From positions 1 through 36,992 of the IMG/VR virus record IMGVR_UViG_3300028844_003113: 36,992 bases of DNA. One strand, written 5' to 3'. How positions within the stretch are numbered: position 1 is the first letter of the stretch; each line of letters opens with the position of its first letter. Shown in pieces: positions 1 to 36,992 of the stretch. The stretch is from a virus. Both the position numbers and the translations under genes were made by a program. Below the pieces are notes generated by a model. The model had not been told where the DNA came from. It saw nothing but the letters and a program-made list of their open reading frames with translations, and made no database searches.

Positions 1-62
1 TTCTGAATAAAGATTATAAGTTACTTCTGAAGTAGGCGTATAAATTTTTTATAAATTAGTTA

Positions 63-92
63 TTGACATATGGCCCAGCCTATGTGCATGAT
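63..92 (+). promoter_or_regulatory. possible sigma-70 promoter
   Basis: A TTGACA box at 63-68 is followed 18 nt later by a weak -10 candidate, CATGAT, at 87-92. The sequence around the -35, TATTGACATA, recurs almost exactly at the better promoter near 898, which is the main reason to list it. It lies upstream of the Cys-rich gene that starts at 125. The -10 is poor, so this is tentative. Confidence 0.35.
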
Positions 93-124
93 AGTCCCAC
101 ATCAACGCAACAAGGGAATGCATC

Positions 125-817
125 ATGCAAGTTCACCTCACACTAAAATCATCTAATAAGAAAACCGGCAAGATACCTGTAAGCACTACAGAACAGGCAT
201 CATGCCCATCAACATGCCCCTTCAACTCTAATAACGAAGGTGGATGCTACGCTGGCAGCGGTCCATTAAAGCTACATTGGGATAAGGTTTCCCGTTGCGA
301 GAGGGGCCAATCTTGGGATAACTTCTGCAATACTATTGAAGGTTTCAATCAAGGCCAATTATGGCGTCATAATCAAGCTGGCGATTTGCCACATAACAAT
401 GGCGCAATTGACATTGATAAGGTAGAACGCCTAGTTTCTGCTAATGAAGGCAGACGTGGCTTTACATATACACACCATGATGTTTCAGACATAGTAAACT
501 ATTCTATTATTCGTAAAGCCAATGATGATGGTTTCACTATCAACGTTTCCGCCAATAGCGCCAAAGACGCAGTGCACTACATGGAAAACTATAGTGATTT
601 GCCTGTAGTTTGCGTAGTTGATAGCGAAGAAACACGGAAACAGTTTACGATAGAGGGGCATAGGTTTATCACTTGTCCCGCAACTTATAAAGACAATGTG
701 AGTTGCGCATCTTGTAAGCTTTGCAGCGTACGGAATAGAGATTATGCGATAGCATTTCCAGCCCACGGCACTAGCAAGAAGAAAGCGAACAAGGTGGCAA
801 ATGAGGTTGCTATATGA
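125..817 (+). CDS. Cys-rich conserved phage protein (DUF7227-like), function unknown
   Basis: A 230-residue soluble protein. The start is supported by AAGGGA seven bases upstream of the ATG. Two cysteine clusters frame the protein: C27-x3-C31 and C41 at the N-terminus, and C184 followed by C194-x2-C197-x2-C200 near the C-terminus. This pattern could bind zinc or an iron-sulfur cluster. Between them are GQLWRHNQAGDLP, GFTYTHHDVSD and a late FPAHG motif. From memory, these match a conserved family of unknown function (DUF7227-like) found in many phages and some bacteria. I know of no demonstrated reaction. It lies apart from the structural genes, in what looks like an accessory or early region, and its stop overlaps a tiny hydrophobic ORF. 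Confidence 0.8.
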   Translation: MQVHLTLKSSNKKTGKIPVSTTEQASCPSTCPFNSNNEGGCYAGSGPLKLHWDKVSRCERGQSWDNFCNTIEGFNQGQLWRHNQAGDLPHNNGAIDIDKVERLVSANEGRRGFTYTHHDVSDIVNYSIIRKANDDGFTINVSANSAKDAVHYMENYSDLPVVCVVDSEETRKQFTIEGHRFITCPATYKDNVSCASCKLCSVRNRDYAIAFPAHGTSKKKANKVANEVAI

Positions 818-867
818 TTAAACTTATGCTAATGATTGTGGCGCTAATCGCTGGGATAACTAACTAA
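814..867 (+). CDS. 17-residue hydrophobic micro-ORF
   Basis: This ORF encodes MIKLMLMIVALIAGITN, essentially a single short hydrophobic helix. Its ATG overlaps the TGA of the preceding gene in an ATGA arrangement, the usual sign of translational coupling. Nothing else supports it, and at this length an open frame is expected by chance. If expressed, it would be a membrane-inserted micropeptide. Confidence 0.3.
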   Translation: MIKLMLMIVALIAGITN

Positions 868-897
868 GGGATAAAGCAGATTTTTTATAATAGGCTA

Positions 898-925
898 TTG
901 ACATAAAAACCTAGTGGCCTATAAA
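898..925 (+). promoter_or_regulatory. sigma-70-type promoter
   Basis: TTGACA at 898-903 and TATAAA at 920-925 are separated by 16 nt, close to the bacterial housekeeping consensus. It lies about 35 nt upstream of the ATG at 959 and would drive the two small genes ending at 1361, with a strong terminator just after them. That makes a compact promoter / two-gene / terminator unit. Confidence 0.65.
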
Positions 926-958
926 GGGTCATCACTAACTAACTTGAAAGGTAATACA

Positions 959-1147
959 ATGCAACATTCCAAGGTTTTCAATCGCCAAGTTCTAGTTCGC
1001 AAGCGTATCAACAAGCGCATCTACGGCGTCCGTAAACTGGCCAAGTCAACTGCCATAGATACGGGCCTGACTACTCGGTATATATATGACAAGCCTACCA
1101 GTAAGAGTTTCTCCCGTTTCTTGCCTATCTTTTTCAATGTTAAATAA
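959..1147 (+). CDS. small basic protein, unknown function
   Basis: A 62-residue protein rich in Lys and Arg (for example RKRINKRIYGVRKLAK). I chose the ATG at 959 rather than the upstream in-frame ATG at 914. The 914 codon lies between the -35 and -10 boxes of the promoter, whereas 959 is preceded by GAAAGGT at a good distance. The strong positive charge would suit nucleic-acid binding, or a small inhibitor of a host protein as is common in early phage genes, but no family is recognised. It is followed closely by another small gene in the same transcription unit. Confidence 0.55.
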   Translation: MQHSKVFNRQVLVRKRINKRIYGVRKLAKSTAIDTGLTTRYIYDKPTSKSFSRFLPIFFNVK

Positions 1148-1157
1148 GGATAACACC

Positions 1158-1361
1158 ATGCTCACTATTACAGCCACTAATACCGATAAAAACCTAGTCC
1201 GCCTTGCAGCGCCTACAAGCGAGGCATTGAAGCACCTATTAAACGACTACGGGTTGCAGGCGCAATCACCTATCATGCCGACGACTAAAGAGGCAGCAAC
1301 CGAACCTTTGCCAGTATGGCGAAAGCGTACCTTGGCCCGTACTATGGCGCTAGTTGGCTAG
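1158..1361 (+). CDS. small hypothetical protein
   Basis: A 67-residue protein with its ATG at 1158 preceded by AAGGATAACACC. The upstream part of the open frame back to 1086 lies inside the preceding gene and is unlikely to be coding. There is no recognisable domain. The sequence has a Thr/Ala-rich N-terminus and ends in a basic stretch with WRKRTLART. It is the last gene before a strong intrinsic terminator at 1382, so it forms an operon with the basic gene at 959. Confidence 0.5.
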   Translation: MLTITATNTDKNLVRLAAPTSEALKHLLNDYGLQAQSPIMPTTKEAATEPLPVWRKRTLARTMALVG

Positions 1362-1381
1362 TTGTCTTGGCTAGTACTGTC

Positions 1382-1422
1382 AAAGCCCTGCTATGGTGTA
1401 ATATCGTAGCAGGGCTTTTTAT
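1382..1422 (+). terminator. Rho-independent terminator
   Basis: A perfect 12-bp stem pairs AAAGCCCTGCTA (1382-1393) with TAGCAGGGCTTT (1407-1418). The loop is 13 nt and a short T run follows. It begins 20 nt after the stop codon at 1361 and closes the small promoter-driven unit upstream. Confidence 0.92.
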
Positions 1423-1438
1423 GCCTAAGGGGCTTGCC

Positions 1439-1493
1439 TAGTCCTGTCATAGTCCTGTCATAGTCCTGTCATAGTCCTGTCATAGTCCTGTCA
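1439..1493. repeat. five tandem copies of an 11-bp repeat
   Basis: The unit TAGTCCTGTCA is repeated exactly five times without spacers. A decayed sixth copy (TAGTGCCTGCC) follows. An 11-bp period is close to one helical turn, so bound proteins would line up on one face of the DNA. The array begins 17 nt after the terminator in a region without genes. Iterons, operators or replication slippage are all possible explanations. Confidence 0.9.
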
Positions 1494-1882
1494 TAGTGCC
1501 TGCCATTGCCTCTCATGTGCTGGCAACAATCCCATGCGTTGCCCGAATGCCGCAGGCGCAACCTACAAGCCACTATGCAAGCCCCTAGACTAGCTCTCTC
1601 CATATAAAATGATATATAATCAGGGGATATTATTATACTATTCAATGGCTTAGCATTGCCCTAGTGCCTTTCCTAGCCTGCCAGAACAGGCCTATTTACC
1701 TTTGCCTATGCGATATATGCGAAAAGAGACTGAAAAAGCCCCCAGAACCTGATTTACGTTATAAAGTCACAAATTAATGTACGGCGTAAGGGGCGGGGGA
1801 AGGGCCACTGGGGCCTCTCTAGTTATCTGTACACCCCGTTAGTATGGAATTCACTTTTTTAGTACCAAGCCTTCTCTTATTA
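1494..1882. other. gene-free stretch, no recognisable element
   Basis: No convincing ORF or structured RNA is visible here. The first part has many short GCC/GGC-containing words. The 1600-1660 part is AT-rich, with runs such as ATGATATATAAT and ATATTATTATAC that would melt easily. Lying between two repeat arrays, it could be part of a replication origin or control region, but the sequence alone does not show this. Confidence 0.4.
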
Positions 1883-1926
1883 GTTACTGGGTAGTAACAT
1901 AAGAGTCACTAGGGGGTGACTTAAGA
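1883..1926. promoter_or_regulatory. two tandem dyad repeats, candidate operators
   Basis: Dyad 1 is GTTACT (1883-1888) and AGTAAC (1893-1898). Dyad 2 is AGTCAC (1904-1909) and GTGACT (1916-1921). Their centres are 22 nt apart, two helical turns, and each is followed by a similar AAGAG-containing tail (ATAAGAG, TTAAGAG), so the pair is also an imperfect direct repeat. They sit about 40 nt upstream of the -35 box of a perfect consensus promoter, a suitable place for an activator or repressor dimer. Confidence 0.5.
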
Positions 1927-1960
1927 GTTAAACTTAAGTATTTGACGTTAAAGTATATCC

Positions 1961-1989
1961 TTGACATTACTAGCCAAGTAGTATATAAT
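1961..1989 (+). promoter_or_regulatory. perfect consensus sigma-70 promoter
   Basis: TTGACA (1961-1966) and TATAAT (1984-1989) are separated by exactly 17 nt, the ideal spacing. This should be a very strong host-RNA-polymerase promoter. It directs transcription into the small gene starting at 2014 and possibly through the 46-bp repeat array. Confidence 0.9.
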
Positions 1990-2013
1990 AGTCTCTTCAA
2001 AAGGAGAATATGG

Positions 2014-2355
2014 ATGATTAAGTATGAGTGTGATTTGTGTGGATCTACTGAAGTAGCTTCTGAGCCTCTCAAGGGGTGGACTACCTTTGAAGCTGTGGTA
2101 GCTAGCTTCTGTGAGGTCTCTCATATCTGCCAGGAATGTACTAATAAGCATTCCAGTGTAGTGTCAGAGTTGAATTCGTCGGCAGATGGTATGGGGATTA
2201 AACAATGGATTTCATTTCTTGCTGTATCACTACTGATTGATATACCTGAAGTAAACAAAGGTAGTGAACTCCTTGAGGAGAGCTCTGGAGCTCCTTCAAG
2301 AGAAACTGCTGTAGATAAATACAAGAGGCTTGAGAAGGAGCTATCAGGGGAGTAG
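2014..2355 (+). CDS. small zinc-ribbon-like protein, unknown function
   Basis: A 113-residue protein. The open frame extends back to 1942, but that part contains the promoter, so the real start is the ATG at 2014, eight bases after AAGGAG. Two CxxC pairs, C6/C9 (CDLC) and C39/C42 (CQEC), with a histidine at position 37, resemble a small zinc ribbon or treble-clef knuckle. The C-terminus is charged and probably helical (DKYKRLEKELSGE). Being alone behind a perfect consensus promoter, it is probably an early gene acting on host transcription or another host process. That role is inference; no family is recognised. Confidence 0.7.
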   Translation: MIKYECDLCGSTEVASEPLKGWTTFEAVVASFCEVSHICQECTNKHSSVVSELNSSADGMGIKQWISFLAVSLLIDIPEVNKGSELLEESSGAPSRETAVDKYKRLEKELSGE

Positions 2356-2399
2356 CTCAGGAGTAACTTATAAGCCTACTTTAGAATACATATACATTG

Positions 2400-2666
2400 T
2401 GTGTTTATAACTCATAAGTAGGTTATGTAAGCATCTATTATGTAACTTATAAGTAACTCATAAGTAGGTTATGTAAGCATCTATTATGTAACTTATAAGT
2501 AACTCATAAGTAGGTTATGTAAGCATCTATTATGTAACTTATAAGTAACTCATAAGTAGGTTATGTAAGCATCTATTATGTAACTTATAAGTATATGTAA
2601 GCATCTATTATGTAACTTATAAGTAACTCATAAGTAGGTTATGTAAGCATCTATTATGCTGATAAG
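2400..2666. repeat. 46-bp tandem repeat array, six copies, AT-rich
   Basis: The marker word GCATCTATTA recurs at 2431, 2477, 2523, 2569, 2601 and 2647. The period is exactly 46 bp, except for one 32-bp unit (2569 to 2601) that has lost the TAACTCATAAG segment. Units are almost identical and contain the palindrome ACTTATAAGT and its near copy ACTCATAAGT. The array starts shortly after the stop at 2355. Uniform AT-rich iterons of this kind are typical of replication origins, partition sites or slippage-prone non-coding DNA. There is no variable spacer, so it is not a CRISPR array. Confidence 0.95.
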
Positions 2667-2736
2667 TAACTTATAAGCTAGGCTCTGGGAGCGGGTTGGC
2701 TGAGTGTCTGTGGAAGACTCTTAGGTAGCTATCTAG

Positions 2737-2769
2737 GGGCGGTACTATAGAAGTACTCTATGTCCGCCC
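2737..2769 (+). other. stable two-tier hairpin upstream of the gene at 2863
   Basis: GGGCGG (2737-2742) pairs with CCGCCC (2764-2769). Inside it, ATAG (2747-2750) pairs with CTAT (2758-2761) around a 7-nt loop. There is no T run after it, so it is not a clear terminator. It could be a leader structure or an RNA-processing site for the downstream genes. Confidence 0.5.
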
Positions 2770-2862
2770 ATTAGCGGAGTTATATCGAAAAGCTCACAAT
2801 TGTCAACAACTATTTTCAAAAAAAATACAGAAAATACCAAAAGGACCACAGGAGGACTATGA

Positions 2863-3294
2863 ATGACTGAAGAAACTATCACAGACATTAAGGAAGATAT
2901 CTATGATTCTCTCCTTGCAGAAATACAGAATCCCAAAGTATGGATCAAGATAGGTCCTAAAGGAAACCTTGAGAACGTCAACATACCTTCCTTAGTTATT
3001 AAGAAGGTTATTCATAAGGGATGGACACCTCCCTCGGGATGGACACCTCCCTCGGACTGGATACCTCCCTCTGTGAAAGACTCTTATGTTGTAATGTCAT
3101 CAGAAACTGTAGTTTACAGAACTTTCAAGTATTCTAATAAGAAGCGAGCAGAGGATAATTATGGTTCAGAGTTATTTGAACATATTGAATCTCTCCATCG
3201 CTACTTCGATAGAGTTCAGAACATGAAACAGGCAGAAGCTAGCCTAGATAATATCCTTAAACTAAGAGAGGAGCTCCTTAATGCTCAGGGATGA
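2863..3294 (+). CDS. hypothetical protein with WTPPS repeats
   Basis: A 143-residue protein with an excellent ribosome site (AGGAGG, seven bases before the ATG at 2863). Its middle holds three tandem six-residue units, GWTPPS, GWTPPS and DWIPPS, encoded by near-identical 18-bp DNA repeats, a recent in-frame expansion. The flanking parts are ordinary and predicted mostly helical, with a charged C-terminus. No known family is recognised. Its end overlaps the next gene by 14 nt, so the two are probably co-translated. The Trp/Pro repeats might form a short rigid binding segment. Confidence 0.7.
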   Translation: MTEETITDIKEDIYDSLLAEIQNPKVWIKIGPKGNLENVNIPSLVIKKVIHKGWTPPSGWTPPSDWIPPSVKDSYVVMSSETVVYRTFKYSNKKRAEDNYGSELFEHIESLHRYFDRVQNMKQAEASLDNILKLREELLNAQG

Positions 3295-3538
3295 AGCACT
3301 TGAACAGGGGGTTATTAAAGAAATAACCTACAACATCTCAGTATTAAAAGATGGATTTGTTATTATAGAGGTAGAGACAGAAACCGCAGAATCTTCCTTC
3401 TATGGCACCTCTCAAGTTATGCAAGACATAGGGGATGTGCATGAACACCTACTAGATACTTTAGCTGGAGCTATGGAATGGACTGACCCTACTGCCACAG
3501 AACTTGAAAGATACTATAAAGGGAGCCTTTTATGCTAA
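3281..3538 (+). CDS. small acidic hypothetical protein
   Basis: An 85-residue acidic protein whose ATG lies inside the end of the preceding gene, with GAGGAG seven bases upstream. It begins with alternating hydrophobic residues suggesting beta strands (NISVLKDGFVIIEVE), followed by a helical segment. No family is recognised. Overlap with the upstream gene indicates translational coupling and probably a shared role. Confidence 0.65.
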   Translation: MLRDEALEQGVIKEITYNISVLKDGFVIIEVETETAESSFYGTSQVMQDIGDVHEHLLDTLAGAMEWTDPTATELERYYKGSLLC

Positions 3539-3563
3539 TAAGAGGGTGTTTTTAGCAAAAAAG

Positions 3564-3592
3564 CTTGACTTTTACTTGAAATCAACTATAAC
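3564..3592 (+). promoter_or_regulatory. sigma-70-type promoter for the packaging/head genes
   Basis: TTGACT (3564-3569) and TATAAC (3587-3592) have a 17-nt spacer. It lies in the short gap before the gene at 3628 and would feed the terminase and portal genes. The same style of promoter (TTGAC plus TATAAC) recurs before the scaffold gene (9334) and the holin-like gene (30421), suggesting one coordinated class. Confidence 0.75.
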
Positions 3593-3627
3593 TGACCCTT
3601 ATGCCCTAAATAGAAGGAACAGTTAAA

Positions 3628-3828
3628 TTGGTAAAAGTAATCAGCACAGTAGATCACATTCAAGAAGAGTGTGACAAGAACCGTAAGATGCATGATATGT
3701 ACAGTATGCCCGGTGAAGAATATAAGATGGTTAAGGAACGTGAATCCTACCAGAATCCTCAATACGGTAAGATCTCCGAAGCCCTGACTAAGGAATATGC
3801 TTCCGAGAAGACTGGTAAAAATGGGTAA
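3628..3828 (+). CDS. small charged hypothetical protein
   Basis: A 66-residue, highly charged protein starting with TTG at 3628, about ten bases after GAAGGAAC. No ATG gives a comparable frame. The content of Lys, Glu and Tyr suggests a soluble helical protein. No family is recognised. It is the first gene behind the promoter at 3564, and its stop overlaps a 37-residue ORF that in turn overlaps the terminase small subunit gene, so it belongs to the packaging operon. Confidence 0.6.
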   Translation: MVKVISTVDHIQEECDKNRKMHDMYSMPGEEYKMVKERESYQNPQYGKISEALTKEYASEKTGKNG

Positions 3829-3934
3829 AGAACCTCTTCCTACACCTATTACACCTGCTCTAGTAGAATCACTGCACCAGTTCAGCCTTCCATTTGAAGA
3901 AGAGCCACCTAAAGAGGACGACACAGAAGAATGA
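3821..3934 (+). CDS. 37-residue acidic micro-ORF coupled to terminase
   Basis: This ORF begins MGKEPLPTPITPALVES and ends in an acidic tail (EEEPPKEDDTEE). Its ATG overlaps the end of the gene before it, and its TGA overlaps the ATG of the terminase small subunit gene (ATGA at 3931-3934). The double overlap suggests it is translated and helps carry ribosomes into the terminase gene. It is too short for family assignment. Confidence 0.5.
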   Translation: MGKEPLPTPITPALVESLHQFSLPFEEEPPKEDDTEE

Positions 3935-4413
3935 AAGATATTGCGGGAGTCACTGAAGCAGACATCCATAAGCTAGTATCAGCATCTCAGAACGATGCGA
4001 CAACACACCTTAATGAGAAGCAATTGGCGCTCATTAAAGCTTATACTGATGAGGACTCCCCCACTAAATTTCAAAAGAAAGCCTCTATGAGGGTTGCAGG
4101 CTACTCTCCGAGCTATAACTGGACTCAAGTATTCCCAGGTATTCGGGATGAAGTCATAGAACGCACTAAGGATCTATTAGCAGAGGCAGCCCCAGAAGCT
4201 GCTTCAAAGCTCATAGAGTATATTAGAGACCCTGAGACAGTTGCCGGTGGCAGAGACAAACTACATGCCATTCAGATGTTATTTGATAGAGCTGGGGTGG
4301 TTAAAGGCGAGAAGATTGATGTTGAAGTAACTCATAATGCTGTTTTCGTTCTTCCTCCCAAGAAACATCAGGAAGCTGTAGACCTAGACTTCGAGGATAT
4401 TTCAGATGGGTAA
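3931..4413 (+). CDS. terS: terminase small subunit (probable)
   Basis: A 160-residue protein placed directly before the terminase large subunit, with an 8-nt overlap (4406-4413). The N-terminal half has the pattern common in small terminase subunits: LNEKQLALIKAYTDE, then a helix-turn-helix-like stretch KKASMRVAGYSPS. The second half is helical (AAPEAASKLIEYIRD, DKLHAIQMLFDRAG) and would form the oligomerisation part. Small terminases bind the packaging start site on phage DNA and regulate the large subunit. The assignment rests on this pattern and on position; sequence conservation in the family is low. Confidence 0.8.
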   Translation: MKDIAGVTEADIHKLVSASQNDATTHLNEKQLALIKAYTDEDSPTKFQKKASMRVAGYSPSYNWTQVFPGIRDEVIERTKDLLAEAAPEAASKLIEYIRDPETVAGGRDKLHAIQMLFDRAGVVKGEKIDVEVTHNAVFVLPPKKHQEAVDLDFEDISDG

Positions 4414-6478
4414 AAAATACCCTCGTTCCAGGAATGTCGCATCCAAAAACGTCAGGGATATTGAACAAGGGCGCTCTGTCATTATATGGAAGCCTCTTGA
4501 GGTCCTGATGAAGTCCAGCAAGCCTTCATGGGGTTATGTAGTAGATGAGCACGACCCTAAATTATGGCTTCCAGTACCCGAACAGCTTATTCTTCTATTC
4601 AAAGCGGAAGAATACATCTACGAAAGCTCTTATGCCAGCATAGCTAGATGGCTAGGGGAGATGACTGGTAGGAATATAAGTCCTGCTTCCTTGAAGAGGG
4701 TTATTACCTCCGGGCGGATGCACGACTACTACGATCTAAAGAGAATAGCATCTAAAACTAAAAAGAAAACCAAGAAGGTTATCATATCAAAGGATGTGGA
4801 ACCTCCCGAGCCTTCCACTAAACGGACAGCTACGCTCATCCAGAGACTTGAGGGTAAAACTCCAGAAGAGAAGAAGCTAATACTCGCAGAGCTAGACGCT
4901 GAGCGAGCTAAAGCCGTTTCTACCACTAAGAGAAGACAAGCAGATAAGCTCAAGAGGGCATCTGAACCAGAAGCTCCCGTAGAGGAGCAGGCCGATGATA
5001 CTCCCAATGATGACAGTGATTCAAACACTAAAGAAGACACCACAGGCATCATCTGGAGACCTAATCCCGGACCTCAAACAGAGTTCCTTCAGTCAGATGT
5101 TAATGAGTTATTCTTCGGGGGGTCTCGTGGTGGTTCTAAATCAGAAGCTCTTGTAGCAGACCCTCTGAGATACTGTGGTAATAAGAATTTTCGTGGTCTA
5201 CTGATACGGAAACGATTGAAGGATCTCCGTGAAATCATCTCACGAGCCAAAACCCTGTATCCTCAGGCGTATGAAGGCACGAGATTCTTAAAGCAAGAAA
5301 GTATGTTCCTGTTCCCCTCCGGAGCTACTCTGGAGTTTGGTTATGCAGAAAATGATGCGGATATTGAGCAATATCAAGGGCAGGAATACGCTTGGATTGG
5401 GATTGATGAACTACCTCAGTTCAAAGATCCGGAAGTTTACACCCTACTTAGAGGGTCATGTCGAACTACTGATCCCCAGTTGTTGTCTCTTGGTCTCCCT
5501 GTAATGAGAATGACAGGAAATCCTGGTAATGTGGGATCTCCTTGGGTTAAGATCATGTTTATCGACCCTGCACCTGCTGGTGTAGTCTTTAATGTCAAGA
5601 GTAGCTTTATAGACCCTAGGGATGGCTCTAAGAAGGAAGTATCCCTTACCAGGCAATTCATCCAGTCCTCTGTATTCGATACTCCTCAGTTGCTTCAAGA
5701 TGATTCTTACCTTGCAACTCTGGCATCACTCCCTGAGCATAAGAAAGCCGCATGGCTATATGGACAATGGGGCGTAGTTGATGGGGCAGCATTCCCTGAA
5801 TTTGATAAAGAAGTTCATGTTATTGAGCCATTCGAGGTTCCTTCCCATTGGCCTAAGATACGAGCTACAGATTGGGGCTATTCAACCCCCTTCTGTACTT
5901 TGTGGTTAGCCTTCGACGGAGATGATACCGCCTATGTCTATAGGGAGTATTATGGGCAGGGGACATTGGCAGATGACTTTGCACGGCGCATTTGTGACTT
6001 AGAAGCCACTGATAGTAACATGGTGGATGCAGTAATAGATGGCTCTACGAATTCTAAGCGGGGAGAAATCGGCCCCAGTATCTACGAGATGATAGAGAAT
6101 GAGTTAGCTACGAGGGGCCATCTAGGGAATAGGTTTGCAGATCGCTCTCCGGGTTCTCGTGAGGCAGGTAAGCAGGAAGTTCATAAGAGACTTGCAGTGA
6201 GAGCTACTGGAGGTAAGACTGAAGAAGGTGAGCCTGTTAAGGAGCCTGCCCTGCTCATCTTTAATACTTGTGTTAATCTCATCAGAACTCTTCCCATGTT
6301 ACTCCCTGAGGATAATAATCCTGAAACAGTCAGTAAGAAGAATTCAGAAGATCATGCGTATGATGCTCTCCATTATGGGCTAAGGAGTCGCCCTATAACG
6401 GCACTAGACTTGGTAAATCAACAGCAATTTGCACAAGACCATGCACCTAAGATGGTAGATGCAATATTTGGATATTAG
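4406..6478 (+). CDS. terL: terminase large subunit (DNA-packaging ATPase and nuclease)
   Basis: A 690-residue motor protein that pumps DNA into the prohead and cuts concatemers. The ATPase domain shows a Walker A motif GGSRGGSKS (238-246) and Walker B IGIDEL with D334/E335. The RNase H-like nuclease domain shows acidic residues at D489 (ATDWGY), D545 (VIDGS) and D649/D653 (EDHAYDAL). About 205 residues precede the ATPase: a helix-turn-helix-like segment (ASIARWLGEMTGRNISPASL) and then a long charged, probably disordered linker. This makes it longer than a minimal TerL. A GIY-YIG endonuclease gene begins one base after its stop. Confidence 0.96.
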   Translation: MGKKYPRSRNVASKNVRDIEQGRSVIIWKPLEVLMKSSKPSWGYVVDEHDPKLWLPVPEQLILLFKAEEYIYESSYASIARWLGEMTGRNISPASLKRVITSGRMHDYYDLKRIASKTKKKTKKVIISKDVEPPEPSTKRTATLIQRLEGKTPEEKKLILAELDAERAKAVSTTKRRQADKLKRASEPEAPVEEQADDTPNDDSDSNTKEDTTGIIWRPNPGPQTEFLQSDVNELFFGGSRGGSKSEALVADPLRYCGNKNFRGLLIRKRLKDLREIISRAKTLYPQAYEGTRFLKQESMFLFPSGATLEFGYAENDADIEQYQGQEYAWIGIDELPQFKDPEVYTLLRGSCRTTDPQLLSLGLPVMRMTGNPGNVGSPWVKIMFIDPAPAGVVFNVKSSFIDPRDGSKKEVSLTRQFIQSSVFDTPQLLQDDSYLATLASLPEHKKAAWLYGQWGVVDGAAFPEFDKEVHVIEPFEVPSHWPKIRATDWGYSTPFCTLWLAFDGDDTAYVYREYYGQGTLADDFARRICDLEATDSNMVDAVIDGSTNSKRGEIGPSIYEMIENELATRGHLGNRFADRSPGSREAGKQEVHKRLAVRATGGKTEEGEPVKEPALLIFNTCVNLIRTLPMLLPEDNNPETVSKKNSEDHAYDALHYGLRSRPITALDLVNQQQFAQDHAPKMVDAIFGY

Positions 6479-6479
6479 T

Positions 6480-6965
6480 ATGACTAGTGGAATCTACAGA
6501 ATCACCTGTGTAAAGAACGGTAAGAGTTACGTTGGGAGCTCCCAGGATATTCCCCGTAGATGGAAAGAACACAAGAATAGGTTGAGGGCAAATAGGCACA
6601 TTAATCCTCACTTCCAGAATGCATGGAATAAATACGGCGAAGACTCCTTCGTTTTTTCTGTAGTAGAGAAGTGTGATAAGGATTGTCTTCTAGATAAGGA
6701 ACAAGGTCATTTCGATACAGGCATCAAAGGTAAGATGTTTAATGCCTCCTTTATCGCAGGGCGTGTAGAGATGACTACGGAAGTCCGGGCCAAGATGTCC
6801 CAGAGTAGTACAGGGAAGAATAACTCCTCCGCTAAGTTGACAGAAAAAGATGTTTTAGCTATCAGAGAAGATACGAGAGAGCATAAAGACATATCCGAAG
6901 AGTATGCCGTTAGCCCCTCACACATTAAGAACATAATAGCGCGTAGAAAGTGGAAGCACATATAA
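6480..6965 (+). CDS. free-standing GIY-YIG homing endonuclease
   Basis: A 161-residue protein. I place the start at the ATG at 6480, one base after the terminase stop, because the catalytic motif begins immediately (GIY at 4-6). The in-frame ATG at 6459 lies inside terL. Motifs are GIY (4-6), YVG (17-19), R26/R27 with W28, H31, and E74 in LLDKEQ. The C-terminus reads GKNNSSAKLTEKDV through SPSHIKNIIARRKWKHI, the helix-turn-helix DNA-binding tail typical of phage GIY-YIG and HNH homing enzymes. It fits tightly between terL and portal with no intron core around it, so it is probably a free-standing homing gene that targets related phages lacking it. Confidence 0.92.
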   Translation: MTSGIYRITCVKNGKSYVGSSQDIPRRWKEHKNRLRANRHINPHFQNAWNKYGEDSFVFSVVEKCDKDCLLDKEQGHFDTGIKGKMFNASFIAGRVEMTTEVRAKMSQSSTGKNNSSAKLTEKDVLAIREDTREHKDISEEYAVSPSHIKNIIARRKWKHI

Positions 6966-6966
6966 A

Positions 6967-9066
6967 ATGGTAGATGTATACGACGACGAAAACACTGCAG
7001 TTCTCGAAGGAGAACCTAAATCAGATGAGGAGCGCCGAGCTCTTACTGCACTTGCAGGGTCTGTCATCGATAAGTATGAAGCGGCCAAGCGCAACAGATT
7101 GGTTACTGAAACGCGATGGATGGACGCGCACGATGCTTTCCGAGGCATCTTCAAAGACTCCTTCACATCTACTGAGAAGAGTAAGGTTTTCATAAAGCTC
7201 ACGAAGACGAAGACCCTAGCAGCACATGGGCAGATTACAGATATCCTGTTTGGTCAAGGGAAGATCCCTCTGCGAGTAGAGGCTACTGAGTCTCCTATGG
7301 GCATTGCAGATACTGTTACAATCACTGCAGAGCCTGCTCCAGAAGAGGAAGTCCCTGAGTTTAATCCAATAGGCTTCGAAGGTGATGGCAATGATCTTCA
7401 GCCCGGCGATACTATTGATTCTCGCACAAGTAGGATTGGGGAGGCTCTCAAGAAGAAGCTAGGCCTTATCCCTGAGGAGAATATCACAGAAGACCCTGCA
7501 GCTATCGGCCTTAAGAAGTCTCCTGCAGATGAGGCTGCAGATGCACTTAATGTGGAAATCCAAGATCAACTCACAGAGTCTAATGCACAGATTGAGCTCC
7601 GTAAGGCTATTCTACAAGCGGCTCAGCTAGGATCAGGCTGTATTAAAGGCCCCTTCATTATTGAGAAGGAATATCCTAATTGGACTACTGATGAAGAGGC
7701 CGGGGAAGACGCTCCCCGATCTTACACACCTGAATTTAAGATTGTGCCAGACTTGGAGTATCGCTCTATCTGGGATATCTACCCTGATCCTAATGCAACA
7801 TGTGCTGACGATGCGGAGTATCTTGTAGATCGACACCTGATGTCTCGCTCCCAAATCCGTCTCCTTAAGAAGCAACCAGGATTTATTGCAGAGAAGATTG
7901 ACGAGGCTCTTGATGGAGCGCCCTTCTATACGCCTCTATGGTGGGAGACCACTCTTAAAGAGGACTTGGAAGACCTCGGCAATAATAACCGCTATGAAGT
8001 GTTTGAGTACTGGGGTATTGAGGACAGAGAACTCCTAGAGGAAGAAGGCTTTGATATTCCTGAGGCTCTAGCTGACTCAGATGATGTCCAAGTTAATCTA
8101 TGGATGGCAGATGGCGTAATTATTCGCATGGTAATCAACCCTTTCCGCCCTAAGAGAATCCCTTATATCATCTTCCCTCTTGAAGTAGACTTGTATAATA
8201 TCTGGGGGGTAGGCATCCCTGAGAATATGGAAGACTCGCAGCGGATGGTTAATGGGTTTACTCGTATGGCTGTTGACAATGCCGTACTATCCGGTAACAT
8301 AATGATTGAAGTTGATGAAAATAACCTTATGCCGGGGCAAGACATGGCAGTATATCCCGGTAAGGTTTGGCGCAGACGAGGCGGTGCTCCGGGCCAAGCT
8401 ATCTTCTCGACTAGTTTCAAGAATATTACCCCAGAACTCATACAGCTAGTCGACAAGTTCACTGTCTTCGCTGATCAGTCCACGGGCATTCCCTCGTTTG
8501 CTCATGGGCAGACTGGCGTACAGGGCATCGGCAGAACTGCCTCAGGTATCTCTCAGCTTATGGGCGCAGCCTCTGTAACAATTAAAACTATCGTTAAGAA
8601 CTTCGATGATTATCTCCTAGCTCCTCTAGGGATGGCACTCTTCGCGTTTAATATGCAGTATAATCGTAAGTTGGAAGTCCGTGGTGACCTTTCTATTAAG
8701 GCGATGGGTACTGACAGCCTAATCCAGAAGGAAGTACGAGCTAATCAGCTTATTCAGTTCTTCCAGATTGCACAGCAGTCTCCCTTCGTTAATCAAGGAC
8801 AGATGATTAAGGAGATTGCCAAGACTCTGGATATCGAAGAAGAAAAGCTCCTAAATGATCCTGAGCTACAGCAGTTGATGCAGGCCTTGTCTGCTCAGAA
8901 GCAGGGTGGCGGAGAGATGGTCATGCCACAACAAGGAGTAACGGGAGGAGCAACACCTCCCGCAGCACCAGCGCAGCCGGGACAACAAGGCTTCTCCGGT
9001 ACTCCTCAAGAGCAAGGCGGGGGGATGCCTCAACAGCAACAACCCATGCCTCCAGGAGTAGGGTAG
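6967..9066 (+). CDS. portal protein
   Basis: A 699-residue head-tail portal, forming the dodecameric ring at the packaging vertex that binds terminase and the tail. The call rests on length, position after the terminase, and portal-like sequence: a helical N-terminus, a central region with DIYPDPNA and FEYWGIEDRE, NPFRPKRIPYIIFPLE, and then the long helix and tunnel-loop region. The last 60 or so residues are rich in Gln, Gly and Pro (for example PQQGVTGGATPPAAPAQPG), a flexible tail. Its start lies two bases after the stop of the endonuclease gene, so its ribosome site is inside that inserted gene. Confidence 0.92.
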   Translation: MVDVYDDENTAVLEGEPKSDEERRALTALAGSVIDKYEAAKRNRLVTETRWMDAHDAFRGIFKDSFTSTEKSKVFIKLTKTKTLAAHGQITDILFGQGKIPLRVEATESPMGIADTVTITAEPAPEEEVPEFNPIGFEGDGNDLQPGDTIDSRTSRIGEALKKKLGLIPEENITEDPAAIGLKKSPADEAADALNVEIQDQLTESNAQIELRKAILQAAQLGSGCIKGPFIIEKEYPNWTTDEEAGEDAPRSYTPEFKIVPDLEYRSIWDIYPDPNATCADDAEYLVDRHLMSRSQIRLLKKQPGFIAEKIDEALDGAPFYTPLWWETTLKEDLEDLGNNNRYEVFEYWGIEDRELLEEEGFDIPEALADSDDVQVNLWMADGVIIRMVINPFRPKRIPYIIFPLEVDLYNIWGVGIPENMEDSQRMVNGFTRMAVDNAVLSGNIMIEVDENNLMPGQDMAVYPGKVWRRRGGAPGQAIFSTSFKNITPELIQLVDKFTVFADQSTGIPSFAHGQTGVQGIGRTASGISQLMGAASVTIKTIVKNFDDYLLAPLGMALFAFNMQYNRKLEVRGDLSIKAMGTDSLIQKEVRANQLIQFFQIAQQSPFVNQGQMIKEIAKTLDIEEEKLLNDPELQQLMQALSAQKQGGGEMVMPQQGVTGGATPPAAPAQPGQQGFSGTPQEQGGGMPQQQQPMPPGVG

Positions 9067-9071
9067 TTTAG

Positions 9072-9308
9072 ATGGTAGAATATGATGACTTACATGGTAA
9101 GATCGTTAAAGGGTCGTCAAAGCAATTCTTGAAGAATCTTCTAGGATACTATGACAGCCTTATTGAAAGTAAGATCAATACTCTAATAGATCACCCCCCT
9201 GTTGACAGTAATGAACTACATCAGGAAATGGGTTTTATTAAAGGGCTAAAGAGCTCGAAAGAGTATTTCGAAGGACTTATGAATGAAAAGTCCGATAAGT
9301 ACGAATAA
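9072..9308 (+). CDS. small helical hypothetical protein in head operon
   Basis: A 78-residue protein between portal and scaffold. It is predicted almost fully helical with charged and hydrophobic residues in alternation (KQFLKNLLGYYDSLIESKI, then GFIKGLKSSKEYFEGLM). No family is recognised. Short proteins at this position can be head-assembly accessories or small virion components, but that is only context. A promoter for the scaffold/capsid unit lies just after its stop. Confidence 0.65.
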   Translation: MVEYDDLHGKIVKGSSKQFLKNLLGYYDSLIESKINTLIDHPPVDSNELHQEMGFIKGLKSSKEYFEGLMNEKSDKYE

Positions 9309-9333
9309 AACAGTCTTGTAATATACTTTTTAC

Positions 9334-9361
9334 TTGACAATACATAGCAATCTCATATAAC
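9334..9361 (+). promoter_or_regulatory. sigma-70-type promoter for scaffold and capsid
   Basis: TTGACA (9334-9339) and TATAAC (9356-9361) have a 16-nt spacer, in the 109-nt gap before the scaffold gene. It shares the ACTTGAC and TATAAC words with the promoters at 3564 and 30421. A dedicated promoter here would raise scaffold and capsid levels above those of terminase and portal. Confidence 0.78.
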
Positions 9362-9417
9362 TAGCAAATTAAGTCGCTATTTCAGGGCACCCGTAAGGCC
9401 CCTACAGGAGGAAATAA

Positions 9418-10287
9418 ATGAGCGAAGATACTAAACGATTCGACGACACGGCTGTTCTAGGTGGACTCTACTCTAATCCTGAATTGTCACCAGAGGCACT
9501 AGAACAAGAACTTAAAGATATTGAGGCCCTAGAGGCAGAGCAAGCGCAGACTCTTATTGATGCTGCAGATGCTGCCGCCCTAGCCTCCGAAGTTAAGGCT
9601 GATAATCCTCTAGCAGAGGCACAACAGCACGACTACGAGAAACGATACAAAGACCTTCAGCGATTTATGAGCAAGAAGGACAAGGAACATGAGGCACAAT
9701 TAAGCGCCTTACGAGGGCAGCTAGAGGAGCAAGACGTAAGTCTCCCCAAGAGCGCCGAGGAGCTGCAAGCATTCCGGGATAACTACCCTGATATGTATGC
9801 GACAATTGAGACAGTTGCCTCTCTGAAGACTTCCGAGTCAGCCACTGAGCTATCTAACCGATTGGCTCTCGTAGAACGGCGGGAACAGGAAGTTGAGAAG
9901 AAAGATGCGCTTATCCTTGTGAAGAAGGCGCACGAAGATCTAGAAGATGTTGTAGGCTCTTCCGAGTTTACTGATTGGATCAATGCTAAGACAGAAGCAG
10001 GTTCCACTTGGGTGCGAGATGCAGCATTTGACTCAGTAACTGCACAACCAGTTATTGACGTAATTTCTCTCTATAAAAGAGAGAAGGGAATTGGGGAGCC
10101 TCGTAAAAGAGGTCGCCCTCGTAAAGATTCTGATCCTTCCGCAGGTGCCACTAAGGTGTCTACCGGAAAGTCGGAAGAACCTGGAGCAGGTCGTGAAACG
10201 GTCTACACCGAGGCAGATATTCAGAAGATGACCGATGAGGAATTTACTGAATTAGATGCTGCAGGTGCGTTTCGCGCTACTGTCTAG
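9418..10287 (+). CDS. capsid scaffolding protein
   Basis: A 289-residue acidic, helical protein immediately before the capsid gene. It has a very good ribosome site (AGGAGG shortly before the ATG). The middle is coiled-coil-like (YEKRYKDLQRFMSKKDKEHE and LALVERREQEVEKKD). A basic AT-hook-like segment RKRGRPRK lies at 229-236. The C-terminus ends in a helical acidic segment (YTEADIQKMTDEEFTELDAA) of the kind that contacts coat protein in podoviral scaffolds. Scaffolds guide prohead assembly and then leave. The AT-hook-like part is unusual and might also contact DNA or RNA. Confidence 0.88.
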   Translation: MSEDTKRFDDTAVLGGLYSNPELSPEALEQELKDIEALEAEQAQTLIDAADAAALASEVKADNPLAEAQQHDYEKRYKDLQRFMSKKDKEHEAQLSALRGQLEEQDVSLPKSAEELQAFRDNYPDMYATIETVASLKTSESATELSNRLALVERREQEVEKKDALILVKKAHEDLEDVVGSSEFTDWINAKTEAGSTWVRDAAFDSVTAQPVIDVISLYKREKGIGEPRKRGRPRKDSDPSAGATKVSTGKSEEPGAGRETVYTEADIQKMTDEEFTELDAAGAFRATV

Positions 10288-10420
10288 GTTCATAGACAAG
10301 CACGAAGTCCTAATACACCTTCCTAATAGCGCCCCGTAAGGACATCGCTACCATTAGAAAGCATTAGAAGTTACTGTTTGTTCTCTTGAGTAAGAAAAAA
10401 AGCACATATAGGAGATAACA

Positions 10421-13400
10421 ATGGCTTTTCAAACTGCCGCCGGTTACGGCAATCTTCCTCAGGGTAATTTCACACCAACGATCTACTCTCGTCGCGCTCA
10501 GGTAGCATTCCGCACCAAAAGCGTTATTCAGAGTATCACCAATACGGAATAGTAAAATACTCCCTTCAGGCAGAGATGCCTGTCGAAAATCTAGTGAATT
10601 GCTGGGAAGCCTGAAACGGTAATCAGCAGCCAAGCCCGGAAACGGGAAGGTCCAGAGACTAAAAAGTACAATAAAATAAGTACAGCCCAGTGCTGAAATA
10701 CTTACTCTTTTAGGCGACTATTATGAATAGAAAGAAACGAGGCATCCTTTATGGACTCGCCCTTGGTGATGGACACCTAAGCTACCGTCCCCAAAGAGGG
10801 AGCAACTGTGAGCTGATAGTAGGTCACTCTACTAAGCAGGCAGAGTATATCCATCACAAGGCAGACCTACTACTGAGTGTTACAGGTGGCTCTCGTGCCA
10901 ATATCCGCCCCACTAAGACGTTCCTTAAATCCACAGGGAAGTCCTACAGAGGGCTCAGATTTAGCAAGACCCACAAGTATTTTAACCAGATGCACAGAGT
11001 ACTTTACCCTAAAGGTAAAAAAGTGTATACGCGTAAAATACTAGACTTCCTGACAGAAGAGGGGCTAGCACTCTGGTTTATGGATGATGGTTCTATGAGA
11101 TGTAATAGAAATAAAGAGGGAGAAGTTACCTCTCTTTTTGCAGATATTACTACGCACTGTTCTAAGGAAGAGCTTGAGATTATTCAAGAATACTTCAGGG
11201 AAGAGTGGGGCATAGATGTCAAGGCTTCCAAAAGCAAAGGGGCATGGAATGTAAGGTTTAACACTAAAGCCTGTCATCGCCTAGCCTCTTTTATTTGGCC
11301 GCATATGATTCCTTCTATGGAATATAAGTTACGACACCTAGAAGATTTTGTACTTCGCAAGAGCGCTAGACATCCTCACATGGACATGAAGGATGATGAT
11401 ATAGTCCAGCCTCAATGGAATAAGAACATTGAGAATTAAAAGTTAAATGCTTTTAAGATAATAATCGCGTATTTTGGTGAGATCAAGGATTAACTAGTAG
11501 TCCCCTTGCGAGGGAAACCTGTAAGGAAAATTTGGTGAATTGCTGGGAAGCCTGAGACGGTAATCAGCAGCCAAGCCCGGAAACGGGAAGGTTCAACGAC
11601 CAAGAAGTACAATACTAATCGAGCATGCTTCATGCACTTAGCTCGCATCCAAAAGGAAAATAATGAACAGAAACCAACGAGGCATCCTCTACGGGATGGC
11701 TATTGGAGGTTCTTACCTTCGCCCTCGCAACAGGGATAGAGGTATAAATGTCTGCTTTCTGACAGAGCACTCAGTAGCCCAAAGCGAGTATATTAAGCAT
11801 AAGCGAGATCTTATGCATAGTATCTGCGGGGGCAAGAGACCTGAGATTCACTACAGAGAGAGGCACGACAAAAGAACGGATAAAGTATATAAGAGCCTAA
11901 GCTACAGCAGGACTCTCCTTTACTTTAATCAAATAAGAAAAGTTCTTTACCCCGAAGGTACAAAAACGTATACTCGAAAGATGCTGAACTATCTGACCCC
12001 CCAAGGACTAGCTCTTTGGTACATGGATGATGGCTCCATCAGGGGGTATACGAGCAAGAAGACAGGGAATATTTCCAGTATTCAAATGTCCCTTGCTACT
12101 CATTGTTCTAAAGAAGAAGCAGAGATTATCCAAACTTACTTTAAGGAGGTTTGGGGAGTTGATGCCCGGATTCATAAGAGGAAGAGTAATGGTCATATCC
12201 ATTACAATATCTGTATGAATACTAAGGCAGCACACCGCTATGCTTCTTTCATTTGGCCTTATATTATTCCCTCTATGGAATATAAAATGAGGTTCCTAGA
12301 AGACTTTGTACTTCACACGAGCGCCAAACCCCTGTCAAATGGGGATGATATGGTCTAATCTTAATGGAAATAAACATTAAGAATTAGGACTTAAATAGTC
12401 CTAAGGTAATAAAAACCCTTTATAATCAAAGGGTTATGTACGGTGATACCGTTAAGATCATTAAAGAACCTAGAGAAGCATTGGGTCCTGTTATAGTAAT
12501 ATAATAGTAAACATCTTGTGAATTGCTGGGAACCTGTAAAATGGTAATCAGCAGCCAAGCCCGGAAACGGGAAGGTTCAACGACTAGGTATATACTTAAA
12601 CTCAAGTAGTAGCCCTCGTGGCCAACGAAAGGACGATAAAATTGAATAAGAGAGATAGGGGCATACTTTACGGCCTTGCTCTAGGAGACGGATGCTTGCA
12701 TATAAGTAAGGACCAATCCCCTAAGACCGCTAGATTAGTTATAGGTCACGGACCTAAGCAGCTAGAATACTTAGAGGAGAAGAAAAGACTTCTGCATTCT
12801 ACCCTAGGGGGCAAACCTCCTTCCTTGTATACTTACAGGTCAAAAAATAAGAAGACAGGTAAGGTCTATACAAATCATCAGCTCTACAAGAATCATAAGT
12901 ATTTTAGGCAGATGCACAGAGTACTTTATAGTACGGGCAAGAAGAAGATAACTGAGAAGGTCCTAGGATATTTGACGGACTACAGTTTAGCTCTTCTTTT
13001 CATGGATGATGGGTCAGGAAAGGTCTTGAAGAATAAGGTAGGGATACCCACTTCAGCGACTACGAGGATAGCCACTTACTGCACAGAGGAAGAAGCCCTT
13101 CTCTGGAGAAAGTGGTTTGAGGACAAGTACTCTATATCCCCTAAGTTTGATGTGGACAAGAGATCACTACCCCTAGGATACTCCCTTAGATTCAATACAA
13201 CAGCCTCGAAAGAGCTTGTGTCAATTATCGCCCCCTATATAGTGCCTTGCTTAAAGTACAAGATACAGCACATAGATAAGTATATGCCCAAGAGCGCAAG
13301 ACACCCTTCAGGGGTGAAGATATAGTCTAATCTTTGTGGAAACGCAAAGGAAGGTGTAATTAAAAAGACCTTCGTAATACTAAGGATGTTTCAGTAAGCC

Positions 13401-14125
13401 CGTACGCTCGTGGTACGCAGGTTACTGCTCAGGATCTTGATGATGATGAAATTACACTGACAGTCGATCAAGCGAACTTCTTTGCATTCAAAGTGGATGA
13501 CATTGAAGCTAAACATGCCCATAACAATTGGACCCAGATGGCGTCTAGTCGTGCAGGCTACAAACTAGCAAATGGCATGGATACTAACATCCTTGCTTAT
13601 ATTGACTCCCAAATCCCTGCTGCTAATCAGCTAGGTACGGAAGCTTCTCAGGCCACTATCGCTAATTCTGGTAGCCCTGATTATACTCCACTGAGTATTC
13701 TGAATCGTTGTAAGCGTTTGCTCGACGAAGCAGATGTTCCTGAAGAAGGCCGTTGGTTCGTAGCCGATCCATTCTTCTGGGAGCTGATTGGTGATGAAGA
13801 CAGTAACCTCCTGAGCGCGGACTATGCTGAAAAAGGCATCTTGCGTAACGGTCGTGTTGCAGATGGTAACATCCGTGGCTTCAACGTCTTCATGTCCAAC
13901 AACTTGGGCACCGTAGGTACGGGCTCTACCGCAACTTCTGGTACTAATGGCACTTGGTTGCTGGCTGGTCATATTTCTGCTGTAGCTTCTGCTGAGCAGA
14001 TCAATAAGACCGAAACTTATCGTGACCCAGACAGCTTTGCTGATGTCGTCCGAGGTTTGCATGTGTTTGGTCGTAAGGCCCTTCGCACCGAAGCTCTCGT
14101 TGGCGCAAACTGGCGCACGGCGTAG
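10421..14125 (+). CDS. major capsid protein, split by three group I introns
   Basis: Proposed join: 10421-10549, 11470-11490, 12439-12471, 13385-14125, giving 307 residues. Exon 1 encodes 43 residues ending SITNTE and would be followed at once by TAG if unspliced. Exon 2 encodes YFGEIKD, exon 3 YGDTVKIIKEP, and exon 4 starts DVSVSPYARGTQVTAQDL. The joined text reads like podoviral HK97-fold coat proteins, which carry ITNTxYFGEI, GDTVxIIKEP and VDxANYFAFKVDDI in this order. Frame is kept at every junction, all junctions fall between codons, and introns 2 and 3 obey the exon-ends-U, intron-ends-G rule. GGAGATAACA precedes the ATG. It follows scaffold as expected. Splicing is predicted, not shown. 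Confidence 0.92.
10550..11469 (+). ncRNA. group I intron 1 of the capsid gene
   Basis: A 920-nt self-splicing-type intron. P1 pairs exon GGA plus intron TA with TA-C-TCC (10558-10563). The splice-site pair is A10549.C10560 instead of U.G. P10: intron AAAATA (10554-10559) is complementary to exon-2 TATTTT (11470-11475). P2 is CAGGCA-GAGA-TGCCTG (10567-10582). The core is at 10594-10660 with P4 (TGCTG/CAGCA) and the P6 hairpin CCCG-GAAA-CGGG. P7 pairs GACT (10657-10660) with AGTC (11403-11406). P9 is CTCAATG/CATTGAG (11411-11433). The endonuclease gene lies in the P8 region between the two P7 strands. Confidence 0.9.
10723..11439 (+). CDS. LAGLIDADG homing endonuclease, intron 1
   Basis: A 238-residue intron-encoded endonuclease. 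It has two LAGLIDADG-type motifs, as in the LAGLIDADG_2 style: ILYGLALGDG (8-17, acidic D16) and LALWFMDDG (115-123, acidic D122). Both are intact. Such enzymes cut long target sites in intronless alleles to copy the intron by repair. The ribosome site is weak (AGG then CGACTATTATG), perhaps keeping expression low or needing RNA structure. The 3' end of the gene runs through the intron's P7 and P9 strands, so its last 15 or so codons also have to fold as ribozyme RNA. It is homologous along its length to the enzymes of introns 2 and 3. Confidence 0.93.
   Translation: MNRKKRGILYGLALGDGHLSYRPQRGSNCELIVGHSTKQAEYIHHKADLLLSVTGGSRANIRPTKTFLKSTGKSYRGLRFSKTHKYFNQMHRVLYPKGKKVYTRKILDFLTEEGLALWFMDDGSMRCNRNKEGEVTSLFADITTHCSKEELEIIQEYFREEWGIDVKASKSKGAWNVRFNTKACHRLASFIWPHMIPSMEYKLRHLEDFVLRKSARHPHMDMKDDDIVQPQWNKNIEN
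11470..11490 (+). other. micro-exon 2 of the capsid gene (21 nt)
   Basis: Seven codons, YFGEIKD, flanked upstream by an intron ending in G (11469) and downstream by an intron whose P1 pairs exon GGAU plus intron TA with TAGTCC. The exon's last T (11490) forms the conserved U.G pair with G11500. It keeps frame with exons 1 and 3 and restores a motif conserved in coat proteins of this type. Confidence 0.87.
11491..12438 (+). ncRNA. group I intron 2 of the capsid gene
   Basis: A 948-nt intron. P1: exon GGAT (11487-11490) plus TA pairs with TAGTCC (11498-11503), with a canonical U.G. P10: GTA (11497-11499) with exon-3 TAC. The core at 11535-11601 is nearly identical to intron 1, including CCCG-GAAA-CGGG. 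P7 is GACC (11598-11601) with GGTC (12352-12355), a compensatory change relative to GACT/AGTC in introns 1 and 3. P9 CTTAATG/CATTAAG (12360-12381) also covaries with intron 1. Further hairpins are TAGGACT/AGTCCTA (12385-12403) and AACCCTTT/AAAGGGTT near the 3' end. It ends in G (12438). Confidence 0.92.
11663..12358 (+). CDS. LAGLIDADG homing endonuclease, intron 2, first motif degenerate
   Basis: A 231-residue paralogue of the intron 1 enzyme, with a good ribosome site (AAAAGGAAAATA before ATG). Motif 2 is intact: LALWYMDDG at 116-124. Motif 1 reads ILYGMAIGGS (8-17): the GDG that carries the catalytic Asp is GGS here, so the first metal-binding acid is missing. The rest of the protein remains open and conserved (KTYTRKMLNYLT, ATHCSKEEAEIIQ, SFIWPYIIPSMEYKMRFLEDFVL). 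It may be a nickase, a maturase-like splicing helper or a newly dead enzyme. The gene ends exactly at the P7 3' strand: codons DDMV and the stop form the S element. Confidence 0.9.
   Translation: MNRNQRGILYGMAIGGSYLRPRNRDRGINVCFLTEHSVAQSEYIKHKRDLMHSICGGKRPEIHYRERHDKRTDKVYKSLSYSRTLLYFNQIRKVLYPEGTKTYTRKMLNYLTPQGLALWYMDDGSIRGYTSKKTGNISSIQMSLATHCSKEEAEIIQTYFKEVWGVDARIHKRKSNGHIHYNICMNTKAAHRYASFIWPYIIPSMEYKMRFLEDFVLHTSAKPLSNGDDMV
12439..12471 (+). other. micro-exon 3 of the capsid gene (33 nt)
   Basis: Eleven codons, YGDTVKIIKEP, preceded by intron 2 ending in G (12438). The last T (12471) pairs as U.G with G12483 in the P1 helix of intron 3 (ACCU with GGGT). The peptide is the conserved coat-protein segment expected between YFGEI and the PYARGTQ motif. 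Confidence 0.87.
12472..13384 (+). ncRNA. group I intron 3 of the capsid gene
   Basis: A 913-nt intron. P1: exon ACCT (12468-12471) plus AG pairs with TTGGGT, with U.G at 12471/12483. P10: CATT (12479-12482) pairs with exon-4 GATG (13385-13388). The core is at 12518-12585 and shares the P4/P6 sequence of the other two. P7 is GACT (12582-12585) with AGTC (13324-13327). P9 is CTTTGTG-GAAA-CGCAAAG (13332-13349), and GAAGGT pairs with ACCTTC just before the end. The last base is G (13384). Confidence 0.92.
12642..13325 (+). CDS. LAGLIDADG homing endonuclease, intron 3
   Basis: A 227-residue enzyme. I choose the TTG at 12642 as start: AAGGA lies eight bases upstream and the protein then begins MNKRDRGILYG, in register with MNRKKRGILYG of intron 1. 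A GTG at 12618 in the same frame has no such support. Both motifs are intact: ILYGLALGDG (8-17, D16) and LALLFMDDG (116-124, D123). It is the most diverged of the three paralogues, for example TRIATYCTEEEALLW and YIVPCLKYKIQHIDKY. Its TAG stop lies in the P7 3' strand of the intron. Confidence 0.9.
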   Translation: MNKRDRGILYGLALGDGCLHISKDQSPKTARLVIGHGPKQLEYLEEKKRLLHSTLGGKPPSLYTYRSKNKKTGKVYTNHQLYKNHKYFRQMHRVLYSTGKKKITEKVLGYLTDYSLALLFMDDGSGKVLKNKVGIPTSATTRIATYCTEEEALLWRKWFEDKYSISPKFDVDKRSLPLGYSLRFNTTASKELVSIIAPYIVPCLKYKIQHIDKYMPKSARHPSGVKI

Positions 14126-14141
14126 GAAAGGATAGTATACT

Positions 14142-14624
14142 ATGGCTACAACTAATGACCTTACGCCTTCTGGCGAAGTAACCACTGCTGGTTCCTTCCC
14201 AGGTCGTCGTGGCACTAATGGTTTCGTGGTTCTGAAGCGTCGAGTAACTGCCGCAGAATGCGTAGCTGCCACTGGCACTGCGTTGATTGCTGCTGATACT
14301 TTTCAGATCATCAACCTTCCTGCCTACCATTATGTCCTTGCTGGCATCGTAGATTTTACGACTGCTGACACGGGCACTACCCTCACTGTTGATCTAGGTA
14401 TTGCCGCTGGTGATACTTTGCTAGATGGTGGCGATGGTACTACGGCAGGTATCCCTGTTGTTGGTACGAATGGTAATTTGGCAGCTAGTGCTTTTGTTAG
14501 TGCTACTGCAGATACGATTGATCTAACGATCAAGACTATCTCGGCTGCTAATGATGACTGGGTTGCTGAAGTCTCGGTAATTTGTGCTGATATTAGTGCA
14601 GACTACCACCCAGACTCTGCGTAA
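14142..14624 (+). CDS. probable head decoration or minor capsid protein
   Basis: A 160-residue protein right after the capsid gene, with AAAGGA upstream of its ATG. It is rich in Thr, Ala, Gly and Val, with no Cys clusters or charged helices, consistent with a mostly beta virion protein. The sequence has a short flexible N-terminus (ATTNDLTPSGEVTTAG) and then strand-like stretches. Position and composition suggest a capsid-stabilising or decoration protein; no specific family is recognised. Codon use here is similar to capsid exon 4, as expected for a highly expressed virion gene. Confidence 0.65.
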   Translation: MATTNDLTPSGEVTTAGSFPGRRGTNGFVVLKRRVTAAECVAATGTALIAADTFQIINLPAYHYVLAGIVDFTTADTGTTLTVDLGIAAGDTLLDGGDGTTAGIPVVGTNGNLAASAFVSATADTIDLTIKTISAANDDWVAEVSVICADISADYHPDSA

Positions 14625-14643
14625 CTGACGTAACATAGGTATT

Positions 14644-14674
14644 GAGGGAGGATGGCACAAACGCTGTCCCCCTC
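14644..14674 (+). other. strong hairpin downstream of capsid/decoration genes
   Basis: GAGGGAGGATGGC pairs with GCTGTCCCCCTC across a 6-nt loop (ACAAAC), with one bulged A and two G.U pairs. It starts 20 nt after the stop at 14624. There is no T run after it, so it may stabilise the abundant capsid mRNA or attenuate transcription rather than terminate it. The rest of the gap to 14790 shows nothing else clear. Confidence 0.5.
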
Positions 14675-14790
14675 GTACTTACCTTATGAATGCTAAGGGA
14701 TATCCATAAACGTATCCACTATTATCCATAAGGTAAACATATCTGACATTCATGTCTACATCATAAACATAAAGGAAGGACCCTCTAGAA

Positions 14791-15525
14791 ATGGGCAGTA
14801 CATACTTATCCCTAACTAATAAAGTCCTCCGCCGCTTGAATGAAGTAGAGCTTACTTCAGGAACATTCGCCTCTGCTTCTGGCTTCCATGCCGTAGCAAA
14901 GGACTCTGTCGTAGATGCTATTGGAGACATCCAACAAGCAGAGATAGAGTGGCCTTTCAATCACTCCACAGATACTATTACCTTAGCTACAGATGGCACT
15001 ACTGAATATGCTTTGGCGGCAGACGCTCAAGCTATTGATTGGGAGTCCTTCCATATGACTAAGGAAGTCCCTACTTCTGATGTAGAGGAAAAGTATCTCT
15101 CCCTCCTCCCTTATGACGAATACCTAAAGTATGGACTTAGAGCTAAGAACGCTAACTATGACTCTACTGGTGCAGGCAAGCCTGACTTCGTTGTCCCCTC
15201 TCAGAACTATAAAGCGATATTCTACCCCGGATACTCTGACGCTGCATATACTGTGGATTACGAGTATTGGGGTATTCCTACGGAAGTATCCGCCCATGAC
15301 GATACTACCACTATCCCTTCCAGGTTCGATTACATAATCGTCCAACGAGCTTTATGGGCTTGTTATATGTTCCATGATAATGACCAGCAGGCTACTATCG
15401 CCCGATCAGCGTGGCAAGAAGGTCTCCTACACATGAGGACTCTCCTTATTAATAAGACTGAGAGAGTATTCGATATGAGAGATGCTGGAAGGTCTTCTTC
15501 CACTAATGTACTAAGAGTCAGCTAA
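14791..15525 (+). CDS. head-tail adaptor / tail tubular protein A-like
   Basis: A 244-residue protein in the position of the T7 gp11-type tail tube A or adaptor, after capsid and before the nozzle. It has a helical N-terminus (LSLTNKVLRRLNEVEL), a segment with DAIGDIQQAEIEWPF, a strand-rich middle, and a helical end (YIIVQRALWACYMFHDNDQQ, then ARSAWQEGLLHMRTLLI), the pattern of podoviral adaptor proteins. It would form a ring under the portal and join it to the nozzle. AAGGAAGGA precedes the ATG. It abuts the next gene without a gap. Confidence 0.78.
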   Translation: MGSTYLSLTNKVLRRLNEVELTSGTFASASGFHAVAKDSVVDAIGDIQQAEIEWPFNHSTDTITLATDGTTEYALAADAQAIDWESFHMTKEVPTSDVEEKYLSLLPYDEYLKYGLRAKNANYDSTGAGKPDFVVPSQNYKAIFYPGYSDAAYTVDYEYWGIPTEVSAHDDTTTIPSRFDYIIVQRALWACYMFHDNDQQATIARSAWQEGLLHMRTLLINKTERVFDMRDAGRSSSTNVLRVS

Positions 15526-17046
15526 ATGCCTAGCTTACAGAAGATAAAGAATATAGAAGCCTCTGGAGGAATCATTGAGTCCACCACCTTGTTAAGTCAA
15601 GGAGAGAGGGCTCCGGGAACTCTCATTGCAGGGCAGAACATTGAAGGCGCTGTAGGACGAGGCTACCGGAGAATTAACGGCTCTGAGAAGTACTCAGCTA
15701 CGGCCCTTACAGGTACAGGAGCTGTGCTAGGCACCTTCCCTTTTAACTCAGGTGTTGTAGGTTGCCGTGAAGGCAATGTGGAGTTTGGTACAGGCACTAC
15801 TTGGACCTCTATTGTTACAGGACGAACGGCTGCTAAATATAGAGCTGCAAGATACCACTGGGTGCAAGATTCTATCGTGTTGGTTAATGGAACTGACTAC
15901 CCTATCAGGTATCAAGCAGATACGACTTACACAGAATTAACAGATGCTCCTCAAGGAGCTTTCGCAGTGGCTCCCTTTAAGCGGCATATGTGCTTCCTAA
16001 AAGGAACTAGCCTGTTTATCTCTTCTGCGGGGGACGAGACTGATTTCACCCTAGCTGCTACAGAGATTAACGTAGGGTTTACAATAAATCAGTTAGCAGT
16101 ATGGCGTGAAGCCCTTTATGTATTCGGCCCTAATAATATTGTTAAACTTATAGGGTCTAACCAAACTGACTGGGAGCTAGTTCCTGTAACAGGCCGCATA
16201 GGCTGCATCGCCCCAGACACTGTACAAGAAGTCGGTAGTGACATCTTCTTCCTCGCACAGGATGGTATGCGCTCTCTGGCTGGTACAGATAAGATCGGGG
16301 ATATTGACCTTGATACTACTACCCGAGGTATTGAAGCCAGGATTAATGAAGTTGTTGAAGCAGTAGGAACGGATGAAATATCTTCCATCGTAATCCCCTC
16401 CAAGTCCCAGTATAGGATCTTTTGGGATTCTTCTGCAACTTCTGCTGAAGTCTCTAAAGGACTCCTAGGGCATCTTACTGCAGAGTCTCTCCAGCTTCCT
16501 GAACTACAGACGGAATGGGAATGGTTTGACCTGAGAGGCTTCAAGGTAGCTTGTTCTGATTGGGACTATGATGGGATTAATGAAGTTGTAGTTTATGGGG
16601 GCTTCGATGGCTATGTCTATGAGTTTGAACAAGGCATCACTGTTGATGGAACAGCTCTAACATCTACAATGACATTTCCTCAATGGTATTATGGAGAGAC
16701 AGAGCGCAGGAAAGTCCTCCATAGTATTAAAGTCTATTTACGGCTTGAGCAGGGTGCTGATATAACTCTCTCAAACTCTCTTGACCTTGACGCACTCGGT
16801 ATTCCACAGCCCCCTTCCATTAACTTAGGGGATTACTTATCAGCAGCACCCTCAGTTTGGGGAGATGGATCTACATGGGGGGATGGGTCTACATGGGCAC
16901 AATCTGCCTACGATCAGACAGTAGAAGTTAATCTCATTGGCTCCTGCTTCTTTCACGCTATAACCCTCACGAGTTCAGGGGTAACAGACTCCCCTTACAT
17001 CGTGGATGGCTTTACAGTACAATATACACCTAAAGGACTACAATAA
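15526..17046 (+). CDS. tail nozzle / tail tubular protein B-like
   Basis: A 506-residue beta-rich protein following the adaptor. Repeated short strands with aromatic and glycine turns (FLAQDGMRSLAGTDKIG, YVFGPNNIVKLIGSN) suggest a beta-propeller, as found in tail nozzles and DNA-stabilisation proteins of podoviruses (T7 gp12 and P22 gp10 types). A doubled WGDGSTWGDGSTW motif and the ending YIVDGFTVQYTPKGLQ are also seen. It would form the tail tip that closes the channel. Its stop overlaps the ATG of the fibre gene (TAATG). Confidence 0.78.
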   Translation: MPSLQKIKNIEASGGIIESTTLLSQGERAPGTLIAGQNIEGAVGRGYRRINGSEKYSATALTGTGAVLGTFPFNSGVVGCREGNVEFGTGTTWTSIVTGRTAAKYRAARYHWVQDSIVLVNGTDYPIRYQADTTYTELTDAPQGAFAVAPFKRHMCFLKGTSLFISSAGDETDFTLAATEINVGFTINQLAVWREALYVFGPNNIVKLIGSNQTDWELVPVTGRIGCIAPDTVQEVGSDIFFLAQDGMRSLAGTDKIGDIDLDTTTRGIEARINEVVEAVGTDEISSIVIPSKSQYRIFWDSSATSAEVSKGLLGHLTAESLQLPELQTEWEWFDLRGFKVACSDWDYDGINEVVVYGGFDGYVYEFEQGITVDGTALTSTMTFPQWYYGETERRKVLHSIKVYLRLEQGADITLSNSLDLDALGIPQPPSINLGDYLSAAPSVWGDGSTWGDGSTWAQSAYDQTVEVNLIGSCFFHAITLTSSGVTDSPYIVDGFTVQYTPKGLQ

Positions 17047-18734
17047 TGGCTGGATACACACGGCAAGAAGCGGCTAACATCGTTACAGCTAATGCTATCG
17101 AAGCTTCTCAGATTAATAATGAGCTCAACGCTATTGATGCTGCCTTCCACGCTACTACAGGGCATCAGCATGATGGGACTACAGGGGATGCTCCTAAAGT
17201 CGTCCTAACGACTTCTGTATCGGGTACTCTCCCTATAGCTAATGGCGGCACTGCAGCAACTACTGCTGCCGCTGCCAGAACCGCTTTGGGTGTTGCTATT
17301 GGAAGTGACGTACAGGCTTATGATTCAGGTCTTACAGACATCTTGGCGTTAACGCCTACAGACAGTAACTTCATAGTAGGTAATGGCTCTACTTGGGTAG
17401 CTGAGACAGGGGCTACTGTTAGAACTTCCTTGGGCGTTCCAAGTACTGCTGAAGCTCTCCTCGTGGCTAACAATCTGAGTGATATTGGTACAGCCGCTAC
17501 TGCACGAACTAATTTAGGGTTGGCTATTGGAACGGATGTTCAGGCCTATCATGATAAACTAGCAGACATCTCAGGATTGTCCCCTTCTTCAGGAGAGTTC
17601 ATTAAGTGGGACGGGGCTAATTTCATAGCGTCTACCTCAGGCATCGGCACAGGAGACCTCCTTGCTGCTAATAACCTTTCTGATGTTGCCGCAGCAGCCA
17701 CTGCTAGAACTAACCTAGGTCTTGCTATCGGAACCGATGTTCAAGCTTATGATGCTCAACTCGCAGATATCGCTGCATTAGCTGTCACTGATAGTAACTT
17801 CATAGTTGGTAATGGTAGTACTTGGGTAGCTGAATCCGGAGCCACCGCAAGGACTTCTTTAGGTGTTCCGGGGTTGCCTGATGATAATTCTTGGACAGGC
17901 GCACATGATTGGTCTGTCCCTAGTTCTGAGACAGGGTTGACAGTAGACCTTACTGGAACGACTAGTCCTACAGGAGTTAAGCTTACTTACTCAGGATCTG
18001 CTACAGAAATGCAACCGATTCGTATAGAACACACGACAGGGGCTGCATACAGTCAAGGTAATGGGCAAGAAGGTGCTATAACAATCACCTCAGATGAAGC
18101 AGGAGCTAATTGGCTAGGTTCGTCTACAGCAGGTATAACTTGCCACTGGGATGGGGCGAGTCCCGCAGATAGCGATACTTTTCAAATCCTAAGAGTAACA
18201 GAGGGGGCAGGAGCAGCCCATCATGTCTATGGGCGTATAGACTACCTAATGTCGGATGTCACTAACGCCACTGAGGACGGTTACTGGCGTTTTGCCTCTA
18301 CTGTTGCTGGGACAATAGACACTGACGCTATGAAGATCGGCGCAGGCGTAACTCTAGGAGCTCCTACAGGGGGTTTCCAAGGAGCAGGTACTCTGAATGC
18401 TCTTGGTGTCTATGACGATAGTGTCCTCTTAACAGATTTCGTGGCAGATGCTTACAATGGCGAACTCGATGAGTCTCGCCTGAAGTTCTACGACAGTATC
18501 TGGCATGGTAATACGAATAATCCTGCCCGAGACTTCTCAGACAGAGCCCAGGAGAGTCTTGATATGAAGACTTTCACAGATACTTTCGTAGAAACCGGGA
18601 GCCTACCTGCTATGCCTACTCGTGAAGAATGGCTCCAGAATAAATACAGCGTAGGTGAATTAGTAAACTCCCTCTGGGAGACTGTGGAAGTACTCACCTT
18701 GCACATCAAGACTCTTAATGAGAGGACTGCCTAA
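17046..18734 (+). CDS. tail fibre protein with internal repeats
   Basis: A 562-residue fibre-like protein. The N-terminus (AANIVTANAIEASQINNELN) resembles tail-attachment segments. Residues from about 60 to 280 hold repeats: ANGGTAATTAAAARTALGV, then variants of LGLAIGTDVQAYDAQLADI and two near-identical copies of TDSNFIVGNGSTWVAE. Such repeats form slender trimeric shafts. The middle is strand-rich. The C-terminus, after MPTREEWLQNKYSVGELVN, is helical (ETVEVLTLHIKTLNERTA) and may trimerise. It would reach for the receptor or connect to the spike proteins coded further on. It overlaps the next gene by one base. Confidence 0.85.
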   Translation: MAGYTRQEAANIVTANAIEASQINNELNAIDAAFHATTGHQHDGTTGDAPKVVLTTSVSGTLPIANGGTAATTAAAARTALGVAIGSDVQAYDSGLTDILALTPTDSNFIVGNGSTWVAETGATVRTSLGVPSTAEALLVANNLSDIGTAATARTNLGLAIGTDVQAYHDKLADISGLSPSSGEFIKWDGANFIASTSGIGTGDLLAANNLSDVAAAATARTNLGLAIGTDVQAYDAQLADIAALAVTDSNFIVGNGSTWVAESGATARTSLGVPGLPDDNSWTGAHDWSVPSSETGLTVDLTGTTSPTGVKLTYSGSATEMQPIRIEHTTGAAYSQGNGQEGAITITSDEAGANWLGSSTAGITCHWDGASPADSDTFQILRVTEGAGAAHHVYGRIDYLMSDVTNATEDGYWRFASTVAGTIDTDAMKIGAGVTLGAPTGGFQGAGTLNALGVYDDSVLLTDFVADAYNGELDESRLKFYDSIWHGNTNNPARDFSDRAQESLDMKTFTDTFVETGSLPAMPTREEWLQNKYSVGELVNSLWETVEVLTLHIKTLNERTA

Positions 18735-21700
18735 TGGTTACCACGCCAAACTATGACGCTATTAATGCAGATCGTGCTGCCAAAGGTTGGGCTCCTTTAA
18801 CTCAGACCGATATTAATGCGAGAGATGCTGATAATCTGACAGTTAATCCTAATATAGGAACGCAGGCAGTCGCTCCTACAGCTACAGGTGTGCTGCTTCC
18901 TGAGTCTGATAGTGATAACCTCAACGATGTTCTTAAAGCTCTCTACGAAAATCCTCCTGAGAAGCGGTCAGAGGCCCTCACCCAATTCACTCCTGCACAA
19001 CAGGCACTAGTACAAGGAGCTTCCCAAGAAGATATTACACAATTCCAAGGGCAGCAACAGATGATGGCTTCCAGAGCTGTTGCCAATGCTCCTGCAGGGA
19101 CTAACTTCCTTGGGCAACTCCCTCAGGCTACTCTGCAAGCTATCCAGGATCAGGCTATAGCCAATGGCTCCATTGATACTACTGGTGGCGTAACTAATGA
19201 TGTTATCCAGCAGCAGACTAATCAGAATCTAGAGGCATATACTGCGGAGATGTACGGCCCCGGCACTAATAATACCTTCGATGGGTCTGACTTCATGGGG
19301 GGAGTAGTTAATCAGTCTACACTAGATGCTATCCAGGCTAATCTCTCTGCTGTATACGGCGGCACAGGGGCTAGTGCAGGGAATCTGACAGTAGGGGGCC
19401 AGACACCTCTCCCCACCACTACTCCCACCACTACTCCAGCACCTACAACGGGAACGGGGACTACTACGCCAACTGTAGGATCTCAAGAAGCTATAGACCT
19501 TAACGCCGCTAATATGACTAATCCTACGCTTCCCTCCGGAGCAGAGTTCACAGCTACTCAGCAAACAATGCAGCCCGATGAGGCTATCCAAGGAACTACC
19601 CTAGACCCTAATTCACCTACTATTACAGCTCCTACTCCTACAGCCCCTGTGCAAGGTGAAACCCCACAGATGGTTGCTGAGCAGATTGGGAATGCAACTC
19701 CTCAAGCTACTGCTGCACAAGGGCAGGTAAGTGCTCCTGCAGTGGCTGCACAAGGCACTGGGCCAGCTCCTATTGATGCTGCTCAAGGGACAATTCCTGA
19801 TGCGGCTGTTGCAGGTGCTGCACAGGTAGCCCCAGTAGCTGACGCACAAGCTGCACAAGGTACTGGAGTAGCTACTGCAATCGCTGCACAAGGTACGGAA
19901 GTAGCTGATGTAACCGCAGCACAGGGAGCTATGCCCGTAGATGCTGTAGCAGAACAGGCAGTACTGACACCTGAGTCTATTGCCAATGTCCCTATGGGAG
20001 GACTAAGCCCTGACTCTATCATAACTGCTGCACAAACAAACTTAACACCTGAAATGCAAATCACTGCTGCACAAGCGCAGATGACTCCAGAGCAACTCGT
20101 TCAAGCTATAGAGTTCCAGGCCACAGCAGCTTTCGATAATGCGGTTGAGTCTGCCAAGTCTGATGCAATCAACTTCCCTGTAGACCCCAGAGCTACTGTC
20201 CGAGAACAGTACACTCAGCTTACGGATTTTGCTCCCGGAGAGATTCCTAATTGGGCTAAGGGAGCTATCACTTCAGCTAATCAGCAGATGGCTGCCCGAG
20301 GGCTGACTTCGTCTACTATCGCAGGTGGTGCAACTACTGCAGCCGTCTTGCAAGCAGCTCTCCCTATTGCTTCCCAAGATGCTAAGATGTTTGAGACTAT
20401 GAGCCTTAAGAAGTTTGATGCTCATCAGTCTGCTACTATCCTCAAAGCTTCTCATATTGCAGGCTTGGATACTCAAACAAATAACTTCAAGATGCAAGCA
20501 GGGCTTCAGAACGCACAGACAGCCCTTCAGATCAATATGGCTAACTTGAATGCTGACCAGCAATCTCGTGTAGAGAACGCTCGTAATCTCATTAATGTAG
20601 CCATGTCAAATACAGGCAATCGGCAACAGTCAGCTATGGCTAACGCAGCAGCTAACTTGCAGATGGACCTTACTAACTTGGATAATCAAACCAAGGCAGT
20701 AATGCAGAATGCTTTGTCAGCCCTTAATGTCACGATGGCTAATTTAGCTAATCGACAGCAGACAACTATGGCTAATGCCCAAGCGTCTAACACAATGGGA
20801 CTGGCTAATCTCTCTAATCAGCAACAGGCCGCAGTTAATAATGCAGCCTCTCGTAACAACCTGAACCTAGCTAATCTAAGTAATGAGCAACAGGCAGGCC
20901 TCTTTAATGCCCAAGCTCTTAATACGATGGACTTGAGCAATCTGGACAGGGAACAGCAGACGGCTTTAGTTAATACAGCCAACGAGCTTCAGATTGCTAT
21001 GACTGACGCTGCCAATCAGCAGCAGGCTGGACTATTCAACGCACAAACAGCAGGCCAGTTTGGGTTGCAGAACTTGTCTAATCGTCAGCAGACAGCAATG
21101 TTTAATGGCGAAGTTGCTTCTAATTACGGTATGGCTAATCTGAATAATCGCCAGCAAGCTAGTATGATGAATGCTCAGTCGTTCTTGCAGATGGATATGT
21201 CCAATCTAACGAATGCACAGCAGACAGCCGTTGTGAATGCTCAGGCAAGATTACAGACGATGATGTCAGATACTGCCGCCGCTAATGCTGCAGCACAGAT
21301 GAATATCACTAATCAAGTCCAGCTAGATCAGTTTTATGCACAGATGGCTGCTAACATGGATCAGTTTGTAGCTACACAGCAAATGGATGCAGCTACTTTC
21401 AGTGCTACTATGGCAAATCAACGGGAACAGTTTGATGTTGAGAATGCTATTCAGATTGAACAGGCTAATGTGAACTATCTGAGAGGGATTAATACAGCCA
21501 ATAATGAGTTAATCAATCAGCAGAACCTTCGTAATTCTACTGCCTTGTTGAACATCAGTAATACTGCTATTGGTAATGCTATTCAACTCTTCAGGGATGA
21601 TGCAAGTTACACCCATGATGCTAATAAGAACGCCCTTGGGAGGGCCAATACTTTAGCTATTGCAAAACTTAATGCAGCTACTAACTTAACTCTGGCAGAT

Positions 21701-21940
21701 AAGCAGCAGCAGTTCTCTGCAGGGTCTTCTATCGGCGGGTTGTTATCTGGCATAGGTGGTGTCGTAGACTCTATTGGCGGTCTCTTCAATGGTGGCGGAG
21801 GCGGGGGTACTTCAGGAGGTTCCTTCCTAGATACTGGAGGGTTTGCAGTGAATGACCCCATTGATTTCGGCATGGGAAGTAATCCTTACGGCAGTGGCGG
21901 GTACGGCCAAAGCAGCATTAGTGATTCGTTTGATTTTTAA
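18734..21940 (+). CDS. large repeat-rich internal virion / ejection protein
   Basis: A 1068-residue protein with almost no Cys or Trp. Layers: a disordered N-terminus; a Thr/Pro-rich linker near 230-245 (TTTPTTTPAPTTGTG); a region around 324-450 with recurring AAQG/TAAQ words spaced about 12 residues; twelve 22-residue repeats at 591-854; more helical sequence; then a Gly-rich, amphipathic end (SIGGLLSGIGGVVDSIGGLF followed by GGGGGG). It starts the block of genes between fibre and lysozyme, where podoviruses code ejection proteins. The hendecad-like helical repeats and membrane-active-looking tail fit a protein that leaves the head and lines a channel across the envelope. No exact family is recognised. 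Confidence 0.75.
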   Translation: MVTTPNYDAINADRAAKGWAPLTQTDINARDADNLTVNPNIGTQAVAPTATGVLLPESDSDNLNDVLKALYENPPEKRSEALTQFTPAQQALVQGASQEDITQFQGQQQMMASRAVANAPAGTNFLGQLPQATLQAIQDQAIANGSIDTTGGVTNDVIQQQTNQNLEAYTAEMYGPGTNNTFDGSDFMGGVVNQSTLDAIQANLSAVYGGTGASAGNLTVGGQTPLPTTTPTTTPAPTTGTGTTTPTVGSQEAIDLNAANMTNPTLPSGAEFTATQQTMQPDEAIQGTTLDPNSPTITAPTPTAPVQGETPQMVAEQIGNATPQATAAQGQVSAPAVAAQGTGPAPIDAAQGTIPDAAVAGAAQVAPVADAQAAQGTGVATAIAAQGTEVADVTAAQGAMPVDAVAEQAVLTPESIANVPMGGLSPDSIITAAQTNLTPEMQITAAQAQMTPEQLVQAIEFQATAAFDNAVESAKSDAINFPVDPRATVREQYTQLTDFAPGEIPNWAKGAITSANQQMAARGLTSSTIAGGATTAAVLQAALPIASQDAKMFETMSLKKFDAHQSATILKASHIAGLDTQTNNFKMQAGLQNAQTALQINMANLNADQQSRVENARNLINVAMSNTGNRQQSAMANAAANLQMDLTNLDNQTKAVMQNALSALNVTMANLANRQQTTMANAQASNTMGLANLSNQQQAAVNNAASRNNLNLANLSNEQQAGLFNAQALNTMDLSNLDREQQTALVNTANELQIAMTDAANQQQAGLFNAQTAGQFGLQNLSNRQQTAMFNGEVASNYGMANLNNRQQASMMNAQSFLQMDMSNLTNAQQTAVVNAQARLQTMMSDTAAANAAAQMNITNQVQLDQFYAQMAANMDQFVATQQMDAATFSATMANQREQFDVENAIQIEQANVNYLRGINTANNELINQQNLRNSTALLNISNTAIGNAIQLFRDDASYTHDANKNALGRANTLAIAKLNAATNLTLADKQQQFSAGSSIGGLLSGIGGVVDSIGGLFNGGGGGGTSGGSFLDTGGFAVNDPIDFGMGSNPYGSGGYGQSSISDSFDF
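20504..21295 (+). repeat. twelve 66-bp (22-residue) coding repeats
   Basis: Twelve consecutive 22-codon units without gaps. The core pattern is hydrophobic-x-N-A-x6-hydrophobic-x-hydrophobic-x-N-L-x-N-x-Q-Q-x-A, for example ANLSNQQQAA, SNLDREQQTA and QNLSNRQQTA. DNA identity between units is modest, so the array is old and held by selection on protein. Twenty-two residues equal two hendecads, a spacing that gives straight or slightly right-handed helical bundles. Confidence 0.93.
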
Positions 21941-21961
21941 CTAAGAAGGGGAGAACATAAA

Positions 21962-22300
21962 ATGGCTTTAATAACATCCGCAGTAGTAGGTACCGTGGCA
22001 GGGGTTGCAGGCACTATTAAAGGTGCCAGTACTCAGAATAAAGCTATGAAGAACCAACAAGCAGCTCTAGCACAACAAAAGAAAAAGGACGACTTGGAAC
22101 GTGCTGCAGCAACTCTATCAGACCCTATGTCAGGGGCTTTTGGAGGTGACGGCGGAGGAACTAGCGAAAGAAGCTCAGGTGGTGGAGAGACTTTAATAGC
22201 AGAAGCCCCAGAGTACTTCCCAGGAGGAGGCACATCACTTCTGGAAGACCTTATGAAAGATGCGGAGTCAAAGTTCTCGTTCGACCCAACGGATAGGTAA
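21962..22300 (+). CDS. small internal virion-like protein with hydrophobic N-terminus
   Basis: A 112-residue protein. Residues 3-20 (LITSAVVGTVAGVAGTIK) form a Gly/Ala/Val-rich hydrophobic helix. A basic helical part (NQQAALAQQKKKDDLERAA) and a Gly/Ser-rich acidic tail follow. The layout resembles small ejection proteins of the T7 gp14 class, which insert in the outer membrane, but similarity is by architecture and position only. AAGGGGAGAACATAA precedes the ATG. A small hairpin, CGTATT/AATACG (22311-22325), follows the gene. Confidence 0.6.
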   Translation: MALITSAVVGTVAGVAGTIKGASTQNKAMKNQQAALAQQKKKDDLERAAATLSDPMSGAFGGDGGGTSERSSGGGETLIAEAPEYFPGGGTSLLEDLMKDAESKFSFDPTDR

Positions 22301-22353
22301 CTAACCTACTCGTATTTGTAATACGCGAAAGTTATATCATAGAGGAGGAAAAT

Positions 22354-22809
22354 ATGATACGATACGCGACTGAAGAGGACATCCCTAGGTTACTAGACTT
22401 AGGAGAAGAATTTGCATCTACCTTAGAGAGACTCCCGAAGGGGACTTCATTCTCTAGAGAAGATGTTGAGAAAGTAGTTAGGCACTTAATTAACTCAGAT
22501 GGCTCTTGTATCCTAGTTTACGAGAAAGATGATATAATCATAGGTATCCTCGGAGGGGAACTCTTACCGTTATACTTCTGCCCTCAAGCTAAGAATGCTA
22601 TGGAGCACTTCTTCTTTGTCACTGAGAAAGCTCGTAGCGAAGGCGCAGGAGACAAGCTCATGGAGGCTTTCATTTATTGGGGCAAGGAAATGGGTGCAGT
22701 AAGTGTCATAATGGTCTCTATGAATGTTTCCACAACAACTCACTCTAAAGAGGTCTTCGAGAAGCATGGCTTCAAAGACTTCGAGACAGCATATAAAAAG
22801 GACTTCTAA
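22354..22809 (+). CDS. GNAT-family N-acetyltransferase
   Basis: A 151-residue acetyltransferase. The fold order is visible: MIRYATEEDIPRLLDL (beta1-alpha1), a strand pair around CILVYEKDDIIIGILGGEL, then FFFVTEKARSEGAGDKLMEA, where RSEGAG is the acetyl-CoA pyrophosphate-binding R/Q-x-x-G-x-G/A motif. The end, SKEVFEKHGFKDFETAYKKDF, is the usual closing segment. It would transfer acetyl from acetyl-CoA to an amine or protein substrate, which is unknown. It has a strong ribosome site (AGAGGAGG) and lies inside the ejection-protein operon, with a one-base overlap to the next gene. Small acetyltransferases occur in this location in several podoviruses. Confidence 0.9.
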   Translation: MIRYATEEDIPRLLDLGEEFASTLERLPKGTSFSREDVEKVVRHLINSDGSCILVYEKDDIIIGILGGELLPLYFCPQAKNAMEHFFFVTEKARSEGAGDKLMEAFIYWGKEMGAVSVIMVSMNVSTTTHSKEVFEKHGFKDFETAYKKDF

Positions 22810-23165
22810 TGGCTGGTAGCGTACTATCAATAGCAAATACCGTAGGCACTGTAGCTAAGGCAGGAAGTGCTGTAGCAGGCCTCTTTGGAGGGGGTGGCGG
22901 CAGTAAGCAAGGTGGTGCTGGCAGCAGCCCCAGTCTGCGTGGCTTTAATATGTCTGTAGGCGATTCCAGCAGCAGTAGCCATAGCAGCGCACGAGGTTCT
23001 AGTACTTCAATAGCTGCTGCTCCAAAGACAAGCATCAAGAGTAACTCCTCTAAAATAGATGCAGCTATGACTGCAGGGCAACTGATGAATGCAGCCAGTA
23101 AATCTTTCAGCCCCAATTCCCTAACCAATAAAGAAATAGAAAGACTATTCGGAGTAATATTATAA
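22809..23165 (+). CDS. small Gly/Ser-rich virion-like protein
   Basis: A 118-residue protein starting with a hydrophobic, Ala/Val/Gly-rich helix (SVLSIANTVGTVAKAGSAVA) and then GLFGGGGGS, a low-complexity Ser-rich middle (DSSSSSHSSARGSSTS), and a helical C-terminus (NSLTNKEIERLFGVIL). It resembles the gene at 21962 in layout, so two small membrane-active-looking proteins flank the acetyltransferase. The TAATG junctions on both sides indicate coupled translation. Function is inferred from the operon only. Confidence 0.6.
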   Translation: MAGSVLSIANTVGTVAKAGSAVAGLFGGGGGSKQGGAGSSPSLRGFNMSVGDSSSSSHSSARGSSTSIAAAPKTSIKSNSSKIDAAMTAGQLMNAASKSFSPNSLTNKEIERLFGVIL

Positions 23166-23728
23166 TGGACGACCTAGGAATGCTTACGGGCACTAACTCA
23201 GCAAATGCTGATACTGACAAAATGGATGCAATGTTGCATAATGGGGCCCTGCCCGGAGAGGCCCTAACAAAGGCCCCAGGCCGTATGCCTTATGATCGGC
23301 CTGCCAGAGAGTCTGACCCTAAGCGTATCCTAGACAAGGTCTTCAATGCTGTTATGCAGCCCAAGCTTGCTGCAAGATTCCTTGGGATGATGAAAGCCAA
23401 GATACCTCTGGATATAGTTTCGGCATCACTTGTACAGTTTATGGCGCAAGAAGGCCATATTCCTATCACAGCTCTTCCTCTAGTGCTCCCCCCAATCACT
23501 GTTATGCTCTTCCGGATGTCTGAAGCAGCAGGTATCGACCCAGTAATCAGCAGTGATAATAAAGAGCTTGAAGTTGAAGATATTGACATCGCTATTGCTA
23601 AAATGATTAATAAGAATGACTTGCAGAAGGCTATTGATGCTAATGCCAAGTCACAGCCTGACTTAAAAGGACTAGAGAGTACTGATAAAGGTATGGCTCT
23701 ATTGCAAGAACCAGAAGGACTACTATAA
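23165..23728 (+). CDS. hypothetical protein in ejection-protein operon
   Basis: A 187-residue helical protein with a disordered start. Its middle has a strongly hydrophobic part (PITALPLVLPPITVMLFRMS) that may be buried or membrane-seeking. No Cys and no catalytic motif are evident. It is coupled to neighbours on both sides by TAATG overlaps and so is probably a minor virion or ejection protein. No family is recognised. Confidence 0.6.
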   Translation: MDDLGMLTGTNSANADTDKMDAMLHNGALPGEALTKAPGRMPYDRPARESDPKRILDKVFNAVMQPKLAARFLGMMKAKIPLDIVSASLVQFMAQEGHIPITALPLVLPPITVMLFRMSEAAGIDPVISSDNKELEVEDIDIAIAKMINKNDLQKAIDANAKSQPDLKGLESTDKGMALLQEPEGLL

Positions 23729-25713
23729 TGGGATCATTTGGATTAGGACTCTTGCATGGACTTGGGCAGGGCTTTGCAGCTAAGGCAGAGCGTGAGCATG
23801 AGCTAGAGAAGACCAGAGAACAAGAAGAGTATCGTATGCGGCTTCAAGATGAGTCTGCTCGGAGGACTGCTCAAGTTCAAGAGGCTAAGGCCCTTGAGGC
23901 GGCTACTCGGAAGAAGGCAACCCTTGTATCTTCTCAGCGAGATGTGGCTTCTAATATTATCTCTCAGAACCCTCTCCTGGGAGAAGGGGAAGAGGGCCTT
24001 ACTGATGCAGGTAAGAGATCCTTAAGAGATACTATTGTAGGGGATATCTTCGGAGTAGACGGCAAAAGGAACTCAGCCTTTGACACAGATGCTAAGGTAA
24101 ATGCTCACATATCAAAAAACATAGATAGGTACTTGGGGAAAGGGTACATTGATAGGTACAATAACACTAAAGCCACGGAAGCCTCTCAGGATGCTTATGA
24201 TGACTTTGCAGCCTTCGCCAATAGTTCTGGGAGAAGTATTCCTTCATACATTACAGGCCCTGAGAGCTTTGGGTTTTCTGGTAATCCTAATAGCAAGTGG
24301 TCGGTAAAGTCGTCGGCTGACGTAGGGAAGGACCCGACTAAGATAAGAATGGCAGCTAATGCTATTCACAAGGAGAGCCACTTAAACGACAATTACATCT
24401 CGGAGAGCTTTGCTATGCTAGTTGCAACGCAGGGCCTCTCCATGCTGCCTGTACACGAAAACCCTGACGACAAATCCTCTCCAATCATCGGGAACATCCT
24501 TGTAACTGTTGCTAATGACCCTTCTGTGGATGGGGTACGTAATACAATTATGAGGTCTTATTTCAATCCTGAAGCGTATGTAACGCTTCCTTCTAATAAA
24601 GCAGGGGAGACTCCTGAGAAGGGGGAGTCTATCTCTAGTAAGCTTCAGAATAGAGGAGCGAGGATGTCTCCTGTACGAGGTGACCCTAACAGGTATACAG
24701 AGCCGCCCGTAGTAGACTCCGTAGAAGAGGCTGTAGAGGTCCTAGGCTCTCAGATGATTAGTATTGAGGCAGGTAACGCAGCAGCAGATCGACAAGCTGA
24801 GCAAGTTACCCAAGACAAAAGGGCTGCCGTAGAGGCCCCCGGGGAGCCTGTTGAGTATACTCCCAAGAAGCCCGGTGGTCCTCCTCTCCGGTCAGCTGTT
24901 GAAGAACTTCCCGGTGAGACTTTCGAGGAGTTCGTTAATACTTATGAAGTCCCTGCCTCCGTATCTACTCCTGCCGTTGAGGCTGTTGCGGTTAAAAAGC
25001 CTATAAGTGCAGCACAGATCTTTGAGGAGTATGGAAAGAAGTCCTTGGAAGTTAAAAAGACTGATTACTACCATGAGCTAGGCCCTAAGGGACGGAAGGA
25101 GATTAGTCAAGGGTTAAAAGGCGCAGCCTTAGGGCTCAGTAATATTTGGAAAATCGGCATAAATAACAACAGGGCTCCTCTCCAGAACCTTATGGGGGCT
25201 ACAGGGGAGGCTAAGGATCTCTTGACAACTATAACGTCTTACGGAAATGTTCCCTTCAGGCTTCTCGGAGGGGGCCTGGACGATGCCACTATTGATAAAT
25301 GGTGGGATGCGTCAGACAGGCAGAGAGTTCAAGCCGATTATGCGACACTCGTAGAGAACTTCCTGACATACTTGAAGCCCTTAGTGGACGCAGGGAGAAT
25401 TCCCGCATCCTTCTATGACGATGCCAAAAAGGCTATGGGGGAGAACCCCCAGACCGCCACCGCCTACCTTACCTCAGTACGCCGTATGGAGGATCATCTA
25501 AAGCATACTGTGATGCAACTTCATGTAGATCTAGCACTCTCCCGAGGAGAGGACTTAGAGTGGGCTACGTCTGAAATGGCAGCATTCTATACTAGACTAT
25601 TGGCAGGTAATGACGAAGATTACCAGAAGGCGATTTATGCAGATGTCAGAGAGCTGGTGAAGATTGACATGAACAAACCCGGAAGCTTTTTTGTAGATAG
25701 GACCCGACAATAA
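23728..25713 (+). CDS. internal virion protein (ejection), mid-size
   Basis: A 661-residue protein. It begins with a Gly-rich helix (GSFGLGLLHGLGQGF) and then a long charged coiled-coil-like stretch (EREHELEKTREQEEYRMRLQ and on to about residue 70). A Pro/Glu-rich linker lies in the middle and a folded helical C-terminal domain in the last 200 residues. Position and size match the second ejection protein of T7-like virions (gp15 class), but direct sequence similarity is not apparent. It overlaps the next, larger gene by one base (TAATG). Confidence 0.65.
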   Translation: MGSFGLGLLHGLGQGFAAKAEREHELEKTREQEEYRMRLQDESARRTAQVQEAKALEAATRKKATLVSSQRDVASNIISQNPLLGEGEEGLTDAGKRSLRDTIVGDIFGVDGKRNSAFDTDAKVNAHISKNIDRYLGKGYIDRYNNTKATEASQDAYDDFAAFANSSGRSIPSYITGPESFGFSGNPNSKWSVKSSADVGKDPTKIRMAANAIHKESHLNDNYISESFAMLVATQGLSMLPVHENPDDKSSPIIGNILVTVANDPSVDGVRNTIMRSYFNPEAYVTLPSNKAGETPEKGESISSKLQNRGARMSPVRGDPNRYTEPPVVDSVEEAVEVLGSQMISIEAGNAAADRQAEQVTQDKRAAVEAPGEPVEYTPKKPGGPPLRSAVEELPGETFEEFVNTYEVPASVSTPAVEAVAVKKPISAAQIFEEYGKKSLEVKKTDYYHELGPKGRKEISQGLKGAALGLSNIWKIGINNNRAPLQNLMGATGEAKDLLTTITSYGNVPFRLLGGGLDDATIDKWWDASDRQRVQADYATLVENFLTYLKPLVDAGRIPASFYDDAKKAMGENPQTATAYLTSVRRMEDHLKHTVMQLHVDLALSRGEDLEWATSEMAAFYTRLLAGNDEDYQKAIYADVRELVKIDMNKPGSFFVDRTRQ

Positions 25714-28700
25714 TGAGTACTTTACTAAGCCCCCCTCCTGAAGAGGACGAAGAGAATAATATCCTTGAGGAAGAAGAGTATACTTCTCAGGTAACTCCTG
25801 CTATGCTTGCCTCAAAGCCTTCAGGGAAGTCTGCCGGGTCATATCACGAGCTCCTCAAGGAGCAGGGGCATACCGAGGCCGATGTCCCGCCAGTATCTTC
25901 CTTTCTTCCTGGGGTTTTGATTAGTCCCCCCATAGGGGAGCTGTATCACATGGGGCCCCCCAGTCCATACCTCTTAGAAAATCCTTTTATCCAAAAGCAT
26001 GGGAAGGAAGTAGCAGAAGCCAACAAGACTAGGGCAATTAATAAGGAATTTATCTCAACATCCATAGGGGATCTCCCTGCTGACGAGCCTCTTGTAGGTC
26101 CCGGTGACAGAGCCTTACTGGCGCTTGCTGATTCCCAAGACCAGACAGTTATAGACACTTACCGTAAGATGAAACCACAAGGGGACATCTGGAAGATTAA
26201 AGGGGAGTGGATGGGGTACCGTGACCTATTAGACCTAGACGAGGTTGGTATTCCCCGGATGTTCAAAGTAGACCCTGACAGCATAGAGATTGGTGACTTA
26301 GTAGACGCACCTCTCCTCCCTGCTGAATTAATGATAGAGGGGTTAGCCTTGTGGGGTATTGCGTCATCAGGGGGCACTGCCACCATCCCAGCTACGGCAG
26401 CTAAGAGCGCACTTAAGCGGAGGCTTGGTGCTGCTGCATCCACAGGAGTACTCGCTGCTACCTCTAATGCAATCGCGCAGGCGGGGGGCGAGGGAGTCCT
26501 CTTTGGTTACTTAGGAGATGACTACCGAGTCAAGCCCCTTGATGAGGCTCTCGTGGAGATGGCTATCGCAGGGGGGTTCGGTACAGGCATGGGTGCGCTT
26601 TGGCCTTCTATGGGCCTAGACCCTTTCAAGGCAATGGTGCAGACTGCTAAGAATACCCCTTCCGCATCCTCCCTCATCGACGGAGCCCCTGGAAAGAGCG
26701 GCCTTGCAGGTAAAGGCAAGGAGGTATTAAAAGGGGCGCTCGATCCTTCTCCAGAAGGGAAGCTCGCACAGTCTGCCCAAGTTGAAATGGGGTGGAATCC
26801 TTTACTAGCGGCACAATTAACACATCACACTTTCCTAGATAAGATACTAGGATACTCTTCGCAGTTCGATAACGGCTTCAAGGGTATTCTCCACGGCCAG
26901 ACGGAAGGCCCTGTTAAGTGGTTCAGGGAACAATTTGCAGCAGGAGAGCTTAGTGGACCTGCACTGGCTAAAGCCCTTAATGAAAAGGTGCATGGCTGGG
27001 GCAGCAACATCCTAGGGGTCTTGGAGAAGCAGAATAAGACAATCCTATCAGACATAAATTATTCTAGTATCTCCGCCAGAGATGCCTCAGACCAAGTTGA
27101 GAGGGTCATACAATACCATTCTAATACCTTGCAGGAGGCAGTATCCTTGATGTATCAAAGCATACCCGGCCTTAAGACAGCAGGGTTCAGGGTGCACCGT
27201 GTAAAAGCTAAAGCAGAGGAGATTCTAGATGAGCTATCTCCACGAGATGTTGATGTCGAGCTATACCGGACAGATTCCTCGGGCGCTCGCATATTAAATG
27301 ATGCAGGGGAGCCCATTATTGATGAGGTTAACTACCTAGCACTACTTACCGAGCTTCATGGCCCCTCTACTGCTGACCGCCTAATTCAGGCCAAAGACTT
27401 TGCAACAACATGGGCGAATATGAAGACCTCAGAACTGTCCTATGCACAGCTTCGGGATACGAGAGATATGCTTTTCAATCTCTTCCATAACCCTGCACTG
27501 GATAGGGGCGATGAGGCCACAAGGCACTTCGCAGCACTGTACAAAGAGATTGGAGAGACCCTCTCTGAGAAAGATGCTAAGGGGCTTCTTGTCAACCTCA
27601 ATGAGTCCGTACCTCCCAGGACCGTTAAGCATATCGGGAGGATTAATGACCTAACCTCTAGTCGGTTCCATCTAATGGAGGATGCCTTTGTAAGAAGAGC
27701 TCTCCATAGTAGTAAACGTGAGTCTGCCGAAGACTTTGAGCAGGTATTTAGGGAGTTCCGCAGGGGGGATCGTTCTAAGAGCTTGGAGGTTTTTGGGAAG
27801 ATAGAGGAAAATACTGCGGATATTATGAAATATGTTTCAGAGATCCCTGAAGAACTCCTCCCTAGTCCTGCCGCTGCCAAAATACTAGTAGCAAGTCACG
27901 AAAATCTCATAGGAGAGGGGGGCGTAAAGGCCGCTGTTAGAGATAATATCATCACCCAAGTAATGGATGATCTGTTCTTGTACAGGAAAGGCCCTGAGGC
28001 CCTAGAAGAGCTACTGGGGGCGGATATGCGTAACACCTTGGAGGCCGTGGGAATTACTTCTAAAGATCTTAATCAGTGGAGGGCCGTAGCTAGGCGGAAC
28101 GATAATCGCGCCCCTATCTATGATGTGCTTGAGTCTGAGGCAGATCAAGTAAGTAAGGTGCGTACACTGTTCCGAGGGATAGAGGATGACCCTACAGGCA
28201 ATACTGTGATGATCCTCAGCAGGGCGATAGATGAAGCTCCTGAGCTAGGGGAGCAAATCTACGGTGTCCTTATGAAGGATATCTATAAAAGGACGGTAAG
28301 GAAAGTCTCTAGGGGGAGTAAGGGCCTCCAAGATATATTCGATGGGGCTGCACTTCAAAAAGAAATAGACGCTCTTAAAGAGAGCCCTATCTACGAGCAG
28401 GTGTTTACTGAGCAGCAAAAGAAAGGTATCGAGAATACCATAAATTATGTAAACATCCTTAACAGGTCTTCAGATGTAGGTGCCAAGCTGGCGGGGGCCG
28501 AGGTTGCGGCAGGGGCTGTGAAAGCCCTCCCAGATCCCGGCAAGTTCCTGTCGGCGGTCCTGCCTATCGTTAAGGCCAGTAAGCTGTCTGCACTCCTGAC
28601 AAGTAAGTGGTTCAACAGGTTCCTAGTAGGGACAGGGGGGGCTGAGGAGCAGCTAGAGCAGGCCGCTAAAGTTCCCTTCAAGCCCACTTACCCTCAGAAT

Positions 28701-29120
28701 GCAATGAGGGCTTCAACTCTCCACGAGTCCCTTAAAGGGGACGGGAGTGAAGGCGTTACGCCCACTGTGACTGAGTTTGACCTATTCTACAGGAGTGTAA
28801 CGGGAGAGACCAGTCCTAAAATAGCTATGAGGGTTATTGATGATCTCATAAAATCAACCCCTGTAAGAAAAGGGGAGCGCCTGCAGGTTCTTAAAGACCT
28901 TCGGAAGTTCCATGAAACAGGGGCCCCTATAGTCAAGGACTCCTCGGGTGCATCACGAGTACGGACAGATACTCCTTCAGACTTTGAGGTAGACTTGTTC
29001 ATGCATGAAAGAGATACTCCAGCGGAGCCTTCATTCCTTCAACGCATGGAGGCAGAGAGTATGCCAGACCCTCAAGAGCCCATAAACAATAACTACATCA
29101 TCAACACAGGAGCACCATAG
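25713..29120 (+). CDS. large internal virion protein
   Basis: A 1135-residue protein, the largest in the window. It has an acidic N-terminus (PPPEEDEENNILEEEEY) and then a hydrophobic, small-residue-rich region around 210-270 (LALWGIASSGGTATIPATAA, AAASTGVLAATSNAIAQAG), which could insert in a membrane. A very long helical, charged body follows, and the end is PINNNYIINTGAP. There is no lysozyme or transglycosylase motif; that activity seems to be on the next gene. By size and order it corresponds to the largest ejection protein of podoviruses (gp16 class), expected to form the channel through the envelope. Assignment is by context. Confidence 0.7.
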   Translation: MSTLLSPPPEEDEENNILEEEEYTSQVTPAMLASKPSGKSAGSYHELLKEQGHTEADVPPVSSFLPGVLISPPIGELYHMGPPSPYLLENPFIQKHGKEVAEANKTRAINKEFISTSIGDLPADEPLVGPGDRALLALADSQDQTVIDTYRKMKPQGDIWKIKGEWMGYRDLLDLDEVGIPRMFKVDPDSIEIGDLVDAPLLPAELMIEGLALWGIASSGGTATIPATAAKSALKRRLGAAASTGVLAATSNAIAQAGGEGVLFGYLGDDYRVKPLDEALVEMAIAGGFGTGMGALWPSMGLDPFKAMVQTAKNTPSASSLIDGAPGKSGLAGKGKEVLKGALDPSPEGKLAQSAQVEMGWNPLLAAQLTHHTFLDKILGYSSQFDNGFKGILHGQTEGPVKWFREQFAAGELSGPALAKALNEKVHGWGSNILGVLEKQNKTILSDINYSSISARDASDQVERVIQYHSNTLQEAVSLMYQSIPGLKTAGFRVHRVKAKAEEILDELSPRDVDVELYRTDSSGARILNDAGEPIIDEVNYLALLTELHGPSTADRLIQAKDFATTWANMKTSELSYAQLRDTRDMLFNLFHNPALDRGDEATRHFAALYKEIGETLSEKDAKGLLVNLNESVPPRTVKHIGRINDLTSSRFHLMEDAFVRRALHSSKRESAEDFEQVFREFRRGDRSKSLEVFGKIEENTADIMKYVSEIPEELLPSPAAAKILVASHENLIGEGGVKAAVRDNIITQVMDDLFLYRKGPEALEELLGADMRNTLEAVGITSKDLNQWRAVARRNDNRAPIYDVLESEADQVSKVRTLFRGIEDDPTGNTVMILSRAIDEAPELGEQIYGVLMKDIYKRTVRKVSRGSKGLQDIFDGAALQKEIDALKESPIYEQVFTEQQKKGIENTINYVNILNRSSDVGAKLAGAEVAAGAVKALPDPGKFLSAVLPIVKASKLSALLTSKWFNRFLVGTGGAEEQLEQAAKVPFKPTYPQNAMRASTLHESLKGDGSEGVTPTVTEFDLFYRSVTGETSPKIAMRVIDDLIKSTPVRKGERLQVLKDLRKFHETGAPIVKDSSGASRVRTDTPSDFEVDLFMHERDTPAEPSFLQRMEAESMPDPQEPINNNYIINTGAP

Positions 29121-29124
29121 CAGT

Positions 29125-30375
29125 ATGCCTTATTTAACTGTACCAGATACTGATGAGAATGGTAATAGAATTACTTACGCTCAAGCTGTGGAACTAGCTA
29201 AGAGAAACCCAGAGAAGTATACTTCTTATGAGTCTTATAGTAGTGCTGCAGAAGGGGTTACTGCGCTAGAAGACTCAGCAGGAGGCAGGGAAGTTCTCAC
29301 TAAGCCTAATCTATTCGATGATCTTGTAGATCGTTCGCAGCAGACACCTGATGCAGGGGGCTCTAGAAGTACTCTCCCTGTTAACCCTCCTACAGCTCCT
29401 ATGACAGATGCAGATAGGCAAGCATCTATGTTAGGTACTCCCCCAGTTCCCCAGGAAGATCCTATCTCAAGGGCTCCTGAAGCTATGCCTTCTTCGTCTA
29501 CTCCTGCAGGTGCTCCCTTGTTTAGCGGTGATAAGTTCGCTGGGGATGCTACTGCTGCAGGCGACACTACGGGAGGTATTGGAGAAGCTGTTGAAGCACA
29601 GAATGCTGCAGCTACTGCTAATCCTGCATTTATGAGTATACCGGGACTTGAACAGTATTCTTCAAGTCCTCAAGAGACCCTTCCGGAGTCCCCTGCAATT
29701 TCCCCCAGTATGAGCGTTCCTCCCGTTGATGCTGCTGCAGAGATTCCGGAAGGACCTTCTTTAGAGGAAATGGAGAGTTCCTTTCAAGGAGATGAGGCAG
29801 ATGCTAATAAGATAGCTGATGAGTATCTGGCAGATTCTGCAGAGACACTATCCTTGTCAGAAGCCCCTGAGTATGTGGAAAGAATGCGTACTCAGGAGAA
29901 CACCACAGGGGAATTAGGACTTCATAGAGACAGCCGAGACCTTATGAACATTGGCTATGGGTTTAACATTGAAGATAGCGGAGCTAGAGCTACTTTCGAA
30001 GAAGCTTTAGGGATCAAGTTCGGCCCCTATAAAAGTGGCAAGAAAGTACTCTCACAAGCTCAAGCAGATACTCTTTTAGTTGCCTCTATTATTAGAGCAG
30101 AGGACGATGCTCGTAAGCGTATCAGTAACTTCGATGCTCTTCCTCAAGAGATACGAGAAGCTGTTACTGATATGAGTTATCAGATGGGATCTACTGCCTT
30201 AGGCGGCTTCACTGACTTCATTGATGCTCTTGAAGCTTATCCTAACAATATTGAGGGAGTTATTGAAGGATTTACTAACTCAGATTACTACAAGAAAGCT
30301 AAAGGTGGAGACTTAAAGAGAGTAGATAGAAACCTGGAGTTGCTTAAGAGTGGCTACGGAAGTGACAAACCCTAG
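29125..30375 (+). CDS. virion-associated lysozyme (GH24-like)
   Basis: A 416-residue protein with two parts. Residues 1 to about 240 are Pro/Ser/Ala-rich and likely disordered. The C-terminal part has the T4-lysozyme-type pattern: E258 in RTQENTTGE as the candidate acid, D269/D272 in HRDSRD, and NIGYGFNI at 275-282, followed by helices (SQAQADTLLVASI and AVTDMSYQMGSTALGGFTDF). It would cleave peptidoglycan between MurNAc and GlcNAc. The long N-terminal part and its place at the end of the ejection-protein block favour a virion lysin used at entry. The holin-like gene next to it leaves open a role as endolysin. There is no signal peptide. Confidence 0.82.
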   Translation: MPYLTVPDTDENGNRITYAQAVELAKRNPEKYTSYESYSSAAEGVTALEDSAGGREVLTKPNLFDDLVDRSQQTPDAGGSRSTLPVNPPTAPMTDADRQASMLGTPPVPQEDPISRAPEAMPSSSTPAGAPLFSGDKFAGDATAAGDTTGGIGEAVEAQNAAATANPAFMSIPGLEQYSSSPQETLPESPAISPSMSVPPVDAAAEIPEGPSLEEMESSFQGDEADANKIADEYLADSAETLSLSEAPEYVERMRTQENTTGELGLHRDSRDLMNIGYGFNIEDSGARATFEEALGIKFGPYKSGKKVLSQAQADTLLVASIIRAEDDARKRISNFDALPQEIREAVTDMSYQMGSTALGGFTDFIDALEAYPNNIEGVIEGFTNSDYYKKAKGGDLKRVDRNLELLKSGYGSDKP

Positions 30376-30420
30376 GACAGTAACAAGTATTGTCCGAGGT
30401 ATTGTAACATTATAAAATAC

Positions 30421-30448
30421 TTGACTTTTAACCTCAAGTAGTTATAAC
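30421..30448 (+). promoter_or_regulatory. sigma-70-type promoter for the lysis/fibre segment
   Basis: TTGACT (30421-30426) and TATAAC (30443-30448) have a 16-nt spacer. It shares ACTTGACTTTTA with the promoter at 3564. It lies in the 95-nt gap between lysozyme and holin-like genes and gives the downstream genes their own start. Confidence 0.75.
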
Positions 30449-30470
30449 TAATCCCCTTAGGAGGGACATC

Positions 30471-30659
30471 ATGAAAACACTAATAGATCGACTAAAAGAG
30501 GCATCTACTTGGGCCTCTCTGGCAGGACTGGCAGTACTAGCAGGTATTTCTGTTGAGCAATTCCAAGAGTATATCTTGGCAGTATCAGGCCTATTCGCTT
30601 TTATAGGTATCTTCCTTAAGGAAAAGGGCAGTACTTCCGAGGAATCTGGAGAAGTATAG
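30471..30659 (+). CDS. holin-like membrane protein
   Basis: A 62-residue protein with two short hydrophobic segments, about 14-27 (WASLAGLAVLAGIS) and 35-50 (YILAVSGLFAFIGIFL), a basic start (MKTLIDRLK) and a charged end. That is the size and layout of a small two-segment holin, which forms lesions in the inner membrane to time lysis. AGGAGG precedes the ATG closely, and its own promoter lies just upstream. Position after a lysozyme supports the call, though another small membrane role cannot be excluded. Confidence 0.75.
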   Translation: MKTLIDRLKEASTWASLAGLAVLAGISVEQFQEYILAVSGLFAFIGIFLKEKGSTSEESGEV

Positions 30660-30662
30660 GTA

Positions 30663-30863
30663 ATGGCTATTGTTAAGTATGACGGGTACGCTAAAGTAAA
30701 TACTGACCCTGCACCTGTAACACTACAGGACTCTTCAGGGACTGCTATAGGTACACCTGCTAATCCCCTAGATACTTCAGATTATGCTGCAGATAACTTA
30801 AGTGAACTATCCCTAGAACAGCTACAAGATGTAGTTCGTCAACTAATTAAGATCAGGAGCTAA
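30663..30863 (+). CDS. small protein with AKV motif
   Basis: A 66-residue protein starting MAIVKYDGYAKVNTD and ending in a leucine-rich helix (LSELSLEQLQDVVRQLIKI). The YAKVN segment resembles the GYRAKVNANN and GRRAKVDRNN starts of the next two proteins, suggesting a shared N-terminal attachment motif. The helical end could oligomerise. It is probably a small virion protein, without an assigned family. Confidence 0.55.
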   Translation: MAIVKYDGYAKVNTDPAPVTLQDSSGTAIGTPANPLDTSDYAADNLSELSLEQLQDVVRQLIKIRS

Positions 30864-30864
30864 T

Positions 30865-31455
30865 ATGGCAGGAGAAATCATAGACGGTATAGGCCAAGGC
30901 TATCGAGCCAAGGTTAATGCCAATAATGCCTTGGAGGTACAAGCGGTATCTGTTGATACAGAAACTGCTGCATCTGAACGAGGGGATGGCTATAGTATAG
31001 ACTCAGGTCTTATTGCCTATACAGGCACTTCGAGTAGCTCCTTGCTCTACCTCAAGAATAATGAGGACAGAGACCTTATCTTGACGAGAATGTACATCTC
31101 AATAGGTAATGTTACAGCCACTGTCACGGATATCCCTTACCTAACTATCGTCCGAGACCCTACAGGCGGGGATGTTATTACCGATGCTACAGATGCTCCT
31201 AACCACACCAATAGAAACTTCGGCTCTAGTAAGACGTTGACAGCAGATGCTTACATTGGTAAAGATGGCGGCACTGTGACAGGCGGGGACGAGTTCCTTG
31301 TCACTCAACTTACAGCACCTGATCGCCATGTGTTTGATGATGACATCATACTTCCAAAAGGTAGCTCCGTTGGGGTTAAGATCAATGTGAATACCTCGGG
31401 AGGGGCCACGGTACATGGAGCTATGGTCTGCTACCTTCGAGATGAAAACGAATAA
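30865..31455 (+). CDS. predicted beta-rich virion protein, paralogue 1
   Basis: A 196-residue protein with Gly/Thr/Asp-rich strand-and-turn composition and no catalytic signature. It is clearly homologous to the next protein along its whole length: both share SLxYLKNNEDRDL, a GPTGGD- or DPTGGD-type motif, KxGGTVTGG and LPKGSS. Proteins like this are commonly minor tail or capsid-surface beta-sandwiches in phages. It is translated in series with its neighbours, with gaps of 1 and 9 nt. A structural role is inferred. Confidence 0.65.
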   Translation: MAGEIIDGIGQGYRAKVNANNALEVQAVSVDTETAASERGDGYSIDSGLIAYTGTSSSSLLYLKNNEDRDLILTRMYISIGNVTATVTDIPYLTIVRDPTGGDVITDATDAPNHTNRNFGSSKTLTADAYIGKDGGTVTGGDEFLVTQLTAPDRHVFDDDIILPKGSSVGVKINVNTSGGATVHGAMVCYLRDENE

Positions 31456-31464
31456 GGAAGAACT

Positions 31465-32052
31465 ATGGCTGAACAGATAGAAGATGGACTAGGCTCAGGA
31501 CGTAGGGCTAAAGTAGATCGGAACAATGCACTTCTGACTCAAACCATCATGGAGACAGGGGATGCGGAAGCCTCTAATAATGGCGATGCCTACAATATTA
31601 ATACAGGGGATATCGCTTATACGGGTACAGGAGATAGCTCCCTAATCTACCTCAAGAATAACGAGGACAGGGATCTCCATATTGATGCTATCGCTGTAGG
31701 CGTAGGACTTCTTACCGCTACTATTACAGATTCGGTTAGAGTAACCCTCATCAATGGCCCTACAGGTGGCGACCTCATCAGTGATGCTACTGCTGTAGAT
31801 ATGAACCAGAACAGGAACCTTGGGTCTACTCGGACCTTAGAAGCCTTGGCTTACAAAGGAAAGAATGGCGGCACTGTAACAGGGGGAAATGATATAGGTC
31901 AGTTCTACCTGTCAAGCCAGAGCAGACTCTATGCCCCTATAAAGCTAGTACTTCCTAAGGGGTCGTCTGCTGCCCTTAAAGTAGACTTGAATACTTCTGG
32001 CGGCGGTAATGTATACGCAGCCTTTGTCTGCCACATAGCTCCTTTGAGATAG
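31465..32052 (+). CDS. predicted beta-rich virion protein, paralogue 2
   Basis: A 195-residue tandem paralogue of the preceding protein. Shared blocks include IAYTGTxxSSLxYLKNNEDRD and NxNRNxGSxxTLxAxAYxGKxGGTVTGG. Between these blocks the two have diverged strongly, so the duplication is not recent. AAGGAAGAACT precedes the ATG. The pair may form alternative or complementary surface subunits. Confidence 0.65.
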   Translation: MAEQIEDGLGSGRRAKVDRNNALLTQTIMETGDAEASNNGDAYNINTGDIAYTGTGDSSLIYLKNNEDRDLHIDAIAVGVGLLTATITDSVRVTLINGPTGGDLISDATAVDMNQNRNLGSTRTLEALAYKGKNGGTVTGGNDIGQFYLSSQSRLYAPIKLVLPKGSSAALKVDLNTSGGGNVYAAFVCHIAPLR

Positions 32053-32054
32053 AG

Positions 32055-32486
32055 ATGACTGTTAAAGCTCTCATAGAGGACTCTCAGACGGGGGCCTCTG
32101 CAAAGGTCTCTCCTTATGGGGAGCTCATTGTCTCCTCTTTAGCCTATGACACTGCCTCTGTCCAGAGCATGACTGCCACGGCTACTGCATACAGTTTTGC
32201 ACCTCCAGTGGCAGGCAAGAAGGTCGTTATCACAGGTATTATCTTTAACGCTGACAAGAACGTAAGTGCCACGACAGAAGCTGACATTGTTCTCTACTGT
32301 TCTTCAGTAGGTCCTGATAGCTTGACTTCAGCAGGAAGTATCTTAGAGGTAGGCTTGATTAAGAATCAGTACCTCTCGGTTACTCCTTTGAACATCATTA
32401 CAGATGAAGGTATGTGGATCAATGCTACAACTTCAGATGCTACTATCCATGCTACTGTCTTATATCATTATGTGGAGGAACTCTAA
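32055..32486 (+). CDS. predicted beta-rich protein, distant member of the same group
   Basis: A 143-residue protein starting with ALIEDSQTGASAKVSPYGEL, which resembles the GxRAKVxxNNAL start of the two genes before it. The rest is strand-rich (KKVVITGIIFNADKNVSATT and TSDATIHATVLYHYVEEL). It probably belongs to the same virion-surface group. Its stop overlaps the start of a 28-residue ORF. Confidence 0.6.
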   Translation: MTVKALIEDSQTGASAKVSPYGELIVSSLAYDTASVQSMTATATAYSFAPPVAGKKVVITGIIFNADKNVSATTEADIVLYCSSVGPDSLTSAGSILEVGLIKNQYLSVTPLNIITDEGMWINATTSDATIHATVLYHYVEEL

Positions 32487-32572
32487 TGTTTAAGAGACTA
32501 TTCAAGAAAGCCCTAGAAGAAACAGGGAAGCAACTACAAAAGGAATTAGGGTGGTATGCTCAAAAGGATTAA
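32486..32572 (+). CDS. 28-residue basic amphipathic micro-ORF
   Basis: This ORF encodes a short peptide beginning MFKRLFKKALEETGK, amphipathic and positively charged. GGAGGAACTCT lies just upstream of the ATG, and the ATG overlaps the TAA of the preceding gene. Its end overlaps the start of the lipoprotein ORF in another frame, with that ORF's ribosome site (AAAGGA) inside it. The good ribosome site and nested context make translation plausible. A membrane-perturbing or coupling role is speculative. Confidence 0.5.
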   Translation: MFKRLFKKALEETGKQLQKELGWYAQKD

Positions 32573-32787
32573 GAGTTACTGGCCTAGTCACCCTCGCTGG
32601 CCTTCTCATTGGAGGTTGCGCCGTACTGCCAGAGATGGAATGCGGAACGACGAGGACAACGAAAGCTCTGGTGACACTAACACCGAGCATAACAATACTA
32701 TCAAAGACAACGGAGGAGAAAACTTGTGAAGAAACTATCGAAATACGCTATAGTCGCATCCCTAGTACTACTACCACTAACAACTGA
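32551..32787 (+). CDS. small lipoprotein (outer-membrane spanin-like)
   Basis: A 78-residue protein from a GTG start, with AAAGGA seven bases before it. Residues 5-23 (KGLRVTGLVTLAGLLIGGC) form a lipoprotein signal with lipobox IGGC and C23 as the lipidated residue. Alanine at +2 favours outer-membrane sorting. The mature part is about 56 residues, Thr-rich. It overlaps both neighbours in other frames, as is usual in phage lysis cassettes, and may act as an o-spanin or lysis lipoprotein. No matching inner-membrane spanin is evident, so it may work alone or with the secreted protein that overlaps its end. Confidence 0.65.
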   Translation: MVCSKGLRVTGLVTLAGLLIGGCAVLPEMECGTTRTTKALVTLTPSITILSKTTEEKTCEETIEIRYSRIPSTTTTNN

Positions 32788-33265
32788 GGCTTTCGCAGGG
32801 GACTCTAATCGTTCCTATCAGCGTAGTAAAGAGGCGTTGTTTTCCTTGGGCCCTTCCGGAGGGGCTTGTAAGCCAGGACTATTCGGGTTACTCCCGAGTA
32901 TCGACATTGACATGGCCGATGGCTGCTCAAACATCCCTAACACTTACCTTTACAAGAAAGAGGTTACGGATGTTGGTGGTACTAAAACTGTAGTGAAAGA
33001 AATCCGTGAACTTAAAGACACCTATACAGAGACTGCAGGAATCACTGCAGAAGGAACAGAGACATTATCTGTTACTATCACTTCAGGCCGTTCTGCTGAT
33101 ACTAACGTGGGGGTTGCTCGGCATCTCTCTATCAGTGATCTGACTGGAATCTTCGGCAATGGCGATACAGCTTCTCGTCTACATAAAACTATGTCGCATG
33201 GCTTAGCTGCTGCTCGGCGTTCTCATCAAGAGCCTGTAGAGGCCCCTACATCCACTAATCCGTAA
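32726..33265 (+). CDS. secreted (signal-peptide) protein, unknown function
   Basis: A 179-residue protein from a GTG start behind GGAGGAGAAAACTT. MKKLSKYAIVASLVLLPLTT begins a clear Sec signal peptide, with predicted cleavage after AFA at residue 24. The mature protein has two cysteines in a GGACKPGL and ADGCSN context, which may form a disulfide in the periplasm, and a charged middle (TKTVVKEIRELKDTYTETAG). The gene overlaps the lipoprotein gene by 62 nt in another frame. A signal peptide is unusual among phage virion genes, so a role in lysis, superinfection exclusion or envelope change is likelier. No family is recognised. Confidence 0.7.
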   Translation: MKKLSKYAIVASLVLLPLTTEAFAGDSNRSYQRSKEALFSLGPSGGACKPGLFGLLPSIDIDMADGCSNIPNTYLYKKEVTDVGGTKTVVKEIRELKDTYTETAGITAEGTETLSVTITSGRSADTNVGVARHLSISDLTGIFGNGDTASRLHKTMSHGLAAARRSHQEPVEAPTSTNP

Positions 33266-33275
33266 GGAATAATGC

Positions 33276-33683
33276 ATGGCATCTATGACTACATATCTAG
33301 AGAATGAACTGTACGACCATGTCTTACGGAATGCATCTTTTACGTCACCTACAACAGTATACTTAGGGTTATTCACTTCTGACCCTACTGATGCAGGGAC
33401 TCAGACAAGTGAAGTTGGAGCACATCCAGACTACTCTAGTGGGTATTCTAGGCAAGCTATCGCCTTTAATGCCCCTACGAGTGGCTCTGGGGATAATACT
33501 TCCCTAGAGACTTTCGGGCCTATTATCCTGACAGCTAATGTTACTATTACTCATGTAGCTCTCCTAGATGCATCTACCTCAGGTAATATGTTATTTAGTG
33601 AAGCGATGAGTGAATCTAAGGAAGTCTCTAGTGGGGATATCTTCAAGTACCCTGCAGGTAATATTACAGTAGAGATGGATTAG
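33276..33683 (+). CDS. conserved phage tail-fibre-associated protein
   Basis: A 135-residue protein with AAGGAATA eight bases upstream. The pattern TYLENELYDHVLRNASFT, then TVYLGLFTSDPTDAG, GYSRQAIAF, THVALLDASTSGNMLF and a closing FKYPAGNITV is a widespread small phage protein usually annotated as a tail-fibre or virion protein. It is beta-rich. Its biochemical role is not known to me. It opens the adsorption gene block. Confidence 0.8.
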   Translation: MASMTTYLENELYDHVLRNASFTSPTTVYLGLFTSDPTDAGTQTSEVGAHPDYSSGYSRQAIAFNAPTSGSGDNTSLETFGPIILTANVTITHVALLDASTSGNMLFSEAMSESKEVSSGDIFKYPAGNITVEMD

Positions 33684-33685
33684 AG

Positions 33686-34081
33686 ATGGACCTAACCCTT
33701 CTCATACTGGCGCGAAGCAACACCCACGATATGCCGATAGAAAAAGAAGGCGGCCGCTGGCGTGAAGGCGACCCTGTTGATCTGTGGGAGCACGGGCAGA
33801 TCGACGTAGATCATCAGCCAGAATGCTTCGAAGCAATCACTATCCGAGATTGGTCAGGGACGCTGCAAGAAGCCAAGGAATATTACCTAGCTACGGACCC
33901 TATTGTTGACCTGGGCAAGCCCCCCGCACAGTGGCAGAGCTACTCCCGGCGGCTACGCTATATTGACTACACAAAGCAAAACAGTTCCTACCGTGCCAGC
34001 ATATCCGACCACAGGAAGGCGGATGTATCTAGCAGCGCCCTTGTCTTGACGAACAGACACGATGAGCGGCAGGCAGGCTAA
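33686..34081 (+). CDS. hypothetical protein, likely tail-associated
   Basis: A 131-residue protein. The first 60 residues hold LTLLILARSNTHDMPIEKEG and WEHGQIDVDHQPECFEAITI. The end is polar and basic. No family is assigned. Base composition changes here: lines inside this gene run near 58% G+C against 42-48% in neighbouring lines, and codons such as CGG and GGC become common. Its stop overlaps the next ATG (TAATG). With the next gene it looks like an imported cassette. Confidence 0.6.
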   Translation: MDLTLLILARSNTHDMPIEKEGGRWREGDPVDLWEHGQIDVDHQPECFEAITIRDWSGTLQEAKEYYLATDPIVDLGKPPAQWQSYSRRLRYIDYTKQNSSYRASISDHRKADVSSSALVLTNRHDERQAG

Positions 34082-35148
34082 TGGCTGAAGTTATCCGATA
34101 TATCGACACGGCATCGTCTGGCGGCGATGGGACTACGCAGGGCCATAGCGGCAGTACGGCGGCCTACGCCTCTATGTCTGCATGGGAAGCTGCCGAACAG
34201 ACAGACCTTGTGACTGATACAGATTACCATAGGGTTCTCTGTGCTGGTGGCATTGATGGAACGGATATGACTATTGTGGGTTGGACGACAGGTGCCAGTA
34301 ACTATATTTCGATTGAGGGCGACCCTACTGCCCCCGACGGTGACGGCAAGAACGACACATATAAATCATCTACCAGCTACTACATGAAGGAATTCACGGC
34401 AACGACAGGCCAAGGCATTGCCGTAAACGAAGACTTTGTGCATTTCGATGGCATACAGCTTAGAAACTCGCAAACATCTGGCTCGTATGATCCCATCATC
34501 GCCTTTGGGACGGCGGGGACTGGCGCGACCAGTGTCATGAAGAACTGCAAGATAGACTGCCCCAATGCAACGATAGGGACACTTCGCGGGATTTACATAT
34601 GGGACAGCGACAGAGACTTGACGCTGATCGCTAATCTTCTTGATTGGAAACACGGCACGACTACTGACAACGATATGGCTATATCCTTAACGACAGGCTG
34701 CGATATTAACCTGTATAACAACACTTTTGTTCGCGCTGATGGTGCTGCGAGTGGTTGGGCTAGGTGTGTGGTTGGTGATGGCTCAAACACTGTGACGGCG
34801 CAGAACAACTGTTACGCCACCTTCGGTGATGACGTTTCCGCTGCCACAATAACCGCGTCATATAATGCTGGTAAGCAGGACGACGATAGCACTGGGCACC
34901 AAGACATTCAGAACTCGGATCGTGTAAACGAGTGGACAGACTTCACTACGGGCGATTGGTCTATTAAAGACACGAGCAGCGTGTTGTACGACAACGGCAC
35001 AACGGGCGGGGATATTCCTACTGTCGATCAGAACGGAACTACGTATACCACGGCAGATATCGGGTGCTTTGCTTTCCCTGTTGATGGGTCCGTAGGCTCA
35101 GGCTTATTGTCTGGTCAGAAATTACAAAGAGTGAGGCTAATGCAATGA
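34081..35148 (+). CDS. probable tail spike / parallel beta-helix protein
   Basis: A 355-residue protein with a start typical of beta-helix spikes (YIDTASSGGDGTTQG, then AAYASMSAWEAAEQ) followed by turns with Asn and Cys ladders (VMKNCKIDCPNATIG, INLYNNTFVRA, VTAQNNCYATFGDD). The end is GSGLLSGQKLQRVRLMQ. Such proteins bind or cut surface polysaccharide. No catalytic residues can be assigned. It shares the higher G+C of the preceding gene, suggesting both were acquired together, as expected for host-range modules. Its TGA overlaps the ATG of the next gene. Confidence 0.75.
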   Translation: MAEVIRYIDTASSGGDGTTQGHSGSTAAYASMSAWEAAEQTDLVTDTDYHRVLCAGGIDGTDMTIVGWTTGASNYISIEGDPTAPDGDGKNDTYKSSTSYYMKEFTATTGQGIAVNEDFVHFDGIQLRNSQTSGSYDPIIAFGTAGTGATSVMKNCKIDCPNATIGTLRGIYIWDSDRDLTLIANLLDWKHGTTTDNDMAISLTTGCDINLYNNTFVRADGAASGWARCVVGDGSNTVTAQNNCYATFGDDVSAATITASYNAGKQDDDSTGHQDIQNSDRVNEWTDFTTGDWSIKDTSSVLYDNGTTGGDIPTVDQNGTTYTTADIGCFAFPVDGSVGSGLLSGQKLQRVRLMQ

Positions 35149-36032
35149 ACTATCTAGGCGATTTTGCAGCAGATGAGACAATCTACTTCTACTTCGATAG
35201 CTTCGATAGTAGTGGTGGCTCCGTCACTATGACAGGACTAGCCACTACAGATATTGAAATATACAAGAATGGCTCCACTACGCAGCGCAGTAGTGACGCA
35301 GGGTATACCCTCCTAGATACTGATGGGATTGATTTCGATACTATCACAGGTATTCATGGATTCTCTGTTGATACATCAGATAATACAGATAGCGGCTTCT
35401 ATGCAGCAGGCAATGAATATGTTGTTGTTGTCTCCTCTGTAACTATTGATAGTCAGACTGTCAGCTTTGTTGCAGGCTCTTTCTCCATAGAAAACCGCTT
35501 CATGCGAGGTACTGACAGCGCTGCCTTAGCTACTGCCCTAGCTACTGTCGATACTAATGTAGACGCTATTCTAGTAGATACGGGTACGACCCTCCCTGCA
35601 ACATTGGCAGGGCTTAATGACTTTGACCCTACGACAGATACTGTGGCTAATGTAACAACAGTCGCTACTACCACTACTAATACGGATATGCGAGGTACTG
35701 ATAATGCTGCCTTAGCTACTGCCCTAGCTACTGTCGATACTAATGTAGATTCTATATTAGTAGATACAGGGACTACTCTCCCTGCTACTCTCTCGGCCCT
35801 CAATGATGTAAGTGTCTCAGATATTCTCACAACCCAAATGACAGAGTCTTACTCTGCAGATGGCGCAGCACCTACTATCGCACAGGCTCTGCTGCTCATA
35901 CAGCAGACTCTAGGGGATTTTGTTATTTCAGGCACTACGGTGTCTGTTAAGAAGCTAGATGGTAGCTCAGAGGCGCTCACTTACACGCTTAATGATGCAG
36001 TGAGTCCTACGGGCACTACAAGGACTACTTAA
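35145..36032 (+). CDS. tail-fibre/baseplate-like protein with duplicated segment
   Basis: A 295-residue protein. The N-terminal 125 residues are beta-rich (DETIYFYFDSFDSSGGSVTM) and resemble upper-fibre or receptor-binding attachment domains. Two near-identical segments then follow, each beginning MRGTD-S/N-AALATALATVD and ending DTGTTLPATL, starting near 35503 and 35689. They are likely coiled-coil or trimeric shaft units. The composition is back to the phage average. This type of protein often precedes small conserved proteins such as the next two. Confidence 0.72.
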   Translation: MNYLGDFAADETIYFYFDSFDSSGGSVTMTGLATTDIEIYKNGSTTQRSSDAGYTLLDTDGIDFDTITGIHGFSVDTSDNTDSGFYAAGNEYVVVVSSVTIDSQTVSFVAGSFSIENRFMRGTDSAALATALATVDTNVDAILVDTGTTLPATLAGLNDFDPTTDTVANVTTVATTTTNTDMRGTDNAALATALATVDTNVDSILVDTGTTLPATLSALNDVSVSDILTTQMTESYSADGAAPTIAQALLLIQQTLGDFVISGTTVSVKKLDGSSEALTYTLNDAVSPTGTTRTT

Positions 36033-36033
36033 G

Positions 36034-36315
36034 ATGTCTATTCGTAAGGTAGTTACGAGGGGCTTTGGGGATTTCGGGTCGATACCTGATGTGGTTACTA
36101 GAGGGTATCTCCCCTCGTATACTGAAGTATACTTCCCTAGGGTTACCTTAACAGGTACAGGGACAATGTCTCCAGGCGCTTCTAATATGGAGTTCTCTGG
36201 AGCAGCTATCACAATTACAGGGGAAGGTACTTTGGAAGGAACTCGCCCCCGTAGCTTTGTGAGAGTAAGGGACCGGCCTCTAAAGTCAAAGGCGTTTAGA
36301 CACGGGAATTACTAA
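36034..36315 (+). CDS. small hypothetical protein in fibre block
   Basis: A 93-residue, Gly/Thr-rich protein with a short repeat (VVTRGFGDFGS, VVTRGYLPSY), a strand-rich middle and a basic end (RVRDRPLKSKAFRHGNY). Its start follows the previous stop by one base. Function is unknown; position suggests a fibre-assembly or minor virion role. Confidence 0.6.
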   Translation: MSIRKVVTRGFGDFGSIPDVVTRGYLPSYTEVYFPRVTLTGTGTMSPGASNMEFSGAAITITGEGTLEGTRPRSFVRVRDRPLKSKAFRHGNY

Positions 36316-36369
36316 ACTAACAGATTGGGCAGTATTGGCCTAAGCAATTACTTCAAAAGGAACTGAAAA

Positions 36370-36678
36370 ATGACTTCAACTAAACTTGAACGAGATGGCT
36401 TCGGCAATACTGCCCAAGTACTGACCCTAGGCACTCATCAGAGTGTTGCTTACACAGGTACTGCTGGTACTATCTCTGCTGAAATCGGCACGAATGTTGT
36501 TAGAGTTATTGCTACAACTGACTGTTATATTAAGATCGGGGCTAGTCCTACAGCGACTTCTTCAGATGTATTCCTGCTAGCTAATGCTGCAGAATACTTC
36601 GGATGTGATCCAGCAGATAAGGTCTCAGCTATCCAGGTATCTTCTGGCGGGACTATTCATGTAACTGCTGGAGCTTAA
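36370..36678 (+). CDS. small conserved virion-like protein
   Basis: A 102-residue beta-rich protein with AAAAGGAACTGAAAA before its ATG. It contains NVVRVIATTDCYIKIGASPT and LLANAAEYFGCDPADKVSAI, a pattern I recognise from small phage proteins near fibres (an immunoglobulin- or jelly-roll-like fold is likely). The 54-nt gap before it shows no clear promoter. Its exact function is unknown. Confidence 0.65.
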   Translation: MTSTKLERDGFGNTAQVLTLGTHQSVAYTGTAGTISAEIGTNVVRVIATTDCYIKIGASPTATSSDVFLLANAAEYFGCDPADKVSAIQVSSGGTIHVTAGA

Positions 36679-36680
36679 CA

Positions 36681-36992
36681 TTGCCGCAATTAATTAGAAT
36701 GGGGGCTCTCGGAGGGCTTGGTGGTACAGGGGGCAGTGGACCTATCGCGCCTTCTTTCGAGCAGGACTTCTTAAATCAAGATACATTGGCGAGTGCTGCC
36801 CTAAGAGGCCCCACCCTCGACCTGACCCGCACCACCACCAAGCCCTACTTCGACGCATCGGGTAATCTGGTGCTGACGGCGCATAATCTGTCTAAGTACT
36901 CCAACACTTTCTCTAGTGGCTGGGTACTAGATAGCTCATCGGTTGCTACAGGCATTAGCGATGCAGACGGCGGGACTGATGCGTGGTCGCTT
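36681..36992 (+). CDS. tail fibre/spike protein, partial (runs off window)
   Basis: The frame is open to the end of the window, at least 104 residues. I choose the TTG at 36681 (MPQLIRMGALGGLGG) because GGAG lies seven bases upstream; the ATG at 36699 is an alternative. After a Gly-rich lead, DFLNQDTLASAALRGPTLDL and then NLSKYSNTFSSGWVLDSS with DADGGTDAWS match the carbohydrate-binding-like jelly-roll segment found in many phage fibres and spikes. From about 36790 the DNA becomes more G+C-rich, a sign of modular exchange. Confidence 0.72.
   Translation, partial: MPQLIRMGALGGLGGTGGSGPIAPSFEQDFLNQDTLASAALRGPTLDLTRTTTKPYFDASGNLVLTAHNLSKYSNTFSSGWVLDSSSVATGISDADGGTDAWSL

Follow-up and report, generated by a model that had tools for sequence, protein, structure and literature searches.

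Three predicted group I introns within 54 nt of the major capsid protein gene of an HMO-2011-type phage

Introduction

Can one phage structural gene be interrupted three times within 54 nt of coding sequence and still yield a single protein? The question is raised by a 36,992-base virus record (IMG/VR IMGVR_UViG_3300028844_003113; the whole of this stretch is called the window), in which an initial annotation had proposed that one coat protein is coded in four pieces, set between three group I cores. The comparative analysis presented here strongly supports an affirmative answer, with a rough probability of 0.93: this appears to be the major capsid protein (MCP) gene of an HMO-2011-like phage, carrying three mobile group I introns within 54 nt and spliced to a full MCP message.

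One coat protein in four exons

The four exons (Table 1) join into an open frame of 307 aa, which aligns without gaps at all three junctions to the uninterrupted MCPs of dozens of contigs, where the corresponding stretch reads ITN[ST]D-YFGEI..-.GD[TS]VKIIKEP-E[IV][ST]V..Y.RG. All four exon lengths are divisible by three and therefore every intron sits between codons. Over its full length, the spliced protein matches the major head protein family phrog_267 (8.5e-62) and PDB 8e16 (2.6e-17), with 40-47 % identity to phage records, the highest value (47 %) being to phage CRP-345. By these similarities, the window gene is that of an HMO-2011-type / P22-like major capsid protein. The proposal of one coat protein in four pieces is borne out in its exon coordinates by the gap-free spliced alignment, and the boundaries expected earlier (exons of 129, 21, 33 and 741 nt, with 2781 nt of intron in total) agree with the sequence.

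Table 1. Features of the interrupted MCP gene, in positions of the window
Feature	Coordinates	Strand	Length	Description
MCP exon 1	10421..10549	+	129 nt	Residues 1-43, ...SITNTE; gap-free against uninterrupted MCPs; own-genome match
Group I intron 1, site 1	10550..11469	+	920 nt	RF00028 42.1 bits, E 1.3e-8
Guide of intron 1	10554..10563	+		AAAAUA (P10, exon 2 UAUUUU); C opposite exon A10549; UCC (P1, GGA)
P7 5' strand of intron 1	10654..10661	+		AGAGACUA; pairs with 11400-11407 (UAUAGUCC), inside the end of HEG1; covariation
HEG1, LAGLIDADG_2	10723..11439	+	238 aa	PF03161 5.6e-32; tree
MCP exon 2 (micro-exon)	11470..11490	+	21 nt	YFGEIKD; residues 44-48 near-invariant (132 MCPs)
Group I intron 2, site 2	11491..12438	+	948 nt	RF00028 42.9 bits, E 8e-9
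Guide of intron 2	11497..11503	+		GUA (P10, exon 3 UAC); G (U.G with exon); UCC (P1, GGA)
HEG2, LAGLIDADG_2	11663..12358	+	231 aa	PF03161 6.5e-32; motif-1 Asp replaced, GGSYL for GDGHL
MCP exon 3 (micro-exon)	12439..12471	+	33 nt	YGDTVKIIKEP
Group I intron 3, site 3	12472..13384	+	913 nt	RF00028 64.7 bits, E 2.3e-15
Guide of intron 3	12478..12486	+		GCAUU (P10, GAUGU); G (U.G); GGU (P1, ACC)
HEG3, LAGLIDADG_2	12642..13325	+	227 aa	Probable TTG start; PF03161 1.6e-22 (scan from GTG 12618)
MCP exon 4	13385..14125	+	741 nt	Including stop; DVSVSPYARG... to ...NWRTA; Phage_capsid_4 1.5e-7

The gene order around the window MCP (terminase, portal, scaffold-like, MCP) is normal. A second intact capsid gene elsewhere had been named as the observation that would speak against a split gene; none turned up among the 36,992 bases of the record, although the record may be incomplete, given that the genomes of marine isolates with this type of MCP measure about 53-56 kb. 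Rfam matches to sR1 and sR14 in exon 4 were below threshold and are put down to chance. Downstream, a tail-fibre-like ORF (17046-18734) contains an internal repeat, with 17265-17440 about 71 % identical to 17694-17869.

Among 132 MCPs, the residues of the interrupted stretch (44-61) have an entropy of 0.38, against an average of 0.73, and rank 69 of 289 among 18-residue windows. Conservation alone was therefore rejected as the cause of the intron cluster, this not being the most conserved window of that size.

Three group I cores with covarying helices

The Rfam scan finds all three of the group I cores predicted before, and no further group I match in the window; intron 3 lies above the RF00028 gathering score of 50 and introns 1 and 2 below it. 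As had been stated, all insertions fall within 54 nt of coding sequence, the sum of exons 2 and 3 (21 + 33 nt). The P7 pairs are present in 26 of 26 aligned introns, with A-U in 16, G-C in 10 and no mixed combinations (Fisher p 1.9e-7, which overstates independence because the counts include related sequences). At another P7 pair, intron 2 alone of the 26 has C-G in place of U-A, both sides being changed. P9 is complementary in every one of the 26 introns, by way of 22 distinct stems, and the last base of introns 1, 2 and 3 is G.

An extra hairpin (AACCCTTT...AAAGGGTT) is present in intron 2 at 12410-12438, just 5' of the 3' splice site, and is absent from the other aligned introns. A group I intron on the minus strand of another contig (L085:560-1800) has a 42-44-nt core segment identical to that of introns 2 and 3. 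It was set aside: the core is common to them, but this intron lies in the gene of an unrelated phage and has a different ORF.

These cores also bear on whether the pieces might be brought together in some other way, as inteins, by translational bypassing, or as separate subunits. In-frame stops come directly after exons 1 and 2, and 10 codons past exon 3; the intervening ORFs have their own starts, and pieces of 7 and 11 residues are too small to be subunits. With full group I cores and covarying P7 and P9, these explanations can hardly be credited, and the pieces were ruled out as separate genes, inteins or the products of bypassing on the strength of the immediate stops and the covarying ribozyme cores.

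Guide sequences and the room within the micro-exons

Each predicted intron has a guide that pairs with the end of the preceding exon (P1) and the start of the following one (P10). The contiguous P10 pairs number seven in intron 1, three in intron 2 and seven in intron 3, and both P1 and P2 of intron 2 are present in its minimum-energy fold. Guides match their own exons better than foreign ones, with a mean of 2.9 of four P1 pairs against 1.4, and 4.5 of five P10 pairs against 2.3. At site 3, guide and exon have changed in step: P1 is ACCU/GGGU in the window and GCCU/GGGC in the relative L088, and P10 is GAUGU/GCAUU in the window and GAAGU/ACUUU in L088.

Three introns so close together had been thought to need ordered or independent folding across very short exons. 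The micro-exons are truly 21 and 33 nt; the worry itself is eased, however, as the segments used by neighbouring introns do not overlap. Of the 21 nt of exon 2, the 6-7 at the 5' end serve P10 of intron 1 and the ~4 at the 3' end serve P1 of intron 2, while in exon 3 ~3 nt serve P10 of intron 2 and the last ~4 nt serve P1 of intron 3. The micro-exons thus leave space for both helices, and independent folding of the three introns is possible. Because of the stops behind exons 1, 2 and 3, ribosomes would be expected to halt ahead of the ribozyme cores, and such a halt may protect ribozyme folding, as work on phage T4 suggests.

The similarity of the guides could nonetheless lead to mixed splicing, with partial skipping of exon 2, of exon 3 or of the two together; the resulting MCP variants, lacking 7, 11 or 18 residues, would stay in frame, as each exon length is divisible by three. 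Introns 1 and 2 have identical P1 pairing (GGA/UCC), the pair at position -1 being their one difference, and there are precedents for skipping in Twort orf142 and in SIOphi, with a 23-nt exon skipped (PMC10136302) and an internal exon skipped (PMC11878797). P10 of introns 1 and 3, though, prefers the proper exon, with five of five pairs against two to three elsewhere, and many of the residues that would be lost are highly conserved, which makes it unlikely that the shortened proteins would be of use. Some mixed splicing is a tentative possibility, and full joining of the four exons is the preferred outcome.

An unusual 5' splice site in intron 1

In 28 of the 29 introns scored there is a U at the last exon position and a G at the intron end, a count that is partly by construction because the choice of boundaries favoured this combination; even so, intron 1 fails it. 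Its exon base at -1 is A10549 and the opposing guide base is C10560, the sole departure from U among the 29, whereas introns 2 and 3 have U at -1 in a U.G pair. At the same place the relative L227 has U.G, so both partners differ from those of window intron 1. The last codon of exon 1 accordingly encodes Glu where 130 of 132 MCPs have Asp. When the three window guides and exons are compared in all combinations (3 x 3), introns 1 and 2 are distinguishable at the 5' splice site by the -1 pair only, and but for this pair each could use the site of the other.

Other boundaries for intron 1 were considered. Shifts of -2 to +2 nt yield none that combines U at -1 with a terminal G; a +1 shift leaves the RNA product unchanged, but makes U the last intron base. 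A cut after U10550 with G11467 as the last base would insert a serine and break P10.

The A x C opposition, set against the 28 other introns, might mark a dead or dying allele, in which the 5' splice-site pair of intron 1 is broken in a defective phage or decaying prophage, and the loss of the motif aspartate in HEG2 could be read in the same way. Yet each of the four exons has an open frame and a conserved sequence, no lesion is present in exon 4, the structural genes nearby are undamaged, and intron 1 has a long P10 of seven pairs; loss of endonuclease activity leaves splicing unaffected. A dead allele is therefore improbable.

It is more improbable still that the gene was put together in error, either by stitching the introns of different strains into one gene or by miscalling a base at the intron 1 splice site. 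Similar introns in one gene or across strains are a known assembly hazard, and exon 1 with the 5' part of intron 1 is covered by the window contig only. From 10937 to 17788, however, the IMG/VR contig L084, which stops short of exon 1, matches all 6,852 bases at 100 % identity, a span that includes exons 2, 3 and 4 and both introns between them (a separate sample is not implied by this). A miscall would require two coordinated errors, at A10549 and C10560, and a relative with two introns exists (L139). The A x C opposition itself may be adaptive, a decay that is tolerated, or an artefact of the one assembly. Taken as real, intron 1 allows the strictness of the U.G rule at the 5' splice site to be tested.

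Endonuclease genes of the introns

The expected LAGLIDADG gene is present in each intron, all three ORFs matching PF03161 (1.6e-22 to 5.6e-32; 80.7-111.5 bits against a cut-off of 25). The start of HEG3 is most likely TTG 12642 and not GTG 12618, because the MNR.RGILYG of other endonucleases aligns there. HEG1 and HEG3 have an acidic residue in both LAGLIDADG motifs. In motif 1 of HEG2 there is a Gly, found in this protein only, at the position occupied by Asp in 35 of 36 family members; the second motif (MDDG) is kept. On these residues, HEG2 may be inactive as a nuclease.

The endonuclease tree follows the insertion site. A single clade (100/99) unites all of the MCP endonucleases and sets them off from the other sampled LAGLIDADG_2 proteins; within it, those of site 3 are again one clade (100/98), HEG3 being 59-67 % identical to most site-3 endonucleases of other phages. 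HEG2 groups with the main site-1 lineage (95/97), at the base of the clade, where the inner fork has support of 78/78. Outside the main site-1 group are the site-1 endonucleases of L283 and L139, and the distant L285.

Occupation of the three sites in related phages

The intron-bearing relatives were found through endonuclease searches, in which alignments of two endonucleases were needed; exact-peptide scans with one endonuclease recovered almost no relatives, and a search of Planctomycetota gave just the contig known before and one weak match. Site 3 is filled at exactly the same position in L088 and about 20 IMG/VR contigs (L123-L138, L140, L236-L239 and L243). About 15 have an intron at site 1, exactly or 1 nt beside (L141, L158, L227, L240-L242, L244, L246, L248-L253 and L283). 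Sites 1 and 3 are both filled in L139, the exon between them being 53-54 nt. Among the fetched relatives, an intron at site 2 is present only in the window phage and the identical contig L084. A further 157 MCP loci, fetched by capsid similarity and including some duplicates of one contig, are uninterrupted.

On the MCP tree, which was built quickly and has some long branches, no fewer than 11 changes are required to account for intron presence at site 1, and no fewer than 13 at site 3. Such patchy presence is typical of what would be expected of mobile introns. Together with the site-structured endonuclease tree it gives an indirect indication of homing, so that cutting by the endonucleases and spread to intron-free alleles may be inferred from the sequences.

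Several other features were seen in the relatives. Site-1 introns occupy two positions 1 nt apart, GAY^TAY (L141 and L227) and GAYT^AY (L139, L158, L240 and L248-L252), and in both cases the guide matches its own position. Two contigs (L283:3897-4170 and L133:5849-6144) have another insertion, about 270-295 nt long and lacking an endonuclease gene, near MCP residues 96-100; the two positions are close, not identical, and group I core motifs can be recognized (GTGAATTGCTGG, GGTTCAACGACTA, TATAGTC). At the position equivalent to site 1 (ANTD^YEGEV), a distant capsid-like gene (L285:2700-3900; MAGPTRDASHPDYSS...) seems to contain an intron and an endonuclease related to these. L088 (NVWB01000161.1) is a 44-kb contig in a Blastopirellula MAG bin, in which relatives of the window phage's structural genes are arranged as in that phage; this points tentatively to either a planctomycete host or contamination of the bin.

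Origin of intron 2 and the proposed pathway

The sequence at site 2 (AAGGAT^TAC) is like that at site 1 of L227 (ACGGAT^TAT), and the two introns also begin alike (TAACTAGTAGTCCC in intron 2, TAACGTAATAGTCCC in the L227 intron). Most likely, intron 2 is a site-1-type intron that relocated 21 nt downstream to a look-alike target, GGAN^TA. A relocation from the site-1 type is probable because HEG2 groups with the site-1 endonucleases. That it ran from site 1 to site 2 is somewhat favoured by these comparisons; the position of HEG2 at the base of the clade (78/78 at the inner fork) leaves the direction unproven. A longer history can be imagined, in which intron 2 arose by the 21-nt jump and the two siblings then escaped mis-splicing through a change in nothing but the -1 pair of intron 1, where A x C took the place of U.G (in the exon, Asp became Glu; in the guide, C replaced G), with intron 1 working without the U.G wobble. 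This is rather unlikely.

In the preferred reading, the transcript would lose all three introns by the two-step guanosine reaction, each core aligning its exons through P1 and P10, and the exons of 129, 21, 33 and 741 nt would be joined into a 307-codon MCP message; this splicing is inferred from the sequence. Each LAGLIDADG product would cut, or would once have cut, intron-free alleles and so spread its own intron. Introns 1 and 3 would be site-specific lineages moving among related phages, and intron 2 a site-1-type intron moved by 21 nt to its look-alike target.

Comparison with known systems

Phage structural genes with several introns and a tiny exon, and fragmented MCP genes, are already known (PMC10136302; PMC7886860); no papers on these introns in HMO-2011-type phages were found among the open-licence literature. 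The tail tube gene orf142 of Staphylococcus phage Twort has three group I introns, a 23-nt exon and exon skipping (PMC10136302; PMC11878797). Like the window, it is a phage structural gene with three group I introns and a micro-exon between them, in Twort between two very similar introns. It differs in being a tail gene for which skipping has been demonstrated, whereas the window gene is an MCP gene with two adjacent micro-exons and a LAGLIDADG gene in each intron. In the zeta crAss-like phage OLRF01000054, the MCP is in five fragments and three of the four gaps have group I intron-type domains; this phage belongs to a group unrelated to the window, and the parts of the report consulted do not describe exact junctions, guide pairing or exon lengths (PMC7886860).

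In the Cluster J mycobacteriophage LittleE, too, the MCP gene is interrupted; the insert is probably a group I intron, ~820 nt long and containing a LAGLIDADG-like ORF, and its splicing was proven by RT-PCR and N-terminal sequencing (PMC3706429). Unlike the window, LittleE has one intron, with its ORF on the opposite strand and the canonical U at -1. The MEP401 phages were rejected as a precedent for MCP introns, the possible intron mentioned being in the DNA polymerase (PMC10580990). In the 23S rRNA of Coxiella, a 34-nt exon lies between two group I introns and skipping has been reported (PMC10136302); the very short exon is similar, but the gene is an rRNA gene and the two introns are of different subgroups.

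A further comparison is with the relatives of the window phage (L088, L123-L142, L227, L236-L253 and L283), which have in common with it the gene, sites 1 and 3, the endonuclease clade and the core, and differ in having at most two of sites 1-3 filled and site 2 empty. The gene family thereby presents stages in the colonization of one essential gene, with zero, one, two or three introns within 54 nt, and its endonuclease lineages, tied to each site, make testable how introns reach new sites. There is also a practical consequence: annotation will miss or shorten the coat protein of phages split in this way. What is added here to the known cases is the pair of adjacent micro-exons, a gene family with its sites filling up, and the probable 21-nt relocation; this MCP stretch looks like a hot spot that has been colonized site by site.

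Follow-up and report, generated by a model that had tools for sequence, protein, structure and literature searches.

A phage capsid intron with A opposite C in place of the U.G pair at its 5' splice site

The U.G pair is critical for choosing the 5' splice site of a group I intron, and among thousands of known introns the 5' exon ends virtually always in U and exceptionally in C, as stated in passages of PMC4227781. An earlier note on the DNA studied here had described an intron with A opposite C at this position, which raises the question of whether the two bases are real and where such an intron would be cut. The window, i.e., the whole stretch that was analysed, spans the 36,992 bases of a virus record and represents a fragment of an HMO-2011-like phage, with PHROG matches to terminase, portal/adaptor and major head proteins. 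Its capsid protein shares 46.9% identity with the Puniceispirillum phage HMO-2011 protein and 47.2% with the counterpart in Roseobacter phage CRP-345.

The capsid gene (10421-14125) is split into four exons by three group I introns, each of which contains a LAGLIDADG_2 endonuclease gene identified by Pfam (Table 1). When spliced, the exons form a single open frame of 307 residues, and every junction is in phase 0. The junction of exons 1 and 2 was set from the open spliced frame and from the homologous proteins, most of which read TN[ST][DE]YFGE. Rfam matches to group I introns were found at all three sites; intron 3 scores above the RF00028 gathering score of 50, and introns 1 and 2 fall under it yet have E-values of about 1e-8. 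The 3' part of the endonuclease gene of intron 1 overlaps P3', P8 and P7'. In-frame stop codons open the 5' splice sites of intron 1 (TAG TAA at 10550-10555) and intron 2 (TAA at 11491-11493). Elsewhere in the window, a GIY-YIG endonuclease ORF (6459-6965) lies between the terminase and portal genes and starts inside the end of the terminase frame, a GNAT acetyltransferase-like ORF (22354-22809) is found among the structural genes, and two neighbouring ORFs at 30865-32052 resemble a tandem duplication on visual inspection and have no Pfam match.

Table 1. Features of the split capsid gene and of intron 1 (positions in the window).
Feature	Position	Strand	Evidence
Capsid exon 1, 129 nt, last codon GAA (Glu)	10421..10549	+	Open spliced frame; protein homologues
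P1 hairpin of intron 1, A10549 opposite C10560	10546..10563	+	Sequence; in MFE of local RNA; same bases in contig L088
Group I intron 1, A/G register, 920 nt	10550..11469	+	RF00028 42.1 bits, E 1.2e-8; ends from frame and protein
Internal guide sequence AAAATACTCC, without any G	10554..10563	+	Sequence
P2 hairpin CAGGCA/TGCCTG	10567..10582	+	Local RNA fold
P3 5' strand TCTAG, pairs with 11366-11370	10590..10594	+	Sequence
P7 5' strand GAGACTA, bulged A (putative G-binding site)	10655..10661	+	Analogy to the Tetrahymena layout in passages of PMC10020454
LAGLIDADG_2 endonuclease gene of intron 1	10723..11439	+	ORF; Pfam PF03161, E 5.6e-32
P3 3' strand CTAGA	11366..11370	+	Sequence
P7 3' strand TAGTCC	11402..11407	+	Sequence
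Candidate omega-G of intron 1	11469	+	Junction register comparison
Capsid exon 2, 21 nt; 5' end TATTTT pairs with guide as P10	11470..11490	+	Junction registers; spliced frame
Group I intron 2, sibling control, U.G at 5' site and omega-G	11491..12438	+	Rfam 42.9 bits
Capsid exon 3, 33 nt	12439..12471	+	Spliced frame
Group I intron 3, sibling control, U.G and omega-G	12472..13384	+	Rfam 64.7 bits
Capsid exon 4, 741 nt including stop	13385..14125	+	PHROG major head protein, E 1.1e-38 on 13493-14122; spliced frame

The boundary of exon 1 and intron 1 reads ATACGGAA followed by TAGTAAAATACTCCC. In the P1 helix formed there, G10546-C10563, G10547-C10562, A10548-U10561, U10550-A10559 and A10551-U10558 are paired, and A10549 faces C10560, just as the earlier note had read it. 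The helix (GGA-A-UA with UA-C-UCC) aligns base for base with that of intron 2 (GGA-U-UA with UA-G-UCC), which has U11490.G11500 at the matching place, again as described before; in intron 3, CCU pairs with GGG and the U.G is present. Because the guide lacks G, no register of intron 1 can form a U.G pair. The guide complements GGAGTATTTT exactly, and with it a GAG codon where the exon has GAA. Of the three P1 helices, that of intron 1 has the least stable predicted fold (-2.0 versus -4.6 and -4.7 kcal/mol). In nearest-neighbour calculations, the cognate A.C and the crossed mismatches A.G and U.C all gave -0.5 kcal/mol; with no computed gain over other mismatches, the A.C is, by this model, not a repaired pair. 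A coordinated change that prevents cross-splicing between introns 1 and 2 was also considered, and is unsupported because these energies are equal. The 6-bp P10 (AAAATA with TATTTT) reported previously is present and gains a seventh pair, G.U, under the rule used in the register analysis.

The rest of the ribozyme core of intron 1 looks intact from its sequence. Both strands of P3 have changed in a compensatory manner, from TCTAG/CTAGA in intron 1 to TTTGG/CCAAA in intron 2 and TCTTG/CAAGA in intron 3, and such changes also occur among the relatives (P7 of the introns and P3 of intron 2 were read by eye). The family-model core, the P3 and P7 helices, the compensatory changes in P3 and the P10 together point to a group I intron by fold that is without one near-universal, though not strictly defining, feature, the U.G pair. 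In cryo-EM structures of the Tetrahymena ribozyme, bases A207 and A114 of the J4/5-J5/4 region read the U-G wobble, according to passages of PMC10020454. J4/5 and J5/4 are identical in introns 1 and 2, so the wobble receptor of intron 1 appears without visible adaptation relative to its U.G sibling. A competing fold was also found: GAGUAU in exon 1 (10531-10536) is perfectly complementary to AUACUC in the guide (10557-10562), and this helix folds better than P1 (-13.9 versus -12.2). Such a helix could link splicing with translation, or could have arisen by chance.

We compared the exon side with capsid homologues, after excluding 8 of 92 loci that were the window's own, near copies or HEG-only. 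Of 81 aligned rows, 80 have Asp at the position of the last exon 1 codon (60 GAT and 20 GAC), where the window has Glu. The A at the exon end is thus derived, since a pyrimidine is usual there. The sole homologue with Glu (also GAA) is L037, in which the codon continues directly into the sequence of the next exon. On the guide side, the base in intron 1 differs from that in introns 2 and 3 and in the capsid intron of a relative (L003). The earlier claim that both bases of the wobble changed together goes beyond what was found. The exon base is derived and the guide base is unlike that of the introns compared, but the searches turned up neither an intermediate nor a sister intron at this site. 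A pattern for a sister intron with U.G at this site (GGANTAGTAAAATANTCCC) occurred in 15 viral and 19 genome stretches, and a group I core lay within 250 bases of it only in contig L088 (1 of 34). Wider intron and endonuclease-gene searches (returning 1 locus, 5 stretches, 3 loci, 1 locus, 1 stretch and 10 stretches) revealed no other version of the intron 1 site.

Three cut registers of intron 1 yield the identical mRNA, namely 10549/11469 (exon ending in A, intron in G), 10550/11470 (U/U) and 10551/11471 (A/A). The earlier note had recognised this ambiguity but counted two registers, missing A/A. None of the three combines a U at the exon end with a terminal G of the intron, and only A/G makes an omega-G available. 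The accompanying statement that either cut breaks a near-universal rule therefore stands insofar as no register keeps both U.G and omega-G, although both rules have exceptions in print in the published passages cited here. As the A/G register breaks one rule and the shifted cuts break two, we favoured A/G.

Related introns served as controls. Eight junctions were placed, those of introns 2, 3 and L003 through the protein frame and those of five GenBank phage introns against intronless relatives; the ends of the former three were placed from the frame and the expected pairing and are less independent than the other five. Of 19 phage records, 8 were taken for study. The count leaves out the first L098 intron as a ninth junction (5' match of 47 bases at 89%, registers T/A and G/C) and the nine introns L139-L147. 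A U/G register exists in all eight controls and in none of the registers of intron 1. The U.G pairing never ranks below third among the guide candidates of these eight introns; for L003 and L094, a competing candidate that has A in the guide equals or exceeds it in score. The A/G register of intron 1 has no P9.0 pair, and the U/U and A/A registers have one each; three of the six control introns compared for P9.0 also have none, so P9.0 does not tell the registers apart. The L003 intron (4484-4748) interrupts the capsid gene of the relative at a different site and has U.G and omega-G.

Because the core is paired and neither the endonuclease gene nor the capsid frame is disrupted, we infer that intron 1 splices; the register used is likewise inferred. 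The favoured reading, to which we assign a probability of about 0.5, is a real and probably active group I intron whose 5' cut falls after A10549. Besides keeping omega-G and breaking a single rule, this cut agrees with the alignment of P1 and guide to those of intron 2 and with the same P1 in a contig that carries another endonuclease gene, and group B IStrons give a precedent for splicing after an exon base other than U. The exon-guide helix (GGA/UCC, the A.C and two intron pairs) would dock into the core with the register that the U.G siblings use, and an exogenous G would attack after A10549. Omega-G11469 would then occupy the P7 site, the 3' exon would be held by P10 (6-7 bp), and the exons would be ligated to read ...NTE-YFGE.... 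The long P10, directly beside the splice pair, could help to hold the site. The weak P1, the unadapted receptor, the P9.0 count and the better-folding exon helix stand against this cut, and Doudna, Cormack and Szostak reportedly found in 1989 that C.A, not A.C, is able to replace U.G. With its weakened recognition, intron 1 probably lags behind introns 2 and 3 in speed or accuracy. Tentatively, and with somewhat less than even confidence, we propose that accurate splicing after A occurs in this natural group I intron of an essential phage gene, with A.C in the active site, no visible change in the receptor, and helix register and long P10 standing in for U.G.

One rival reading is an error of assembly or base calling at 10549 or 10560. 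The window is a metagenomic contig, the near-identical cores of introns 1 and 2 might confuse assembly, and the identical contig L085 (matching 10937-17788) begins downstream of P1 and leaves it uncovered. However, contig IMGVR_UViG_3300028829_004000 (L088), separate from that of the window and sharing the sample prefix 3300028829 with L085, is 99.95% identical to window 6362-10661 and has the same A and C in an unbroken exon-P1-core sequence. A base-calling error is unlikely, given that L088 has the same P1 together with a different LAGLIDADG_2 gene and SNPs of its own at positions 9221 and 10528. A sequencing error, which the earlier note had named as one possible refutation, is thereby mostly closed off, and we regard an artefact as extremely improbable. 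Past the base matching window 10661, L088 and L091 join the 5' half of intron 1 to the different LAGLIDADG_2 gene, which reflects either a natural swap of endonuclease genes within one intron or chimeric assembly across the shared core. With both bases real, the cut might instead fall after U10550, paired with A10559, so that the same message would be made with U-A in place of the wobble and an intron ending in U11470. The exon-end U would be kept, and the one P9.0 pair would join omega-2 to the second base after P7, but both the U.G and the omega-G rules would be broken, and all eight placed relatives allow a U/G register. We know of no intron with omega-U, and consider this cut unlikely. A cut after A10551, paired with U10558, would end the intron in omega-A at 11471. 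This has a precedent in the sea-anemone ND5-717 intron, which ends in omega-A according to passages of PMC8146996, and would likewise gain one P9.0 pair and leave the mRNA unchanged, but it breaks both rules and retains neither the exon-end U nor the intron-end G, which makes it very unlikely.

The main alternative to the cut after A10549 is impaired or failing splicing of intron 1, in which the A.C form splices poorly or exon 2 is frequently skipped by joining exon 1 to exon 3, making this a partly deleterious allele. The weak P1 and the competing helix fit this view, and skipping of the 21-nt exon 2 would preserve the frame. Exon skipping gives the dominant product of the SIOphi terminase, according to passages of PMC11878797. 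Against it, the skipped product would lose YFGEIKD, a segment whose first four residues, YFGE, recur in most homologue rows, and the A.C allele is present in two contigs, though these differ by just 2 SNPs over 4300 bases and thus attest only a short persistence. The capsid gene is, moreover, essential. Failing splicing is accordingly judged improbable, and the cut after A10549 is retained as the preferred reading.

In the literature searched, which mostly lay outside subscription journals, no description of a natural 5' splice site with A.C was recognised. With two U.G-capable siblings beside it, intron 1 offers a ready-made test of the role of the U.G pair, and its interest comes chiefly from this ease of testing. 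Efficient splicing would mean that the U.G signal allows more flexibility than is taught, and poor splicing that the phage tolerates slow or leaky maturation of its capsid message.

Among known systems, intron 1 shares its core with introns of phage genes, i.e., introns 2 and 3, the L003 capsid intron, and those of the Vequintavirus terminase (L096), Felixounavirus DNA polymerase (L097), Shigella phage Moonfish RNAP2 (L094) and Acinetobacter terminase (L098). The core motif, the P3/P7 layout, a possible omega-G and, in several, a P10 adjoining P1 are common to them, whereas all eight placed junctions allow an exon-end U with omega-G and a U.G guide candidate, which intron 1 does not. Group B IStrons such as BcISt1 of Bacillus cereus, shown by RT-PCR to splice after G, resemble intron 1 in an exon end other than U and a first intron base U, but have a U-G pair one place further in and carry IS transposase genes, as described in passages of PMC4227781. 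In intron 1 the exon ends in A or U, the +1 U faces A and the guide has no G, unlike in group B IStrons; among plus-strand ORFs of at least 80 aa, it has only the LAGLIDADG_2 gene and no IS transposase genes. The ND5-717 intron is, like intron 1, a natural departure from a near-universal end-base rule, but, according to passages of PMC8146996, its departure lies at the 3' end and in a mitochondrial gene.
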